A DNA stretch of 43,603 bases, taken from positions 1-43,603 of the forward strand of contig CALMRE010000247.1 of the NCBI GenBank assembly GCA_937871295.1, written 5' to 3'. Under the pieces are notes generated by a model that worked only from the letters and a program-made list of their open reading frames with translations, was not told the DNA's origin and did no database searches. This document shows, one piece after another, positions 1 through 43,603 of this stretch. This stretch comes from an uncultured bacterium. GTDB taxonomy: Bacteria; UBP6; UBA1177; JAKLFG01. The first letter of the stretch is position 1. Every line of letters begins with the position of its first letter. Position numbers and translations under genes: made by a program.

Positions 1-2
1 GC

Positions 3-206
3 TATGATGAAGCCGGGCGGTTGGAAACGGTGTGGGAGAACGGCTTCGTGACGGGGACCTACGGCTACGATCAGAACGGGAACCGACTGTCGCACGGCGG
101 CATGGAGGCCACCTACGACGATCAGGACCGGATGATGACCTACGGCGACAACGCTTACACCTACACCGTGAACGGCGACATTCTCACCAAGACCGATACG
201 CAGTAA
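3..206 (+). pseudogene. 3' end of an RHS/YD-repeat protein, truncated
   Basis: The reading frame is open to the left edge, so the gene begins outside the window. The visible residues start YDEAGRLETV and contain further YD-type repeats (YGYDQNGNRLS, ATYDDQDRMMTYG, YTYTVNGDI), the pattern of RHS/wall-associated proteins that form a large hollow beta-cocoon around a C-terminal toxin. The frame stops at 204-206 directly after a YD repeat. There is no RHS core-closing motif and no toxin tip, and none appears in the other frames before 343. I therefore read it as a truncated or decayed RHS gene or a recombined RHS 3' end. The family call is firm; the pseudogene status is an inference because the 5' part is not visible. 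Confidence 0.6.
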
Positions 207-256
207 GCGGGGTCGGTCCTCAATATTCAAGATTTCGCCTAGCGGAACTCTCTAAA

Positions 257-284
257 CATTGATCATTTGTCATTGACCATTTAT
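257..284. repeat. imperfect 14-bp tandem repeat
   Basis: Two adjacent 14-bp units, CATTGATCATTTGT and CATTGACCATTTAT, differ at two positions. They lie in the AT-rich spacer between the truncated RHS gene and the PIN gene. The function is unknown; similar AT-rich direct repeats are common at edges of accessory segments. Confidence 0.5.
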
Positions 285-305
285 CAGGGGGCGTTCCTCG
301 GTCGC

Positions 306-334
306 TTGACACCTGCCGACCGATAGGGTATTAT
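306..334 (+). promoter_or_regulatory. sigma-70 promoter of the PIN/antitoxin-like pair
   Basis: TTGACA at 306-311 and TATTAT at 329-334 are separated by 17 bp. The expected transcript start is about 340, shortly before a Shine-Dalgarno AGGGAGGAG near 348-356 and the ATG at 367. Confidence 0.7.
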
Positions 335-366
335 GCCGGTGTTTGTCAGGGAGGAGCGACCCGAAC

Positions 367-828
367 ATGAAACGCATACGGCAAGTGTACCTTGACACAT
401 CGGTCGTCGGTGGCTGTTTCGACGAAGAATTCGAGAAATATTCCAATCTCCTTTTCGAGAAATTCATCGCCGGTGAATTCACCGCGCTGGTGTCGGAGAT
501 CACCACCGCCGAACTCGCGTATGCGCCGGAAACCGTGAAGAATAAGTTGGAAACGATCCCGGCCTCCCATATCAAACTGCTTCGCCGGACGCCCTATGCC
601 GATACCCTCGCTGACGCCTATATCAAGGCGAAGGCGGTTCCCCGTTCGATGTATGCCGACGCTCTTCACATTGCCATCGCGACCGTGGAACATGCCGATG
701 TCGTCGTGAGTTGGAATTTTAAGCACATAGTCAACCTCAACCGCATCAACGCATTCAATGCGGTCAATCTGCGCGAAGGGTACGGCGCGATAGAGATAAG
801 GACGCCGAGGGAGGTGCTGGATGTCTAA
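367..828 (+). CDS. PIN-domain ribonuclease, VapC-like toxin candidate
   Basis: A 153-residue PIN-domain protein, expected to be a Mg2+-dependent ribonuclease acting in the cytoplasm. The N-terminal strand YLDTS carries the first catalytic acid (D10). E49 in TTAELAY, D98 in YADALHIA and the SWN motif at 115-117 match the acidic cluster of the fold. The ATG at 367 is chosen because a strong Shine-Dalgarno lies about 10 nt upstream; a TTG at 343 is in frame but overlaps that site. The gene overlaps the next one by 8 nt, so translation is coupled. PIN genes beside a small partner gene are usually type II toxin-antitoxin pairs; here the toxin would come first, opposite to classical vapBC. The fold is clear; the toxin role is inferred from context. 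Confidence 0.75.
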   Translation: MKRIRQVYLDTSVVGGCFDEEFEKYSNLLFEKFIAGEFTALVSEITTAELAYAPETVKNKLETIPASHIKLLRRTPYADTLADAYIKAKAVPRSMYADALHIAIATVEHADVVVSWNFKHIVNLNRINAFNAVNLREGYGAIEIRTPREVLDV

Positions 829-1081
829 GCCCAAGAAATTCGATGCGGTCAAGTTCATGCGGGAACAACGCGAGAAAATATCCCGCATGTACTACGAACT
901 CGGTCCGGAAGCTTTTATGAAATATATAAACGAGCGCGGAGAATGGTTGCTCCGGAAAGAAAAGGAGAAAAAAACCGCTTCGAGATCCGTTCGTGCTTCC
1001 GCGAAATCGCGCGCCGGTGCTCAAGCAGGAGCGGCCCAGCCTTCGATGGTGGCCGAAAAGAAACCTTCTTACGGGAAGTAG
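821..1081 (+). CDS. small antitoxin-like partner of the PIN protein
   Basis: An 86-residue charged protein whose ATG lies inside the end of the PIN gene. The first half (SKPKKFDAVKFMREQREKIS, then a helical stretch to about residue 50) resembles from memory the short FDAVKxxRxxR-type proteins found next to PIN genes and presumed to be antitoxins. I see no ribbon-helix-helix or AbrB motif. The second half, from about residue 48, is rich in Lys, Ala, Ser and Arg and is probably disordered; it looks longer than usual for such partners. Function is inferred from position and general resemblance only. Confidence 0.55.
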   Translation: MSKPKKFDAVKFMREQREKISRMYYELGPEAFMKYINERGEWLLRKEKEKKTASRSVRASAKSRAGAQAGAAQPSMVAEKKPSYGK

Positions 1082-1127
1082 ACGTCGGTCCGCCCTTTAA
1101 CGCCGAATACATCGTTGCCCCGTCGAT

Positions 1128-1156
1128 TTGACTTCCGTGGGCGAAATTCTTACAAT
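1128..1156 (+). promoter_or_regulatory. sigma-70 promoter of the 1190 lipoprotein gene
   Basis: TTGACT at 1128-1133 and TACAAT at 1151-1156 are 17 bp apart. The start site would be near 1163, giving a leader of about 27 nt that contains GGAGG at 1180-1184. Confidence 0.75.
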
Positions 1157-1189
1157 GGGGCGTTCTTAAACCGAACGATGGAGGATCCC

Positions 1190-3574
1190 ATGCGTCGCTA
1201 CCTTGTCGTTGCCGTGAGTCTGCTGACGGCGCTCTATGTCATCTCCTGTGATAACGGGACCGATAAGAACTGTCCCGACGGCTATCACTGGGACGACTCG
1301 ACCGGCCAGTGCGAGGTGGATACGAGCGAACCCGACAACGACGGACAGGACCTCGACATCGTCAAGGATGACGGCCTCATCGAGGACGGCGACAATGTCA
1401 TGCCCGACCAGATCATCCCCGATGACGACATCTACACCGGCTCCTGCCTCTACGCGACGCCGGGCGGCACCATAGCGTTCGATGTCGCGGTGCACACCGT
1501 CACCATCGGCGCCCTCACCGTCGGCGGCGCGGCCAACGATGCCCTTGTCGCGGGTGAATTGTGGGCCGAGAACAACGACACGAAAAGCGAATTCATGGTG
1601 GCGGCGCTCACCCCGGCGCTGGCGGGCGAGAGCTTCGGCTTCCCCGCGGGCACCTACAATTTCTATTACCGCGGCGTCAAGGCGAATCCGACCGACCCGC
1701 CCCCGACCGGCATCGCGATACAGGAAAAAGTGGCGATAACCGGCGCGAAAACGCTCGACATCGATCTGCCGCTCTATGAACTGTCGGGTAGCGTCACCAA
1801 GAATGGCGGCGCCTTTCCGGCGCTCACCGGGACCGATGCGACCGACACGAAGGTGACGCTCGCGGCGGGGACCTATTCGTTCGAGATACCCTACGCGGAG
1901 TTCGGCGCCTTTACCCGTATCGTGCCGAAGGGAACCTATACGGCGACTTTTACCGGCCGCCTGTCGGGCGGCGCGCCGCTGTTCACCGCCAAGGCGCTGT
2001 TCGACGGGACCGCCATCGCGGTCACCGGCGCGACGAGCGCTCCGATAGATCTGGTCACCACCACCGTCAGCGGGACCGCGACGATCGAGGGGGTGGCGGT
2101 CGACACCGGCGTGCTGGCGCTCGCCAAGAATCCGCCGATGGAGGCGATATCGGTCCCTCTCATCGCCGATCTGGGCGCCACAAAATCGTATAATGTCGAG
2201 GTGCTTTCCAACGAAGGGATCGCCTACACCGTCATTTATCTTTCGTCGCTCGCCGACTATCCCTACAGTTTCCAGAAGATACTCAAGTGGCCCGACCTTA
2301 CTCCGGAGACGACCGGCGCGGTCATACTCGATTTCGGCACGGTCCACGGCACGATATCGCTCGGCGCCGCCGGCGGCACCTTCCCGGCGCTGACCACCTG
2401 CACCGCCGCCGAGGCGCAATGTTCCCGCGGCCGTCTCAAGGCGACCAGTTTCGCGGGGGGCACCGTCATCCTCAAGGATCTCGGCGTATCGGGCGACGAC
2501 TACGCCTATTCGGGACTGCTGGTGCGGCGCCAGAAATACTGCAACGACGAGGCCTGTTCGGCCCCGACCTATTCGCCGCGCGCCTTCGCGCTGACCTTCG
2601 ACAGTTACTTCAACGACATCGAGGGGATGACCGACTACCTGCCGTTCACCGCGACGGTGCGGGTCAACAATGTCGAGAGTTTCCAGTTCACCGACGGCGG
2701 CGGTAATTTCAGCGACGACTTGACGCTCGATGCGGTCCTGGCGCCGGTCGCCGTGTCGGGGACCGTCACTTTCAATGGTACGGCGGCCGCCGCGGCCCCG
2801 GGCGATATGCTCTTCGCCCGCGACGTCGATACGCAGTCGGAGGTGCCGGTGATCGATCTGGGGGCGCTCACGGGAGGCGCCTATTCCTTCAATCTGCCGG
2901 CCGGTTCCTATCACGTGGTCTATAAAGGGGACAACTACCTCGGGTACGAACAGCGCGGCGTGATCGATACCGATCTGACCGTTTCGTCGGCCGCCGTGAC
3001 GGGCAAGACGCTCGATATCGGCACGGCCAAGATACAACTGGACCTCACCGTCAACGGCGGGGCGCCGGCCGACTTTCTGACGGCCCGTCCCGAAGTGGAT
3101 CACTATGATCTCTCGGCGGCGAACGACAAGAACGCCCTCGGCGCTTCGGTCATACCGGTGGTGGAGGCGCAGCCCTATCCCTACATTCAGGTGCTCAAGA
3201 GTTCCGCGTGGGACATCTATCTGAACTTCTATATCAAGGAGGGGAACGATTCGTCGGTGTTCCGTTTCCCGGTGACCCAACTGGACAACGTGGCGGGCGA
3301 TACCGTCGCGGCGGCCGATATCGACATAGTCCCGTTCACCGGCACCCTTACCGCCAACGGCGCCGACATCAATGGAGCGACCGCGGCGCGCGGTTTCATC
3401 GAGGTGTCGGGCGAGACCCGCGCCAAGATCTATTTCCCGCCCGCGGGTACCGCGGCGGCCCGTTTCCTGCTGGCGCCCGACGAATACGGGACGCCCAATC
3501 CGCAGATGACGCTCGGCGACGGCTTCGATTTCGCCCAGCGGGTCCAGACCTCCTGCATTTACGTAGATAAATAG
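1190..3574 (+). CDS. large modular surface lipoprotein, function unknown
   Basis: A 794-residue predicted lipoprotein. The signal peptide ends in the lipobox V-I-S-C20, with Asp at +2, which in E. coli would favour the inner membrane. After the anchor comes a short Cys-containing stretch (NCPDGYHWDDSTGQCEVD), then an Asp-rich linker to about residue 85. The rest consists of repeated beta-rich units with phrases such as LSGSVTKNGG, VSGTATIEGV, VSGTVTFNGT and GTLTANGADI alternating with AAGTYSFEI or PAGSYHVVYKG. They look like carboxypeptidase-regulatory or Ig-like domains, but I cannot assign a family firmly. The ATG at 1190 follows GGAGG by 5 nt; the in-frame ATG at 1178 overlaps that site. 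The gene ends 3 nt before the mechanosensitive channel gene, so the two are probably co-transcribed. Confidence 0.75.
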   Translation: MRRYLVVAVSLLTALYVISCDNGTDKNCPDGYHWDDSTGQCEVDTSEPDNDGQDLDIVKDDGLIEDGDNVMPDQIIPDDDIYTGSCLYATPGGTIAFDVAVHTVTIGALTVGGAANDALVAGELWAENNDTKSEFMVAALTPALAGESFGFPAGTYNFYYRGVKANPTDPPPTGIAIQEKVAITGAKTLDIDLPLYELSGSVTKNGGAFPALTGTDATDTKVTLAAGTYSFEIPYAEFGAFTRIVPKGTYTATFTGRLSGGAPLFTAKALFDGTAIAVTGATSAPIDLVTTTVSGTATIEGVAVDTGVLALAKNPPMEAISVPLIADLGATKSYNVEVLSNEGIAYTVIYLSSLADYPYSFQKILKWPDLTPETTGAVILDFGTVHGTISLGAAGGTFPALTTCTAAEAQCSRGRLKATSFAGGTVILKDLGVSGDDYAYSGLLVRRQKYCNDEACSAPTYSPRAFALTFDSYFNDIEGMTDYLPFTATVRVNNVESFQFTDGGGNFSDDLTLDAVLAPVAVSGTVTFNGTAAAAAPGDMLFARDVDTQSEVPVIDLGALTGGAYSFNLPAGSYHVVYKGDNYLGYEQRGVIDTDLTVSSAAVTGKTLDIGTAKIQLDLTVNGGAPADFLTARPEVDHYDLSAANDKNALGASVIPVVEAQPYPYIQVLKSSAWDIYLNFYIKEGNDSSVFRFPVTQLDNVAGDTVAAADIDIVPFTGTLTANGADINGATAARGFIEVSGETRAKIYFPPAGTAAARFLLAPDEYGTPNPQMTLGDGFDFAQRVQTSCIYVDK

Positions 3575-3577
3575 GCC

Positions 3578-4753
3578 ATGAACGCGTATCACACTATCTT
3601 CGACCCGGTGTTCGCCGGCTATCCGTTCCTTGAAACGCCGGTCCGCATCCTGCTGGTGCTCGCCGCCGCCTATTTTCTTTTCTTCATCGGCCGTTTCTAC
3701 ATACTGCGGGCCATCGGGTATGTGATAAAGCGGAGCGCCGTTTCGTGGGACGACCTGCTGTTCGAGAAGAAGGTGTTCCACTGTCTCATCCATCTCATCC
3801 CGGTGCTGGTGGTGCACAACGCCGCGTACCTCTTCGTCGGCTTCGAGACGGCGGTGCGGCGCATCACGCTGGCGTTCATCGCGCTCATCATGGTGGTCTT
3901 CGTCGCCCGGGTGCTGGCGACCCTGCAGGCGGTCTACGAGCGGACCGAGTTCGCGAAGGATAAACCGATAAAGGGCTTCTTCCAGATCGTGACGGTCGTG
4001 CTCTATCTCGTCGGGCTGGTCCTCATGGCGGCGATACTGATGGGGAAGTCGCCCGTCATCATCCTGTCGGGCATCGGCGCGATGACCGCCGTGTTCATGC
4101 TGGTGTTCAAGGACGCGATACTCGGCTTCGTATCGAGCCTCCAGATGAGCCTCAACAACTCGATCCGTAAAGGCGACTGGATAGCGATGGAGAAATACGG
4201 CGCCGACGGCGAGGTGGCCGACATATCGCTCTACTCGCTCAAGGTGCGCAACTGGAACAACACCTTCACCTCCATCCCGACGCAGAAGTTCCTCGAGGAG
4301 TCGTTCACCAACTGGCGCGGGATGCAGGAGAGCGGGGCGCGGCGCATCAGCCGGTCGGCGCCGCTCGATATGGCGTCGGTCCGGTTCGTGACGGAGGGCG
4401 ACATCGCGCGGCTTTCGGCCGATCCGACGGTGGGACGCCTCGCGGCGCGCGCCGTTGAAGGGCTCGGCCCGCAGGCGACCAATCTGCTCATCCTGCGGCG
4501 CGTCATGGCGCTCTATCTGCGCGGCCGCACCGACATCCGGCAGGACCTGACGCTCATGGTGCGGACGCTGGAGCCGACCCACGAGGGACTGCCGCTCCAA
4601 CTCTACTGCTTCACCGCGACCACCGTATGGGAGGAGTACGAGGCGATACAGGGGGAACTCATCGAGTTTCTCGTCGCCGTCGCGCCGATCTTCGGCATCC
4701 GTCTACTGCAGATACCGTCCGGCAACGACCTGCGCGATATCCATGCCGGTTAG
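3578..4753 (+). CDS. ybdG: YbdG/MscM-type mechanosensitive channel
   Basis: A 391-residue inner-membrane channel of the MscS superfamily that should release solutes when membrane tension rises. There are about five hydrophobic segments in the first 190 residues. The last is followed by the conserved stretch FKDAILGFVSSLQMSLNN and then GDWIAMEKYGADGEVADISL, NTFTSIPTQKF and FTNWRGMQESG. The YGADG and NWRGMQESG motifs are characteristic of E. coli YbdG (415 aa), which sets this subgroup apart from short MscS proteins. The remaining 150 residues form the cytoplasmic part. The start ATG lies 3 nt after the upstream lipoprotein stop, and the next lipoprotein gene begins 27 nt downstream, so the three may share a transcript. 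Confidence 0.88.
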   Translation: MNAYHTIFDPVFAGYPFLETPVRILLVLAAAYFLFFIGRFYILRAIGYVIKRSAVSWDDLLFEKKVFHCLIHLIPVLVVHNAAYLFVGFETAVRRITLAFIALIMVVFVARVLATLQAVYERTEFAKDKPIKGFFQIVTVVLYLVGLVLMAAILMGKSPVIILSGIGAMTAVFMLVFKDAILGFVSSLQMSLNNSIRKGDWIAMEKYGADGEVADISLYSLKVRNWNNTFTSIPTQKFLEESFTNWRGMQESGARRISRSAPLDMASVRFVTEGDIARLSADPTVGRLAARAVEGLGPQATNLLILRRVMALYLRGRTDIRQDLTLMVRTLEPTHEGLPLQLYCFTATTVWEEYEAIQGELIEFLVAVAPIFGIRLLQIPSGNDLRDIHAG

Positions 4754-4780
4754 ATGTTCGATCACGGGGAGGGAAAGAAA

Positions 4781-6760
4781 ATGAAACGTTCGTTACTGCT
4801 GTGTTGGTGCTTTTTGGTCGGCCTTCTGCTGTCCGCCGCGTGTAGCGACAGCAAGCCGACGCAAAACGGCGATCTGGACGAGGGGGTGCATGACTATCAG
4901 CCGGAGGGCGACGACAAGGATCAGGTCCTGCCCGACACGACCGACGGCGATATCCCGGCGGGAGAGGGGAGCGACGGTATCCAGCCCGACGACGACATGC
5001 TGAGCGGCGATGGCGATGAACAGGGCGACGCCGGCGGCGACGAACTGCTTTCCGACAGTGATGAGTTGTCGATATCCGACAGCGATTCGGCGCACGCCGG
5101 GATGGGGCCGGGGACCGGCAACGGGTACGACGAGGGCTCGTCGAACGCCGACAATGTGAAGGTCAACGAAGAGGGGGGACTCGAACTCGACAACGGATCG
5201 GAGACGGTGCAGACGCTCCTGCGCTATGTGTGGGTGCCTAATTCGGTGGACGGCACCATCTCCAAAATAGATTCTTTCACGCAGGTCGAGGTGGGGCGCT
5301 ATCATGTCGGCCTTTCGGCGGCGACCGATCCGTCGCGCACCAGCGTCGATCTGGCGGGCAACATGTTCGTGGGGGCGCGCGGCGACGGCACCGTCACCAA
5401 GATCGCGGGACACCCCGAATACTGCGTCGACCGCGACCTGAGCGGCACCATCGAGACCTCGACCGGCCCGCTCGATGTCCTGCCGCGCGGCGCCGACGGC
5501 CGTTCCACCGACGAATGCGTCGTCTGGACGCGTCTGTTCGACGCGAGCGATCTCAACGGACCCTACGCATGCAACGGCATCCGCGGTGTTGCGGCGACCC
5601 CGGAGACCGGCGACAATTTCGAGTACACCGGCCATGTCATGGTCGGCTGTTATCTGGGCGATCCCTATTCGTACCGCCTCAACGGCAACACCGGCGACAT
5701 CATGCAGATATTCGATATGACCAGCGCCAACACCGAGACCTGCCGTCCCTACGGCTATGTGCTGGACAAATACGGCCGCAACTGGGTTTCCTGCCGCTAT
5801 ATCCCCGAATGGCAGACGCCGGTGAACGGCGGGTTGGGTTGGTTCGACATCAACGATACGACAGAACAGATACACTATATGCCGCAAATACCCGATTACG
5901 GCGGGTCCGGCGGTTATTACGGCATCGGCATCGACAAGGAGGGCAATATCTGGGTGACGAGTTTCACCGACGGTTTCGTCCATCGGTATACTCCCGATGC
6001 GTCGCCCTTCGCCGATCAGGGCTCGTGGACCTCGCTGCAGGTCTCGACCCTTCACGGTTTCCGCGGTATCGCGGCCGACGACGAGGGCTTTGTCTGGCTC
6101 ATTTCGACCGAGGAGGGGGCCGGGGTCGATTCGAGCATCTACATGATAGATTCCTCGGTCTATCCCGATCCCGCGTCGATACACGGTCCTTATCTGCTCA
6201 GCGATGCGACGATACACCCGTTCCAAGGGACCGGCGTCGGGGTCGATTTCAAGGGGAATGTCTGGGGCATGTCGCGCTGTAACGCCGGTCAGGGGTATGT
6301 GACCTACCTTCCCGTGGATCGTTCGACGGCCGTTCCGACGGTGCTTGAAGGTCAGAAAAAGATCATCCCGGTGGGGAACGGTCCCTATGTTTACAGCGAT
6401 ATGATCGGTTACAACCTCAAGAACTTCGCATCGAAGGAGGGGTGGTTCCGCCACACCTTCGAAATATGCGCCTCCTCGCTATCCACCGATTGGCGGAAGA
6501 TCTACTGGGATGCCGAAGTACCGGCCGACACCCGCGTCATCATCCGGGCCCGGACCAGCGACGATCTGGCCCAACTTGCGCTCGAACAGTGGCAGGTGAT
6601 CGTCGAGGTGCCTCCCGATATTTCGCCCAAAGATATGCCCGCTACGCTGGTGCAGGGTCACTACATCGAACTGGAGGTGCGCCTGTATTCCAAAAATGTG
6701 GGCGTTTCGCCGGTCGTCGGCCAGATCGCGTTCGATTACGCGTGCGTCGACCCCTTCTAG
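4781..6760 (+). CDS. lipoprotein with NHL/Vgb-like beta-propeller
   Basis: A 659-residue predicted lipoprotein; the signal peptide ends SAA-C21. Residues of about 25-130 are a linker rich in Asp, Gly, Glu and Ser (GDGDEQGDAGGDELL, SDSDELSISDSDS). From about residue 140 the repeats begin (YVWVPNSVDGTISKID, DLAGNMFVGARGDGTVTK, GIDKEGNIWVTSFTDG, AADDEGFVWLIS, GVDFKGNVWGMSR). They are blades of an NHL or virginiamycin-lyase-like six-bladed propeller, likely extracellular and binding rather than catalytic. The last 100 residues form a separate beta-domain with several Cys. The ATG at 4781 is preferred because GGGGAGGG lies 8 nt before it; an in-frame ATG at 4754 sits 5' of that site and would add nine polar residues before the signal peptide. 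No clear promoter is seen, which fits co-transcription with the channel gene. Confidence 0.78.
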   Translation: MKRSLLLCWCFLVGLLLSAACSDSKPTQNGDLDEGVHDYQPEGDDKDQVLPDTTDGDIPAGEGSDGIQPDDDMLSGDGDEQGDAGGDELLSDSDELSISDSDSAHAGMGPGTGNGYDEGSSNADNVKVNEEGGLELDNGSETVQTLLRYVWVPNSVDGTISKIDSFTQVEVGRYHVGLSAATDPSRTSVDLAGNMFVGARGDGTVTKIAGHPEYCVDRDLSGTIETSTGPLDVLPRGADGRSTDECVVWTRLFDASDLNGPYACNGIRGVAATPETGDNFEYTGHVMVGCYLGDPYSYRLNGNTGDIMQIFDMTSANTETCRPYGYVLDKYGRNWVSCRYIPEWQTPVNGGLGWFDINDTTEQIHYMPQIPDYGGSGGYYGIGIDKEGNIWVTSFTDGFVHRYTPDASPFADQGSWTSLQVSTLHGFRGIAADDEGFVWLISTEEGAGVDSSIYMIDSSVYPDPASIHGPYLLSDATIHPFQGTGVGVDFKGNVWGMSRCNAGQGYVTYLPVDRSTAVPTVLEGQKKIIPVGNGPYVYSDMIGYNLKNFASKEGWFRHTFEICASSLSTDWRKIYWDAEVPADTRVIIRARTSDDLAQLALEQWQVIVEVPPDISPKDMPATLVQGHYIELEVRLYSKNVGVSPVVGQIAFDYACVDPF

Positions 6761-6777
6761 AGGCCCCGCGTCTCCAT

Positions 6778-6805
6778 TTGACCCGCAAAAAAATCGGAGT
6801 ATACC
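6778..6805 (+). promoter_or_regulatory. sigma-70 promoter of cstA
   Basis: TTGACC at 6778-6783 and TATACC at 6800-6805 are separated by 16 bp. A strong Shine-Dalgarno GGAGG at 6822-6826 follows before the ATG at 6833. Confidence 0.6.
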
Positions 6806-6832
6806 GGAGACAGACAACGGCGGAGGTGCGTT

Positions 6833-8533
6833 ATGAACGGCGCTATCCTGCTTCTTCTCGCGGCGGCATGGCTCGTCGTCGCCTATGTGTGGTACGGTAA
6901 ACGGACGATACAGCGGCGTCTCATGGAGCCGCTCGACGGGGAGGGGACCCCGGCGGTGGTGAAGAACGACGGCGTCGATTTCTGTCCCGCCCACCCGATG
7001 GTCCTGTTCGGGCACCATTTTTCCTCCATCGCGGGGGCCGGTCCCATCGTCGGTCCCATCATCGCGGCGGCGGCGTTCGGCTGGGGACCGGCGCTCCTCT
7101 GGCCGCTCTTGGGCGGCGTGTTCATCGGGGCGGTGCACGATTATCTCTCCCTCATGCTTTCGGTGCGGCACGGCGGCACCTCGATACCCGACATCGCCGA
7201 CCGCTATGTGTCGCGGCGCGCCCGGCTGCTGTTCATGATATTCGTCGAACTGGCGCTTATCCTCGTGGTGGCGGTTTTCGCGGCCATCACCGCCAAGATG
7301 TTCGTCACGACCCCCGAGATCGTCATTCCGACCTTCGGTGCGATACCGGTCGCGATGGTGTTCGGTCTGTTCCAGTACCGCTGGGCCGGCGTCGGCGGGC
7401 CGCTGTGGCTGCGGACGCTCCTTGCCTTCGGGGCGCTGGTGGCGCTCATCTATGTCGGATTTTTAGTACCGCTCGCCCTGCCGTTCGACGGCGATACCGC
7501 CTATATGGTCTGGTTCGTGGCGCTGATGATCTATGGCTATTTCGCCTCGATACTGCCGGTGTGGATACTGCTCCAGCCGCGTGACTATATCTCCAGTTGG
7601 GTGCTCATCGTCGGAACTCTGCTCGCCCTTATCGGCATCGCCGTGACCCATCCGGAGATGAGTCTGGCGCTCACGGGTGATGCAGTCACGGCGGCGGCTG
7701 GCGCGAAACTGCCTCTCTTTTTCCGTTGGTCCGACCCGGAGGTGGGTCCCATCGTGCCGTTCCTGTTCATCATCATCGCCTGCGGCGCCATATCGGGATT
7801 CCATTCGATCATCGCGGGCGGCACCACCTCGAAGCAGTTGACCAAGGAAAAGGACGCGATGCTGGTATCGTTCGGCGCGATGCTGACCGAGTCGCTCATC
7901 GCCGTCATCGCGGTCATCGCGGCGGCCGGCGCCCTGTTCTGGGTGGGCGAGGGGAGTCTGACCGCCGTGATGAAGAGCGGTAGTCCCATCGGGGTGTTCG
8001 GCGCCGGTTTCGGCCGCTTCACCGAGTTCCTTTTCGGGCAGAAAGTGGGAGCACTCGTCGGTATCACGATGATAAACATTTTCGTCATGACCACCCTCGA
8101 TACGACGGTGCGGCTGGGCCGTTTCCTGACGGTCGAAATGGCGGGCGGGGCCTTCCCGATCCTCAAGCGGAACCGCCATCTGGCGACACTCGTGCCGATC
8201 ATTCCGGCGTTCCTGCTCGGGGTGAGCGGCGGCTGGAAAACGGTCTGGCCGGTCTTCGGCGCGGCGAACCAACTGGTCGGCGCGCTGGTCTTCATCATCC
8301 TCACCAGTTATCTCTACAGTCGGGGCAAGCCGATACGCTACACCCTCTGGGCGACGATCTTCATGCTGGTGATGACCATCGGAGCGCTCCTGTTCCTCGC
8401 TCACGGTTACCTGATCGGCGAGAAACCGCAGTATGTGCTGGGGGTTATATCGGTTGTTCTGGTCATCCTTGCCGTCATGATGGCTACCGAAGGGATGAAG
8501 CTTGTCACCGGCAATCATTCCGTAAAGAAATAA
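6833..8533 (+). CDS. cstA: CstA-family carbon starvation/pyruvate-peptide transporter
   Basis: A 566-residue polytopic inner-membrane protein of the CstA family, whose characterised members import pyruvate or peptides. The family signature is near the N-terminus: PAHPMVLFGHHFSSIAGAGP followed by IVGPIIAAAAFGWGPALLWP and the GAVHDYLSLMLSVRHGG loop. GFHSIIAGGTTSKQL and DTTVRLGRF occur in the second half, and about sixteen hydrophobic segments are visible. At 566 residues it is of the shorter class, below the roughly 700 of E. coli CstA. It stands as a single gene with its own promoter between two lipoprotein genes, so context does not reveal the substrate. Confidence 0.92.
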   Translation: MNGAILLLLAAAWLVVAYVWYGKRTIQRRLMEPLDGEGTPAVVKNDGVDFCPAHPMVLFGHHFSSIAGAGPIVGPIIAAAAFGWGPALLWPLLGGVFIGAVHDYLSLMLSVRHGGTSIPDIADRYVSRRARLLFMIFVELALILVVAVFAAITAKMFVTTPEIVIPTFGAIPVAMVFGLFQYRWAGVGGPLWLRTLLAFGALVALIYVGFLVPLALPFDGDTAYMVWFVALMIYGYFASILPVWILLQPRDYISSWVLIVGTLLALIGIAVTHPEMSLALTGDAVTAAAGAKLPLFFRWSDPEVGPIVPFLFIIIACGAISGFHSIIAGGTTSKQLTKEKDAMLVSFGAMLTESLIAVIAVIAAAGALFWVGEGSLTAVMKSGSPIGVFGAGFGRFTEFLFGQKVGALVGITMINIFVMTTLDTTVRLGRFLTVEMAGGAFPILKRNRHLATLVPIIPAFLLGVSGGWKTVWPVFGAANQLVGALVFIILTSYLYSRGKPIRYTLWATIFMLVMTIGALLFLAHGYLIGEKPQYVLGVISVVLVILAVMMATEGMKLVTGNHSVKK

Positions 8534-8581
8534 AGCGAGCGAAATCGCACACTTATTTCTGCCACCAAATAAAGAAATTAG

Positions 8582-8610
8582 TTGTCAAAAAGAGGACATT
8601 AGGTTATAGT
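8582..8610 (+). promoter_or_regulatory. sigma-70 promoter of the 8653 lipoprotein gene
   Basis: TTGTCA at 8582-8587 and TATAGT at 8605-8610 have a 17-bp spacer. GGGAG at 8641-8645 serves the ATG at 8653. Confidence 0.7.
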
Positions 8611-8652
8611 TTCGGGCCCGATGGGTATATAGTATAACAAGGGAGTCAACAG

Positions 8653-10689
8653 ATGAATTCCGTGACAAAGATCGCGTGGTGTTGCATCGCGCTGGCATTC
8701 CTGTTCCTCGGCGGCTGCGAGAGCGGCACCAAGAAGTTCGTGCCGAAGGATACCGAAGCGAATGCTGATAGTGACCAGCTTCTCGGCGACGAGGACGGTC
8801 TGCTCGGCGACGAAGACGGAGTGGTGACCGACGACTGGATCGACGAGGATCCGGGCGACGGCGACGCCATCAAGGACGGCGACAGCGTGAAGGACGACGC
8901 GGCGCCGCTCGACGGCGACAGCGCGGCGCCTGACGAGGATGTCGTCCCCGAGACCTGCGGCAACGCGCAGGTGGACGAGGGCGAGGTATGCGACGGGAAC
9001 CTCATCGACTGCGTGGAGATCGACGATAAACTCTACAGCGGCGGGAAGGCGTCGTGTCTCGATACCTGCCTCGGCTGGGACACGATCACCTGCGACGAGA
9101 TACCGCACGAGTGCGGCAACGGCATCGTCGAGGGGCCGGAGGTCTGCGACACGGAACTGCTCACCGACTGCGTGGCCATAGATCCCGAGAAGTACAGCGC
9201 CGGGAAGGCCTACTGCCTCGAGGATTGCAGCGCCTACGACACGATCACCTGCGAGGAGATCGTGGTGGATGAGGACACCGTGACCGACGATGCGGTGGTC
9301 GCCGACGACACCACGGTCGCCGACGAGGATATCGTCGTTGTGGACGATACGGTCATCATCGACGAAGATATCGTTGATGTGGACACGCTGGATATCGATA
9401 CGGTCGACATCGACATCATTGACGAAGATATCGTGGATATCGACACGGTCGACATCGACTACTTCGAGCAGGATATCCTGCCCGATGTCGATGTGCCCGC
9501 TCCCTGCGGATCGGTCCGGCTCGACGGATCGACCGGCTATATCGAGGTTGCGCACAACGCTTTGCTCAATCTCTCGGGCAACTGGACCATCGAGGCGTGG
9601 GTCAATCAGGATACCGAGGCCGATCAGTCTCCCATTCTCCGCAAGGGGAACACCCTGACCTATCCCGCCTATTATCTTTACGGGACCTACAATCAGATAT
9701 TCACCACCGAAGCGCCGTACGGCGGCTATTATTATGACACCGCCACATCGGCGGCGGCCGACGGCGGATCGACACCGTCGACCGGCACTTGGTACCATGT
9801 CGCCTTCGTCAAGAACGGATCGACCATCACCACCTTCATCGACGGCGTACCGGGGACCAGCGCCACCGACGCCAACAACTCCTACGCGAACAGCGAGAGC
9901 CTCTTCTTCGGTTCGCGCCGGTCGAGTACGCCGAGTTACTTCGACGGTCTGATCGACGAGATACGGATATCGAGCGTTGCGCGCTACACGACCACCTTCA
10001 CGCCGCAGGAGCGACTCACCAACGAAGCGAACACCATCGGCCTGTGGCATTTTGAAGAGGGGGTCAATAACATCGCCACCAACTCGGCGGGCGCCACGCT
10101 TGACGGCCTGCTGGTCGGCGGCGTGACATGGGAGTCGACCTGTGCGGCGGAGGGCCCCATCGTCACCCCCGACGACGATGTGATGCCCGATGAGGATACC
10201 GCGGGGACGGTCATCGATACCGTCGGCAGCACCGAGCCGATGACCGGCGGCACCAGCCGCATGCGCGGGAACTTCTATTCCTGCGACACCGACCGGACGC
10301 TCACCGAGATAGAGATATATCTGACCTACACCGGTACGCCGACGGTCTATTTCGAGGTATATGAATCGACCGCGCTCAACGGTACCTACTACCCGATCGA
10401 AAGCGTAACGGTGACCTCCAGTATGTCGGGCGGCGCTTTCTACTCATCGGGACCGATCGATGTTGCTCTGTATGCCGGCAACTACTATTACATCGGCGCC
10501 CGTTGGGGTTCGTCCTACAGTATGGGATATGCTGCCGACACCGCCGCCGCCGTCGGCGACTATCCGACCGCGTTCGGTACTTGGGAGATGGGCATGCTCG
10601 AGGACGGCGTGACCAGCGCCCCGGCCAGTTTCCTTTACGACGATGTCATGTACGATTACGCCTACTATCAACGCCTGACGACCGAATAA
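8653..10689 (+). CDS. lipoprotein with myxococcal Cys-rich repeats and LamG domain
   Basis: A 678-residue predicted lipoprotein with lipobox L-G-G-C22 and an Asp-rich linker to about residue 98. Two consecutive units of about 50 residues start CGNAQVDEGEVCD and CGNGIVEGPEVCD and each end DTITC; they match the myxococcus cysteine-rich repeat (DUF4215-like). A second linker (about 207-275) is almost purely Asp, Ile, Val and Thr. Residues of about 285-495 form a concanavalin/LamG jelly-roll (VRLDGSTGYIEVAHN, NWTIEAWVNQD, GTWYHVAFVKNG, GLIDEIRISSVARY, GLWHFEEG). A C-terminal beta-domain of about 160 residues follows. LamG domains usually bind carbohydrate or protein ligands, so an adhesive surface role is likely but not shown. 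The next gene starts 32 nt downstream. Confidence 0.82.
   Translation: MNSVTKIAWCCIALAFLFLGGCESGTKKFVPKDTEANADSDQLLGDEDGLLGDEDGVVTDDWIDEDPGDGDAIKDGDSVKDDAAPLDGDSAAPDEDVVPETCGNAQVDEGEVCDGNLIDCVEIDDKLYSGGKASCLDTCLGWDTITCDEIPHECGNGIVEGPEVCDTELLTDCVAIDPEKYSAGKAYCLEDCSAYDTITCEEIVVDEDTVTDDAVVADDTTVADEDIVVVDDTVIIDEDIVDVDTLDIDTVDIDIIDEDIVDIDTVDIDYFEQDILPDVDVPAPCGSVRLDGSTGYIEVAHNALLNLSGNWTIEAWVNQDTEADQSPILRKGNTLTYPAYYLYGTYNQIFTTEAPYGGYYYDTATSAAADGGSTPSTGTWYHVAFVKNGSTITTFIDGVPGTSATDANNSYANSESLFFGSRRSSTPSYFDGLIDEIRISSVARYTTTFTPQERLTNEANTIGLWHFEEGVNNIATNSAGATLDGLLVGGVTWESTCAAEGPIVTPDDDVMPDEDTAGTVIDTVGSTEPMTGGTSRMRGNFYSCDTDRTLTEIEIYLTYTGTPTVYFEVYESTALNGTYYPIESVTVTSSMSGGAFYSSGPIDVALYAGNYYYIGARWGSSYSMGYAADTAAAVGDYPTAFGTWEMGMLEDGVTSAPASFLYDDVMYDYAYYQRLTTE
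9355..9459 (+). repeat. 60-bp-spaced repeats in an Asp-rich linker
   Basis: ATCATCGACGAAGATATCGT at 9355-9374 recurs with one change at 9415-9434, followed in each case by related GATATCGA and CGGTCGACATCGAC stretches. The repeats encode the Asp-Ile-Val linker of the LamG lipoprotein and look like recent slippage or unequal-crossover products. Confidence 0.65.
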
Positions 10690-10721
10690 CCATCTTCCCG
10701 AAAACATTCAAGAGGTCATCC

Positions 10722-11447
10722 ATGATCACCCGCGCCTTTCTTTCTTTTCTTCTGATCGGCCTGCTTGCGGCCTGCGGCGATACCGACAATACGACGACCG
10801 ATACCGACACGGCCGCCGATCTCGATACGGCCGTCGCCGATGATGTCGTCATCGATGATATCGTCACCGACGAAACGGTCGACGATCTGCTGACCGACGA
10901 TGTCGTTCCCGACGACGCCGCGGGACTCGTGATAACGCGCCCCGCCGTCCTCGAAACGACGCTCGGGGCCATCACCATCGGTCTCTACGGCGAAGAGATG
11001 CCGGTCACCAGCGCCAACTTCGAGAGCTACATCGAGGAGGATTTCTTTGCCGGGCTCATCTTCCACCGCGTCATTCCCGGTTTCGTGGCGCAGGGGGGCG
11101 GGTACGACCAGACCCTGACCGAGAAGACGCCGCACGATCCGATCGATTTCGAGCGTACTACGGTGGCGAAGCATGTGAAATACGCCGTCTCGATGGCCCG
11201 GACCAGCAACATCGACTCGGCCACCTCGCAGTTCTTCATCGCTTTCGATATCCTGCCGCACCTCGATTACACCTCCGACGACGATTTCTTCTCGACCTCC
11301 AAGTTCCCGTGCGCCGTCTTCGGCATCGTGACCGACGGTTTCGAGGTCGTCGACGCGATGGAGGCGGTCGAAACGGGCGCGCAAGGCGGCATGGAGGATG
11401 TTCCGGTGACCCCCATCGTCATCACCGGGACGCACTTCGCCGATTAA
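10722..11447 (+). CDS. lipid-anchored cyclophilin-type peptidyl-prolyl isomerase
   Basis: A 241-residue predicted lipoprotein: lipobox L-A-A-C18, then an Asp/Thr-rich linker to about residue 67, then one cyclophilin domain to the end. The cyclophilin core is clear: LETTLGAITIGLYGEEMPVT, FHRVIPGFVAQGGGYD with the catalytic Arg (R116), SATSQFFIA with the conserved Gln, and FGIVTDGFEVVDAM. It should catalyse proline isomerisation outside the cytoplasm, on the periplasmic or outer face. ATG at 10722 is preceded by AGAGG at 10711-10715. It lies 32 nt after the LamG lipoprotein gene with no promoter seen between, so it is probably in the same transcript and might help fold that protein. Confidence 0.87.
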   Translation: MITRAFLSFLLIGLLAACGDTDNTTTDTDTAADLDTAVADDVVIDDIVTDETVDDLLTDDVVPDDAAGLVITRPAVLETTLGAITIGLYGEEMPVTSANFESYIEEDFFAGLIFHRVIPGFVAQGGGYDQTLTEKTPHDPIDFERTTVAKHVKYAVSMARTSNIDSATSQFFIAFDILPHLDYTSDDDFFSTSKFPCAVFGIVTDGFEVVDAMEAVETGAQGGMEDVPVTPIVITGTHFAD

Positions 11448-11458
11448 CCGCCTTTTTC

Positions 11459-11487
11459 TTGAATAATCCTTCCGAATTCTATATAGG
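11459..11487 (+). promoter_or_regulatory. possible sigma-70 promoter of the purine operon
   Basis: TTGAAT at 11459-11464 and TATAGG at 11482-11487 have a 17-bp spacer. The -10 box is weaker than at other promoters in this window, and overlapping TATATA or TAGGAT alternatives exist. No PurR-type operator is recognised. Confidence 0.4.
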
Positions 11488-11518
11488 ATAAGCGTTCTAA
11501 TTCTTTCAGGAGACGAAC

Positions 11519-14500
11519 ATGGTCTTTCGCGTGGAAGTGGGTCTTCGGGGCGATCTCAAGGATCCGCACGGCAAGATAATCCAGCGGCGTGTCAAGAGCG
11601 ACTTCAATATCGAGTCGGTCGCCGATGTCCGCGTTTTCAAGGTCTACCTCATCGATGTGCAGAAGGCCGACCTCGCGCAGGTCAAGCGTTTCGTCGCCGA
11701 GGTGCTGACCGATCCGGTCACCGAGGTGGCGCATCTCAACGAGGACCTGACCGACGCCTTCGCCTTCGACTGGCTGGCCGAGGTGGGCTTCCTCCCCGGC
11801 GTCACCGACAACGAGGGGCGTACGGCGCTGTGGGCCTTCAAAACGCTTTTTCCCGGGGTCGTGGGCGAACACGACGCGGTCTATGCGGGCCGCAAATATC
11901 TCCTGAACGGGTCGCTCGGCCAGAAGGAGGTGGAGCGGATAACGACGGGACTGCTGTGCAACAAACTCATCCAGCGGCACCGGGTCATCGGCCGCGCCGC
12001 GTGGGAAAAGGGCGACCGGATGGGCGACCGTATCCCGGCGGTCACCGAACAGGCGCGTCCCGAGGTGCGGCTCGTGCCGCTCGAGATAGAGGACGAGGCG
12101 CTCGACAAGATATCCAAAGAGCGCGTTCTGGCCCTTTCCCGCGAAGAGATGAAGGCGGTGCAGGCCTACTACCGGCGGCCCCGTACCAAGGCGATGCGCA
12201 AGGAGCTGGGGTTCCCCGAACTGCCGACCGACTGCGAACTCGAGGTTCTCGGCCAGACCTGGTCGGAACACTGCAAGCACAAGATATTCAGCGCCGAGAT
12301 ATTCTACACCGACGCCGTCACCAATGTGGCGATGAAGATCGATTCGCTCTTCAAATCCTACATCAAGAAAACGACCTACGATCTCCTTCCCACCATGCCG
12401 TGGGTGAAATCGGTCTTCGACGACAACGCCGGGGTCATTGAGATAGACGACGGCCTGCTCCTCGCGATGAAGGTCGAGCCCCCCCACAGCCCCTCGGCGC
12501 TCGACCCGTACGGCGGAGCGCTGACCGGCATCGTCGGGGTGAACCGCGACATCATGGGCTGCGGACTGGGGGCGAAACCGATATTCAACACCGATGTCTT
12601 CTGCTTCGCATCGCCGTTCTACCGCGGCGATCTGCCGGGGCCGAATCTCCTCCATCCGGCGCGCATCTTCCGCGGCGTTCATCAGGGGGTCAAGGACGGC
12701 GGCAACGAATCGGGCATCCCGGTGGTCAACGGCAGTATCTTCTTCGATAACCGCTTCATCGGCAAACCGCTGGTGTTCTGCGGCACCGGCGGGCTCATGC
12801 CGGCCGAGGTCCGCGGGAAGCCGTCGTGGCAGAAGAAACCGGAACCGGGCGATCTCATCGTCATGACCGGCGGGCGGGTCGGCAAGGACGGCATCCACGG
12901 CGCTACCTTCAGTTCCGAGGAGCTCCATCCGGGCAGTCCGGTGACGGCGGTCCAGATCGGCGATCCGATAGTCCAGAAGCGGATGACCGACTTCATCCTT
13001 GAGGCGCGCGACAAAGGTCTCTACACCGCGATCACCGACAACGGCGCGGGCGGCCTGTCCAGTTCGATCGGGGAGATGGCGACCGGCACCGGCGGGGCGC
13101 GGATAAACCTGGAAAAGGTGCCCCTCAAATACGAAGGGCTCCAGCCGTGGGAGATATTCGTCTCCGAGGCGCAGGAGCGGATGACGCTGTCGGTCCCGGC
13201 CCGGCACATGACCGAACTGCAACGGATAGCGGCGATCCACGAGGTCGAAATGACCGCCATCGGTGAATTCACCACCAGCGGTCAGTTGGAGATATACCAC
13301 GGCAAAACGCCGGTGGCGCTCCTCGATATGGAGTTCCTGCACGACGGCCTGCCGAAAATGAAACTCGAAGCGGTCTGGGCGCGCCCCGAATGCAACCAGT
13401 GGGACCTGCCGCAGTACGACGATCTCAACGCCATCATGATCGACATGATCGGGCGGCTCAATATCGCGAGCAAAGAGGAATGGGTGCGCCAATACGACCA
13501 CGAGGTGCAGGGGCGGTCGGCGGGGAAACCGTTCGTCGGCGCCTTCAACGATGGTCCGGCCGACGCGGCGGTGGTGCGGCTGACCCCGTTCCGCAAGACC
13601 GCGTGTGTGGTCTCGCACGGCCTCAAACCGACCTTCAGCGATATCGACGCCTACTGGATGACCGCGTCGGTCATCGATGAGGCGGTGCGCAACGCCGTGG
13701 CGGTGGGCGGCGATCCCGATTTCCTCGCGGGGCTCGACAATTTCTGCTGGCCCGACCCGGTCCATCATGAAGAGAAGAATCCGGGCGGCAAGGAGAAACT
13801 GGCGGCGCTGGTCCGTTCCAACATGGCGCTCTACGACATCTGCACCCAGTATCGCATCCCGCTCATATCGGGCAAGGACAGCATGAAGAACGACTACGGC
13901 TCGGGCAAGGAGAAGATATCGGTCCCGCCGACGCTCCTGTTCACCCTGCTGTCGCGAATGGCCGATGTCGAGAAGATGGTATCGATGGATTTCAAGAACG
14001 CGGGCGACATCGTCTATCTCGTCGGCACGACCGCCGAAGAGATGGGGGCCAGCGAATATTTCTCCTACCACGGCATCAAGACCTGCGGACTTGCGCCGAA
14101 GGTGCGGCCCGCCGAGTTCCTCGCCGCTTACCGTAAACTGCATATCGCGATGAAGGAAGGAATCGTCGCTTCGGCGCACGACCTTTCGGACGGTGGTCTG
14201 GCCACGGCGGTGGCCGAATCGGCCTTCGCGGGGGCGCTGGGGGTCAAACTCGATATCACCAAGGTGCCGCGCAAGGGCGTCATCGAACGCGACGATATCG
14301 TGCTCTTCTCCGAATCGAACGGCCGCATCCTCGTGTCGGTCAGCCCGGCCCATCGCGCCCGGTTCGAGGCCATCATGGCCGATGCCCCGTGCGCGGCGGT
14401 GGGCGAGGTGAACGGTTCGGGCTTCATGAAGGTGAGCGGGACCGGCGGCAGGGTGCTCATCAGCCTGCCTTCCGAAGAGTTGTGGCGGCACTGGAAGGCG

Positions 14501-14521
14501 CCCCTCGAAAAACTGAAGTAG
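11519..14521 (+). CDS. purL: phosphoribosylformylglycinamidine synthase, PurS-like/PurL fusion
   Basis: A 1000-residue protein for the fourth step of purine synthesis, converting FGAR, ATP and glutamine-derived ammonia to FGAM. The first roughly 90 residues (VFRVEVGLRGDLKDPHGKII, VYLIDVQKADLAQVKRFVAE) look like a PurS-type domain fused in front. A linker domain follows, then SEHCKHKIFSAEI with a catalytic His. Two AIR-synthase halves follow: the first with LDPYGGALTGIVGVNRD, the second with GLKPTFSDIDAYWM, ISGKDSMKNDYG and SAHDLSDGGLATAVAES. There is no glutaminase domain, which is encoded next door as purQ. The second nucleotide motif reads EPPHSPSA where I would expect E-T-H-N-[SH]-P-S. CAGGAG at 11507-11512 serves the ATG. 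Confidence 0.92.
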   Translation: MVFRVEVGLRGDLKDPHGKIIQRRVKSDFNIESVADVRVFKVYLIDVQKADLAQVKRFVAEVLTDPVTEVAHLNEDLTDAFAFDWLAEVGFLPGVTDNEGRTALWAFKTLFPGVVGEHDAVYAGRKYLLNGSLGQKEVERITTGLLCNKLIQRHRVIGRAAWEKGDRMGDRIPAVTEQARPEVRLVPLEIEDEALDKISKERVLALSREEMKAVQAYYRRPRTKAMRKELGFPELPTDCELEVLGQTWSEHCKHKIFSAEIFYTDAVTNVAMKIDSLFKSYIKKTTYDLLPTMPWVKSVFDDNAGVIEIDDGLLLAMKVEPPHSPSALDPYGGALTGIVGVNRDIMGCGLGAKPIFNTDVFCFASPFYRGDLPGPNLLHPARIFRGVHQGVKDGGNESGIPVVNGSIFFDNRFIGKPLVFCGTGGLMPAEVRGKPSWQKKPEPGDLIVMTGGRVGKDGIHGATFSSEELHPGSPVTAVQIGDPIVQKRMTDFILEARDKGLYTAITDNGAGGLSSSIGEMATGTGGARINLEKVPLKYEGLQPWEIFVSEAQERMTLSVPARHMTELQRIAAIHEVEMTAIGEFTTSGQLEIYHGKTPVALLDMEFLHDGLPKMKLEAVWARPECNQWDLPQYDDLNAIMIDMIGRLNIASKEEWVRQYDHEVQGRSAGKPFVGAFNDGPADAAVVRLTPFRKTACVVSHGLKPTFSDIDAYWMTASVIDEAVRNAVAVGGDPDFLAGLDNFCWPDPVHHEEKNPGGKEKLAALVRSNMALYDICTQYRIPLISGKDSMKNDYGSGKEKISVPPTLLFTLLSRMADVEKMVSMDFKNAGDIVYLVGTTAEEMGASEYFSYHGIKTCGLAPKVRPAEFLAAYRKLHIAMKEGIVASAHDLSDGGLATAVAESAFAGALGVKLDITKVPRKGVIERDDIVLFSESNGRILVSVSPAHRARFEAIMADAPCAAVGEVNGSGFMKVSGTGGRVLISLPSEELWRHWKAPLEKLK

Positions 14522-14539
14522 CGGCGGAGGACTCGATAC

Positions 14540-15337
14540 ATGGCAAAGGCGAATGTCCTGATACTCAGCGGATACGGCATAAACTGTGAAGTGGAGACCG
14601 GCTGGGCCTTCGAGATGGCGGGTGCCGACAAGGTGGTCACCAGCCATGTCAACCGCGTCGTTTCGGGCGAAACCCCGCTCAAAGATTACTCGGTGCTCGT
14701 CTTCCCCGGCGGCTTTTCCTTCGGCGACCACATCGCCTCGGGGCGGGTGCTCGGCATCAAGATAAAGCAGGAACTCGGCCCGCAGTTGGCCGACTTCGTC
14801 CGGTCGGGGCGGCTCATCATCGGCATCTGCAACGGCTTTCAGGTGCTCGTGAAGATCGGTCTGCTTCCCGGCGACGACGAAACGGTCTTCGGCGAACAGA
14901 AGGCGACGCTCGCCCACAACGATTCGGCCCGCTATGAGGACCGCTGGGTGACGCTCAAGGTCAACGCGAAGAACAAAAGTCCCTTCCTGCGCGGCATCAC
15001 GACGCTTCCCTGCGCGGTGCGGCACGGCGAGGGGAAATTCCTTGCCTTCGACCATGAACTGGCCCGTATCAAGGCGCATAATATGATCGCCTTCCAGTAT
15101 GTCGACAAGGCGGGCAACCTGACGCAGGAATACCCGCAGAACCCGAACGGTTCGGAGCAGGCGATCGCCGGTATCACCAATAAGCGCGGCAACATACTCG
15201 GCCTCATGCCGCATCCCGAGGTCTTCATTTCGAAGACCCAACACCCGCACTGGACCCGTCTGCCCGAACTCGACGACGAGGGGCCGGGACTCAAGATATT
15301 CCGGAACGCGGTCGATTTCGTGAAGAACGAGCTGTGA
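14540..15337 (+). CDS. purQ: phosphoribosylformylglycinamidine synthase glutaminase subunit PurQ
   Basis: A 265-residue class I glutamine amidotransferase that supplies ammonia to PurL. The nucleophile Cys is in GICNGFQVL, the catalytic His-Glu pair is in LMPHPEVF, and the oxyanion-hole region is FPGGFSFGDHIASGR. At 265 residues it is longer than the roughly 225 of Bacillus PurQ, with insertions in the second half (NAKNKSPFLRGITTLPCAVR). CGGAGG at 14525-14530 serves the ATG, 18 nt after the purL stop. Its stop overlaps the start of the 47-residue membrane peptide gene. Confidence 0.93.
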   Translation: MAKANVLILSGYGINCEVETGWAFEMAGADKVVTSHVNRVVSGETPLKDYSVLVFPGGFSFGDHIASGRVLGIKIKQELGPQLADFVRSGRLIIGICNGFQVLVKIGLLPGDDETVFGEQKATLAHNDSARYEDRWVTLKVNAKNKSPFLRGITTLPCAVRHGEGKFLAFDHELARIKAHNMIAFQYVDKAGNLTQEYPQNPNGSEQAIAGITNKRGNILGLMPHPEVFISKTQHPHWTRLPELDDEGPGLKIFRNAVDFVKNEL

Positions 15338-15477
15338 AAAAGGTCGCGCTCGCCATCGCCATCGGCTTTGTCGCCGCGCTCCTGCTCTGGCTCATCGGCT
15401 CTTCCGAGACCTTCCACAACTTCAATATGTTCGTCATCGACCTCATCATCGAGCAGGTAAAGGCGCTCATCGGGTAG
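15334..15477 (+). CDS. 47-residue single-span membrane peptide coupled to purQ
   Basis: A GTG start overlaps the purQ TGA in the four-base arrangement GTGA, which indicates translational coupling. The peptide begins MKKVALAIAIGFVAALLLWL, a Lys-Lys cap followed by a strong hydrophobic helix, then about 25 amphipathic residues ending EQVKALIG. It could be a signal-anchor membrane peptide or a very small exported product. No family is recognised. Coding likelihood rests on the coupling, the charge-then-hydrophobic pattern and GC-rich third positions like those of its neighbours. Confidence 0.6.
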   Translation: MKKVALAIAIGFVAALLLWLIGSSETFHNFNMFVIDLIIEQVKALIG

Positions 15478-15499
15478 AGGTGTTGCCGTTCAAATTTGT

Positions 15500-15535
15500 A
15501 GGGGCGCTCCAACGGAACGCCCTCTTTTCTTGATA
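15500..15535 (+). terminator. imperfect hairpin with T-rich tail after the purine operon
   Basis: The arms AGGGGCGCTCC and GGAACGCCCT pair with one bulge and one mismatch around a three-base loop, followed by CTCTTTTCTT. It would end the purL-purQ transcript. Its core GTAGGGGC...GCCCT resembles the palindrome at 19338-19363, so it may be a dispersed repeat doing terminator duty. The T tract overlaps the -35 box of the next promoter. Confidence 0.5.
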
Positions 15536-15558
15536 TCTTTCCTTGCCTTCGTTACAAT
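15530..15558 (+). promoter_or_regulatory. sigma-70 promoter of the restriction-modification gene
   Basis: TTGATA at 15530-15535 and TACAAT at 15553-15558 are 17 bp apart. The ATG at 15586 lies about 20 nt after the expected start site. Confidence 0.7.
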
Positions 15559-15585
15559 CGCCTGAAACTTACGGAGTCACCGCCC

Positions 15586-18453
15586 ATGAACGCCGCCGAA
15601 TTCATTGCCAAGTGGAAGAGGGTCGAACTCAAGGAGCGCTCCGCCGCGCAGGAGCACTTTCTGGATCTGTGCCATCTGGTCGGGCACAAGACCCCGGCCG
15701 AGGCCGATCCGAAAGGGGAGCGGTTCTGTTTCGAGAAAGGGGCGGCCAAGCACGGCGGCGGCGACGGGTTCGCCGATGTGTGGTACAAGGATCATTTCGG
15801 CTGGGAATACAAAGGTAAAAAGAAAGACCTGACGGCGGCTTACAACCAACTACTCCTCTATCGCGACGCGCTCGAAAATCCGCCGCTTCTGGTGGTTTGC
15901 GACCTCGACCGGATCATCGTCCACACCAACTTCACCAATACTGCCTCCGAGGTGCACGAAATAGCGCTCGACGCGCTGGGCGAACCTCGCAACCTCGAAA
16001 TCCTCCGCGCCCTGTTCACCGACCCGGAGAAACTGCGCCCCGGCAAGACCACCGCGACGATCACCCAGAATGCGGCAAAGCACTTCGCCGGTATCGCCGA
16101 CTCGATGCGGAAGCGGGGACTCGACGCCGCGCAGGTGGCTCACTTCCTCGACCGCGTCGTTTTCTGCCTGTTCGCCGAAGATATCGGACTCCTCCCCGAC
16201 ATGATATTCACCAAGATCGCCGAACGGGCGGCGGGCGACCCGGCGAAGTTCCGGCGGTTCCTCGGCCAACTCTTCGAAGCGATGGCTTCGGGCGGCGATT
16301 TCGGGCTCGAAAGCATCCGCCATTTCAATGGCAACCTCTTCGACGACGCGACGGCGCTCGACCTGACCGAGGATGAAGCGGCGCGGATAGCGTCGGCGGC
16401 GGCGCTCGACTGGAGCGTCATCGACCCCACGATATTCGGGACGCTGTTCGAACGGGGCCTCGATCCGGCGAAACGGTCGCAACTCGGCGCCCACTTCACC
16501 GGCCGCGAGGATATTGAACTGCTTGTCGAGGCGGTGGTGATGCAACCGCTCCGCCGCGAATGGGACGAAACGCGGCGCTTCGTCGAGCCGCTGCTCGAAA
16601 AGACGCAGAAAACGGCACCCAAGCAGGCCAGAAGCGTGCTCCAGCAGTTCCTTTCGCGCCTCCAAACGGTCAAGGTGCTCGACCCGGCGTGCGGTTCGGG
16701 CAACTTCCTCTATGTGACACTCCACAAGTTGAAAGACCTCGAAAAGGAGGTGATCGTCTACCAGATGGAGCACGGCTTGGATACCTCGTTGCCGATGGTG
16801 GGGCCGTGGCAGTTGTACGGGATCGAGGTGAATCCTTATGCCCACGATCTGGCGCAGATGACGGTATGGATCGGGTGGCTTCAGTGGCCGCGGCTCAACG
16901 GGTTCGGCTCCATCGAGAACGAGCCGATCCTGCGGAAGATCGGCGACAATTTCCAGTGCAAGGACGCGATACTCGACCTGACCGATCCGGCGAGTCCGAA
17001 AGAACCCGAATGGCCCGCCGTCGATTTCATCGTCGGCAACCCGCCGTTCCTCGGCGACAAACACATGCGTCGTGAACTTGGTGACGCTTATGTTAATAAA
17101 TTGAGATCTCTATACGAAGGCAGAATCCCTGGACAATCAGACCTTTGTTGCTACTGGTTTGAGCGGGCGCGAACTCATATCGAACACGGTAAATGCAAAC
17201 GGGCTGGACTCCTTGCCACGCAGGGCATCCGTGGCGGCGCGAACCGCGAAGTGCTCAAACGCATTAAAGAAACCGGCGATATCTTCTGGGCCATCTCGGA
17301 CAAAGATTGGGTGCTCGACGGCGCGAATGTTCATGTCAGCCTGATCGCCTTCGACGGTGGTGTGGTGTTGGAGCGGATGCTTGATGGAAAGAAGGTCGCG
17401 AACATTAGCCCATCTTTAGCGGAAGAAAAAACCCCTATAGAGGCAAAACCGCTTACTGCAAATAGGAACATGAGTTATATTGGCGTTGCGCTTCATGGAC
17501 CATTTGAAATGAATGAATGTCTAGCCGTCGAGATGCTTTGTTCGGCAGGCAACCCACACGGCAAGCCTAATTCGGATGTGATTCGACCCACTATTAATGC
17601 TTATGAGGTAACGCATCGTCCCGATAATAAATGGGTGTTCTGTTTTTCCCCAACAATGTCAGAAGCGGAAGCATCACTTTATCACGCACCGTTTGAGTAT
17701 CTGCGAAATACGGTATGGCCTGTTCGCGTAAAGAATAATCGAAAGTTATACCGCGAGCGTTGGTGGATTCATGGCGAAGCGCGCCCTTCAATGATTTCTG
17801 CGATAGCAAAAATCCAGCGATTTGCTGTTGTGTGCCAGACGTCAAAACATCATGTGGTGTCATGGTTGCCGAACATTGTTTTGCCAGCTCAAACATTAAT
17901 TGTTTTGAGCCACCCAAATGATTGTTTCTTTGGTCTGGTGATGTCGCGTCATCATCGGTTGTGGGCTTTACGCATGGGCACGAGGCTAGAAACTCGTCCA
18001 CGCTATACGCCGACGACCTGCTTTGAAACCTTCCCGCTCCCGACGCCCACCAAAGAGCAAGAGCAGGCGATAGGCGAAGCGGCGAAAAGCCTAGATCAAC
18101 TCCGTACCAACTGGCTCAACCCGCCCGAATGGACGAAAGAAGAAGTGTTGGAGTTTCCCGGCACCGTCGGTGGCCCGTGGGATCGCTTCATCGACCCGGC
18201 GACCGCGCAGGATCGCGGCGGATTCAAAGTCGGAACCGTCCGCTATCCGCGCATCGTTCCCCGCGACGAAGCCTGCGCCAAGCAGTTGCAGAAACGAACC
18301 CTCACCAATCTTTACAACCAGCGCCCTGCGTGGCTTGACCTCGCCCACAAGAAACTCGACGAAGCGGTCTTTGCCGCCTACGGCTGGCAACCGACCCTGA
18401 CCGACGAAGAGATATTGGAAAAACTGCTGGCGCTCAATCTAGGGAGGAATTGA
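15586..18453 (+). CDS. type IIL (MmeI-like) restriction-modification enzyme
   Basis: A 955-residue single-chain enzyme expected to cut and methylate DNA. The N-terminal part has a PD-(D/E)XK-type nuclease signature: D64 in GFADVWY, then E74-Y-K76, followed by KKDLTAAYNQLLLYRDA, as in MmeI-type nucleases. A helical spacer leads to the N6-adenine methyltransferase: motif I VLDPACGSGNF (364-374) and motif IV NPPF (485-488). Residues of about 493-806 form the target-recognition part, and a C-terminal helical region ends the protein. The target-recognition segment is AT-rich with codons such as TTA, TCA and AGG that the flanks rarely use. A DUF3825 gene follows after one base. The class assignment is good; the site recognised cannot be read from the sequence. 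Confidence 0.85.
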   Translation: MNAAEFIAKWKRVELKERSAAQEHFLDLCHLVGHKTPAEADPKGERFCFEKGAAKHGGGDGFADVWYKDHFGWEYKGKKKDLTAAYNQLLLYRDALENPPLLVVCDLDRIIVHTNFTNTASEVHEIALDALGEPRNLEILRALFTDPEKLRPGKTTATITQNAAKHFAGIADSMRKRGLDAAQVAHFLDRVVFCLFAEDIGLLPDMIFTKIAERAAGDPAKFRRFLGQLFEAMASGGDFGLESIRHFNGNLFDDATALDLTEDEAARIASAAALDWSVIDPTIFGTLFERGLDPAKRSQLGAHFTGREDIELLVEAVVMQPLRREWDETRRFVEPLLEKTQKTAPKQARSVLQQFLSRLQTVKVLDPACGSGNFLYVTLHKLKDLEKEVIVYQMEHGLDTSLPMVGPWQLYGIEVNPYAHDLAQMTVWIGWLQWPRLNGFGSIENEPILRKIGDNFQCKDAILDLTDPASPKEPEWPAVDFIVGNPPFLGDKHMRRELGDAYVNKLRSLYEGRIPGQSDLCCYWFERARTHIEHGKCKRAGLLATQGIRGGANREVLKRIKETGDIFWAISDKDWVLDGANVHVSLIAFDGGVVLERMLDGKKVANISPSLAEEKTPIEAKPLTANRNMSYIGVALHGPFEMNECLAVEMLCSAGNPHGKPNSDVIRPTINAYEVTHRPDNKWVFCFSPTMSEAEASLYHAPFEYLRNTVWPVRVKNNRKLYRERWWIHGEARPSMISAIAKIQRFAVVCQTSKHHVVSWLPNIVLPAQTLIVLSHPNDCFFGLVMSRHHRLWALRMGTRLETRPRYTPTTCFETFPLPTPTKEQEQAIGEAAKSLDQLRTNWLNPPEWTKEEVLEFPGTVGGPWDRFIDPATAQDRGGFKVGTVRYPRIVPRDEACAKQLQKRTLTNLYNQRPAWLDLAHKKLDEAVFAAYGWQPTLTDEEILEKLLALNLGRN

Positions 18454-18454
18454 T

Positions 18455-19231
18455 ATGCAGACAACACGGTCGAAACTGTTGGAGTTCGCCTATTTTCCCG
18501 AGATCGAAAGAAGATTCGAAGACATCGCGATCTTGGCCCAGCCGGAACCGTGGGATCATTCCGACACCCTTTCACGGCGGTTCGCCATCCTGCGGAACTA
18601 CTTGGAGCGCACCTTCGAAAAGTTGGAAGAGGAAAAGAATATCGCCTACACCGCCACCGCCGAATATGCCTGTTTTAATTCAGGATTGCTTACGGAAAAC
18701 CGCGAAGACATCTTCCTGCTTTTTCAAACGAATAAGCATCCTACGGCGACTTCGCCGTATTTCTTCATGAGCGCCCAGAAAGAAAGCGACGCTTTCATCA
18801 ACCGTTATTTCTCCGGTCGCCTGCCGCTACCCGCCGACTATTTCCAACAGCCGGAACTGCTCATCTGCAATCCGCACCTGCCGCTCACCGTCGATTACGA
18901 CCATATCATCGATGAGAACATCATCCGTTTCCCCGAACCGTTGCGGGGCAATAGATACGCGTTGCGGAATCTGGTCAAGGGAGCCATCGAGTACACCATG
19001 AAACTGGTGCGGAACAACTACCGGACCGCCGTTCCGCAGTATTTCAACGGGCATCTTCAAATCCTACTGCCGCTCTATCTGACCGATCCGCACGGGCCGC
19101 CCGACCTTGCGCTTGCGCTCTACCGCGAGGAAGGCGGCTATGTCGGCCGGACCTGCCTGACCATGAAGATGGCCTATCAGAACGCCCGCGTCATCGTGCG
19201 GCCCGACGCCGAAAGTTGGCTGAAACCGTAA
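18455..19231 (+). CDS. DUF3825-domain protein next to the restriction enzyme
   Basis: A 258-residue protein that I recognise as DUF3825 from its conserved order: KLLEFAYFPEIE, LRNYLERTFEKLEEEKNIAY, CFNSGLLTENREDIFLLF, the PLTVDYDHIIDENIIRFP block, NLVKGAIEYTMKLVRNNYRT AVPQ and CLTMKMAYQNARVIVRPDAE. The domain has been noted with OST-HTH/LOTUS RNA-binding proteins, but its biochemical activity is not established to my knowledge. The ATG follows AGGGAGG by 7 nt and begins one base after the restriction-enzyme stop, so the two are co-translated. A defence-related role by association is plausible but unproven. Confidence 0.75.
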   Translation: MQTTRSKLLEFAYFPEIERRFEDIAILAQPEPWDHSDTLSRRFAILRNYLERTFEKLEEEKNIAYTATAEYACFNSGLLTENREDIFLLFQTNKHPTATSPYFFMSAQKESDAFINRYFSGRLPLPADYFQQPELLICNPHLPLTVDYDHIIDENIIRFPEPLRGNRYALRNLVKGAIEYTMKLVRNNYRTAVPQYFNGHLQILLPLYLTDPHGPPDLALALYREEGGYVGRTCLTMKMAYQNARVIVRPDAESWLKP

Positions 19232-19322
19232 AATGTAAGAAAAGAGAAAAGGACATAAAGGACACGAGGGACAAAAGCGACGGAGTTGGAGGGAGCCCGC
19301 CGGCCGGCGTGAGAACATCCGG

Positions 19323-19373
19323 AGTTGAGCGGGGGTCGTAGGGGCATTCCTTGTGGGTGCCCTAGTTGAGCGG
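19323..19373. repeat. short palindrome flanked by a perfect 10-bp direct repeat
   Basis: AGTTGAGCGG at 19323-19332 is repeated exactly at 19364-19373. Between them is a 31-bp segment containing the imperfect palindrome GTAGGGGCATTCC-ttgt-GGGTGCCCT. The layout is that of a tiny element with a target duplication. A related core occurs at 15498-15523. The remaining intergenic sequence (19232-19459) has low-complexity AAAGGAC-type repeats and the ispD promoter, but no gene that I can see. Confidence 0.5.
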
Positions 19374-19392
19374 CCTGCGCCTCCCCGAAAAG

Positions 19393-19420
19393 TTGCTTTA
19401 GGTTCTCTTCCTATTATAAT
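19393..19420 (+). promoter_or_regulatory. sigma-70 promoter of the ispD-lnt operon
   Basis: TTGCTT at 19393-19398 and a perfect TATAAT at 19415-19420 are 16 bp apart. The leader from about 19427 is very T-rich and carries no clear Shine-Dalgarno before ispD. Confidence 0.7.
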
Positions 19421-19459
19421 GGCCCCGTTTTCCTTTTATCGTTTTTTTTATGGTTGACG

Positions 19460-20146
19460 ATGAACGGTGTAGTGGCGGTCCTTCTTGCCGGAGGCAGGGG
19501 ACGCCGGATGGGGGCGCAGGTCCCCAAACAGGAACTGGAACTGGACGGCAAAAAGATATACCGCATCACCGCCGAACGGTTCAGCGCCTTTCCCGGCATC
19601 GACCGTATCCTGTTCGTCGGCGCGGCCGATCGGCTGGACGAGTACCGCGCGGGGCTCGCGGGGATCCCGAATATCATGGGGGTCATCGCGGGGGGCGACG
19701 AACGGTACGATTCTGTGTGGAACGCGCTTGAAGCGCTGAAAAACGATCCGCCCGCGGTGGTGCTGATGCATGATGCCGTGCGCCCCTTCGTGACCGGCTG
19801 GACGGTGGCCGAGGTCATCCGCGAAGCCCATGAGAGCGGCGCGGCGACCGCGGCGATACCGGCGACCGATACGGTGTTCGAGGTGCACGACGGCCTCGTG
19901 ACGGCGATATCCGACCGTAAGACGATGTGGCGCGTCCAGACGCCGCAGGGCTTCGGTTACGACCTGCTCCGGCGGGCGCACGAGGAGTTCCGCACACGCG
20001 GCGGCGAAACGACCGACGACACCCGGCTGATCCGCGAACTCGGCCATCCGGTACGGGTGGTGGAGGGGAGCGCGACCAACCTGAAGATAACGCGCCCGGA
20101 GGACCTCGGGGTCGCCGCGGCGATCTACCGCGAACTTAAGGAGTGA
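19460..20146 (+). CDS. ispD: 2-C-methyl-D-erythritol 4-phosphate cytidylyltransferase
   Basis: A 228-residue enzyme of the MEP isoprenoid pathway joining CTP and MEP to give CDP-ME. The nucleotidyltransferase signature VLLAGGRGRRMGAQVPKQ is at the N-terminus, HDAVRPF is the metal/substrate loop, and TPQGFGYDLL, TDDTRL and KITRPEDL follow as in the family. The ATG at 19460 is chosen because it places the LAGG motif at the usual distance from the N-terminus; TTG at 19454 is also in frame, and no Shine-Dalgarno decides between them. It is first in the operon; the AAGGAG near its stop serves phoH. Confidence 0.9.
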   Translation: MNGVVAVLLAGGRGRRMGAQVPKQELELDGKKIYRITAERFSAFPGIDRILFVGAADRLDEYRAGLAGIPNIMGVIAGGDERYDSVWNALEALKNDPPAVVLMHDAVRPFVTGWTVAEVIREAHESGAATAAIPATDTVFEVHDGLVTAISDRKTMWRVQTPQGFGYDLLRRAHEEFRTRGGETTDDTRLIRELGHPVRVVEGSATNLKITRPEDLGVAAAIYRELKE

Positions 20147-20150
20147 CGCC

Positions 20151-20804
20151 ATAGACATCATCCTGCGCGACAAGGACCGCACCCCGGTCAAGCCCCGCAC
20201 GCCGGGGCAGAACATCTTTACCGAAGCGGTCGACAAGAAAGAGATCGTTTTCGTCGACGGTCCGGCGGGGACCGGCAAGACCTTCCTCGCGGCGGCGCTG
20301 GCGGTGAAATTCCTCCGCGAAGGGCGTATCGAGCGGGTGGTGCTCACCCGTCCGGCGGTCGAAGCGGGCGAGAAACTGGGGTTCCTCCCCGGATCGCTCG
20401 AGGAGAAGATAGACCCGTATCTGCGGCCGCTGTTCGACGCCATTGAGACGCTTTTCACCTTCGAGGAATCGGCGCGGCTCATCTCCAGCCGCCAGATAGA
20501 GGTCATTCCGCTCGCCTTCATGCGCGGCAGAACGCTGAGAAAGAGTTTCGTCGTTCTCGACGAGGCGCAGAATACGACCACGGCGCAGATGAAGATGTTC
20601 CTGACCCGGTTCGGCGAGGGGAGCCGGATGGTCGTGGCGGGCGATTCCTCCCAGCGCGACATCGGTACGGCGCAGAACGGGTTCACCGACGCGATGCAGC
20701 GGCTTGAGGGCTTGAACGGCATCACGGTGGTGCGGCTGGGACTGACCGATATCGTGCGGGCCGACATTATCGGACGGATACTCGAGGCGTACGAAAGAGC
20801 ATGA
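20151..20804 (+). CDS. PhoH-like ATPase with an apparent ATA start
   Basis: A PhoH/YbeZ-type P-loop ATPase of about 217 residues. It has Walker A GPAGTGKTF, Walker B FVVLDEAQNTT, the RPAVEAGEKLGFLPG and GDSSQRDIG motifs, and the pre-core RTPGQNIFTEAVDKKEIVF. Family members are near 320 residues because of an N-terminal domain that is absent here. The frame is open only from 20091 and holds no ATG, GTG or TTG before 20304, which lies after Walker A and cannot be the start. AAGGAG at 20138-20143 is ideally placed for ATA at 20151, five bases after the ispD stop. CTG at 20163 is a weaker alternative. PhoH proteins next to YbeY are linked to RNA processing. The stop overlaps the pgpH start as ATGA. 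Confidence 0.83.
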   Translation: MDIILRDKDRTPVKPRTPGQNIFTEAVDKKEIVFVDGPAGTGKTFLAAALAVKFLREGRIERVVLTRPAVEAGEKLGFLPGSLEEKIDPYLRPLFDAIETLFTFEESARLISSRQIEVIPLAFMRGRTLRKSFVVLDEAQNTTTAQMKMFLTRFGEGSRMVVAGDSSQRDIGTAQNGFTDAMQRLEGLNGITVVRLGLTDIVRADIIGRILEAYERA

Positions 20805-23158
20805 TACGGAGGGCGCGGGAAACACAGCGGGCGGCGGCCGAACGGTGGGAGCGGATAAAGGACAACTACTACCAGTGGCTGAAACTTTCCGAACGGCGGA
20901 CCGCCATCGTGGTGCTGTTCGTTTTCTCCGCGCTCGCCGCCTATCTGACCATCCCCGAAACGACCATGAGTTTCCTGCCGACCCGCGACAGCGATGCGGG
21001 CCGCGTCATGAAATTCAGCGTCCGCGCCGACCGCGATTACGATATCGTGGATGAAGAGGAAACGGCGCGTATCCGCGACGCGGCGCTCGGCAAGGTGCTG
21101 CGTCACTATGTCTACCGCGACAACACCGCCGGCTATCAGAAACTGCGGCAGGCCTTTGCGGCGATGAGGGGGAGGGCCGTGGAGGTCCTTGTCGAAAAGG
21201 GCTCCGCCGAGGCCGCAGCGCTCCCTCCGGAATTCGAGAAACTTCATCACGCCGCGCTGGAGCGGAATCTCGCCGTATTGGTGACCGAGAGTCTGCGCGG
21301 GGATGTCTATATCGCCCTCGACGAGAAGAAACGCGATTTCGAGAAAGCGGCCGGCGCGGCGGTGGGAGAGGATCTCTTTTCGCTGTTGCGGGCCGGCTTT
21401 TTCTCCGCGGAACTTGAGGACGCCATCTTCTCGCTCATTGACCGGCTCGATAACTATTATCTGGTCCGCGAGGGCTTGGGCGACAACTATCAACTCGACC
21501 GGATAGCGGTCAAGAAAGGCGATACGGTGTCCAAACGGCCGCGCTACCGCGTGATCTCGCGGCAGACGCTTCCGGCCGAGATACAGTACGGCCAGAAGGC
21601 CCTGCGGCAGGGCGCCGACTTCACCGACAAGGGGCTGACCCTCATCGCGGCGGCGGTCCATACCTTTCTGCGCGACAACATCGTCTTCGACGAGAAACTG
21701 ACCGAAAAGATGCAGAAAGAGGCGACGCTGGCCATTCCGCCGGTCATCATCAAGGTCAAGAACGGCGAACTGATCGCCCGCGCCGGGGATGTTATCACCA
21801 AGCGCCAGATATCCATTTTCCGCGACATCGTGGAAAAGAAGAAGGAAAAGCCGCTGCTGGTCATCTTCCTCGAGCATCTCGCCTTCATCATGTTCACCGC
21901 CGCGGTCAGTTTCTTCTCCTTCCGGCGCAGCGTCAGCAAGTTCAGCGTCCGCAACAAGGATATCCTGCTGATGTCGTTCCTCGCCCTGCTGACGGTGCTC
22001 CTGACCTACGGCATCACCTCGATATCGGTGCCGTTCTCCCAGTGGATGGGGAACATCGACGCCCGGGTCTTCAACTTCCTCCTGCCGTTCCCGTTCATCG
22101 TGGCGACGGTACGCCTGCTCGTCAATACCGAGACGGCGCTCTTCTTCATCATCACCACGACCCTTCTTTTCGCCAATGTCTTCCCCGACAACTACTATTT
22201 TCCCGCCTACTACACGATATCGGCGCTCTTCTACCTCTTCCTCATCACCCATATCGACCGGCGCAGTCACGTCCTGCGGGTGAGCCTGTCGCTCTCGGGG
22301 CTCCAACTCATACTCGCGCTCCTCATCTTCCTGATGGACAGCACCCTGCCGCAGGAGAACCTGCTGCGCGGCCTCGCGGTCGCCTTCTCGAGCGGCGTCG
22401 TATCGGCCCTGCTTCTGCTCGGGCTCATCCCGCTGTGGGAGGGGCTATTCGGCTACACCACCGATATCACCTATCTGGAACTCACCTCGATGCAGCACCC
22501 GCTCATGGCGCGGCTCGTGACCGAGGCGAACGGCTCCTACCAGCACAGTCTCATGGTCGGCGTGATGGTCGAAGAGGCGGCGCGGCGCATCCATGTCAAC
22601 CCGCTTGCCTGCAAGGTGATGGCCTATTATCACGACATCGGCAAACTGCACGGTCCTTTCTACTACTCCGAGAACCAGTCGGGGCAGAACATTCACGATA
22701 CCCTTCCGCCGCTCGAGTCGACCCGCATCATCATCAAGCATGTGGCGCACGGCGTGGAACTCGCACGGCACTACAAACTGGGGGAGAAGATAGAGGCGGC
22801 TATCCAGCAGCACCACGGCACCTCCTTCGTGAAGTATTTCTACGAAAAGGCGCTGCAGGCCGATCCGCAGACGCCGGCGGCCTCCTATCGTTATCCGGGG
22901 CCGAAACCGCACTCGAAGGATGTGGCGCTCATCATGCTCGCCGACAGCGTCGAGGCGGCGATCCGCAGTATGAAGGAAAAAGACCAGCAGAAGATAACCG
23001 ACGGCGTACGTAACATCATCGGCCGCATCATCGCCGACGGACAGCTTTCCGAAAGCAACATGACGATGCGCGATCTTTCGATCATCGAGGATAGTTTCAT
23101 CAAGACCCTTTCCGGGCAATATCACGCCCGGGTCGAATACCAGCAACCGGTGGCTTGA
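20801..23158 (+). CDS. pgpH: 7TMR-HD phosphodiesterase, PgpH-type
   Basis: A 785-residue membrane protein of the 7TMR-HD family; characterised PgpH hydrolyses cyclic di-AMP. One hydrophobic segment near residues 35-50 is followed by a large extracytoplasmic domain (about 60-350). Several transmembrane segments follow (about 355-560), then a cytoplasmic HD domain with SYQHSLMVGVMVEEA, YYHDIGKLHGP (H611, D612), IIIKHVAHGVELARHY, IQQHHGTSFVKYF and MLADSVEAA. It starts by ATGA overlap with phoH and ends 4 nt before ybeY. The phoH-pgpH-ybeY order is widespread in bacteria. No diadenylate cyclase is in the window, so the nucleotide specificity is inferred from the family. Confidence 0.88.
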   Translation: MIRRARETQRAAAERWERIKDNYYQWLKLSERRTAIVVLFVFSALAAYLTIPETTMSFLPTRDSDAGRVMKFSVRADRDYDIVDEEETARIRDAALGKVLRHYVYRDNTAGYQKLRQAFAAMRGRAVEVLVEKGSAEAAALPPEFEKLHHAALERNLAVLVTESLRGDVYIALDEKKRDFEKAAGAAVGEDLFSLLRAGFFSAELEDAIFSLIDRLDNYYLVREGLGDNYQLDRIAVKKGDTVSKRPRYRVISRQTLPAEIQYGQKALRQGADFTDKGLTLIAAAVHTFLRDNIVFDEKLTEKMQKEATLAIPPVIIKVKNGELIARAGDVITKRQISIFRDIVEKKKEKPLLVIFLEHLAFIMFTAAVSFFSFRRSVSKFSVRNKDILLMSFLALLTVLLTYGITSISVPFSQWMGNIDARVFNFLLPFPFIVATVRLLVNTETALFFIITTTLLFANVFPDNYYFPAYYTISALFYLFLITHIDRRSHVLRVSLSLSGLQLILALLIFLMDSTLPQENLLRGLAVAFSSGVVSALLLLGLIPLWEGLFGYTTDITYLELTSMQHPLMARLVTEANGSYQHSLMVGVMVEEAARRIHVNPLACKVMAYYHDIGKLHGPFYYSENQSGQNIHDTLPPLESTRIIIKHVAHGVELARHYKLGEKIEAAIQQHHGTSFVKYFYEKALQADPQTPAASYRYPGPKPHSKDVALIMLADSVEAAIRSMKEKDQQKITDGVRNIIGRIIADGQLSESNMTMRDLSIIEDSFIKTLSGQYHARVEYQQPVA

Positions 23159-23162
23159 AGCG

Positions 23163-23618
23163 ATGAGACTCTCCATAGAACTGACCCCCGGCATCCTTCC
23201 GGCGCTCGACCGGGCGGCCATCCGCCGTGCCGTCAAGGGGACGCTCGCGGCCGAAGGTCTGCGCGCCGCCGATCCGTGGGAGGTGGCGATACGCTTCGCC
23301 GACGCCGACGAACTGCGCAGGGTCAATCGCGACCTGCGCGGCATCGACCGGGCGACCGACATCATCTCGTTCCCCGCCTCGGAAGGGGAGGGGGGCCAGT
23401 ACGCCGGTTTCCTCTTGGGCGACCTGCTCATCGCCCCGGCGGTAGTGGCGGCTCACGCGGAACGCTACCGGACGACCGCGGAGCGCGAAACGGTCTTCGT
23501 GGTGGTTCACGGCCTGCTGCATCTGCTCGGCTACGATCACGATACCCCGGCTGAGCGGCGCCGCATGCGCGAACGGCAGAACGCCATTATGGAGCGGTTG
23601 GGTCATGGCGCGGCGTAA
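23163..23618 (+). CDS. ybeY: endoribonuclease YbeY
   Basis: A 151-residue metal-dependent endoribonuclease acting in rRNA maturation and ribosome quality control. The zinc motif HGLLHLLGYDHDT (first His is H116) is intact, and the earlier NRDLRGIDRATDIISFP segment with GDLLIAP is typical. It starts 4 nt after pgpH and overlaps lnt by 14 nt, giving tight translational coupling. Confidence 0.93.
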   Translation: MRLSIELTPGILPALDRAAIRRAVKGTLAAEGLRAADPWEVAIRFADADELRRVNRDLRGIDRATDIISFPASEGEGGQYAGFLLGDLLIAPAVVAAHAERYRTTAERETVFVVVHGLLHLLGYDHDTPAERRRMRERQNAIMERLGHGAA

Positions 23619-25203
23619 TCTCATCACGGCCCTTCTGGGCGTCGCCTATATCGTCTCCTATGCGCTCAGTTTTCCGCTGGTCATTCCCGGCACCGCCGAG
23701 CCGATCATCCTGCATAAACTATTCGGCGCCTATACCGCCTATTTCGTTTTTCCCTTCCTCCTTTCCTTCCTGTCGCGTTTCGAGACCTTCCGCGCCCGCT
23801 ACCTGTGGGGCTGGTTCGTCTGCTCGATAGCGAGTCTCTTGGTCTTCTACTGGGCCTTCTTCGCGATCCATACCTACGGCGGAGTGAGCCCCTTTTTCAC
23901 CTTTCTGCTCCTCATCGGGATGATGGGAGGCGAGTCGTTCCTGTTCTGGTCGCCCTTCATCGCCCTGTGGCACTGGCTTGACCGGCGGGGCAAGGCGATC
24001 CCGGCGCTCGTCGCCGGCATCTGGACCTCCATCGAGGCGTCGCGCAACTTCTTTCCGGTCGATTTCTTCTGGTCGGCCATCGGTCATTCGCAATACGATA
24101 ATCTGTTCTTCATCCAGTGGGCGGCGGTCGGTTCCAACTATATTCTTTCGTTCTTCATCGTCTGGTCATCGGTGCTCGCCTACGGCTGGATAGTCCGGAA
24201 AGAACGACGGGTGCGCGAAACGGCCATTTGCCTGATATTTTTCATCGTTATGGGTAGTTATGGATTGTGGCGGCTCAACGAGGTGCGTAATACCGAACCG
24301 GTGCGTCAGGTGAAGACGGCGCTGCTCCAGCCCAACATCGGACAGGAGATCATCAACGCGAAAAGCGACCAGATGAAGATGATCGTCGACCGTTTCACCG
24401 CGCTGCTGGAAAAGGTGCCGAAGGATACCGATCTGGTGGTCTGGCACGAGGCGGCGATGCCGGTGCGGGTGCCGCGCGGGTTCAGCGATTTCAATAAACT
24501 CTGGAACAAGTTCTTTCCCGACGCGCCGCAGTTCCCCCAGCAGATCATCGGACTCGATATCGTCGATATCTCGAACCCGGACGATTTCAAGTACTACAAC
24601 GCCGCCGGTTTCATAGATGACGGCAGGATAGCGAAGGTCTACGACAAGATAAAACTGGCTCCTTTCGGCGAATACCTGCCGTGGAGCGAACTGATGGAGT
24701 CGATAGGGCTGACCACGCTGGTCCCGAGCACCGTCGGCGCCTTCCAGCGCGGCACCGAATATACCGTGTACGACTTCGGCTTCGCGAAGGCGTCGATCCT
24801 CATCTGCTACGACGGCACCTTTTCGGAAAATGTGCGCGGCTTTGTCCTGAACGGCTCCGACCTCATCGTCAGCATCACCAACGACGCGTGGTTCGGGTAC
24901 AGTTCGGCCGCCTCTCAGCACACCAGTTTCTATAATTTCCGCGCCGTGGAAACGGGGCGCACCATCATCCGCGCGGCCAATACCGGTATCTCCGGGGTGC
25001 TGCTCCCCGACGGTACGATGCCGGTCCGGACCCCGATATTCAAAGAGGCGCTTCTACTGGAAACGGTTCCCATCTACCATATCGATACGCCCTATCTGCG
25101 ATGGGGGAACTTCTTCGTCTGGACGATCGCGGCGGGAAGCGTCGCGGGGCTCCTTTTGCTTTTCGTCCAGGGTCGCCGGGAGAAGAAGGCGAAGAAAAAG
25201 TAG
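23605..25203 (+). CDS. lnt: apolipoprotein N-acyltransferase
   Basis: A 532-residue inner-membrane enzyme that adds the third acyl chain to the N-terminal Cys of lipoproteins. About six to seven transmembrane segments occupy residues 1-215. The nitrilase-like domain follows with the catalytic triad E282 (WHEAAMPV), K348 (YDKIKLAPFGEYLPW) and C401 (LICYDGTFSENV), plus NDAWFGYSSAASQH. A hydrophobic helix precedes the Lys-rich C-terminus. The gene overlaps ybeY by 14 nt and is last in the operon, directly before a terminator. Its presence fits the many lipoproteins encoded here. Confidence 0.93.
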   Translation: MARRNLITALLGVAYIVSYALSFPLVIPGTAEPIILHKLFGAYTAYFVFPFLLSFLSRFETFRARYLWGWFVCSIASLLVFYWAFFAIHTYGGVSPFFTFLLLIGMMGGESFLFWSPFIALWHWLDRRGKAIPALVAGIWTSIEASRNFFPVDFFWSAIGHSQYDNLFFIQWAAVGSNYILSFFIVWSSVLAYGWIVRKERRVRETAICLIFFIVMGSYGLWRLNEVRNTEPVRQVKTALLQPNIGQEIINAKSDQMKMIVDRFTALLEKVPKDTDLVVWHEAAMPVRVPRGFSDFNKLWNKFFPDAPQFPQQIIGLDIVDISNPDDFKYYNAAGFIDDGRIAKVYDKIKLAPFGEYLPWSELMESIGLTTLVPSTVGAFQRGTEYTVYDFGFAKASILICYDGTFSENVRGFVLNGSDLIVSITNDAWFGYSSAASQHTSFYNFRAVETGRTIIRAANTGISGVLLPDGTMPVRTPIFKEALLLETVPIYHIDTPYLRWGNFFVWTIAAGSVAGLLLLFVQGRREKKAKKK

Positions 25204-25222
25204 GCCGGTCGGCCGCTTTTTT
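25203..25222 (+). terminator. intrinsic terminator of the ispD-lnt operon
   Basis: GGCCG-GT-CGGCC (25203-25214, or a GGCC stem with a GGTC loop) is followed by GCTTTTTT. It starts in the lnt stop codon and separates lnt from the convergent lipoprotein gene. Confidence 0.75.
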
Positions 25223-26001
25223 CAGTAACAGTAGCCTTGAATGCAGGGCATGCCGCTGCAGCAGGTGTCGCGCGCGGAGCACCGTTCGCCCGCCGGTATG
25301 CACTCCATCACATTGACCATCATCAGCGCCGAACCGCCGGAGCACTGGACATCATCCTGACACAGGTACTGTTTCTCGGCGGCGCATTCGAAACACTCGG
25401 AGCGCTGGCTGTAGGAATTGTAGGTCTGACATTTGGTCTCGCCGACCTTGCAGGCGGCCTGAACGCATTGCGAACCGTTCATGTAGACCTCCCCCTGCGC
25501 GCAGATGCCGCAGACAGCGAGGGTGCCGGTGGTCGCGCATTTGAGTCCCAGAAGCCCCTTGTCCGCGTAACAGCAACCGGAGGGGCAGTTGGTTTCGCTG
25601 CAAGCGCCGCTTGAGGCGAGGGTGTTGAGACAGCGGCCCAGTTTTGTGTTGCAGGTGGTGTTGGGATAGTTCGCGCAATCGGCCGCGCTTTCACAGCCCT
25701 TTGCACATTTCGCCTTGACGCAGATGTCGGGCGCGCCGCAGTCGGAATCGAGTTTGCAGTTCGCCGGAGGCAGATCGTTGTCGGGCGAGATGTCTTCGCC
25801 GTCATCGGTATCCTCCGTTTCGGCGGCGTCGGGCAGATCGTTCTCGGTTTCGGGCAGACCGTCCTGCTCGACCGGACCGATGGGATCCTTGTCGCTGCCG
25901 ATGTCGCTATCGGTAATGTAGGGTACGGGATTGGGATCGCCGCAGGCGGCGATGAACAGCGCCGTCGTGCACAACAGGATGCGGACCACCGCCTTTCTCA
26001 T
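25222..26001 (-). CDS. Cys-rich lipoprotein under an ECF-type promoter
   Basis: A 259-residue predicted lipoprotein: lipobox I-A-A-C20, an Asp/Glu/Pro linker to about residue 80, then a domain with some thirty Cys. The pattern (NCKLDSDCGAPDICVKAKC, GCESAADCANYPNTTC, CPSGCCYADKG, CSARDTCCSGMPCIQGYCY) is of the small disulfide-rich, dickkopf/EB-like type common in myxococcal surface proteins. It is likely exported and held by disulfides; no enzymatic motif is seen. A GGAGG on the minus strand precedes the ATG. Its promoter at 26044-26073 matches the one upstream of the anti-sigma gene, linking it to the sigma-factor cluster. Confidence 0.78.
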   Translation of the reverse strand: MRKAVVRILLCTTALFIAACGDPNPVPYITDSDIGSDKDPIGPVEQDGLPETENDLPDAAETEDTDDGEDISPDNDLPPANCKLDSDCGAPDICVKAKCAKGCESAADCANYPNTTCNTKLGRCLNTLASSGACSETNCPSGCCYADKGLLGLKCATTGTLAVCGICAQGEVYMNGSQCVQAACKVGETKCQTYNSYSQRSECFECAAEKQYLCQDDVQCSGGSALMMVNVMECIPAGERCSARDTCCSGMPCIQGYCY

Positions 26002-26043
26002 GACAACCTCCTTCAGGTGAACACTCGCCGTCGTATCTGTTTG

Positions 26044-26073
26044 AATAGACCGGCGGCGCAGCGGAGAAGTTTC
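26044..26073 (-). promoter_or_regulatory. ECF-sigma-type promoter of the Cys-rich lipoprotein
   Basis: On the minus strand GAAACTT (26067-26073) and GTCTATT (26044-26050) are separated by exactly 16 bp. Both boxes and the spacer length equal those at 29753-29782. The start site would be near 26037, about 35 nt before the ATG at 26001. No sigma-70 boxes compete nearby. Confidence 0.65.
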
Positions 26074-26098
26074 GGTGCGGGGTGAAAAATATCGGCCG

Positions 26099-27508
26099 TT
26101 ACGGCAACGGATGGAATAACACGAAGATGTCTTTGCCGCCGTCGCTCTTTTTGCCCAGATCGCCGCCGGTCCAGCCGGTGGCGACGAGGTAGCCGTCGGC
26201 GATGCGGAGGGACTGCGCCACTTCCCGTTCCGGGGTGCCGTAAAGTATCGTCCATTGTTCGACGCCGCCGGAAGAAACGGCGGTCAGGAAGATATCGCGC
26301 TCCCCCTTGTTCACGCCGTCGCCCAGATCTCCCTCGGTGAAGCCGGTGGCATAAACGGCGCCGTCCGCATCGACCGCCACCGAGTAGACCATGTCATCCT
26401 TCGGAGTGCCCCACTGGTAGGTCCAGAGTTGATCGCCGGCCGCCGAGAACTTCACGAGAAAACAATCTTCGCCGCCGACATTGGAAAAGCCGCTGAGGCC
26501 GCCGGTGGTGGCGCCGCCGATGTAGATGGAGCCGTCGGGCGCGACGGTGACCGCGTAGGATTTGTCCTCCGAATAGGAGCCCCACTGACGGGTCCAGTCG
26601 ATGGCGCCGTCGGCGGAGAGCCGGGTCAGAAATATGTCGTTCCCGCCTAGGCTCGCCTCGCCGGACATGTCGCCGTAGGTCCAGCCGGTCACATAGATGC
26701 CGGCGCTGTTCTCGGCGGCGACGCTGTAGCCGACATCGATCAGGCCGCTGCCCCATTGGGTGCTCCACGCCTCGTTGCCGGCGTTGTCGAAGCGGGAAAG
26801 GAAAATGTCGCTGAAGCCCAGATTGTCGTTATCGCCCACGGCGCCGTAGGTCCAGCCGGTGACATAGGCGTTGCCCTCCGAATCGACCGAAACGCCGGTG
26901 GGATATTCCTGTTCGAAGGAACCCCATTCCTTGCTCCAATCCACGCCGCCGTCGGCGGTGTGGCGCGCGATGAACATACGGCCGATGCCGGCGCCGGTGA
27001 AGGGATCGACGATGGCGTCGCGCGAGCCGGATAGATAGAGATGCCCCGACGCGTCAATGGTCAGGGTGGAGCCTTGATCGAAGTTCGCGGTGCCCCACTG
27101 TTCGGTCCAGAGGAACGCGCGGTCCGGGCTCAATTTCGTGAGGAAGATGTCGCTGGAGCCGGCGTTCGTATTGCCGAACAGTTCGCCGGTGGTGCCGCCG
27201 GTCACGTAGAGGCTTCCGTCAGGCGCGGTCACCGCCGCCAGCCCGGTGTCGTCGCCCGGAGAGCCCCACTGGATGATGAGCGGTAGCGGCAGAATGTCCC
27301 CGTCATCGTCGGGCAGTTCGTTTTCCTCTTCTGGGAGTTCGCTTTCCGGCAGGTCGTCGTCAAGCGGAGGCTCGCCGTCGTTCAGGTCATGGTCGGGGGT
27401 ATCCATATCGATGATGCCGCAGGGGATCTGACGCTCGACCGGACCGGGACAGCCGGTCAGGAGAAGGAGGGGCAGGAGCGCCGCGATGCGGATGAGGAGT
27501 ACTTTCAC
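26099..27508 (-). CDS. SBBP-repeat beta-propeller lipoprotein
   Basis: A 469-residue predicted lipoprotein with lipobox L-T-G-C20 and a Pro/Asp/Glu linker to about residue 78. About seven to eight SBBP-type propeller repeats of about 50 residues follow, each with a phrase such as DIFLTRLSADGAIDWTRQWG, then GNAYVTGWTYG or GSIYIGGATTG. These repeats are common in deltaproteobacterial and myxococcal exported proteins and form propellers without known catalysis. The GTG at 27508 overlaps the stop of the upstream beta-barrel gene as GTGA and places the signal peptide at the N-terminus. It is the last gene of the sigma-factor operon. Confidence 0.8.
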   Translation of the reverse strand: MKVLLIRIAALLPLLLLTGCPGPVERQIPCGIIDMDTPDHDLNDGEPPLDDDLPESELPEEENELPDDDGDILPLPLIIQWGSPGDDTGLAAVTAPDGSLYVTGGTTGELFGNTNAGSSDIFLTKLSPDRAFLWTEQWGTANFDQGSTLTIDASGHLYLSGSRDAIVDPFTGAGIGRMFIARHTADGGVDWSKEWGSFEQEYPTGVSVDSEGNAYVTGWTYGAVGDNDNLGFSDIFLSRFDNAGNEAWSTQWGSGLIDVGYSVAAENSAGIYVTGWTYGDMSGEASLGGNDIFLTRLSADGAIDWTRQWGSYSEDKSYAVTVAPDGSIYIGGATTGGLSGFSNVGGEDCFLVKFSAAGDQLWTYQWGTPKDDMVYSVAVDADGAVYATGFTEGDLGDGVNKGERDIFLTAVSSGGVEQWTILYGTPEREVAQSLRIADGYLVATGWTGGDLGKKSDGGKDIFVLFHPLP

Positions 27509-28482
27509 GGCGTATCTCTCTCGTAGGCGGCCGATAGTTCGAGCATTACGGTGTGGCCTTCCATCGTATAGTCGATATAATCGCTGGGAGACTGGCCGAA
27601 ATTCGAGAAAATATGGCGATAGGAGTAGGCGAGCGACATCGAGAAGTATTTCGTCATATCCCAAAGCACCTGTGTCGATACCGAGGGACTGTGCTCGCGT
27701 CGTCGTTTCGACCATTCGTTGAAACGGTCGTTTTCGAGCCACTCCATATAGGCATAGCGGAGCGTTGCTTTTAAAAAGACCGGGGCGAAGTCGATTTTCC
27801 CCTCGAGGAAGAGATAGGGTTTTATGAAGGAGTTGTTGACGCGGAGCGTATCGGTACAGGAGGTGAGTATCTCGGGGCGGAAGAAGTACCCTTCAAAGCC
27901 GATGCCCGGCTTCAGATAGTCGGTGTAGGCCGTAGGATAATAGAAATAGCCGAGTTCGATACCCACGGCGGGGCCGGTCATGTAGCGCATGTCCTCGTCG
28001 AACCCGGTGTAGTAGCCCGCTTTGAGTGTCGCGTAGGCTGCGTGGTCGTCGGAAATATCCCAGAAAAGGTCGCCGGTGACGAACAGGTCGAGGAACATAT
28101 TGCGCATCTGCAGATAGTTCTCGGCGGTGTGGTGCGCCTGCAGGGTCAGGTCGAGCGTCAGCCGATCATGCGGTTCGCCATGCCAGCCCAACTCGAAAAA
28201 GGAGTTGAAGCGCGATCTCTCGGGAGAGTTCAGGCACGTGTCGGAGGAGAGGGAGAGCGAGAAGGAGAAACTCTCGGTCTCGCCGAAGGCATATTCGTAT
28301 TCCGCCGAGGCCTCGTTGCGGATGAAGATGCCGTATTGTTTTCCCACGGTCAGAAAATCGATGATCGAAAGATGCTCGATGTTGCTGTTGTAGAATCCGG
28401 CCACGCTTCCTCGTACCGCAAGATGGTCGGCCCGAAGAAGGAAGGGGAAAAACAAGAGAAGCAGGAGAAAGGAGCTATTCAA
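27505..28482 (-). CDS. exported beta-barrel-like protein, probably outer membrane
   Basis: A protein of about 325 residues starting at TTG 28482, which overlaps the upstream stop by 8 nt. The start NSSFLLLLLFFPFLLRADHL is a signal peptide with cleavage near Ala-Asp. The mature part alternates polar and aromatic residues over many 8-12 residue stretches (YGIFIRNEASAEYEYAFG, SFSFSLSLSSD, LTLDLTLQAHH, ATLRYAYMEWLE, FSMSLAYSYRHIF, HTVMLELSAAYERD), the pattern of an outer-membrane beta-barrel of about 12-16 strands. I do not recognise the family. The start is chosen by the overlap and the signal peptide; no Shine-Dalgarno is visible, so translation is probably coupled. It lies between the Pro-rich protein and the SBBP lipoprotein in the sigma-factor operon. 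Confidence 0.68.
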   Translation of the reverse strand: MNSSFLLLLLFFPFLLRADHLAVRGSVAGFYNSNIEHLSIIDFLTVGKQYGIFIRNEASAEYEYAFGETESFSFSLSLSSDTCLNSPERSRFNSFFELGWHGEPHDRLTLDLTLQAHHTAENYLQMRNMFLDLFVTGDLFWDISDDHAAYATLKAGYYTGFDEDMRYMTGPAVGIELGYFYYPTAYTDYLKPGIGFEGYFFRPEILTSCTDTLRVNNSFIKPYLFLEGKIDFAPVFLKATLRYAYMEWLENDRFNEWSKRRREHSPSVSTQVLWDMTKYFSMSLAYSYRHIFSNFGQSPSDYIDYTMEGHTVMLELSAAYERDTP

Positions 28483-29005
28483 CGCGACGGTTGTGATAAT
28501 TCCGTTCTTTCCGTTTTTCACGCAGGAGTTCACGCCGTTCCTTCTTCCGTTTGTCGGCGCTATCGTCCTCGGTTTCCTCTTCTTTGTCAATTTTTGATGT
28601 CGGCAGGAGCGGCGGCGGTGTCGCCGGAGCGGTCGGTTTCCGGAGGGGGCGCTCGGCGGCATCGGCAACGGGCGGCTCCGCTTTTTCGGGGGGCGTTACC
28701 CGTTCGGTCCGGTCGGTCGCCCTTTCCATGCGCCGCGGTGTTGCGGTGCGGTTGAGGAGGGGCGGTGCGGACCGTTTCACCGTCGGGGCGGGGATCGCCG
28801 CGTCGGCGTCGGGAATGAGGGGCGCGTCGGGCTGGGCGAGGACCGCGGGCGGCGGCGGCGGCAGGAAGCGCAGTTCCCAGCCGGGGGCGGTATTCCCTTC
28901 GATGATGCGCACGGTGCTGCCGGTTATCGGGTCGGCGGCGGCCGCAAGGGGAAGGGGGGTGAACAGGAGAGAAAGGATCGCGAGGCTAGTTGACCATCTG
29001 CTCAT
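28475..29005 (-). CDS. exported proline-rich protein of the sigma-factor operon
   Basis: A 176-residue protein with a signal peptide (SRWSTSLAILSLLFTPLPLA then AAADP). About 30 residues of possible beta structure follow (GSTVRIIEGNTAPGWELRFL), then a long disordered region rich in Pro, Ala, Arg and Glu, and a basic C-terminus (KRKKERRELLREKRKERN). It has no lipobox. Its gene overlaps the anti-sigma gene by 20 nt and the beta-barrel gene by 8 nt. A span of this type could cross or tether the periplasm, but no family is recognised. Confidence 0.68.
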   Translation of the reverse strand: MSRWSTSLAILSLLFTPLPLAAAADPITGSTVRIIEGNTAPGWELRFLPPPPPAVLAQPDAPLIPDADAAIPAPTVKRSAPPLLNRTATPRRMERATDRTERVTPPEKAEPPVADAAERPLRKPTAPATPPPLLPTSKIDKEEETEDDSADKRKKERRELLREKRKERNYHNRRVE

Positions 29006-29729
29006 CGGTGACCTCGGTTTTCAGGCGGTACTGGGCGATCACGACCTTGTAACCATCGGCCGAGAGGATGACGCGGTGCCGGTGCCGCAGACCCTCGTAT
29101 TCGGCGGTCGTGGCGATCTGCCAGACCCCTTTCTGAGCGACCGTGACGGCGAAGGGCACCGCGTTCTTGCCCTTTTTGAGCGGGCCTGACCAACTGAGGG
29201 TCTTCCGGGATGAGATATCGGGATGAGAACTGTAGAAGGAAAGGCCCGCCTCCAGTTCGATGGTCACCGTCACCGCGGCCAGATCGCGCGCCGCTTCGTA
29301 CTCGAGTTGGATGGTGACCGGTCCGCCGGCGGCGACCTCCGCTTTAGAGATAAGCGTTCCCTCGTCGCGGTCGCCGGTGCCGTCGGCGAAATAGAGCGCG
29401 GAGGCGAGGGCGACGACGAAGAGCGCCGCGACGCCGGTCAAGAGCGGCCGCGTGAAGAAGGAAAAACGCCGGGCGGGTGCCGCGGTGCGCCGTTCCTGCG
29501 CCGCTGTGACCAGTTTCAGGTGGAGCGTTTCGTCGAAGGCTGGGGGAAGGGGCATCGGGCTTTTTTTGAGGCCGTCGGCCGTTCCCTTGAGCGAACGGGC
29601 CACCGCGAACTCTTCGGCGCAGGAGGAACAGGAGGCGCAGTGCTCCCGCAGCCTTTTTTCCCCCGCATCGTCCAGCAGGCCGTTCAGCCAACCGACGATA
29701 AGTTCCCGATAGCCGTCACAATCTCGCAT
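28986..29729 (-). CDS. zinc-finger anti-sigma factor
   Basis: A 247-residue transmembrane anti-sigma factor. The cytoplasmic part has the ZAS motif H30-x3-C34-x2-C37 (REHCASCSSCAEEF), which holds the ECF sigma factor inactive. A transmembrane helix lies near residues 88-107 (LLTGVAALFVVALASALYF). An extracytoplasmic domain of about 135 residues with beta-sandwich character follows (GGPVTIQLEYEA, AAVTVTIELEAGLSFY, NAVPFAVTVAQKGVW), the likely sensor. The ATG at 29729 is preferred over GTG at 29738: GAGG lies just upstream, and the ECF-type promoter at 29753-29782 would start transcription near 29746, too close to the GTG. The gene is 37 nt downstream of the sigma gene. Confidence 0.83.
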   Translation of the reverse strand: MRDCDGYRELIVGWLNGLLDDAGEKRLREHCASCSSCAEEFAVARSLKGTADGLKKSPMPLPPAFDETLHLKLVTAAQERRTAAPARRFSFFTRPLLTGVAALFVVALASALYFADGTGDRDEGTLISKAEVAAGGPVTIQLEYEAARDLAAVTVTIELEAGLSFYSSHPDISSRKTLSWSGPLKKGKNAVPFAVTVAQKGVWQIATTAEYEGLRHRHRVILSADGYKVVIAQYRLKTEVTDEQMVN

Positions 29730-29752
29730 CTTCCTCACCGTGTGAACTGTCT

Positions 29753-29782
29753 AATAGACCGGACCATCATCTAAAAAGTTTC
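29753..29782 (-). promoter_or_regulatory. ECF-sigma-type promoter before the anti-sigma gene
   Basis: Minus-strand GAAACTT (29776-29782) and GTCTATT (29753-29759) are 16 bp apart. The -35 box lies inside the last codons of the sigma gene. It would drive the anti-sigma gene and the three exported-protein genes behind it. The only matching pair seen in the window is at 26044-26073. Confidence 0.62.
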
Positions 29783-30330
29783 TTATGTTCCAACGCCAAC
29801 TTAAAAAGATTTTCGCGCGCCCGGAACAGCCGCGATTTGATCGCGCTCTCCGAAACGCCCAGAAGGGCCGCCGCTTCGTCGTAGCGGAGTTCCTGCAGAT
29901 CGACCAGCGCTATCACCTCGCGGTGTTCGGCCGAAAGCATCCCGAGCATTCGGTGCAACTGTTCCCGCCGCTGTTCCTCGGCGAGCGTTTCGTCGAAATC
30001 GCGTCCTTTGGTCAGTTCCTTTTCGGGGATATCGTCGAGCGGCAGGTTGCCGGAGGTCTTCGGGCTCACACGGTAATCGACGAATTCGTTACGGGTGATC
30101 CGCCACAGCCACGTCATGAAGGAGCATTCGCCGCGGAACCGGGAGATATTGAGAAAAGCCTTGAGGAACGCCTCCTGCAGAACATCGGCCGCGGCCGCGT
30201 GGTCGCCTCCCGTCAGGCCCAGCGCGAAGGAGTAGAGCCCCTGCTTGTGATCCTTCACCAGTTCCTCGAAAGCGCGGACATCGCCGGCGACGGCCCGTTT
30301 GAGGAGTTCGTTCGTTCGTTCAACGGTCAT
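29767..30330 (-). CDS. ECF-family RNA polymerase sigma factor
   Basis: A 187-residue extracytoplasmic-function sigma factor. Region 2 covers about residues 20-88 (AFEELVKDHKQGLYSFALGL, ADVLQEAFLKAFLNISRFRG, FMTWLWRITRNEFVDYRV). Region 4 covers about 125-180 (EQLHRMLGMLSAEHREVIAL, LRYDEAAALLGVSESAIKSR, LFRARENLF). There is no region 3 or extra C-terminal domain. The gene heads a minus-strand cluster with a ZAS anti-sigma factor and three exported proteins, so it probably responds to an envelope or surface cue. Its own promoter looks sigma-70-like and is so close to the ATG that the mRNA may be leaderless. Confidence 0.92.
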   Translation of the reverse strand: MTVERTNELLKRAVAGDVRAFEELVKDHKQGLYSFALGLTGGDHAAAADVLQEAFLKAFLNISRFRGECSFMTWLWRITRNEFVDYRVSPKTSGNLPLDDIPEKELTKGRDFDETLAEEQRREQLHRMLGMLSAEHREVIALVDLQELRYDEAAALLGVSESAIKSRLFRARENLFKLALEHKKLFR

Positions 30331-30336
30331 GCGCTA

Positions 30337-30364
30337 GTTGTACCGTTCCTTTAATTTTTTTCAA
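30337..30364 (-). promoter_or_regulatory. sigma-70-like promoter of the sigma-factor gene
   Basis: Minus-strand TTGAAA (30359-30364) and TACAAC (30337-30342) have a 16-bp spacer. The -10 box ends only 6 nt before the ATG, so the transcript would start at or near the A of the start codon (30330). No Shine-Dalgarno is correctly spaced. Confidence 0.5.
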
Positions 30365-30387
30365 CTATTTCGCGATATCGTTTTTTA

Positions 30388-30415
30388 TTGAAATGGAGGA
30401 AGGAGCGGATACAAT
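30388..30415 (+). promoter_or_regulatory. sigma-70 promoter of mntP
   Basis: TTGAAA at 30388-30393 and TACAAT at 30410-30415 are separated by 16 bp. It is divergent from the sigma-factor promoter. No manganese riboswitch is recognisable in the roughly 25-nt leader. Confidence 0.65.
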
Positions 30416-30445
30416 GCCGTGGCAACGGTACGACGGGGTCGGCGC

Positions 30446-31006
30446 ATGGGTCTGTTCGAGATACTGCTCCTTTCGGTGAGTCTGGCGATGGACGCCTTCG
30501 CCGTGTCGATAGCGGCCGGCATCGGTTCTCCGACCGCAGGACGGCGCACCGCCGCGATGATGGCCGCCTTTTTCGGCGCCTTCCAGACGCTGATGCCGAT
30601 AGCGGGCTATCTCGCCGCCGGCGCCTTCTACGGCTACATCTGCCATTTCGACCACTGGATAGCGTTCCTGCTGCTCGCCTTCATCGGCGGTAAGATGATC
30701 TACGAAGCGGCCGCGAGCGACGCCTGCGAAGCGCGCCGTATCGATCTGGGGCTGAAGTCGCTCCTCCTCCTCGCGCTCGCCACCTCGATAGACGCGCTGG
30801 CCGCCGGGGTGGGGCTCACCTTTCTGTGCGCCTCGATCTGGCTTCCCGCCGCGACCATCGGCGCGGTCACCTTCGCGCTGTCCTATATCGGCTTTCTGTT
30901 CGGCAAACGGCTCGGCTGTGCCTTCGGGAAACGGATGGAGATAGCGGGCGGTATGGTGCTTATCGGATTAGGTCTGAAGATATTGCTGGAAAGTCTGCTC
31001 GGCTGA
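30446..31006 (+). CDS. mntP: putative manganese efflux pump MntP
   Basis: A 186-residue inner-membrane protein of six helices. The repeated acidic motifs SLAMDAFAVSIAAG (helix 1) and TSIDALAAGVGLTF (helix 4) are the family signature and carry the metal-coordinating Asp residues. GAFQTLMPIAGYLAG-like residues and GGKMIYEA match the first half. The ATG at 30446 follows a poor ribosome site; GTG at 30419 is in frame but lies at the expected transcript start. It converges on the IgGFc-binding-like lipoprotein gene with 10 nt between the stops. Confidence 0.9.
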   Translation: MGLFEILLLSVSLAMDAFAVSIAAGIGSPTAGRRTAAMMAAFFGAFQTLMPIAGYLAAGAFYGYICHFDHWIAFLLLAFIGGKMIYEAAASDACEARRIDLGLKSLLLLALATSIDALAAGVGLTFLCASIWLPAATIGAVTFALSYIGFLFGKRLGCAFGKRMEIAGGMVLIGLGLKILLESLLG

Positions 31007-31016
31007 TCGGCCGGGT

Positions 31017-33119
31017 CTAGTGTTCCGATATATCCTTGAGCATGAGGCCGCCGGGGTAGGCGTATGAGACATCCTGCTCCCAGCCGTAGACGAACAGGCC
31101 GCAGCCGCCGGGACAGGTCAGTTCGTGCCTCTTGAAGTCGCTGCCCAGTTGGGCGATGGAGAACTGGTACCCGGTGCCGGCGATGTCGATGAAATCGCTC
31201 ACGACCGTTCCGTTAAGGGTCGCGACGATATTTTTCGGCTTGACGATGGTGGCGAAGTTCGACACATAACTGCCGGGGGTCAGGAAGATGTAATTCTCGC
31301 GATACTGCTCTATCGGCGGGATCACCATCATCGCCGGATCGCCGACACATTCGGAGCCGTGCATGTTCATGCAGGAGGCCGATATCATCTCGGAGCCGGT
31401 GACATACTGGGCGACCATGATCGGTTTATTGGAGGTGATGAAGAGCGGCTGCTGGATGTAGAATTCGGTCCACTGCTGGGCGTTGAGGAATTGGCTCGCG
31501 TCCCACGTGGTGATCCCCTGAAGCGCGGTCGGGATGAAGGGGGTGTAGCCGATCTCGGTCCCGTCTTCCGAAGCGACGATGCGCACCATATCGAAATCGG
31601 TGTCGCCGCGCGGCATGGTCTTCACGATGATGTACTGTTTGCCCCATATCTGGACGGGGAACATCTGGTGTTCGAGGTGGTCGCAGTAACTCCGTTCCGC
31701 CGGTACGTTGGCGCAGACATGACCGCCGAAGACGACGAAGGGGGCGCAGGTGGCCGAATCGGGTGTCTTGCAGCGGATGCGGGCGCCGGTGATGTCGGGA
31801 CCCTTGTCGCTGCTGTTGGTCGGTCCTTCCAGCTGTATGGTCTGGAACCGTTTGAGTTTCAGCGTGGTCCATGCGTTCGCCGCTATGTTGCTCACGCCGT
31901 TGCCGAAATCACCCGAAAGGGCCACGGGAGAATTGACCTCTATCTCTATTTCGGTCGGGTTGAAGCCGATGACGGTGGCGTAGGAGGGGGCGACGGTGGA
32001 AAGAGCGTGGTAGGAGGTGACGATATAGTCGGTGTAGAGGCCGCTGGTCGGCATCAGGAGCGAGGCGTCGTTGGAATACTGTTTGCCGCCGGAACTCCCG
32101 CCCGAATCGACCGAGAGGCCGTCGGCGGTGAAGGGATTGGCGTTGCTGTTGTCGAAGGGGTTGAACTGATAGACCGATACCGGCATATCGGAGACGATGT
32201 GATAGGAAAGGAACGAACTTCCCGGTCCGGTTATCATCCGGTCATGGGGAAAACGGATGATGCCGAGTTTCTTCGGCGGGATGGAAAGCGCCAGCGAGGT
32301 GGTCATGGTCTGGCAGTCGGTCGCGTTGTCGATGCAGAAATAGTTGAGACCCGCGTCGGTCTCGGTCGTGCCGTCGGCCGAGATCGTGATATTCACCACG
32401 GCGGTCATGGTGTCGTTGGTGTTGCTGACCGTTATCGAGTAAACGGGGTCGGTACGGGTCTGGAGCAGGTTGCGCAGGTTGGCGGTGAAATAGTCGCACC
32501 CTTCGTAACTCTTTTCGATGGCCTTTATCTCGCAGAGGGTCAGGCAGTTGCCGCCCAGACACTTCTCTCCGGCCAGTTCGTCGCAGGTCTCCACCGGATC
32601 GGTCAGATGGCCGAGTCCCGTTTCGTCACACTCGTAGACGGCGTAGGGGTCGGCGGTCGTGTCGCAGATATGGGACCCCGGCGTGCACATCTGGTACTGA
32701 CAGCCGAGAGTATCCTTGCAGACGAACCCGGTGGGACAATCCTTCTCCTCCTCGGCGCTACCGTCCGACTTACAGGAGACCACCTTGCTCTCATCTCCTT
32801 CCACACAGCTGATGAAGGCATTCGGTTTGCAGAAGGTGTCATAGTCGGGCGCTTCCAGATCGGCTTCGGTCGGCGGATTCTCGTTTTCGGTCACCGTTTC
32901 CGTTTCGGTCTGCGTTCCGTCGTCGTCGGTCGGGTCGTTCTCGTTCCCGTTCTGGTCGGCCGCGACCTCCTCCTTCAGGCACTGACTCAAATTCAGGTCG
33001 CAGGTGTATCCTTCGGGACAGGGGGTGAACTGGTCGCAGTAGATCGCTTCCTCCTCCTTGGTGCAGGCGAAGGAGAGAAGCAATGCGACCGCAAAAAACG
33101 CGAACAAAGTACGGGTCAT
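31017..33119 (-). CDS. IgGFc-binding-like surface lipoprotein
   Basis: A 700-residue predicted lipoprotein; the signal peptide ends SFA-C19. A Cys motif (CDQFTPCPEGYTCDLNLSQC) is followed by an Asp/Glu/Asn/Thr linker to about residue 85, then a second Cys-rich stretch (CVEGDESKVVSC, CPTGFVCKDTLGC, GSHICDTT). From about residue 200 to the end it matches the IgGFc-binding-like module of myxococcal proteins: SITVSNTNDTMTAVVNITIS, FPHDRMITGPGSSFLSYHIV, YIVTSYHALSTVAPSYATVI, MFPVQIWGKQYIIVKTMPRG, IPPIEQYRENYIFLTPGSYV and CGLFVYGWEQDVSYAYPGG. A ligand-binding or adhesive role outside the cell is likely. GAGGTG precedes the ATG at 33119; an in-frame ATG at 33131 lacks a ribosome site. Confidence 0.82.
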   Translation of the reverse strand: MTRTLFAFFAVALLLSFACTKEEEAIYCDQFTPCPEGYTCDLNLSQCLKEEVAADQNGNENDPTDDDGTQTETETVTENENPPTEADLEAPDYDTFCKPNAFISCVEGDESKVVSCKSDGSAEEEKDCPTGFVCKDTLGCQYQMCTPGSHICDTTADPYAVYECDETGLGHLTDPVETCDELAGEKCLGGNCLTLCEIKAIEKSYEGCDYFTANLRNLLQTRTDPVYSITVSNTNDTMTAVVNITISADGTTETDAGLNYFCIDNATDCQTMTTSLALSIPPKKLGIIRFPHDRMITGPGSSFLSYHIVSDMPVSVYQFNPFDNSNANPFTADGLSVDSGGSSGGKQYSNDASLLMPTSGLYTDYIVTSYHALSTVAPSYATVIGFNPTEIEIEVNSPVALSGDFGNGVSNIAANAWTTLKLKRFQTIQLEGPTNSSDKGPDITGARIRCKTPDSATCAPFVVFGGHVCANVPAERSYCDHLEHQMFPVQIWGKQYIIVKTMPRGDTDFDMVRIVASEDGTEIGYTPFIPTALQGITTWDASQFLNAQQWTEFYIQQPLFITSNKPIMVAQYVTGSEMISASCMNMHGSECVGDPAMMVIPPIEQYRENYIFLTPGSYVSNFATIVKPKNIVATLNGTVVSDFIDIAGTGYQFSIAQLGSDFKRHELTCPGGCGLFVYGWEQDVSYAYPGGLMLKDISEH

Positions 33120-33153
33120 GTGACACCTCATAAAAACCGTTGGTCTGGAGGGG

Positions 33154-33181
33154 ATTATAGGTGTCTGGAAATAATTTGCAA
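33154..33181 (-). promoter_or_regulatory. sigma-70 promoter of the IgGFc-binding-like gene
   Basis: Minus-strand TTGCAA (33176-33181) and TATAAT (33154-33159) are separated by 16 bp, about 35 nt before the ATG at 33119. Confidence 0.7.
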
Positions 33182-33191
33182 TATGGCGGAC

Positions 33192-33225
33192 GAAAAAAAA
33201 CGGCCGGCCCCGCAGGACCGGCCGT
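33192..33225 (-). terminator. strong intrinsic terminator after the thioredoxin-fold lipoprotein gene
   Basis: Read on the minus strand, ACGGCCGG and CCGGCCGT form a perfect 8-bp stem around a 10-nt loop, followed directly by eight T. It separates the 33250 gene from the downstream lipoprotein gene. Confidence 0.93.
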
Positions 33226-33249
33226 GGACAAGTGAATAGAGCGGGGGTA

Positions 33250-34845
33250 TTAACCGCCGCAACTGCCGCCTTTCGGCGCCGGAGCGGGAGCGGTGCCCGG
33301 GGCCGGGGCGGTGGGAACGATGGCCTTCTCACAGCCCTTCTTGCCCGGGTTTTGGGTGCAGAACTGACGCTGGATGTCGGGGGCGGAGATGCCCGAGAAC
33401 TTGAACTTGTTGTTGGCGAGCCACGTCGGGCTGGCGCCGATCTCGAGACCGTTGGCGATCTTGATGTTCTCGCTGTGGAGTTTCCTGCCCTCGTCGCCGG
33501 TCGAACACTTCTCGATCTTCTTCGGGTCGATGCCGTTCACCGCGCACTTCTGCCATTCGGCCGAGCGGATATCGGGATTGCGGCACCAGATGTAATCCAT
33601 GTACTTGAAGTCCTTCGGGTAGTACTTCATGGCGCACAGTTGGCGGATGTTCTCATCGACCTCGGGCTGGCCGTGCAGGGCGTTGAATTTGCCGTCGGGC
33701 GTCTCGGTGGCGATGTAATTGACATGGAAGTCGATCTTGTTGCCGAACGCCTTGAGCACGTCCTTCATCGCGTCGAGCGCCTTGGTGCCGTAGGGGCACT
33801 GGCTCATGACGAACAGATCGAGCCGTTCCTTCATCTCCTTGCGGCAAACGAGGTTGTTCTTGCAGGTGTCGTCGTCGCAGTCGATCTTGCCGTCGCCGGT
33901 GTCGTCGATGGTGTTGTCGCATATCTCGGCGGTCGGGTCGAACTTGCCGCCCACGCGGAGCATTTTCTTGTCGTTGACATCGAGCATCCAGCGCTGGACC
34001 TGCTGGAACCCGGCATCCTCGGTCACATTCTTGTCGAACAGGAACGCCGGAAGCAGTTTCGCATCGGTTCCCTTAATGGTCTCGTAGAGTTTCTTTCCCT
34101 CATCGGTGCCGTAGTCGATCTTCTTCTCGACAAGGCCGGGGAAGATGTTCTTCATCTGGTTGATGATCGGATCGACCACGCAGTTCTTGCAGCGGGCGTC
34201 GGTCAGGACCGTCAGATCGACCTTCTTGGGGGCCGGGATCGATTTGCAGGCTTCCGGTTTGTTCTCCGGTTTGTAGGCGTTGCAGATGTTGCGGAGAAAA
34301 TCGTTCTCGGTGCGGCCGCCCTTGTAGCGTTCGCCGTTGACGAAGATGGTGGGGGAGCCGCTCGCCTGCTTTTCCTTTGAAGCGGTATAGGAGGCCGAAA
34401 GCAGTTTCTTGCCTTCGTCGCCGTCGGCGCAGGACTTGATCTTGGCGCCGTCGACTTTCGCCTCGGTGGCGCAAGCGTCGAAATTATTCGGGATCTCACG
34501 GTAGTTCTTGTTCATGCAGAACACGAGGTCGAGATATTTCTTGGGTTCGACCTTCGCGGCGCAGATCTCAAGCAGGTTGCCCTTGACCTCGTTCTCGCCG
34601 TGCATGGAGGAGAGCTGACCGTCCTTTTCCTGACCGATGAAGTGGCGGTTGAATTCTACCGCGTTGCCCAGTTTGTCGAGGACCGGCTTGATGCCGTTAT
34701 CGACCTGAACGCCGAAGGGACACTGCGACATGATGTGGAAATCGACCTTTACCTTCTCTTTGGCGGCGCCGCCCTTCTTGAGCTGGTCGCAACCAGACAG
34801 CAGTAACGCAGTGGCGGCCATCGCCACGATGATGAACTTTTTCAC
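33250..34845 (-). CDS. lipoprotein with tandem GILT/DsbA-like thioredoxin folds
   Basis: A 531-residue predicted lipoprotein, lipobox L-S-G-C19 with Asp at +2. It has three thioredoxin-like parts. Part 1 (about 32-200) has SQCPFG at C42, HGENEVKGNLLEIC and the cis-Pro-like GSPTIFVNGERYKGG. Part 2 (about 208-300) has a true CxxC, C219-K-N-C222. Part 3 (about 340-505) repeats part 1 with SQCPYG at C350, HGQPEVDENIRQLC and GASPTWLANNKF. The outer parts resemble GILT/DsbA reductases but keep only the first active-site Cys. A MopE-like metal-binding stretch (ICDNTIDDTGDGKIDCDDDT, about 308-327) joins parts 2 and 3; the tail is Pro-Ala-rich and ends SCGG. It lacks the Asp linker of its neighbours. 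GTG at 34845 lies 6 nt after GGAGG; the ATG at 34851 abuts that site. Confidence 0.8.
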   Translation of the reverse strand: MKKFIIVAMAATALLLSGCDQLKKGGAAKEKVKVDFHIMSQCPFGVQVDNGIKPVLDKLGNAVEFNRHFIGQEKDGQLSSMHGENEVKGNLLEICAAKVEPKKYLDLVFCMNKNYREIPNNFDACATEAKVDGAKIKSCADGDEGKKLLSASYTASKEKQASGSPTIFVNGERYKGGRTENDFLRNICNAYKPENKPEACKSIPAPKKVDLTVLTDARCKNCVVDPIINQMKNIFPGLVEKKIDYGTDEGKKLYETIKGTDAKLLPAFLFDKNVTEDAGFQQVQRWMLDVNDKKMLRVGGKFDPTAEICDNTIDDTGDGKIDCDDDTCKNNLVCRKEMKERLDLFVMSQCPYGTKALDAMKDVLKAFGNKIDFHVNYIATETPDGKFNALHGQPEVDENIRQLCAMKYYPKDFKYMDYIWCRNPDIRSAEWQKCAVNGIDPKKIEKCSTGDEGRKLHSENIKIANGLEIGASPTWLANNKFKFSGISAPDIQRQFCTQNPGKKGCEKAIVPTAPAPGTAPAPAPKGGSCGG

Positions 34846-34873
34846 AGGCATCCTCCGATAATTATTTGATAAA

Positions 34874-34912
34874 ACCCCAACAGTGCAGAAGTCGTTATAT
34901 CTGCAAACGGGG
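34874..34912 (-). promoter_or_regulatory. structured 5' leader of the thioredoxin-fold lipoprotein gene
   Basis: In the minus-strand transcript CCCC (34909-34912) can pair with GGGG near 34874-34877, and TGCAGA pairs with TCTGCA inside, giving an interrupted hairpin of about 38 nt at the predicted 5' end. It may protect the mRNA or act as a regulatory fold or operator. Confidence 0.4.
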
Positions 34913-34913
34913 C

Positions 34914-34942
34914 ACTCTATCCCAATGGCCTGTTTTTGTCAA
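34914..34942 (-). promoter_or_regulatory. sigma-70 promoter of the thioredoxin-fold lipoprotein gene
   Basis: Minus-strand TTGACA (34937-34942) and TAGAGT (34914-34919) have a 17-bp spacer. The transcript would begin near 34907, at the foot of the leader hairpin. Confidence 0.65.
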
Positions 34943-35013
34943 GTCGGACGGAGTGTTTTTTTGTCGAGCGCTCTTGTCCGCCGTTAACGGGAGTTATGCG
35001 CCATTTTAATATA

Positions 35014-35193
35014 ATGCTACCATCTTTCAACAGCGTTGAGCATACGATTGACGGGAATATGAGGCCGGAACTGCATGAAACGAACGAACAGAAAAATGTG
35101 CATCGCCGTAAGCGGGGAGCAATCGCGGAGTTAGCCCTCAAGAGTGAGCGACTCTCCACAATGGTGTTGAAAGGCCGAAATTACGCGGTGTGA
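35014..35193 (+). CDS. possible small basic protein, uncertain
   Basis: The 34846-35204 gap holds the promoter and leader above and this less GC-rich stretch. An ATG at 35014 opens a 59-residue frame; ATG at 35059 would give 44 residues beginning MRPELHETNEQKNVHRRKRG. The product is Lys/Arg-rich and helical in appearance, with no family recognised. TATAAT at 35010-35015 overlaps the first ATG, so if that is a -10 box the 35059 start is favoured, but no -35 box is spaced properly and no clear Shine-Dalgarno exists. It ends 11 nt before the convergent corC stop. It could equally be non-coding or a gene remnant. Confidence 0.25.
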   Translation: MLPSFNSVEHTIDGNMRPELHETNEQKNVHRRKRGAIAELALKSERLSTMVLKGRNYAV

Positions 35194-35204
35194 CGCTGGT
35201 GCGG

Positions 35205-36491
35205 TCAGGAGAGTTTGCGGATCTCCACACGGGTGACATGGCGGTCGTCGCTTTCGGCGACGCGGAACAAAAAGCCTTGATATTCGAACTTGTAGCCCTT
35301 CGCCGGGACGAAGCCCGCCTGCGCGGTGATGAAGCCGCCCAGCGAGTTGTATTCGCCGTCCTCGGGCATCTTGATGTCTATCTCTTCCTCCAGATCGTAT
35401 ATGGAGATATGGGCGTCGACACTGATGACATTGTCTTTGAGTTTGGTTATCTGATCCTCCTCCTTGTCGACCTCGTCCTTGATGTCGCCGACCAGTTCTT
35501 CAAGGATATCCTCGAGGGTGATGATACCGGAGGTGCCGCCGAATTCGTCAACGACCACCGCCATGTGGGTCCGTTTCGCCTGCATGGTCTTGAGCGTTTC
35601 GTTGATCTTCTGGCTCTCGGGGGCGAAGAGGACCGGCTTGCGCAGATAGGGGGCTATCGGCCGGTCGAGGTCGACTCCGCCTTTGGTGAAATCGGCGACG
35701 AGACTTTTGGCGAGCAGTATCCCTTTGACATTATCGACGCTCTCCTCGTAGACCGGGATGCGGGAGTGGCCCCATTCCGATATCTTTTTCATCGCCTCGC
35801 CGATAGTGTCGGTCGTTTCAAGGAAATGGGCGTCGGTGCGGGGGATCATGATCTCGCCGACGACCGTTTCGCGGAATTCCACCACCGACGAAAGCAGTTC
35901 TCCCTGTTCTTCCTTCTCGAAGACACCGTGTTCGCTCCCCTTCCTTATAAGATATTCTATCTCATGTTCGGTGATGTTGAGTCCCTCATTCCCCGAATCT
36001 TTTCCTCCCATGAGCCGGACAAGCAGTCGGGCGAATTTGGAAAGGATAATGGCAAGCGGCGAGAAGAGCATATCGAACAGTCGCAGCATGAACAGCGCCG
36101 GGACAGCCACCTTCTCGGCATTCAACTTGGCGTAGGTCTTGGGGGTTATCTCGCCGAAAACGAGCAGGATGAAGGTCATGACCCCGACCGCCGCCGCGTC
36201 GGCCCACGAACCGAGGTAGTGGTGGGCGATGTTCGCGCCGAGCACCGAGGCGAGGATATTGACGAGGTTGTTGCCGATGAGAATGGTGGAGAGTATGAGG
36301 CTCGGCTTGACCATCCACTTCTTCAGCAAGCCGGCGGCGTAGGGGTGCTTTTCCAGCAAATGATGGACCTTGGTGTCGGACAGCGCGGTGAGCGCCGTTT
36401 CGGTACCGCTGAAAAAGGCGCTGAAGATGAGGCAGACGATGACGCCGATGATCTCGAACTGGACGCCGGGACCGGGAGGTATGGATTCCAA
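35205..36491 (-). CDS. CorC/HlyC-family protein with CNNM (DUF21), CBS and CorC domains
   Basis: About 428 residues. The N-terminal CNNM/DUF21 membrane domain has three to four helices with FFSGTETALTALS and FGEITPKTYAKLNAEKV. Two CBS domains follow (about 205-325; VGEIMIPRTDAHFLETTDTI, GHSRIPVYEES, AVVVDEFGGTSGIITLEDIL, EELVGDI), then the CorC/HlyC transporter-associated domain (ISVDAHISIYDLEEE, YNSLGGFITAQAGFVPAKGY). Related proteins take part in Mg2+/Co2+ or Na+-coupled Mg2+ transport. The TTG at 36491 lies 6 nt after GGAG and is preferred; GTG at 36503 is in frame, adds four residues and lacks a ribosome site. In many proteobacteria corC sits beside ybeY and lnt; here it is 10 kb away. 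Confidence 0.86.
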   Translation of the reverse strand: MESIPPGPGVQFEIIGVIVCLIFSAFFSGTETALTALSDTKVHHLLEKHPYAAGLLKKWMVKPSLILSTILIGNNLVNILASVLGANIAHHYLGSWADAAAVGVMTFILLVFGEITPKTYAKLNAEKVAVPALFMLRLFDMLFSPLAIILSKFARLLVRLMGGKDSGNEGLNITEHEIEYLIRKGSEHGVFEKEEQGELLSSVVEFRETVVGEIMIPRTDAHFLETTDTIGEAMKKISEWGHSRIPVYEESVDNVKGILLAKSLVADFTKGGVDLDRPIAPYLRKPVLFAPESQKINETLKTMQAKRTHMAVVVDEFGGTSGIITLEDILEELVGDIKDEVDKEEDQITKLKDNVISVDAHISIYDLEEEIDIKMPEDGEYNSLGGFITAQAGFVPAKGYKFEYQGFLFRVAESDDRHVTRVEIRKLS

Positions 36492-36542
36492 AAGGATCTC
36501 CACGAAAAGTTGATCACGGACCGCGAAGGGCCCACGCTCCTG

Positions 36543-36570
36543 TATCTACCAGATTCTGGGGATTTATCAA
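36543..36570 (-). promoter_or_regulatory. sigma-70 promoter of the CorC-family gene
   Basis: Minus-strand TTGATA (36565-36570) and TAGATA (36543-36548) are separated by 16 bp, about 45-50 nt before the start codon. Confidence 0.5.
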
Positions 36571-36607
36571 CTATTCCGGAGGAGGAGGGGGCGAAGGTTT
36601 CATTTTA

Positions 36608-36636
36608 TTGCCATTTCAAGGCGAGTGCGGTATGCT
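36608..36636 (+). promoter_or_regulatory. sigma-70 promoter of the C25 peptidase lipoprotein
   Basis: TTGCCA at 36608-36613 and TATGCT at 36631-36636 have a 17-bp spacer. GGAGG at 36656-36660 and GTG at 36668 follow. Confidence 0.6.
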
Positions 36637-36667
36637 GGCGGCGACTTTTTTTCACGGAGGTGCGCCG

Positions 36668-38410
36668 GTGAAAAAGGCGTTCGTGTTACCGTTCATGTTC
36701 CTCTCTCTGGTCGCTTGCACGCCGGTCGAGGAGGGTGCTCTCATCATCACCGGCGACGGTGAGATTGGGGAAAAGGAGGTCGTCGACAATGATCCGTCGG
36801 ATCCGTCGGATCAGACCGATCTGTCTGATCTGTCCGACGACTTTGTGGTCGTCGATGAGATCATCGTGGACGAGACACCCGATATCGACGAGCCGGTCGT
36901 TGAATTCGACCCGCCCGACCTGACCGTCGCGCCGGTCGCCTACATCGTGACGGTCGAGGCCTTCCGTAAGACCTTTGAGTTGCTTGCGATACTTCACAGC
37001 GCTATCGGCCTGCCGACGGCGGTGGCGACGGTCGAGGATATCTGCGGCGGCTCCTGCGACGAAGGTGATCCGCGCAACGATACGGCGGCGGCGATAAAGG
37101 CGTGGGCGTTGACCCGTCCGGGGCTTCAGCATCTTATTCTCGGCGGCGATATCGAGGTGGTGCCGTCGCGCGCCGTCCATGACAAATACTCGAATATCGT
37201 CGCCGGTACCTATGAGGAGGATTTCAAGAGCGACCACTACTACGCCGATCTTTCCGAATGGGACGGCAACCACAACGGCATTTACGCCGAAGATACCGGC
37301 GACAGCCCCGACCTGCTTCCCGAGTTGGCGGTCTCGCGCATCCCGGTCTCCGACGATATCGAGGCGGCCCGCTATGTGGCCAAAGCGCGTCGCTATCTGA
37401 CCGCCTACAACGCCGCCGATATGCAGAAGGCGCTTCTTATCGCCAATGTCGCGACCAATTACAATGGGATAGATATCAACGCCGGTTACTACTTCGAGAA
37501 TGAAGGACGGACCGTATCGGCTATTCCACCGAGTTTCACGATACGGCGGCTCTATGCATCGACCTTCCCGCCGCCGAGCCTGTCGGCCGAGACCTTGACG
37601 CTCGCCAAGGAGGAGGAGGCGCTGGAGGCGGGGACCAATATCGTGGTTCATAACGGCCACGGCTACCCGAGCCTGCTGACCTGCGAACAGGTGGGCGACG
37701 ATCTCGATTTCACCGGCGCGATGGCCTATGCGCTGACCAACCAGACGCCGCTGGTGTTCCTTTCGGGCGCCTGTCAGGCGGGACAGTTCGAGGCTCCCTT
37801 CACCTGGCATTACACCAACAGCGCGGGAGAGGCGAAAGAGAAGGTATTCACCGACGATTCGGCGGGCGAACTGCTGGTCAACGCCCCCAACGGCGGCGCC
37901 GTCATCTACCTCGGCAACACCACCACCGGCCTCGGCCTCGCCGGGGGAAGTCAGCTTATCGATGAACTCCTGAAGTATGCCTTCGCCAACCCGCGGCCGC
38001 TCGCCGGAGATGCGCTCCGGGCGGCGCGGATCGCCCTACCGCAAAACGACACCTTCACCCCGCCGGTCGTTTCGGTGCCCCTGCCGGTGGTCGATCCCGA
38101 CAGTTGGGCATGGACGCAGAAGGCGACGGTGCTGCTCGGCGACGGGGCGTTGCCGCTGTGGACCGTGGCGACGCCGGTGTCGAATCTGCCGCTGTTCAGC
38201 GTCGAAAAGGTGAACGGCGGGGCGCGGATAACGATGACCCATATCCCGGAGGGGGCGACGGGGCGCATCCATTTCTGCGGCAACTACTACACCGTTGCGG
38301 CGGGGGAGACCGAAAAGACCGTTGCCGCGCCGGGCGATTGCCTCACCGCCGAGGCGGCCCTTTCGTCGCCGACCGCGCAGTACTGGTTCGATTCAATATC
38401 GGTATTCTAA
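36668..38410 (+). CDS. C25 (gingipain-like) cysteine peptidase lipoprotein
   Basis: A 580-residue predicted lipoprotein, lipobox L-V-A-C17, with an Asp-rich linker to about residue 85 that includes five DPS/DQT/DLS triplets. Residues of about 90-460 match the C25 fold: YIVTVEAFRKTFELLAILHS, LQHLILGGDIEVVPSR, the DHYYADLSEWDGNHNGIYAE block and LLPELAVSRIPV. The catalytic dyad is H331 in VHNGHG and C369 in LSGACQAG, and GAVIYLGNTTTG follows. A C-terminal beta-domain of about 90 residues has two Cys. Family members are secreted proteases or, in Bacteroidota, the PorU sortase. No LolA or type IX signal is seen. GTG follows GGAGG by 7 nt. Activity is likely but its target is unknown. Confidence 0.82.
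   Translation: MKKAFVLPFMFLSLVACTPVEEGALIITGDGEIGEKEVVDNDPSDPSDQTDLSDLSDDFVVVDEIIVDETPDIDEPVVEFDPPDLTVAPVAYIVTVEAFRKTFELLAILHSAIGLPTAVATVEDICGGSCDEGDPRNDTAAAIKAWALTRPGLQHLILGGDIEVVPSRAVHDKYSNIVAGTYEEDFKSDHYYADLSEWDGNHNGIYAEDTGDSPDLLPELAVSRIPVSDDIEAARYVAKARRYLTAYNAADMQKALLIANVATNYNGIDINAGYYFENEGRTVSAIPPSFTIRRLYASTFPPPSLSAETLTLAKEEEALEAGTNIVVHNGHGYPSLLTCEQVGDDLDFTGAMAYALTNQTPLVFLSGACQAGQFEAPFTWHYTNSAGEAKEKVFTDDSAGELLVNAPNGGAVIYLGNTTTGLGLAGGSQLIDELLKYAFANPRPLAGDALRAARIALPQNDTFTPPVVSVPLPVVDPDSWAWTQKATVLLGDGALPLWTVATPVSNLPLFSVEKVNGGARITMTHIPEGATGRIHFCGNYYTVAAGETEKTVAAPGDCLTAEAALSSPTAQYWFDSISVF
36791..36835 (+). repeat. five 9-bp linker repeats
   Basis: Five 9-bp units begin with GAT: two perfect GATCCGTCG copies, then GATCAGACC, GATCTGTCT and GATCTGTCC. 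They encode DPS-DPS-DQT-DLS-DLS in the linker of the C25 peptidase lipoprotein. Confidence 0.75.
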
Positions 38411-38417
38411 CTTCAAG

Positions 38418-38445
38418 TTGACACCTGCGCGCCGTTCATTATAAT
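38418..38445 (+). promoter_or_regulatory. near-consensus sigma-70 promoter of the beta-helix lipoprotein
   Basis: TTGACA at 38418-38423 and TATAAT at 38440-38445 are both perfect, with a 16-bp spacer. AGGAGG at 38477-38482 follows. This is one of the strongest promoters in the window. Confidence 0.85.
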
Positions 38446-38488
38446 CCCCCCGCAACCGAAGGTAACCATTCTCTTTAGGAGGTTGACC

Positions 38489-40660
38489 ATGTGGTCACAC
38501 AAAAGTCTCGCGGTCCTGAGCACGCTTCTTATGGTCATTTTCTTCGCCGCCTGTGACGACGGTAAAAAGGCGGACGCCGACATCGATACCCCGGTGACCG
38601 ACACCGCGGCCGACGGCGATCTCCTGACCGACGACATCGTCACCGACGACATCCTCGCCGAAGGCGATCCCGAACCGGTCGAGGAGGACGAGGTCGTGAC
38701 CGACGATATCGCGGCCGACGGCGATGAACTGCTCACCGACGGCGACGAACTGCTTGCCGACGACGACGAACTGCTCGTTGACGACGATGTGATCGTCGCT
38801 CCCGACAATATCGTCTATGTCGACCTCAATGCGACCGGCGCGGGCGACGGCACTTCGTGGGCCGACGCCTACACCGACCTCTCCACGGCGATAGAAGAGG
38901 CTGAGGCGGGCGAGGAGATATGGGTCGCCGCCGGCACCTACATCCCCACGCAGTGCCCGACCTCGGTGCAGGAGGCCTGCCATCTCACCCCGCGGGAACG
39001 CAATTTCACCCTCTATGCGGGGGTCGACCTCTATGGCGGGTTCGCCGGGACCGAGCTGCAGCGCGAAGAGCGCGACTGGGTCCTCAATGAGACCATTCTA
39101 TCGGCCGATCTCAACGGCGACGATGCGTGGGACGACACCAACAAAGTGTGGCTGAACCGCGCGGAGAATACCTACCATGTCGTGGAACTCATCCTCGACC
39201 ATAAGTTCGATGCCACGGCGGCGCTCGACGGTTTCATCATCGAGCACGGCTATGCCGACGACGCGGGCGGGGTCGATGAGAAAGGAGGCGGCGTCAGTGC
39301 CGGTAACAACGAGGATGCGGCCGAGCCGGTCATCCGCAACTGCACCTTCCGCGACAATTTCGCGGCGGGTGTCGGCGGCGCGGCGAGTTTCATGAATATG
39401 ACGATCCTTCTGGAAAATTGTTCTTTCCTGAACAATGTCTCGAAACAGGGGGGCGCGCTGTCGCTGATCGACAGCGTCGCGACCGTCACCGGATCGCGGT
39501 TCGATGAGAATGCGGCCACCGAAAGCGGCGGCGCGGTCATGTCCGGCAATGCGAGCACGCTCGAAATCACCGACTGCACCTTTACCGGTAACACGGCGGT
39601 CCTGCGCGGCGGCGCCATCGTCTCCCCGGGTTCCGATCTGACCGTAGAGGCGACGACCTTCGACCAGAACGCCGTTTCGGACGCCGAAGGGAACAGCGGC
39701 GGCGCCATCTACTTCAACGGAAGCGTTCTGACCCTCATCGGCACGACCTTTTCGGGCAACACCGCCGTTTCGGAGGCCGCCGCGCTCAGCACCTACGGCG
39801 CGACCGCGGTCACGATAACCGATTCGGTCTTCGAACAGAATTCAGACGGCGGTACCGCCGAGGGGGGCGGCGTCTTCGTGCATGAGACAGGAGCCCTGAC
39901 CATGACCGGGACCCGTTTCTCCCAGAATACCGGCACCTCCCTTTCGGCGCGGGAAGGATCGACCGTCGAGATCGTCGACAGCGAATTCTCCGACAACGCG
40001 GCGGTGAACGCTCCCGCGATCCGCATCGAGGGCGGCAGTCTCTTCACCGTCACGGCGACCCGCTTCCTTGACAATCACGCCGATCTGCCGGGCGACGGCT
40101 TCGCCGGTCTGGGCGGCGCGGTCCAATTGAGCAATATGGAGGGCGCCGCCGGTTCCTCGGCGACGATCGTCAATAGCGTGTTCAGCGGGAACTCCGCCGC
40201 TCTGTGGGGCGGCGCGCTCATATTCCTCGGCTATTCCGACGCCGAATTGATCAACTGCACCTTCAACGGGAACGCCGACGGCGGCGATGACGCGATCGTG
40301 TTCGTGCAGAGCGACCCGGTCTTTGTGAACACCATCGTGCGGGACGAGATATCGGCCATCGTCGGTGCGGTCGGCCCCTACAATTTCGAGGCGAGTAATC
40401 CCTCGTTCAGTTACAGCAATGTCATGGGAAGCGGCGGCTCGGCGGCGTGGGCTCCGACGGTCGGCGTCGACGGCGGGAACAATATCGATGAAGATCCCGA
40501 TTTTGTCGCTACCGGCGACGATCCGCTCGCGCTTCAGTCGAGCTCGCCCTGTATCAACGCCGGCAGCAACGCCGCGGTCCCGGCGGGGGTCACCACCGAC
40601 CTCCTCGGCAATGACCGGATACAGGATGTCACCGTCGATATGGGCGCCTACGAATTCTAG
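38489..40660 (+). CDS. right-handed beta-helix lipoprotein
   Basis: A 723-residue predicted lipoprotein; the signal peptide ends FAA-C22 with Asp at +2. An Asp/Glu linker runs to about residue 108 and contains three 7-residue repeats (DGDELLT, DGDELLA, DDDELLV). The rest is a parallel beta-helix: it opens YVDLNATGAGDGTSWADAYT and IWVAAGTYIPT, the usual entry strands, followed by coils such as NCTFRDNFAAGVGGAASF, NCSFLNNVSKQGGALSLI, DCTFTGNTAVLRGGAIVS and TTFSGNTAVSEAAALSTY. The [GN]N..GGA pattern resembles polymorphic-outer-membrane-protein repeats. It ends LLGNDRIQDVTVDMGAYEF, a frequent closing motif of this class. Surface adhesion or glycan binding is plausible. cysS starts 15 nt downstream. 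Confidence 0.83.
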   Translation: MWSHKSLAVLSTLLMVIFFAACDDGKKADADIDTPVTDTAADGDLLTDDIVTDDILAEGDPEPVEEDEVVTDDIAADGDELLTDGDELLADDDELLVDDDVIVAPDNIVYVDLNATGAGDGTSWADAYTDLSTAIEEAEAGEEIWVAAGTYIPTQCPTSVQEACHLTPRERNFTLYAGVDLYGGFAGTELQREERDWVLNETILSADLNGDDAWDDTNKVWLNRAENTYHVVELILDHKFDATAALDGFIIEHGYADDAGGVDEKGGGVSAGNNEDAAEPVIRNCTFRDNFAAGVGGAASFMNMTILLENCSFLNNVSKQGGALSLIDSVATVTGSRFDENAATESGGAVMSGNASTLEITDCTFTGNTAVLRGGAIVSPGSDLTVEATTFDQNAVSDAEGNSGGAIYFNGSVLTLIGTTFSGNTAVSEAAALSTYGATAVTITDSVFEQNSDGGTAEGGGVFVHETGALTMTGTRFSQNTGTSLSAREGSTVEIVDSEFSDNAAVNAPAIRIEGGSLFTVTATRFLDNHADLPGDGFAGLGGAVQLSNMEGAAGSSATIVNSVFSGNSAALWGGALIFLGYSDAELINCTFNGNADGGDDAIVFVQSDPVFVNTIVRDEISAIVGAVGPYNFEASNPSFSYSNVMGSGGSAAWAPTVGVDGGNNIDEDPDFVATGDDPLALQSSSPCINAGSNAAVPAGVTTDLLGNDRIQDVTVDMGAYEF
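38717..38779 (+). repeat. three 21-bp linker repeats
   Basis: Three consecutive 21-bp units (38717-38737, 38738-38758, 38759-38779) share GAC-GxC-GAx-GAA-CTG-CT and encode DGDELLT, DGDELLA and DDDELLV in the Asp-rich linker. Confidence 0.8.
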
Positions 40661-40675
40661 GTCTTGGAGGTTCCG

Positions 40676-42106
40676 ATGCTCCGCGTTTACAACACACTCT
40701 CGGAAAAGAAAGAGGATTTCATCCCCCTGCAGGAAGGCAAGGTCGGTCTCTACGCCTGCGGCATGACGGTCTACGATAAGCCGCACATCGGCCATGCCCG
40801 CAAAGAGGTCGCCATCGACCTGATCGTGAGCTATCTGCGTTACAGCGGTTATCAGGTCACCTATGTCCGCAACTTCACCGATGTCGACGACAATATTATC
40901 CGGCGGGCGAATGATCGTGGTGTCTCGTGCGATGAGTTGACCGCTGAAAATATCGCTGCTTTCTACCGCGCCGTCGATGCGCTTGGCCTCACGCGGCCCG
41001 ATGTGGAGCCGAAGGCGACCGAACACATGGCCGAGATCATCACCATCGTGGAGAAACTCATCGAGAAAGGGCACGCCTACGCGGCGGCGGACGGGTCGGT
41101 CTATTTCGCCGTCGAAAGTTTCACGGGCTACGGCAAACTGTCGAACCGCAAACTCGACGAACTGCTCGCCGGGACCCGTTTCGAGCCCGAGGCGGGGAAA
41201 CGCAATCCGCTCGATTTCGCGCTGTGGAAGTCGGCCAAGCCGGGCGAGCCGTCGTGGGCTTCGCCGTGGGGGAAGGGGCGTCCCGGCTGGCACATCGAGT
41301 GCTCGGCGATGAGTTCGAAATATCTCGGCGATTCGTTCGATATCCATGCCGGCGGCCGCGATCTGATATTCCCGCACCACGAGAACGAGATCGCGCAATC
41401 GGAGGCGGCGTCGGGCAAGCCGTTCGTCAAATACTGGGTCCACAACGGATTTCTCACGGTCGAAGGGGAGAAGATGTCCAAGTCGCTCGGCAACTTCATC
41501 ACCGTCGACGACGCGCTCGACCAGTACCACCCCGAGGTCCTGCGCCTCTTCATGCTCTCGACCCACTACCGCACCCCGATAGATTTTTCCTACGCCGGTC
41601 TTGCCGACGCGGAACGGCGGGTGAGCTATTTCTACGAGACGATGAAACTGGTCGCGAAGATCGCGGGCGACGCCGCGCCGAAGAAAAGCGAGCGCTCCGA
41701 GGCGTTCATCGCCGAGTTCCGCGAGTCGATGGAAGACGATTTCAACAGCCCGAAGGTGCTCGCGGCGCTCATCGCCTTCTGCAAGTTCCTCAACGAGGCG
41801 GCCGTCAGCAAAAAGACCCGTCCCGCTGCCGACGAAGCGGCCGGCTATCTTGCCGCCATCGGCGAAGTGGGGAAGGTGTTCGGCATCCTGCAGGCGCTAC
41901 CGGCGGAACGGATAGCGGCGATACAGGATATCCAGCTCAAGCGGGCGAAACTGACCCGCGGCGAGATAGATGCGCTCATCGCGGAACGCAACGCCCACCG
42001 CAAGGAGAAGAACTTCGCCGCCGCCGACGAAGTGCGCGGCAAACTCGACGCGCTGGGCATCCTCATCAAGGACACCCCCGACGGGACCGAGTGGTCTTTC
42101 AAGTAA
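40676..42106 (+). CDS. cysS: cysteinyl-tRNA synthetase
   Basis: A 476-residue class I aminoacyl-tRNA synthetase charging tRNA-Cys. The HIGH motif is PHIGHARKEV, preceded by the zinc Cys in LYACGMTVYD. The other zinc ligands are in WHIECSAM and FPHHENE, and the KMSKS motif is in GEKMSKSLGNF. The anticodon-binding helical domain and the C-terminal RAKLTRGEIDALIAERNAHR are typical. The ATG at 40676 follows GGAGG by 5 nt; TTG at 40664 overlaps that site. It lies 15 nt after the beta-helix lipoprotein gene with no promoter between, so this housekeeping gene probably depends on the strong lipoprotein promoter. Confidence 0.95.
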   Translation: MLRVYNTLSEKKEDFIPLQEGKVGLYACGMTVYDKPHIGHARKEVAIDLIVSYLRYSGYQVTYVRNFTDVDDNIIRRANDRGVSCDELTAENIAAFYRAVDALGLTRPDVEPKATEHMAEIITIVEKLIEKGHAYAAADGSVYFAVESFTGYGKLSNRKLDELLAGTRFEPEAGKRNPLDFALWKSAKPGEPSWASPWGKGRPGWHIECSAMSSKYLGDSFDIHAGGRDLIFPHHENEIAQSEAASGKPFVKYWVHNGFLTVEGEKMSKSLGNFITVDDALDQYHPEVLRLFMLSTHYRTPIDFSYAGLADAERRVSYFYETMKLVAKIAGDAAPKKSERSEAFIAEFRESMEDDFNSPKVLAALIAFCKFLNEAAVSKKTRPAADEAAGYLAAIGEVGKVFGILQALPAERIAAIQDIQLKRAKLTRGEIDALIAERNAHRKEKNFAAADEVRGKLDALGILIKDTPDGTEWSFK

Positions 42107-42120
42107 CCTCCCGCGCCACC

Positions 42121-42171
42121 TTAAAATTCTTTTAATCGGCCATTGCTTTTTATTCTGCTCTGCGTTACAAT
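42121..42171 (+). promoter_or_regulatory. promoter with AT-rich upstream palindrome, 42207 lipoprotein
   Basis: TTGCTT (42143-42148) and TACAAT (42166-42171) have a 17-bp spacer. TTAAAATTCTTTTAA (42121-42135) ends 7 bp before the -35 box. The same arrangement, with the palindrome in the opposite orientation, precedes the next lipoprotein. It could be an UP element or an operator. Confidence 0.65.
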
Positions 42172-42206
42172 CGCGCCGTGTGGAGGACTTCCTTTGGAGG
42201 AGAACA

Positions 42207-43331
42207 ATGATGATTCGGTGGTATGTGGCGCCCATTTGCGCGCTGGCTTTTGTCGGTGCTGTTGCATCCTGCGGCAACGAAGAGAGCGAACAGATCAGTT
42301 GCGTTAATTCCTTCGACTGTCCCGGCGCGCTTGTCTGTCTGGACGGCTGGTGCGTCGAGGATACGGGAGAACTGCCCGATAACAACGGTACGGGCGATCC
42401 CGACATGGTCGATGAAGATGTGTACGGTGTCGACACCGCGGTCGAAATGGACAGCATGGGCGACATGGAGGGTGCGGACGAAGTGGACACGACGGCCGAT
42501 GAGGATATGGTCATCGATGATACCGAGACCGATACGGACGAGATCTCCGACACGGGTGCCGACACGGGTGCCGATGAAGATGCGGCGACCGACGAGACCG
42601 CCGATACGGTGACCGATACCGTCGTCGATACGGCCGCCGATGAAGATATCGTCGCCGATGAAGATATCGTCGCCGATACCACGCCCGATGTCGATACCGT
42701 AGTTTCGGGTCAGACCGGTTCGACCTGCACGGTTCCCGGCATCCCCGGTGACTGCGCCGCGGGCAACGCCTGTTCCGATGTTTTTGTCGACCAGATCACG
42801 AACTACTGCTATCTGAACTGCGCCGCGCCCAATGAAACGGTCTGCGGCGGGACCGATTGGCCGGAGTGCGCAGTGGTCGGGGGAGAGGCGATCTGCCTTG
42901 CCACGGCCTCCATCGTCGGGAATTTCACCGCCACGGTGGGCTCTTTCGTGACCACCAACAACATCTCTCTGACGATCAACGGCACGACCAATATACAGGC
43001 CGCCTGTTCGGCGGTGAAGAATACTGCGAATGATTGGGTCCTCCAGTGCTCCAAGATACTTACGACCACGCCGAACAAGATACAATTGGACGCCGTGTTC
43101 TTCTGGCCGGCGGCGGCGCATGCCGCGGGGACCGTTGCCGGCGCCGAGGGGCAGGTCTATGAAACGACCTATAATTCCAGCAATGTGGTCATCGACAACT
43201 GGATACGGGCGTTCTTCCTCTCCACCGACGGAACGCTCACTCTGACTCAGGCCGGGACCACGACCGGCGCGACCGTCGCCGGTTCGCTCAACTTCAACGG
43301 CAACGCCTACGACGCCCAGTTCGCCCCCTAG
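42207..43331 (+). CDS. Cys-rich lipoprotein with Asp/Thr linker, copy 1 of a tandem pair
   Basis: A 374-residue predicted lipoprotein, lipobox V-A-S-C22. A small Cys module (QISCVNSFDCPGALVCLDGW, then CVED) is followed by a linker (about 55-168) built from Asp, Glu, Thr, Ala and Val. A second Cys module follows (STCTVPGIPGDCAAGNACSD, YCYLNCAAPNETVCGGTDWP), then a beta-rich domain of about 140 residues (SIVGNFTATVGSFVTTNNIS, LQCSKILTTTPNKIQLDAVF). I do not recognise the last domain. GGAGG at 42196-42200 serves the ATG. The first Cys module is nearly repeated in the following gene, so the two are related neighbours. Confidence 0.75.
   Translation: MMIRWYVAPICALAFVGAVASCGNEESEQISCVNSFDCPGALVCLDGWCVEDTGELPDNNGTGDPDMVDEDVYGVDTAVEMDSMGDMEGADEVDTTADEDMVIDDTETDTDEISDTGADTGADEDAATDETADTVTDTVVDTAADEDIVADEDIVADTTPDVDTVVSGQTGSTCTVPGIPGDCAAGNACSDVFVDQITNYCYLNCAAPNETVCGGTDWPECAVVGGEAICLATASIVGNFTATVGSFVTTNNISLTINGTTNIQAACSAVKNTANDWVLQCSKILTTTPNKIQLDAVFFWPAAAHAAGTVAGAEGQVYETTYNSSNVVIDNWIRAFFLSTDGTLTLTQAGTTTGATVAGSLNFNGNAYDAQFAP
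42549..42674 (+). repeat. 12-bp and 18-bp perfect tandem repeats in a linker
   Basis: GACACGGGTGCC occurs twice in tandem at 42549-42572, and the 18-bp unit GATGAAGATATCGTCGCC occurs twice without change at 42639-42674. All are in frame and encode Asp-rich linker repeats. Confidence 0.85.
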
Positions 43332-43344
43332 TGGGTCCCGTACC

Positions 43345-43396
43345 CTAAAAGAATTTTAACATCTGTGTTGCTTTTTGCGGGGAGAAAGGCTACAAT
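43345..43396 (+). promoter_or_regulatory. promoter with AT-rich upstream palindrome, 43429 lipoprotein
   Basis: TTGCTT (43368-43373) and TACAAT (43391-43396) have a 17-bp spacer. CTAAAAGAATTTTAA (43345-43359), the reverse complement of the motif at 42121-42135 except at its first base, ends 8 bp before the -35 box. Confidence 0.65.
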
Positions 43397-43428
43397 CTCC
43401 CGTGTTGATTTTGAAAAAGAGGCAAAAA

Positions 43429-43603
43429 ATGCGTCTGTCGGCGGTCGCCGGAGTTCTTCTTCTCTCTTTCTTCGCCTTTTTCCTCTCGTCCGGTTGCAAG
43501 AGCGGAAAGCCCGAACAGATAAGTTGCGTGACGCCGCTGGACTGTCCGTACGATTGGTACTGCGAGGACGGGTGGTGCGTCGAATTCCCCGATGCGGAGC
43601 CTT
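43429..43603 (+). CDS. Cys-rich lipoprotein, copy 2 of a tandem pair, cut by window end
   Basis: The first 58 residues of a predicted lipoprotein: the signal peptide ends SSG-C23, then KSGKPEQISCVTPLDCPYDW, YCEDGWCVEFPDAEP to the window edge. The EQISCV..(L/F)DCP....C.DGWCVE module matches that of the preceding lipoprotein closely. Promoter layout and upstream palindrome also match, so the pair probably arose by duplication. AGAGG near 43418-43422 is a modest ribosome site. Confidence 0.75.
   Translation, partial: MRLSAVAGVLLLSFFAFFLSSGCKSGKPEQISCVTPLDCPYDWYCEDGWCVEFPDAEP

Follow-up and report, generated by a model that had tools for sequence, protein, structure and literature searches.

Organization of the gene cluster

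The window, a stretch of 43,603 nucleotides from an uncultured bacterium, contained a gene for an ECF sigma factor followed by genes for a zinc-type anti-sigma factor, a Pro-rich secreted protein, an outer-membrane beta-barrel protein and two lipoproteins (Table 1). An earlier note on this DNA, made from the sequence alone, had proposed a neighboring ECF sigma/anti-sigma pair, and the analysis bore this out with sigma regions 2 and 4 and a zf-HC2 type gene directly downstream. In Pfam, the sigma protein matched Sigma70_r2 (52 bits, residues 24-87) and Sigma70_r4_2 (55 bits, residues 122-175) with nothing in between; it scored 88 bits against the NCBIfam sigma70-ECF superfamily and 77.6 bits against the RpoE equivalog TIGR02939, far under the cut-off of 236. 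Its best solved relatives were the E. coli sigma-E structures 1or7/6jbq.

Table 1. Positions of the cluster genes, the putative promoters and the candidate RNA (window coordinates, except for the last row).
Feature	Position	Strand	Details
Sigma-70-like promoter of the sigma gene (putative)	30337..30364	-	TTGAAA 30359-30364, N16, TACAAC 30337-30342
ECF sigma factor gene	29767..30330	-	187 aa; regions 2 and 4 only
ECF promoter 1 (putative)	29753..29782	-	-35 GAAACTT 29776-29782; -10 GTCTATT 29753-29759
Zinc-type anti-sigma factor	28986..29738	-	One predicted membrane helix; beta-sandwich domain at the C-terminus (model)
Pro-rich secreted protein	28475..29005	-	176 aa; syntenic in G001-G004
Outer-membrane beta-barrel protein	27505..28482	-	TTG start, overlaps previous gene; syntenic
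SBBP beta-propeller lipoprotein (LipL53-like)	26099..27508	-	Pfam SBBP, 46.5 bits
ECF promoter 2 (putative)	26044..26073	-	-35 GAAACTT 26067-26073; -10 GTCTATT 26044-26050
Asp-rich, Cys-rich lipoprotein	25222..26001	-	259 aa; downstream of promoter 2
Candidate small RNA	L001:1532-1629 (G000 C87, about 1756-1853)		Conserved in G001 and G004

The anti-sigma gene was syntenic in five genomes, and its conserved start is probably the ATG at 29729. The zf-HC2 score of the protein was 20.6 bits, just below the curated Pfam cut-off, and the NCBIfam antisigma/RsrA matches were weak. Residues C7, H33, C37 and C40 were invariant across the orthologues of the five genomes, the last three forming the HxxxCxxC motif of zinc-binding anti-sigma factors. 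In a structure search with the anti-sigma model, the matches were to complement-type beta-sandwich domains, and none was significant. The pair is an ECF sigma factor with a zinc-type anti-sigma factor, a known kind of system. The model of the barrel protein showed 14 long strands at moderate confidence, and the SBBP lipoprotein scored 161 bits against NCBIfam Lepto_SBBP_lipo, under the equivalog cut-off of 400.

The TACAAC element upstream of the sigma gene ended 6 nt ahead of the ATG, and TTGAAA-N16-TACAAC was found with the same spacing in the genome under study (G000) and in G001, G002 and G004 of its family. The sigma-gene mRNA is probably leaderless and transcribed from this housekeeping-like promoter. 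Upstream of the cluster, at 31017-33332, lay the gene of a further lipoprotein rich in Asp and Cys. It had no clear ECF motif, and no match to it was found at the syntenic place in G001, G002 and G004.

Two ECF-type promoter sites and their conservation

The earlier note had described GAAACTT-N16-GTCTATT twice on the minus strand, and its coordinates and strand proved exact. Promoter 1 (GAAACTT TTTAGATGATGGTCCG GTCTATT) overlapped the last codons at the 3' end of the sigma gene, ahead of the anti-sigma operon, while promoter 2 (GAAACTT CTCCGCTGCGCCGCCG GTCTATT) ended 42 nt before the ATG of the Cys-rich lipoprotein gene. The two sites shared both boxes, the spacer length of 16 and the CCG before GTCTATT; the remaining spacer letters differed. 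The pattern GAAACNT-N15..19-GTCTA had two matches in the window, where 0.04 were expected by chance, and two matches were obtained in 0 of 100 shuffles of the window. With a weight matrix built only from the sites of relatives, promoters 1 and 2 ranked first and second in the window with 33.0 and 28.6 bits, against 10.8 bits for the distinct place ranked next and 17.8 bits for the top score over 20 Markov (shuffled) windows.

All five family genomes (G000-G004) carried the motif at the sigma/anti-sigma junction, and so did G006, which belongs to a different family of the same order; recurrence of the motif in relatives that carry the same pair was a check that the earlier note had suggested. 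In the alignment of the six promoter 1 sequences, the conserved blocks were GAAACTTTTT/GGAACTTTTT (the -35 box with a T-tract) and GTCT. The -35 box of promoter 1 was partly coding (Lys/Glu-Leu-Phe) and protein constraint could account for some of its conservation, whereas the -10 box and the spacing lay outside this constraint. Promoter 2 was kept at the syntenic place in the three genomes that cover the region (this one, G001 and G002), and in G001 and G002 it was conserved amid diverged intergenic flanks; the G004 contig stops before the lipoprotein gene and the compared G003 sequence ends short of it. The gene order of the cluster was kept in G001 and G002, and in G003 and G004 as far as the compared sequence reaches. 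The Cys-rich lipoprotein, which had been taken for a second target outside the operon, does have a conserved promoter site of its own, but it belongs to this syntenic cluster as its final gene.

Which sigma factor reads the sites

The genome encoded at least 8 sigma relatives, the three closest being 42-48% identical to the sigma factor of the cluster. The sites might therefore be real ECF promoters that are read mainly by one of these paralogues, or by several sigma factors with overlapping specificity, and overlapping ECF regulons are known from Corynebacterium (PMC10012870). However, across six genomes and two families the motif was found at the junction of this sigma gene only. At the junctions of the three closest paralogues and their orthologues it was absent, and the anti-sigma gene started directly after the sigma gene. 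The helix that reads the -35 box also differed, with KSRLFRARE here and KTRAMRARE, RSRLSRARE and KPRIFRARQ in the three paralogues. The stretch SR(L/I)FRARE was common to this sigma and E. coli sigma-E, which reads GGAACTT (PMC8103513) and has a GTC -10 (PMC10012870, citing PDB 4LUP and 2H27). Because of the paralogue junctions without the motif, the differing -35 helices and the likeness to sigma-E, recognition by the sigma of the cluster is the most likely reading, and we infer that it, and not a paralogue, would read both sites. Some overlap of specificities among the sigma relatives of the genome is possible; that a paralogue would be the main reader appears improbable. The adjacent anti-sigma gene, the AAC-containing -35 boxes and the -10 boxes of the CGT/GTC type at the sites fit an ECF (group IV) sigma factor.

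Distribution of the motif across genomes

Genome-wide, the motif was followed by pattern searches. The pattern GRAACT-N17-GTCTA had 25 matches in the five family genomes, 23 of which preceded an anti-sigma operon, a lipoprotein, a secreted trypsin-like protease or a membrane protein. By inspection, four were ahead of anti-sigma operons, three at the Cys-rich lipoprotein, four ahead of its paralogue, four ahead of an FG-GAP lipoprotein, four ahead of the trypsin-like secreted protease, three ahead of other lipoproteins (one with the Pfam domain DUF3160) and one ahead of a membrane protein, while two lay within genes. As orthologous sites are not independent, the matches represent about 9 independent gene groups. 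Signal peptides were encoded downstream of 18 of the 25 matches and of 2 of the 26 sites of a backwards-read control (p=2e-6), the control sites being mostly in coding sequence; the 18 were settled by inspection, as the automatic call mis-flags one anti-sigma factor and overlooks one gene that is truncated at the end of its contig. In raw number, with 25 matches against 26 for the backwards-read control in the five genomes, the pattern showed no excess, and count enrichment was rejected as evidence. Another shuffled pattern gave only 4 matches, so the choice of control matters much, and most matches with one or two mismatches were background. What marks the regulon is position and conservation, not match number.

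Chance, in which coding constraint at the sigma C-terminus is joined by a coincidental second match, would be in keeping with the coding -35 box of promoter 1 and with loose-pattern counts equal to the control; it is contradicted by the -10 box and spacing conserved outside coding sequence, by the recurrence of both sites at syntenic places and by the positional bias, and is very unlikely.

Positions T8, T9 and G23 were conserved, though free in the main search pattern, and the emergent consensus, GRAACTTTT-N13-GGTCTA, was E. coli sigma-E-like; 26 GRAACTT-N16-GTCTA sites went into a matrix of the motif. The spacer distribution peaked at 16 (24 of 42 loose matches), and additional spacer-16 sites in G002 and G004 were likewise ahead of lipoproteins. 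GRAACTT-N16-GTCTA had 20 matches in 13 Mb of the family and three in 12 outgroup genomes (about 33 Mb), one of these being the G006 sigma/anti-sigma junction and one lying ahead of a G015 lipoprotein gene. A transcription factor binding site would be another reading of the repeated motif, as a dimeric factor would also fit two conserved blocks at fixed spacing. However, the two blocks do not form an inverted or a direct repeat, the motif occurred in a single orientation and mostly close to genes, and it equals the known ECF promoter form with a 16-bp spacer, which makes this reading very unlikely.

Synteny, phylogenetic footprinting and the positional control support what the earlier note had proposed: the ECF-type promoters, the neighboring sigma/anti-sigma pair and the Cys-rich lipoprotein as a second target. 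Its "local" regulon was too narrow, as the sites are genome-wide, with six more conserved or well-placed sites on other contigs of this genome, mostly before lipoproteins or secreted proteins. A paralogue of the Cys-rich lipoprotein elsewhere in the genome was 54% identical and had the same promoter upstream. At this paralogue (L010, L099; G000 C243, G001 C74:23929) the ECF site lay about 190 nt before the start, and between the two was a AATAGTTGA stretch resembling that before the sigma gene, which is perhaps a second, housekeeping promoter.

A proposed self-limiting envelope regulon

From the sites, their conservation, the synteny and the types of the genes downstream, it is very probable that the ECF sigma encoded at 29767-30330 uses both sites as promoters and that they drive an envelope regulon that limits itself. 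A housekeeping promoter would serve the sigma gene, and the membrane-bound zinc-type anti-sigma factor would retain the sigma protein until a signal, which we infer to come from the envelope, releases it. Released sigma would then transcribe the anti-sigma gene together with the genes for the Pro-rich protein, the outer-membrane barrel and the SBBP lipoprotein from promoter 1, the Cys-rich lipoprotein gene from promoter 2 and, elsewhere in the genome, genes for dispersed lipoproteins and for the trypsin-like secreted protease; a small RNA would probably be a further target there. The barrel and the lipoproteins point to an envelope function. No ECF motif was found upstream of the sigma gene in G000-G004, as positive autoregulation would call for; this does not exclude ECF membership, because only about 55% of ECFs are autoregulated (PMC8103513). 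Since promoter 1 would drive the anti-sigma operon and not sigma, the feedback would be negative, and with the inhibitor but not sigma among the targets the response would limit itself.

The uncultured bacterium thus appears, judging from its DNA, to possess a counterpart of the E. coli envelope-stress regulon. The two systems share the GGAACTT / GTC promoter form, the 16-bp spacer and envelope-directed targets (PMC8103513); a small-RNA arm, represented in E. coli by MicA, RybB and MicL, may exist here as well. Unlike in E. coli, the anti-sigma factor is of the zinc-finger type (zf-HC2 signature) and not RseA, no promoter of the ECF motif type precedes the sigma gene, and the targets are mostly lineage-specific lipoproteins. 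The wiring resembles that of sigH-rshA and sigE-cseE of Corynebacterium glutamicum, in which sigma comes mainly from housekeeping promoters and an HxxxCxxC anti-sigma factor from an ECF promoter between both genes (PMC3489674, PMC10012870); for sigH-rshA, an additional SigH-controlled promoter serves rshA alone (PMC3489674). The Corynebacterium pairs differ in their -10 (GTT, here GTC), SigH also in its -35 and spacer, and their targets are unrelated (chaperones, redox). With the zinc-binding anti-sigma (ZAS) family, the anti-sigma factor shares the invariant HxxxCxxC and C7 and the N-terminal anti-sigma domain, whereas its membrane helix and C-terminal beta-sandwich, which had no confident structural match, set it apart.

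Literature searches on lipoprotein regulons under ECF control and on internal ECF promoters found nothing closer than Corynebacterium. Regulons of ECF sigma factors are already known, as are promoters of the sigma-E form and anti-sigma genes driven by sigma; what is new, as far as the searched literature shows, is the lineage, a target set dominated by lipoproteins, and the candidate RNA. The analysis provides a sequence-based regulon for a lineage represented here by no cultured member and a putative assignment of a promoter to a specific sigma. In this regulon, lipoprotein families that otherwise lack names (Cys-rich, FG-GAP, SBBP, DUF3160) would share a single envelope response with a secreted protease, and the system would add another case in which a sigma factor induces its inhibitor and not itself.

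A candidate small RNA

A GAAACTT-N15-GTCTAT site was found in G000 C87, G001 C74 and G004 C62, followed in each by about 96 conserved nt that end in a strong terminator. This stretch is a candidate for a sigma-dependent small RNA and is open to testing. It had a folding z-score of -3.1 and a conserved, anti-Shine-Dalgarno-like UCCUCUUC stretch; an open reading frame was not evident, no Rfam family scored above its cut-off, and no DNA homologues were found convincingly beyond these three genomes. The downstream gene, which we take from its protein sequence by eye to be that of formate-tetrahydrofolate ligase, had its own sigma-70-like promoter, located after the terminator of the candidate RNA.

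A full sigma-E-like envelope response, with a zinc-type anti-sigma factor, a diverging arm of Asp-/Cys-rich lipoproteins and a small-RNA arm, is a tentative and rather doubtful extension of the regulon. If it is true, the ~96-nt RNA with UCCUCUUC would reduce other envelope mRNAs, as a parallel to MicA and RybB of E. coli, and the protein arm would be made up of surface lipoproteins that are rich in Asp and Cys and diverge rapidly.

A separate conserved intergenic site, GAAACTAA..GGTCTGTT, was observed at L077:1501-1600 and L076:1501-1600 (G000 C74:60349, G001 C3:72764) and had no match in an Rfam search. It was followed in both by a common GATAGGT..GACGGGTTTGAAA stretch, with different genes downstream in G000 C74 and G001 C3.

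Follow-up and report, generated by a model that had tools for sequence, protein, structure and literature searches.

GILT is an animal lysosomal reductase that uses a CxxC active site, and the signature of its family is CQHGxxECxxNxxxxC. ERp44 and TMX5 (PDI family, CRFS), two eukaryotic ER proteins, trap clients at one-Cys thioredoxin-like sites, and ERp44 has a flexible tail besides its three thioredoxin-like units. According to one report, a CxxS mutant of mouse GILT keeps a lower reducing activity, starting the reaction and not completing it, and the natural CxxS protein mosGILT of insects has no detectable reductase activity (PMC6060088). Two others describe TMX5, which has CRFS, as a naturally occurring trapping protein (PMC11443168) and SdbA as able to catalyse oxidation through just one of the two Cys in its CxxC (PMC12453122).

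The window analysed here, the whole stretch of 43,603 nucleotides, encodes a putative lipoprotein that resembles GILT (IFI30, PF03227, 6nwx) in predicted fold (Z 22), in having both GILT-like parts over the profile cut-off, in six Cys outside the active site of each part and in HG..E...C. It is unlike GILT in that its sites have one Cys and not CxxC, that neither inner Cys of CQHGxxEC is present, that the GILT-like domain is duplicated and fused to a CxxC domain, a linker and a Cys tail, and that the protein is bacterial and, by its predicted lipobox, lipid-anchored. It resembles mosGILT (CxxS) in its GILT-like domain with a lone active-site Cys and in having an extended C terminus, whereas mosGILT is eukaryotic, has a hydrophobic C terminus, is 19% identical to human GILT and, in the available text of its description, comes with no mention of a fused CxxC domain (PMC6060088). 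The comparison with ERp44 and TMX5, which are eukaryotic, concerns how such proteins work; no sequence relation is claimed. Our literature searches, which covered few subscription journals, listed no published account of a bacterial GILT-like lipoprotein, a weak negative.

Architecture of the three-part lipoprotein

The gene occupies positions 33250-34845 of the minus strand and encodes 531 amino acids from a GTG at 34845. An alternative ATG at 34851 opens a 533-residue ORF (33250-34851, minus strand), and residues are numbered here from that ATG. Because the GTG is preceded by GGAGG at a spacing of six bases and is kept in the relatives L007 and L008, in which the ATG is absent at that place, the GTG at 34845 is the likely start codon. 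The predicted signal peptide and its lipobox LLSGC (34789-34845, minus strand, like all features of this gene) end at Cys21 (34789-34791), the putative acylated residue, whose alignment column is invariant in 24/24 orthologs. Part 1, a GILT-like domain (34234-34758; residues about 32-206), contains the lone Cys44 of CPFG (34720-34722) and an SPT loop of the cis-Pro type. It is followed by part 2, a small thioredoxin-like domain (33940-34236; residues 206-304) with CKNC (Cys221 and Cys224, 34180-34191) and LP, and by a linker made of one acidic double-disulfide repeat (33844-33936; residues 306-336) with Cys 311, 325, 330 and 336 (CDNTIDDTGDGKIDCDDDTCKNNLVC). Part 3, the second GILT-like domain (33322-33831; residues 341-510), contains the lone Cys352 of CPYG (33796-33798) and further Cys at 406, 423, 436, 449, 498 and 507, and the Pro/Ala/Gly-rich C-terminal tail (33253-33330) ends in KGGSCGG with Cys531 (33259-33261). 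The sequence-only reading had described a lipoprotein with two single-Cys GILT-like parts around a CKNC part, and that description held: PF03227 was matched twice over its cut-off, the lipobox is LLSGC, and the CPFG/CPYG, HG..E..[ND]...C and SPT motifs are all present. We are highly confident of this domain architecture and of the thioredoxin-like folds predicted for it.

The Pfam GILT model PF03227 (cut-off 22.4 bits) gave 45.1 bits for part 1 and 43.0 bits for part 3 and matched 24/24 orthologs in a profile search, and hhalign showed the two parts to be homologous, with 34% identity across 157 aligned columns (E 2e-38). An AlphaFold2 model of the mature protein, built with the 24 orthologs, had a mean pLDDT of 85.2 and a pTM of 0.47, indicating that its single domains are trustworthy and their mutual arrangement is not. 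The best PDB match of predicted part 1 was mouse GILT 6nwx (Foldseek E 2.5e-8; Z 22.0 over 173 residues, rmsd 2.4), followed by the plant vacuolar sorting receptor VSR1 (Z 17.5) and Staphylococcus aureus DsbA (Z 16.9), and part 3 (model residues 312-485) matched DsbA-type folds at a Z of about 13.9. The DsbA family and Thioredoxin_4 (PF01323, PF13462) belong to the same superfamily and gave weak profile matches to the C-terminal half of part 1; the same holds for the Rcas_1661 family (seleno)lipoproteins (NF041057), with 20 bits for the lipoprotein, far under that model's cut-off of 190. Structure prediction of the three parts, proposed as a check on the sequence-only reading, returned a thioredoxin-like fold for each, a probable one in the case of part 2.

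In the sequence alignment, Cys 97, 112, 127, 141, 190 and 202 of part 1 face cysteines of mouse GILT, and six of the seven Cys in this part are probably structural. The active site is CPYG, CPFG or CPFT in all 48 GILT-like parts of the 24 orthologs and CxxC in none, and cis-Pro-type loops are retained in all three parts. The GILT signature, visible in the mouse sequence, lacks both inner Cys of CQHGxxEC in the lipoprotein, and its HG, E and last Cys are retained in most orthologs; in L027 and L028 (genus g7), part 1 lacks the H of the HG motif, part 3 lacks HG, and the Pfam model detects just one of the two parts. Because both the CxxC and the full signature are absent, we call the lipoprotein GILT-like, which it is by profile, predicted fold and Cys frame, and not a GILT enzyme. 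Two outcomes had been named in advance as counting against the original proposal, folds that are not thioredoxin-like and Cys pairs that are all structural. The answer is a half one: the predicted folds are thioredoxin-like, and most of the Cys in part 1 are probably structural, leaving C44, C352, C531 and the CxxC as candidates for chemistry.

Part 2 was modelled separately from 22 sequences, comprising 18 of the 24 orthologs (near-copies left out), two from other phyla and two paralogs, and its AlphaFold2 model (pLDDT 86.3, pTM 0.77) runs strand-helix-strand-helix-strand, with the CxxC, ahead of helix 1, and the cis-Pro-type LP invariant in 22/22. Foldseek ranked 1a8l, a protein disulfide oxidoreductase from an archaeon, first (E 5.7e-4, probability 1.00), and a sequence profile search also found this family, aligning both Cys with those of 1j08 (E 3.6e-4) and 1a8l (E 7.7e-4); a second structure comparison gave a best Z of just 6.5, with KaiB tied with thioredoxins. 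Part 2 resembles archaeal protein disulfide oxidoreductases and thioredoxins in profile, Cys pair and best Foldseek match, and is unlike the archaeal enzyme in being a single short unit within a larger lipoprotein, with a weak Z. It is probably thioredoxin-like, its closer family not being proven by these profiles and models.

Between parts 2 and 3 a MopE-like metal site had been proposed. The linker instead matched the NCBIfam model NF033662 ('acid_disulf_rpt') in 24/24 orthologs at E ≤0.05 (best E 1.7e-9), the window copy, with one repeat copy, scoring 19.4 bits, under the 41-bit cut-off. No MopE family appeared among the Pfam matches, taken at E ≤1 for the window copy and at E ≤0.05 for the orthologs. 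The linker is thus like a MopE-type motif in being an acidic, Cys-containing repeat and unlike it in its Pfam matches, fitting NF033662, and we rejected the MopE site in favour of an acidic double-disulfide repeat.

Cysteine conservation and distribution

Each of the 24 orthologs from the order has exactly 22 Cys, with all 22 columns invariant and no extra Cys, in an alignment where 142 of 530 columns are invariant across all 24, and this conservation of Cys is far beyond chance. One of the 22 is the predicted acylated residue, six belong to part 1, six to part 3 (assigned by homology with part 1, the last of them lying beyond that alignment), with four more in the linker and two in the CxxC, the remainder being C44, C352 and C531. 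The same 22 Cys can be aligned in two orthologs from other phyla (G118 and G212).

The invariant tail Cys, C531, had been absent from the earlier description. After Cys507 only this Cys and the Gly that follows it are invariant, and the tail is otherwise variable, with a pLDDT below 50 over mature residues 495-513 (low confidence, flexible in the model); in the G212 ortholog it is an enlarged Gly-rich arm with three Cys. We also considered the tail as a general sorting signal and rejected this, since 19 of the 45 lipobox ORFs examined carry a Cys at one of their final five positions, the Gly-rich CG ending being limited to the 10 orthologs among them, and a whole-genome search with a DNA pattern for this ending returned 9 matches versus 7 for the reversed control.

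Full-length orthologs were found in 24 of the 28 genomes of the phylum. Within the order they are present in 24 of 25 genomes, the exception (G005) being 65% complete, and in none of the three genomes of the other family, f4, where weak matches correspond to other proteins: L030 and L031 are tandem DsbA-type proteins, and the match in G002 covers the acidic repeat region. What is new here is this order-wide set of full-length orthologs with 22 Cys invariant in alignment. In a sample of 386 genomes, 358 lay outside the phylum and six of these had a GILT match. Two of the six (G118 and G212) encode the same three-part protein. Two others (G206 and G340) have a GILT-like part, with CPYS and CPYA, respectively, inside a longer protein whose middle domain has no CxxC, and the last two (G283 and G146) have a single GILT-like domain, with CPYG and CPYT, respectively. 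Both longer proteins (L062 in G206 and L064 in G340) include two further thioredoxin-like parts without CxxC, and in L062, in which alone this label was tested, a UshA-like PCGU-family part is fused to the GILT-like domain.

Across all of these, every bacterial GILT-like site that we read, 56/56 (48 in the order and 8 outside), has one active-site Cys. The suggestion that the lipoprotein had lost the second Cys is therefore borne out as far as one Cys per site goes, but the condition is not specific to this protein, being the rule in the bacterial sample, and a loss cannot be dated.

Two paralogs depart from this plan. L033 (G007, contig C59) has CPHG and CTNC and is without part 1 and the Cys tail, and L034 (G008) keeps CQKC and has no Cys at the GILT-like site. 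In L033, parts 2 and 3 are fused not to part 1 but to repeated modules containing Cys and Trp (GCWGD...).

Families f1 and f3 form supported clades in the tree, which led us to reject horizontal spread inside the order, where inheritance looks vertical from the sequences; for the G118 and G212 copies, which sit on long branches, the joining (support 90/89) may be false. Plasmids gave no match, none of seven pattern matches in viral contigs was a relative, and a scan of reference genome contigs returned only three close relatives.

Candidate thiol chemistry

With one CxxC and lone active-site Cys, a disulfide relay or isomerase, as first suggested, remains a fair reading of the sequence and models. 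The version that we favour, tentatively and at somewhat less than even confidence, is an envelope-anchored thiol-disulfide exchange protein in which the lone Cys would capture and the CxxC or the tail would resolve, its chemistry, partners and substrates all being putative. A substrate whose disulfide C44 or C352 attacks (or whose thiol they accept) would stay bound to them through a mixed disulfide; part 2 with its CKNC, the tail with its Cys531, or both would then resolve this bond in cis, and the Cys-rich lipoproteins of the host bacteria would be the substrates of the resulting disulfide isomerase or reductase. Eight structural pairs (3 + 3 + 2) that just hold the fold would account for the remaining six Cys of either GILT-like part and for all four in the linker. 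We propose a resolver in cis because each lone site is without a second, releasing Cys and because the one-Cys precedents in GILT and TMX5 suggest that such a site needs one. Two candidates, the CKNC and Cys531, are present in the same chain, and their reach to C44 or C352 is a candidate arrangement only, as domain placement in the model is unsure (pTM 0.47). Such a resolver may not be a universal need, given that the proteins of G206, G340, G283 and G146 keep the lone Cys without the CxxC of part 2 or the tail. The two paralogs also speak against the proposal, L033 having its lone Cys and CTNC without part 1 and the tail, and L034 its CQKC without a Cys at the GILT-like site.

The same lone Cys could serve retention: as a covalent holdase for quality control, in the manner of ERp44 or TMX5, the protein would retain unfinished Cys-rich lipoproteins in mixed disulfides without fast turnover, the central CxxC acting as a slow release switch and the tail shielding an active site. 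One-Cys sites in both GILT-like parts of 24/24 orthologs fit such a role, as does the ERp44-like combination of a flexible tail with three thioredoxin-like units. The invariant CxxC and tail Cys, however, argue for turnover, and no conserved neighbour suggests a client, so that we consider a holdase unlikely, even with natural trapping proteins such as TMX5 on record (PMC11443168).

Redox partners, gene neighbourhood and weaker alternatives

Returning to thiol-disulfide exchange, we surveyed possible redox partners by profile search. DsbB was found in 0/28 genomes (the control matched in 6/14), and VKOR in 0/25 genomes of the order and in 3/3 of f4. DsbD_TM was found in 7/25 genomes of the order, including that of the window (G000), in 0/15 of genus g8, and in 3/3 of f4, one of them under the cut-off. 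A reductase cycle in the 15 g8 genomes, none of which has a DsbD-type donor, would thus need another donor. Some organisms, according to one source, have no regenerating partner for their DsbA-like proteins, and obligate anaerobes tend to keep cysteines out of exported proteins (PMC12453122).

A triple-DsbA protein (Thioredoxin_4 profile) is encoded in 24/25 genomes of the order, with none in G027, which is 59% complete; its first domain has a one-Cys CPFS site in 23/23 readable cases, and most later domains have CxxC. Like the three-part lipoprotein, this exported protein has thioredoxin-like domains of both the one-Cys and the two-Cys kind; the two are separate, and its G000 copy is the genome's own NF041057 member (L189; contig C267, 5547-7313), scoring 194.9 bits against the cut-off of 190.

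By a crude lipobox rule applied to small samples, ORFs with a lipobox had at least eight Cys in 6/9 cases in G000 (206 kb; the figure includes the three-part lipoprotein itself), 5/12 in G023 (385 kb) and 0/6 in G003, a member of f4 (274 kb). The expected co-occurrence with Cys-rich lipoproteins is therefore seen in that these are common in the sampled G000 and G023, but no link to a particular Cys-rich neighbour emerged.

These distributions bear on a disulfide-forming oxidase that would replace DsbA-DsbB/VKOR and be recharged by polysulfide, cystine or the triple-DsbA lipoprotein. DsbB in 0/28 genomes, VKOR in 0/25 of the order versus 3/3 in f4, a family without the lipoprotein, the presence of Cys-rich lipoproteins and the triple-DsbA protein in 24/25 genomes are all consistent with it. 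Yet the usual CPFC sites are in the triple-DsbA protein and not in the three-part lipoprotein, so that the former would suffice; the VKOR contrast counts as a single evolutionary event, and the lineages that it separates differ greatly (28% versus 45-53% GC in the sampled DNA); and some other oxidase could account for the absence of DsbB and VKOR. We judge an oxidase quite improbable. Equally doubtful is a self-contained disulfide relay that would replace the usual Dsb machinery with a swinging Cys arm and the triple-DsbA lipoprotein; its two one-Cys GILT-like domains would capture substrate while the Cys arm shuttled electrons between them and the CxxC core, in an order that would export Cys-rich lipoproteins with neither DsbB nor VKOR.

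The lipoprotein-type gene that adjoins downstream, of IgGFc type, encodes 29 Cys and was matched in none of the 26 neighbourhoods that we compared, one of the same genus included. No neighbour gene was linked to the lipoprotein gene across the order: CorC adjoins it only in families f1 and f2, and an Mntp-type efflux gene lies near it in f1. With the IgGFc-type neighbour unmatched and no gene linked order-wide, we rejected an operon or a client next door. Elsewhere in the window, a 259-residue lipoprotein-like ORF with 30 Cys (25222-26001, minus strand) has the same gene context in G006 and G008, and a sigma-70-family gene followed by a gene with HCASCSSC, presumably a Cys motif of the anti-sigma type (28986-30330, minus strand), is conserved in f1. 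A lipoprotein-like member of peptidase family C25 (PF01364, 150 bits; 36665-38410, plus strand) is kept in G006 and G007.

The Cys might also take no part in chemistry, the GILT-like folds serving, like those of plant vacuolar sorting receptors, as scaffolds of a non-redox binding protein whose Cys are all structural or link the tails of a dimer. VSR1 as second-best fold match (Z 17.5) points this way, together with a vacuolar sorting receptor Pfam model that matches 22/24 orthologs at E ≤0.05 (the window copy under its cut-off), and mosGILT is reported to block parasite traversal in a way that does not depend on its lone active-site Cys (PMC6060088). Against it, C44, C352 and the CxxC are kept in every ortholog with cis-Pro-type loops, as thiol exchange needs, and permanent pairing would leave an odd number of lone Cys per chain. 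This reading is rather improbable, a little more so than an oxidase.

In G212, the ortholog shares its strand with two transporter genes, one for the arsenite transporter ACR3 (452 bits) and one of ArsG type (262 bits); that locus (L089, 802-5739) also contains a small ORF with a CSTC motif, which we take to be ArsF. Least probable of all, and very unlikely, is a thiol-rich protein that binds or senses metals or metalloids, with thiols binding arsenic or soft metals and the acidic repeat calcium: the G212 arrangement and the Mntp-type efflux and CorC-type genes nearby in f1 speak for it, but no such arsenic genes were seen by eye among the ORFs listed beside the G118 ortholog, no neighbour is shared order-wide, and cis-Pro-type loops in all three parts point to thiol exchange.

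In contrast to animal GILT with its CxxC, the bacterial GILT-like domains are one-Cys throughout our sample, and they form part of a lipoprotein that occurs across the order, looks vertically inherited and ends in a tail whose Cys is invariant. Such proteins, provided that their lone sites are active, would be natural mixed-disulfide traps with a built-in resolver. They also make testable the question of how disulfides may be made or corrected in bacteria that have Cys-rich envelope proteins and no recognised DsbB or VKOR.
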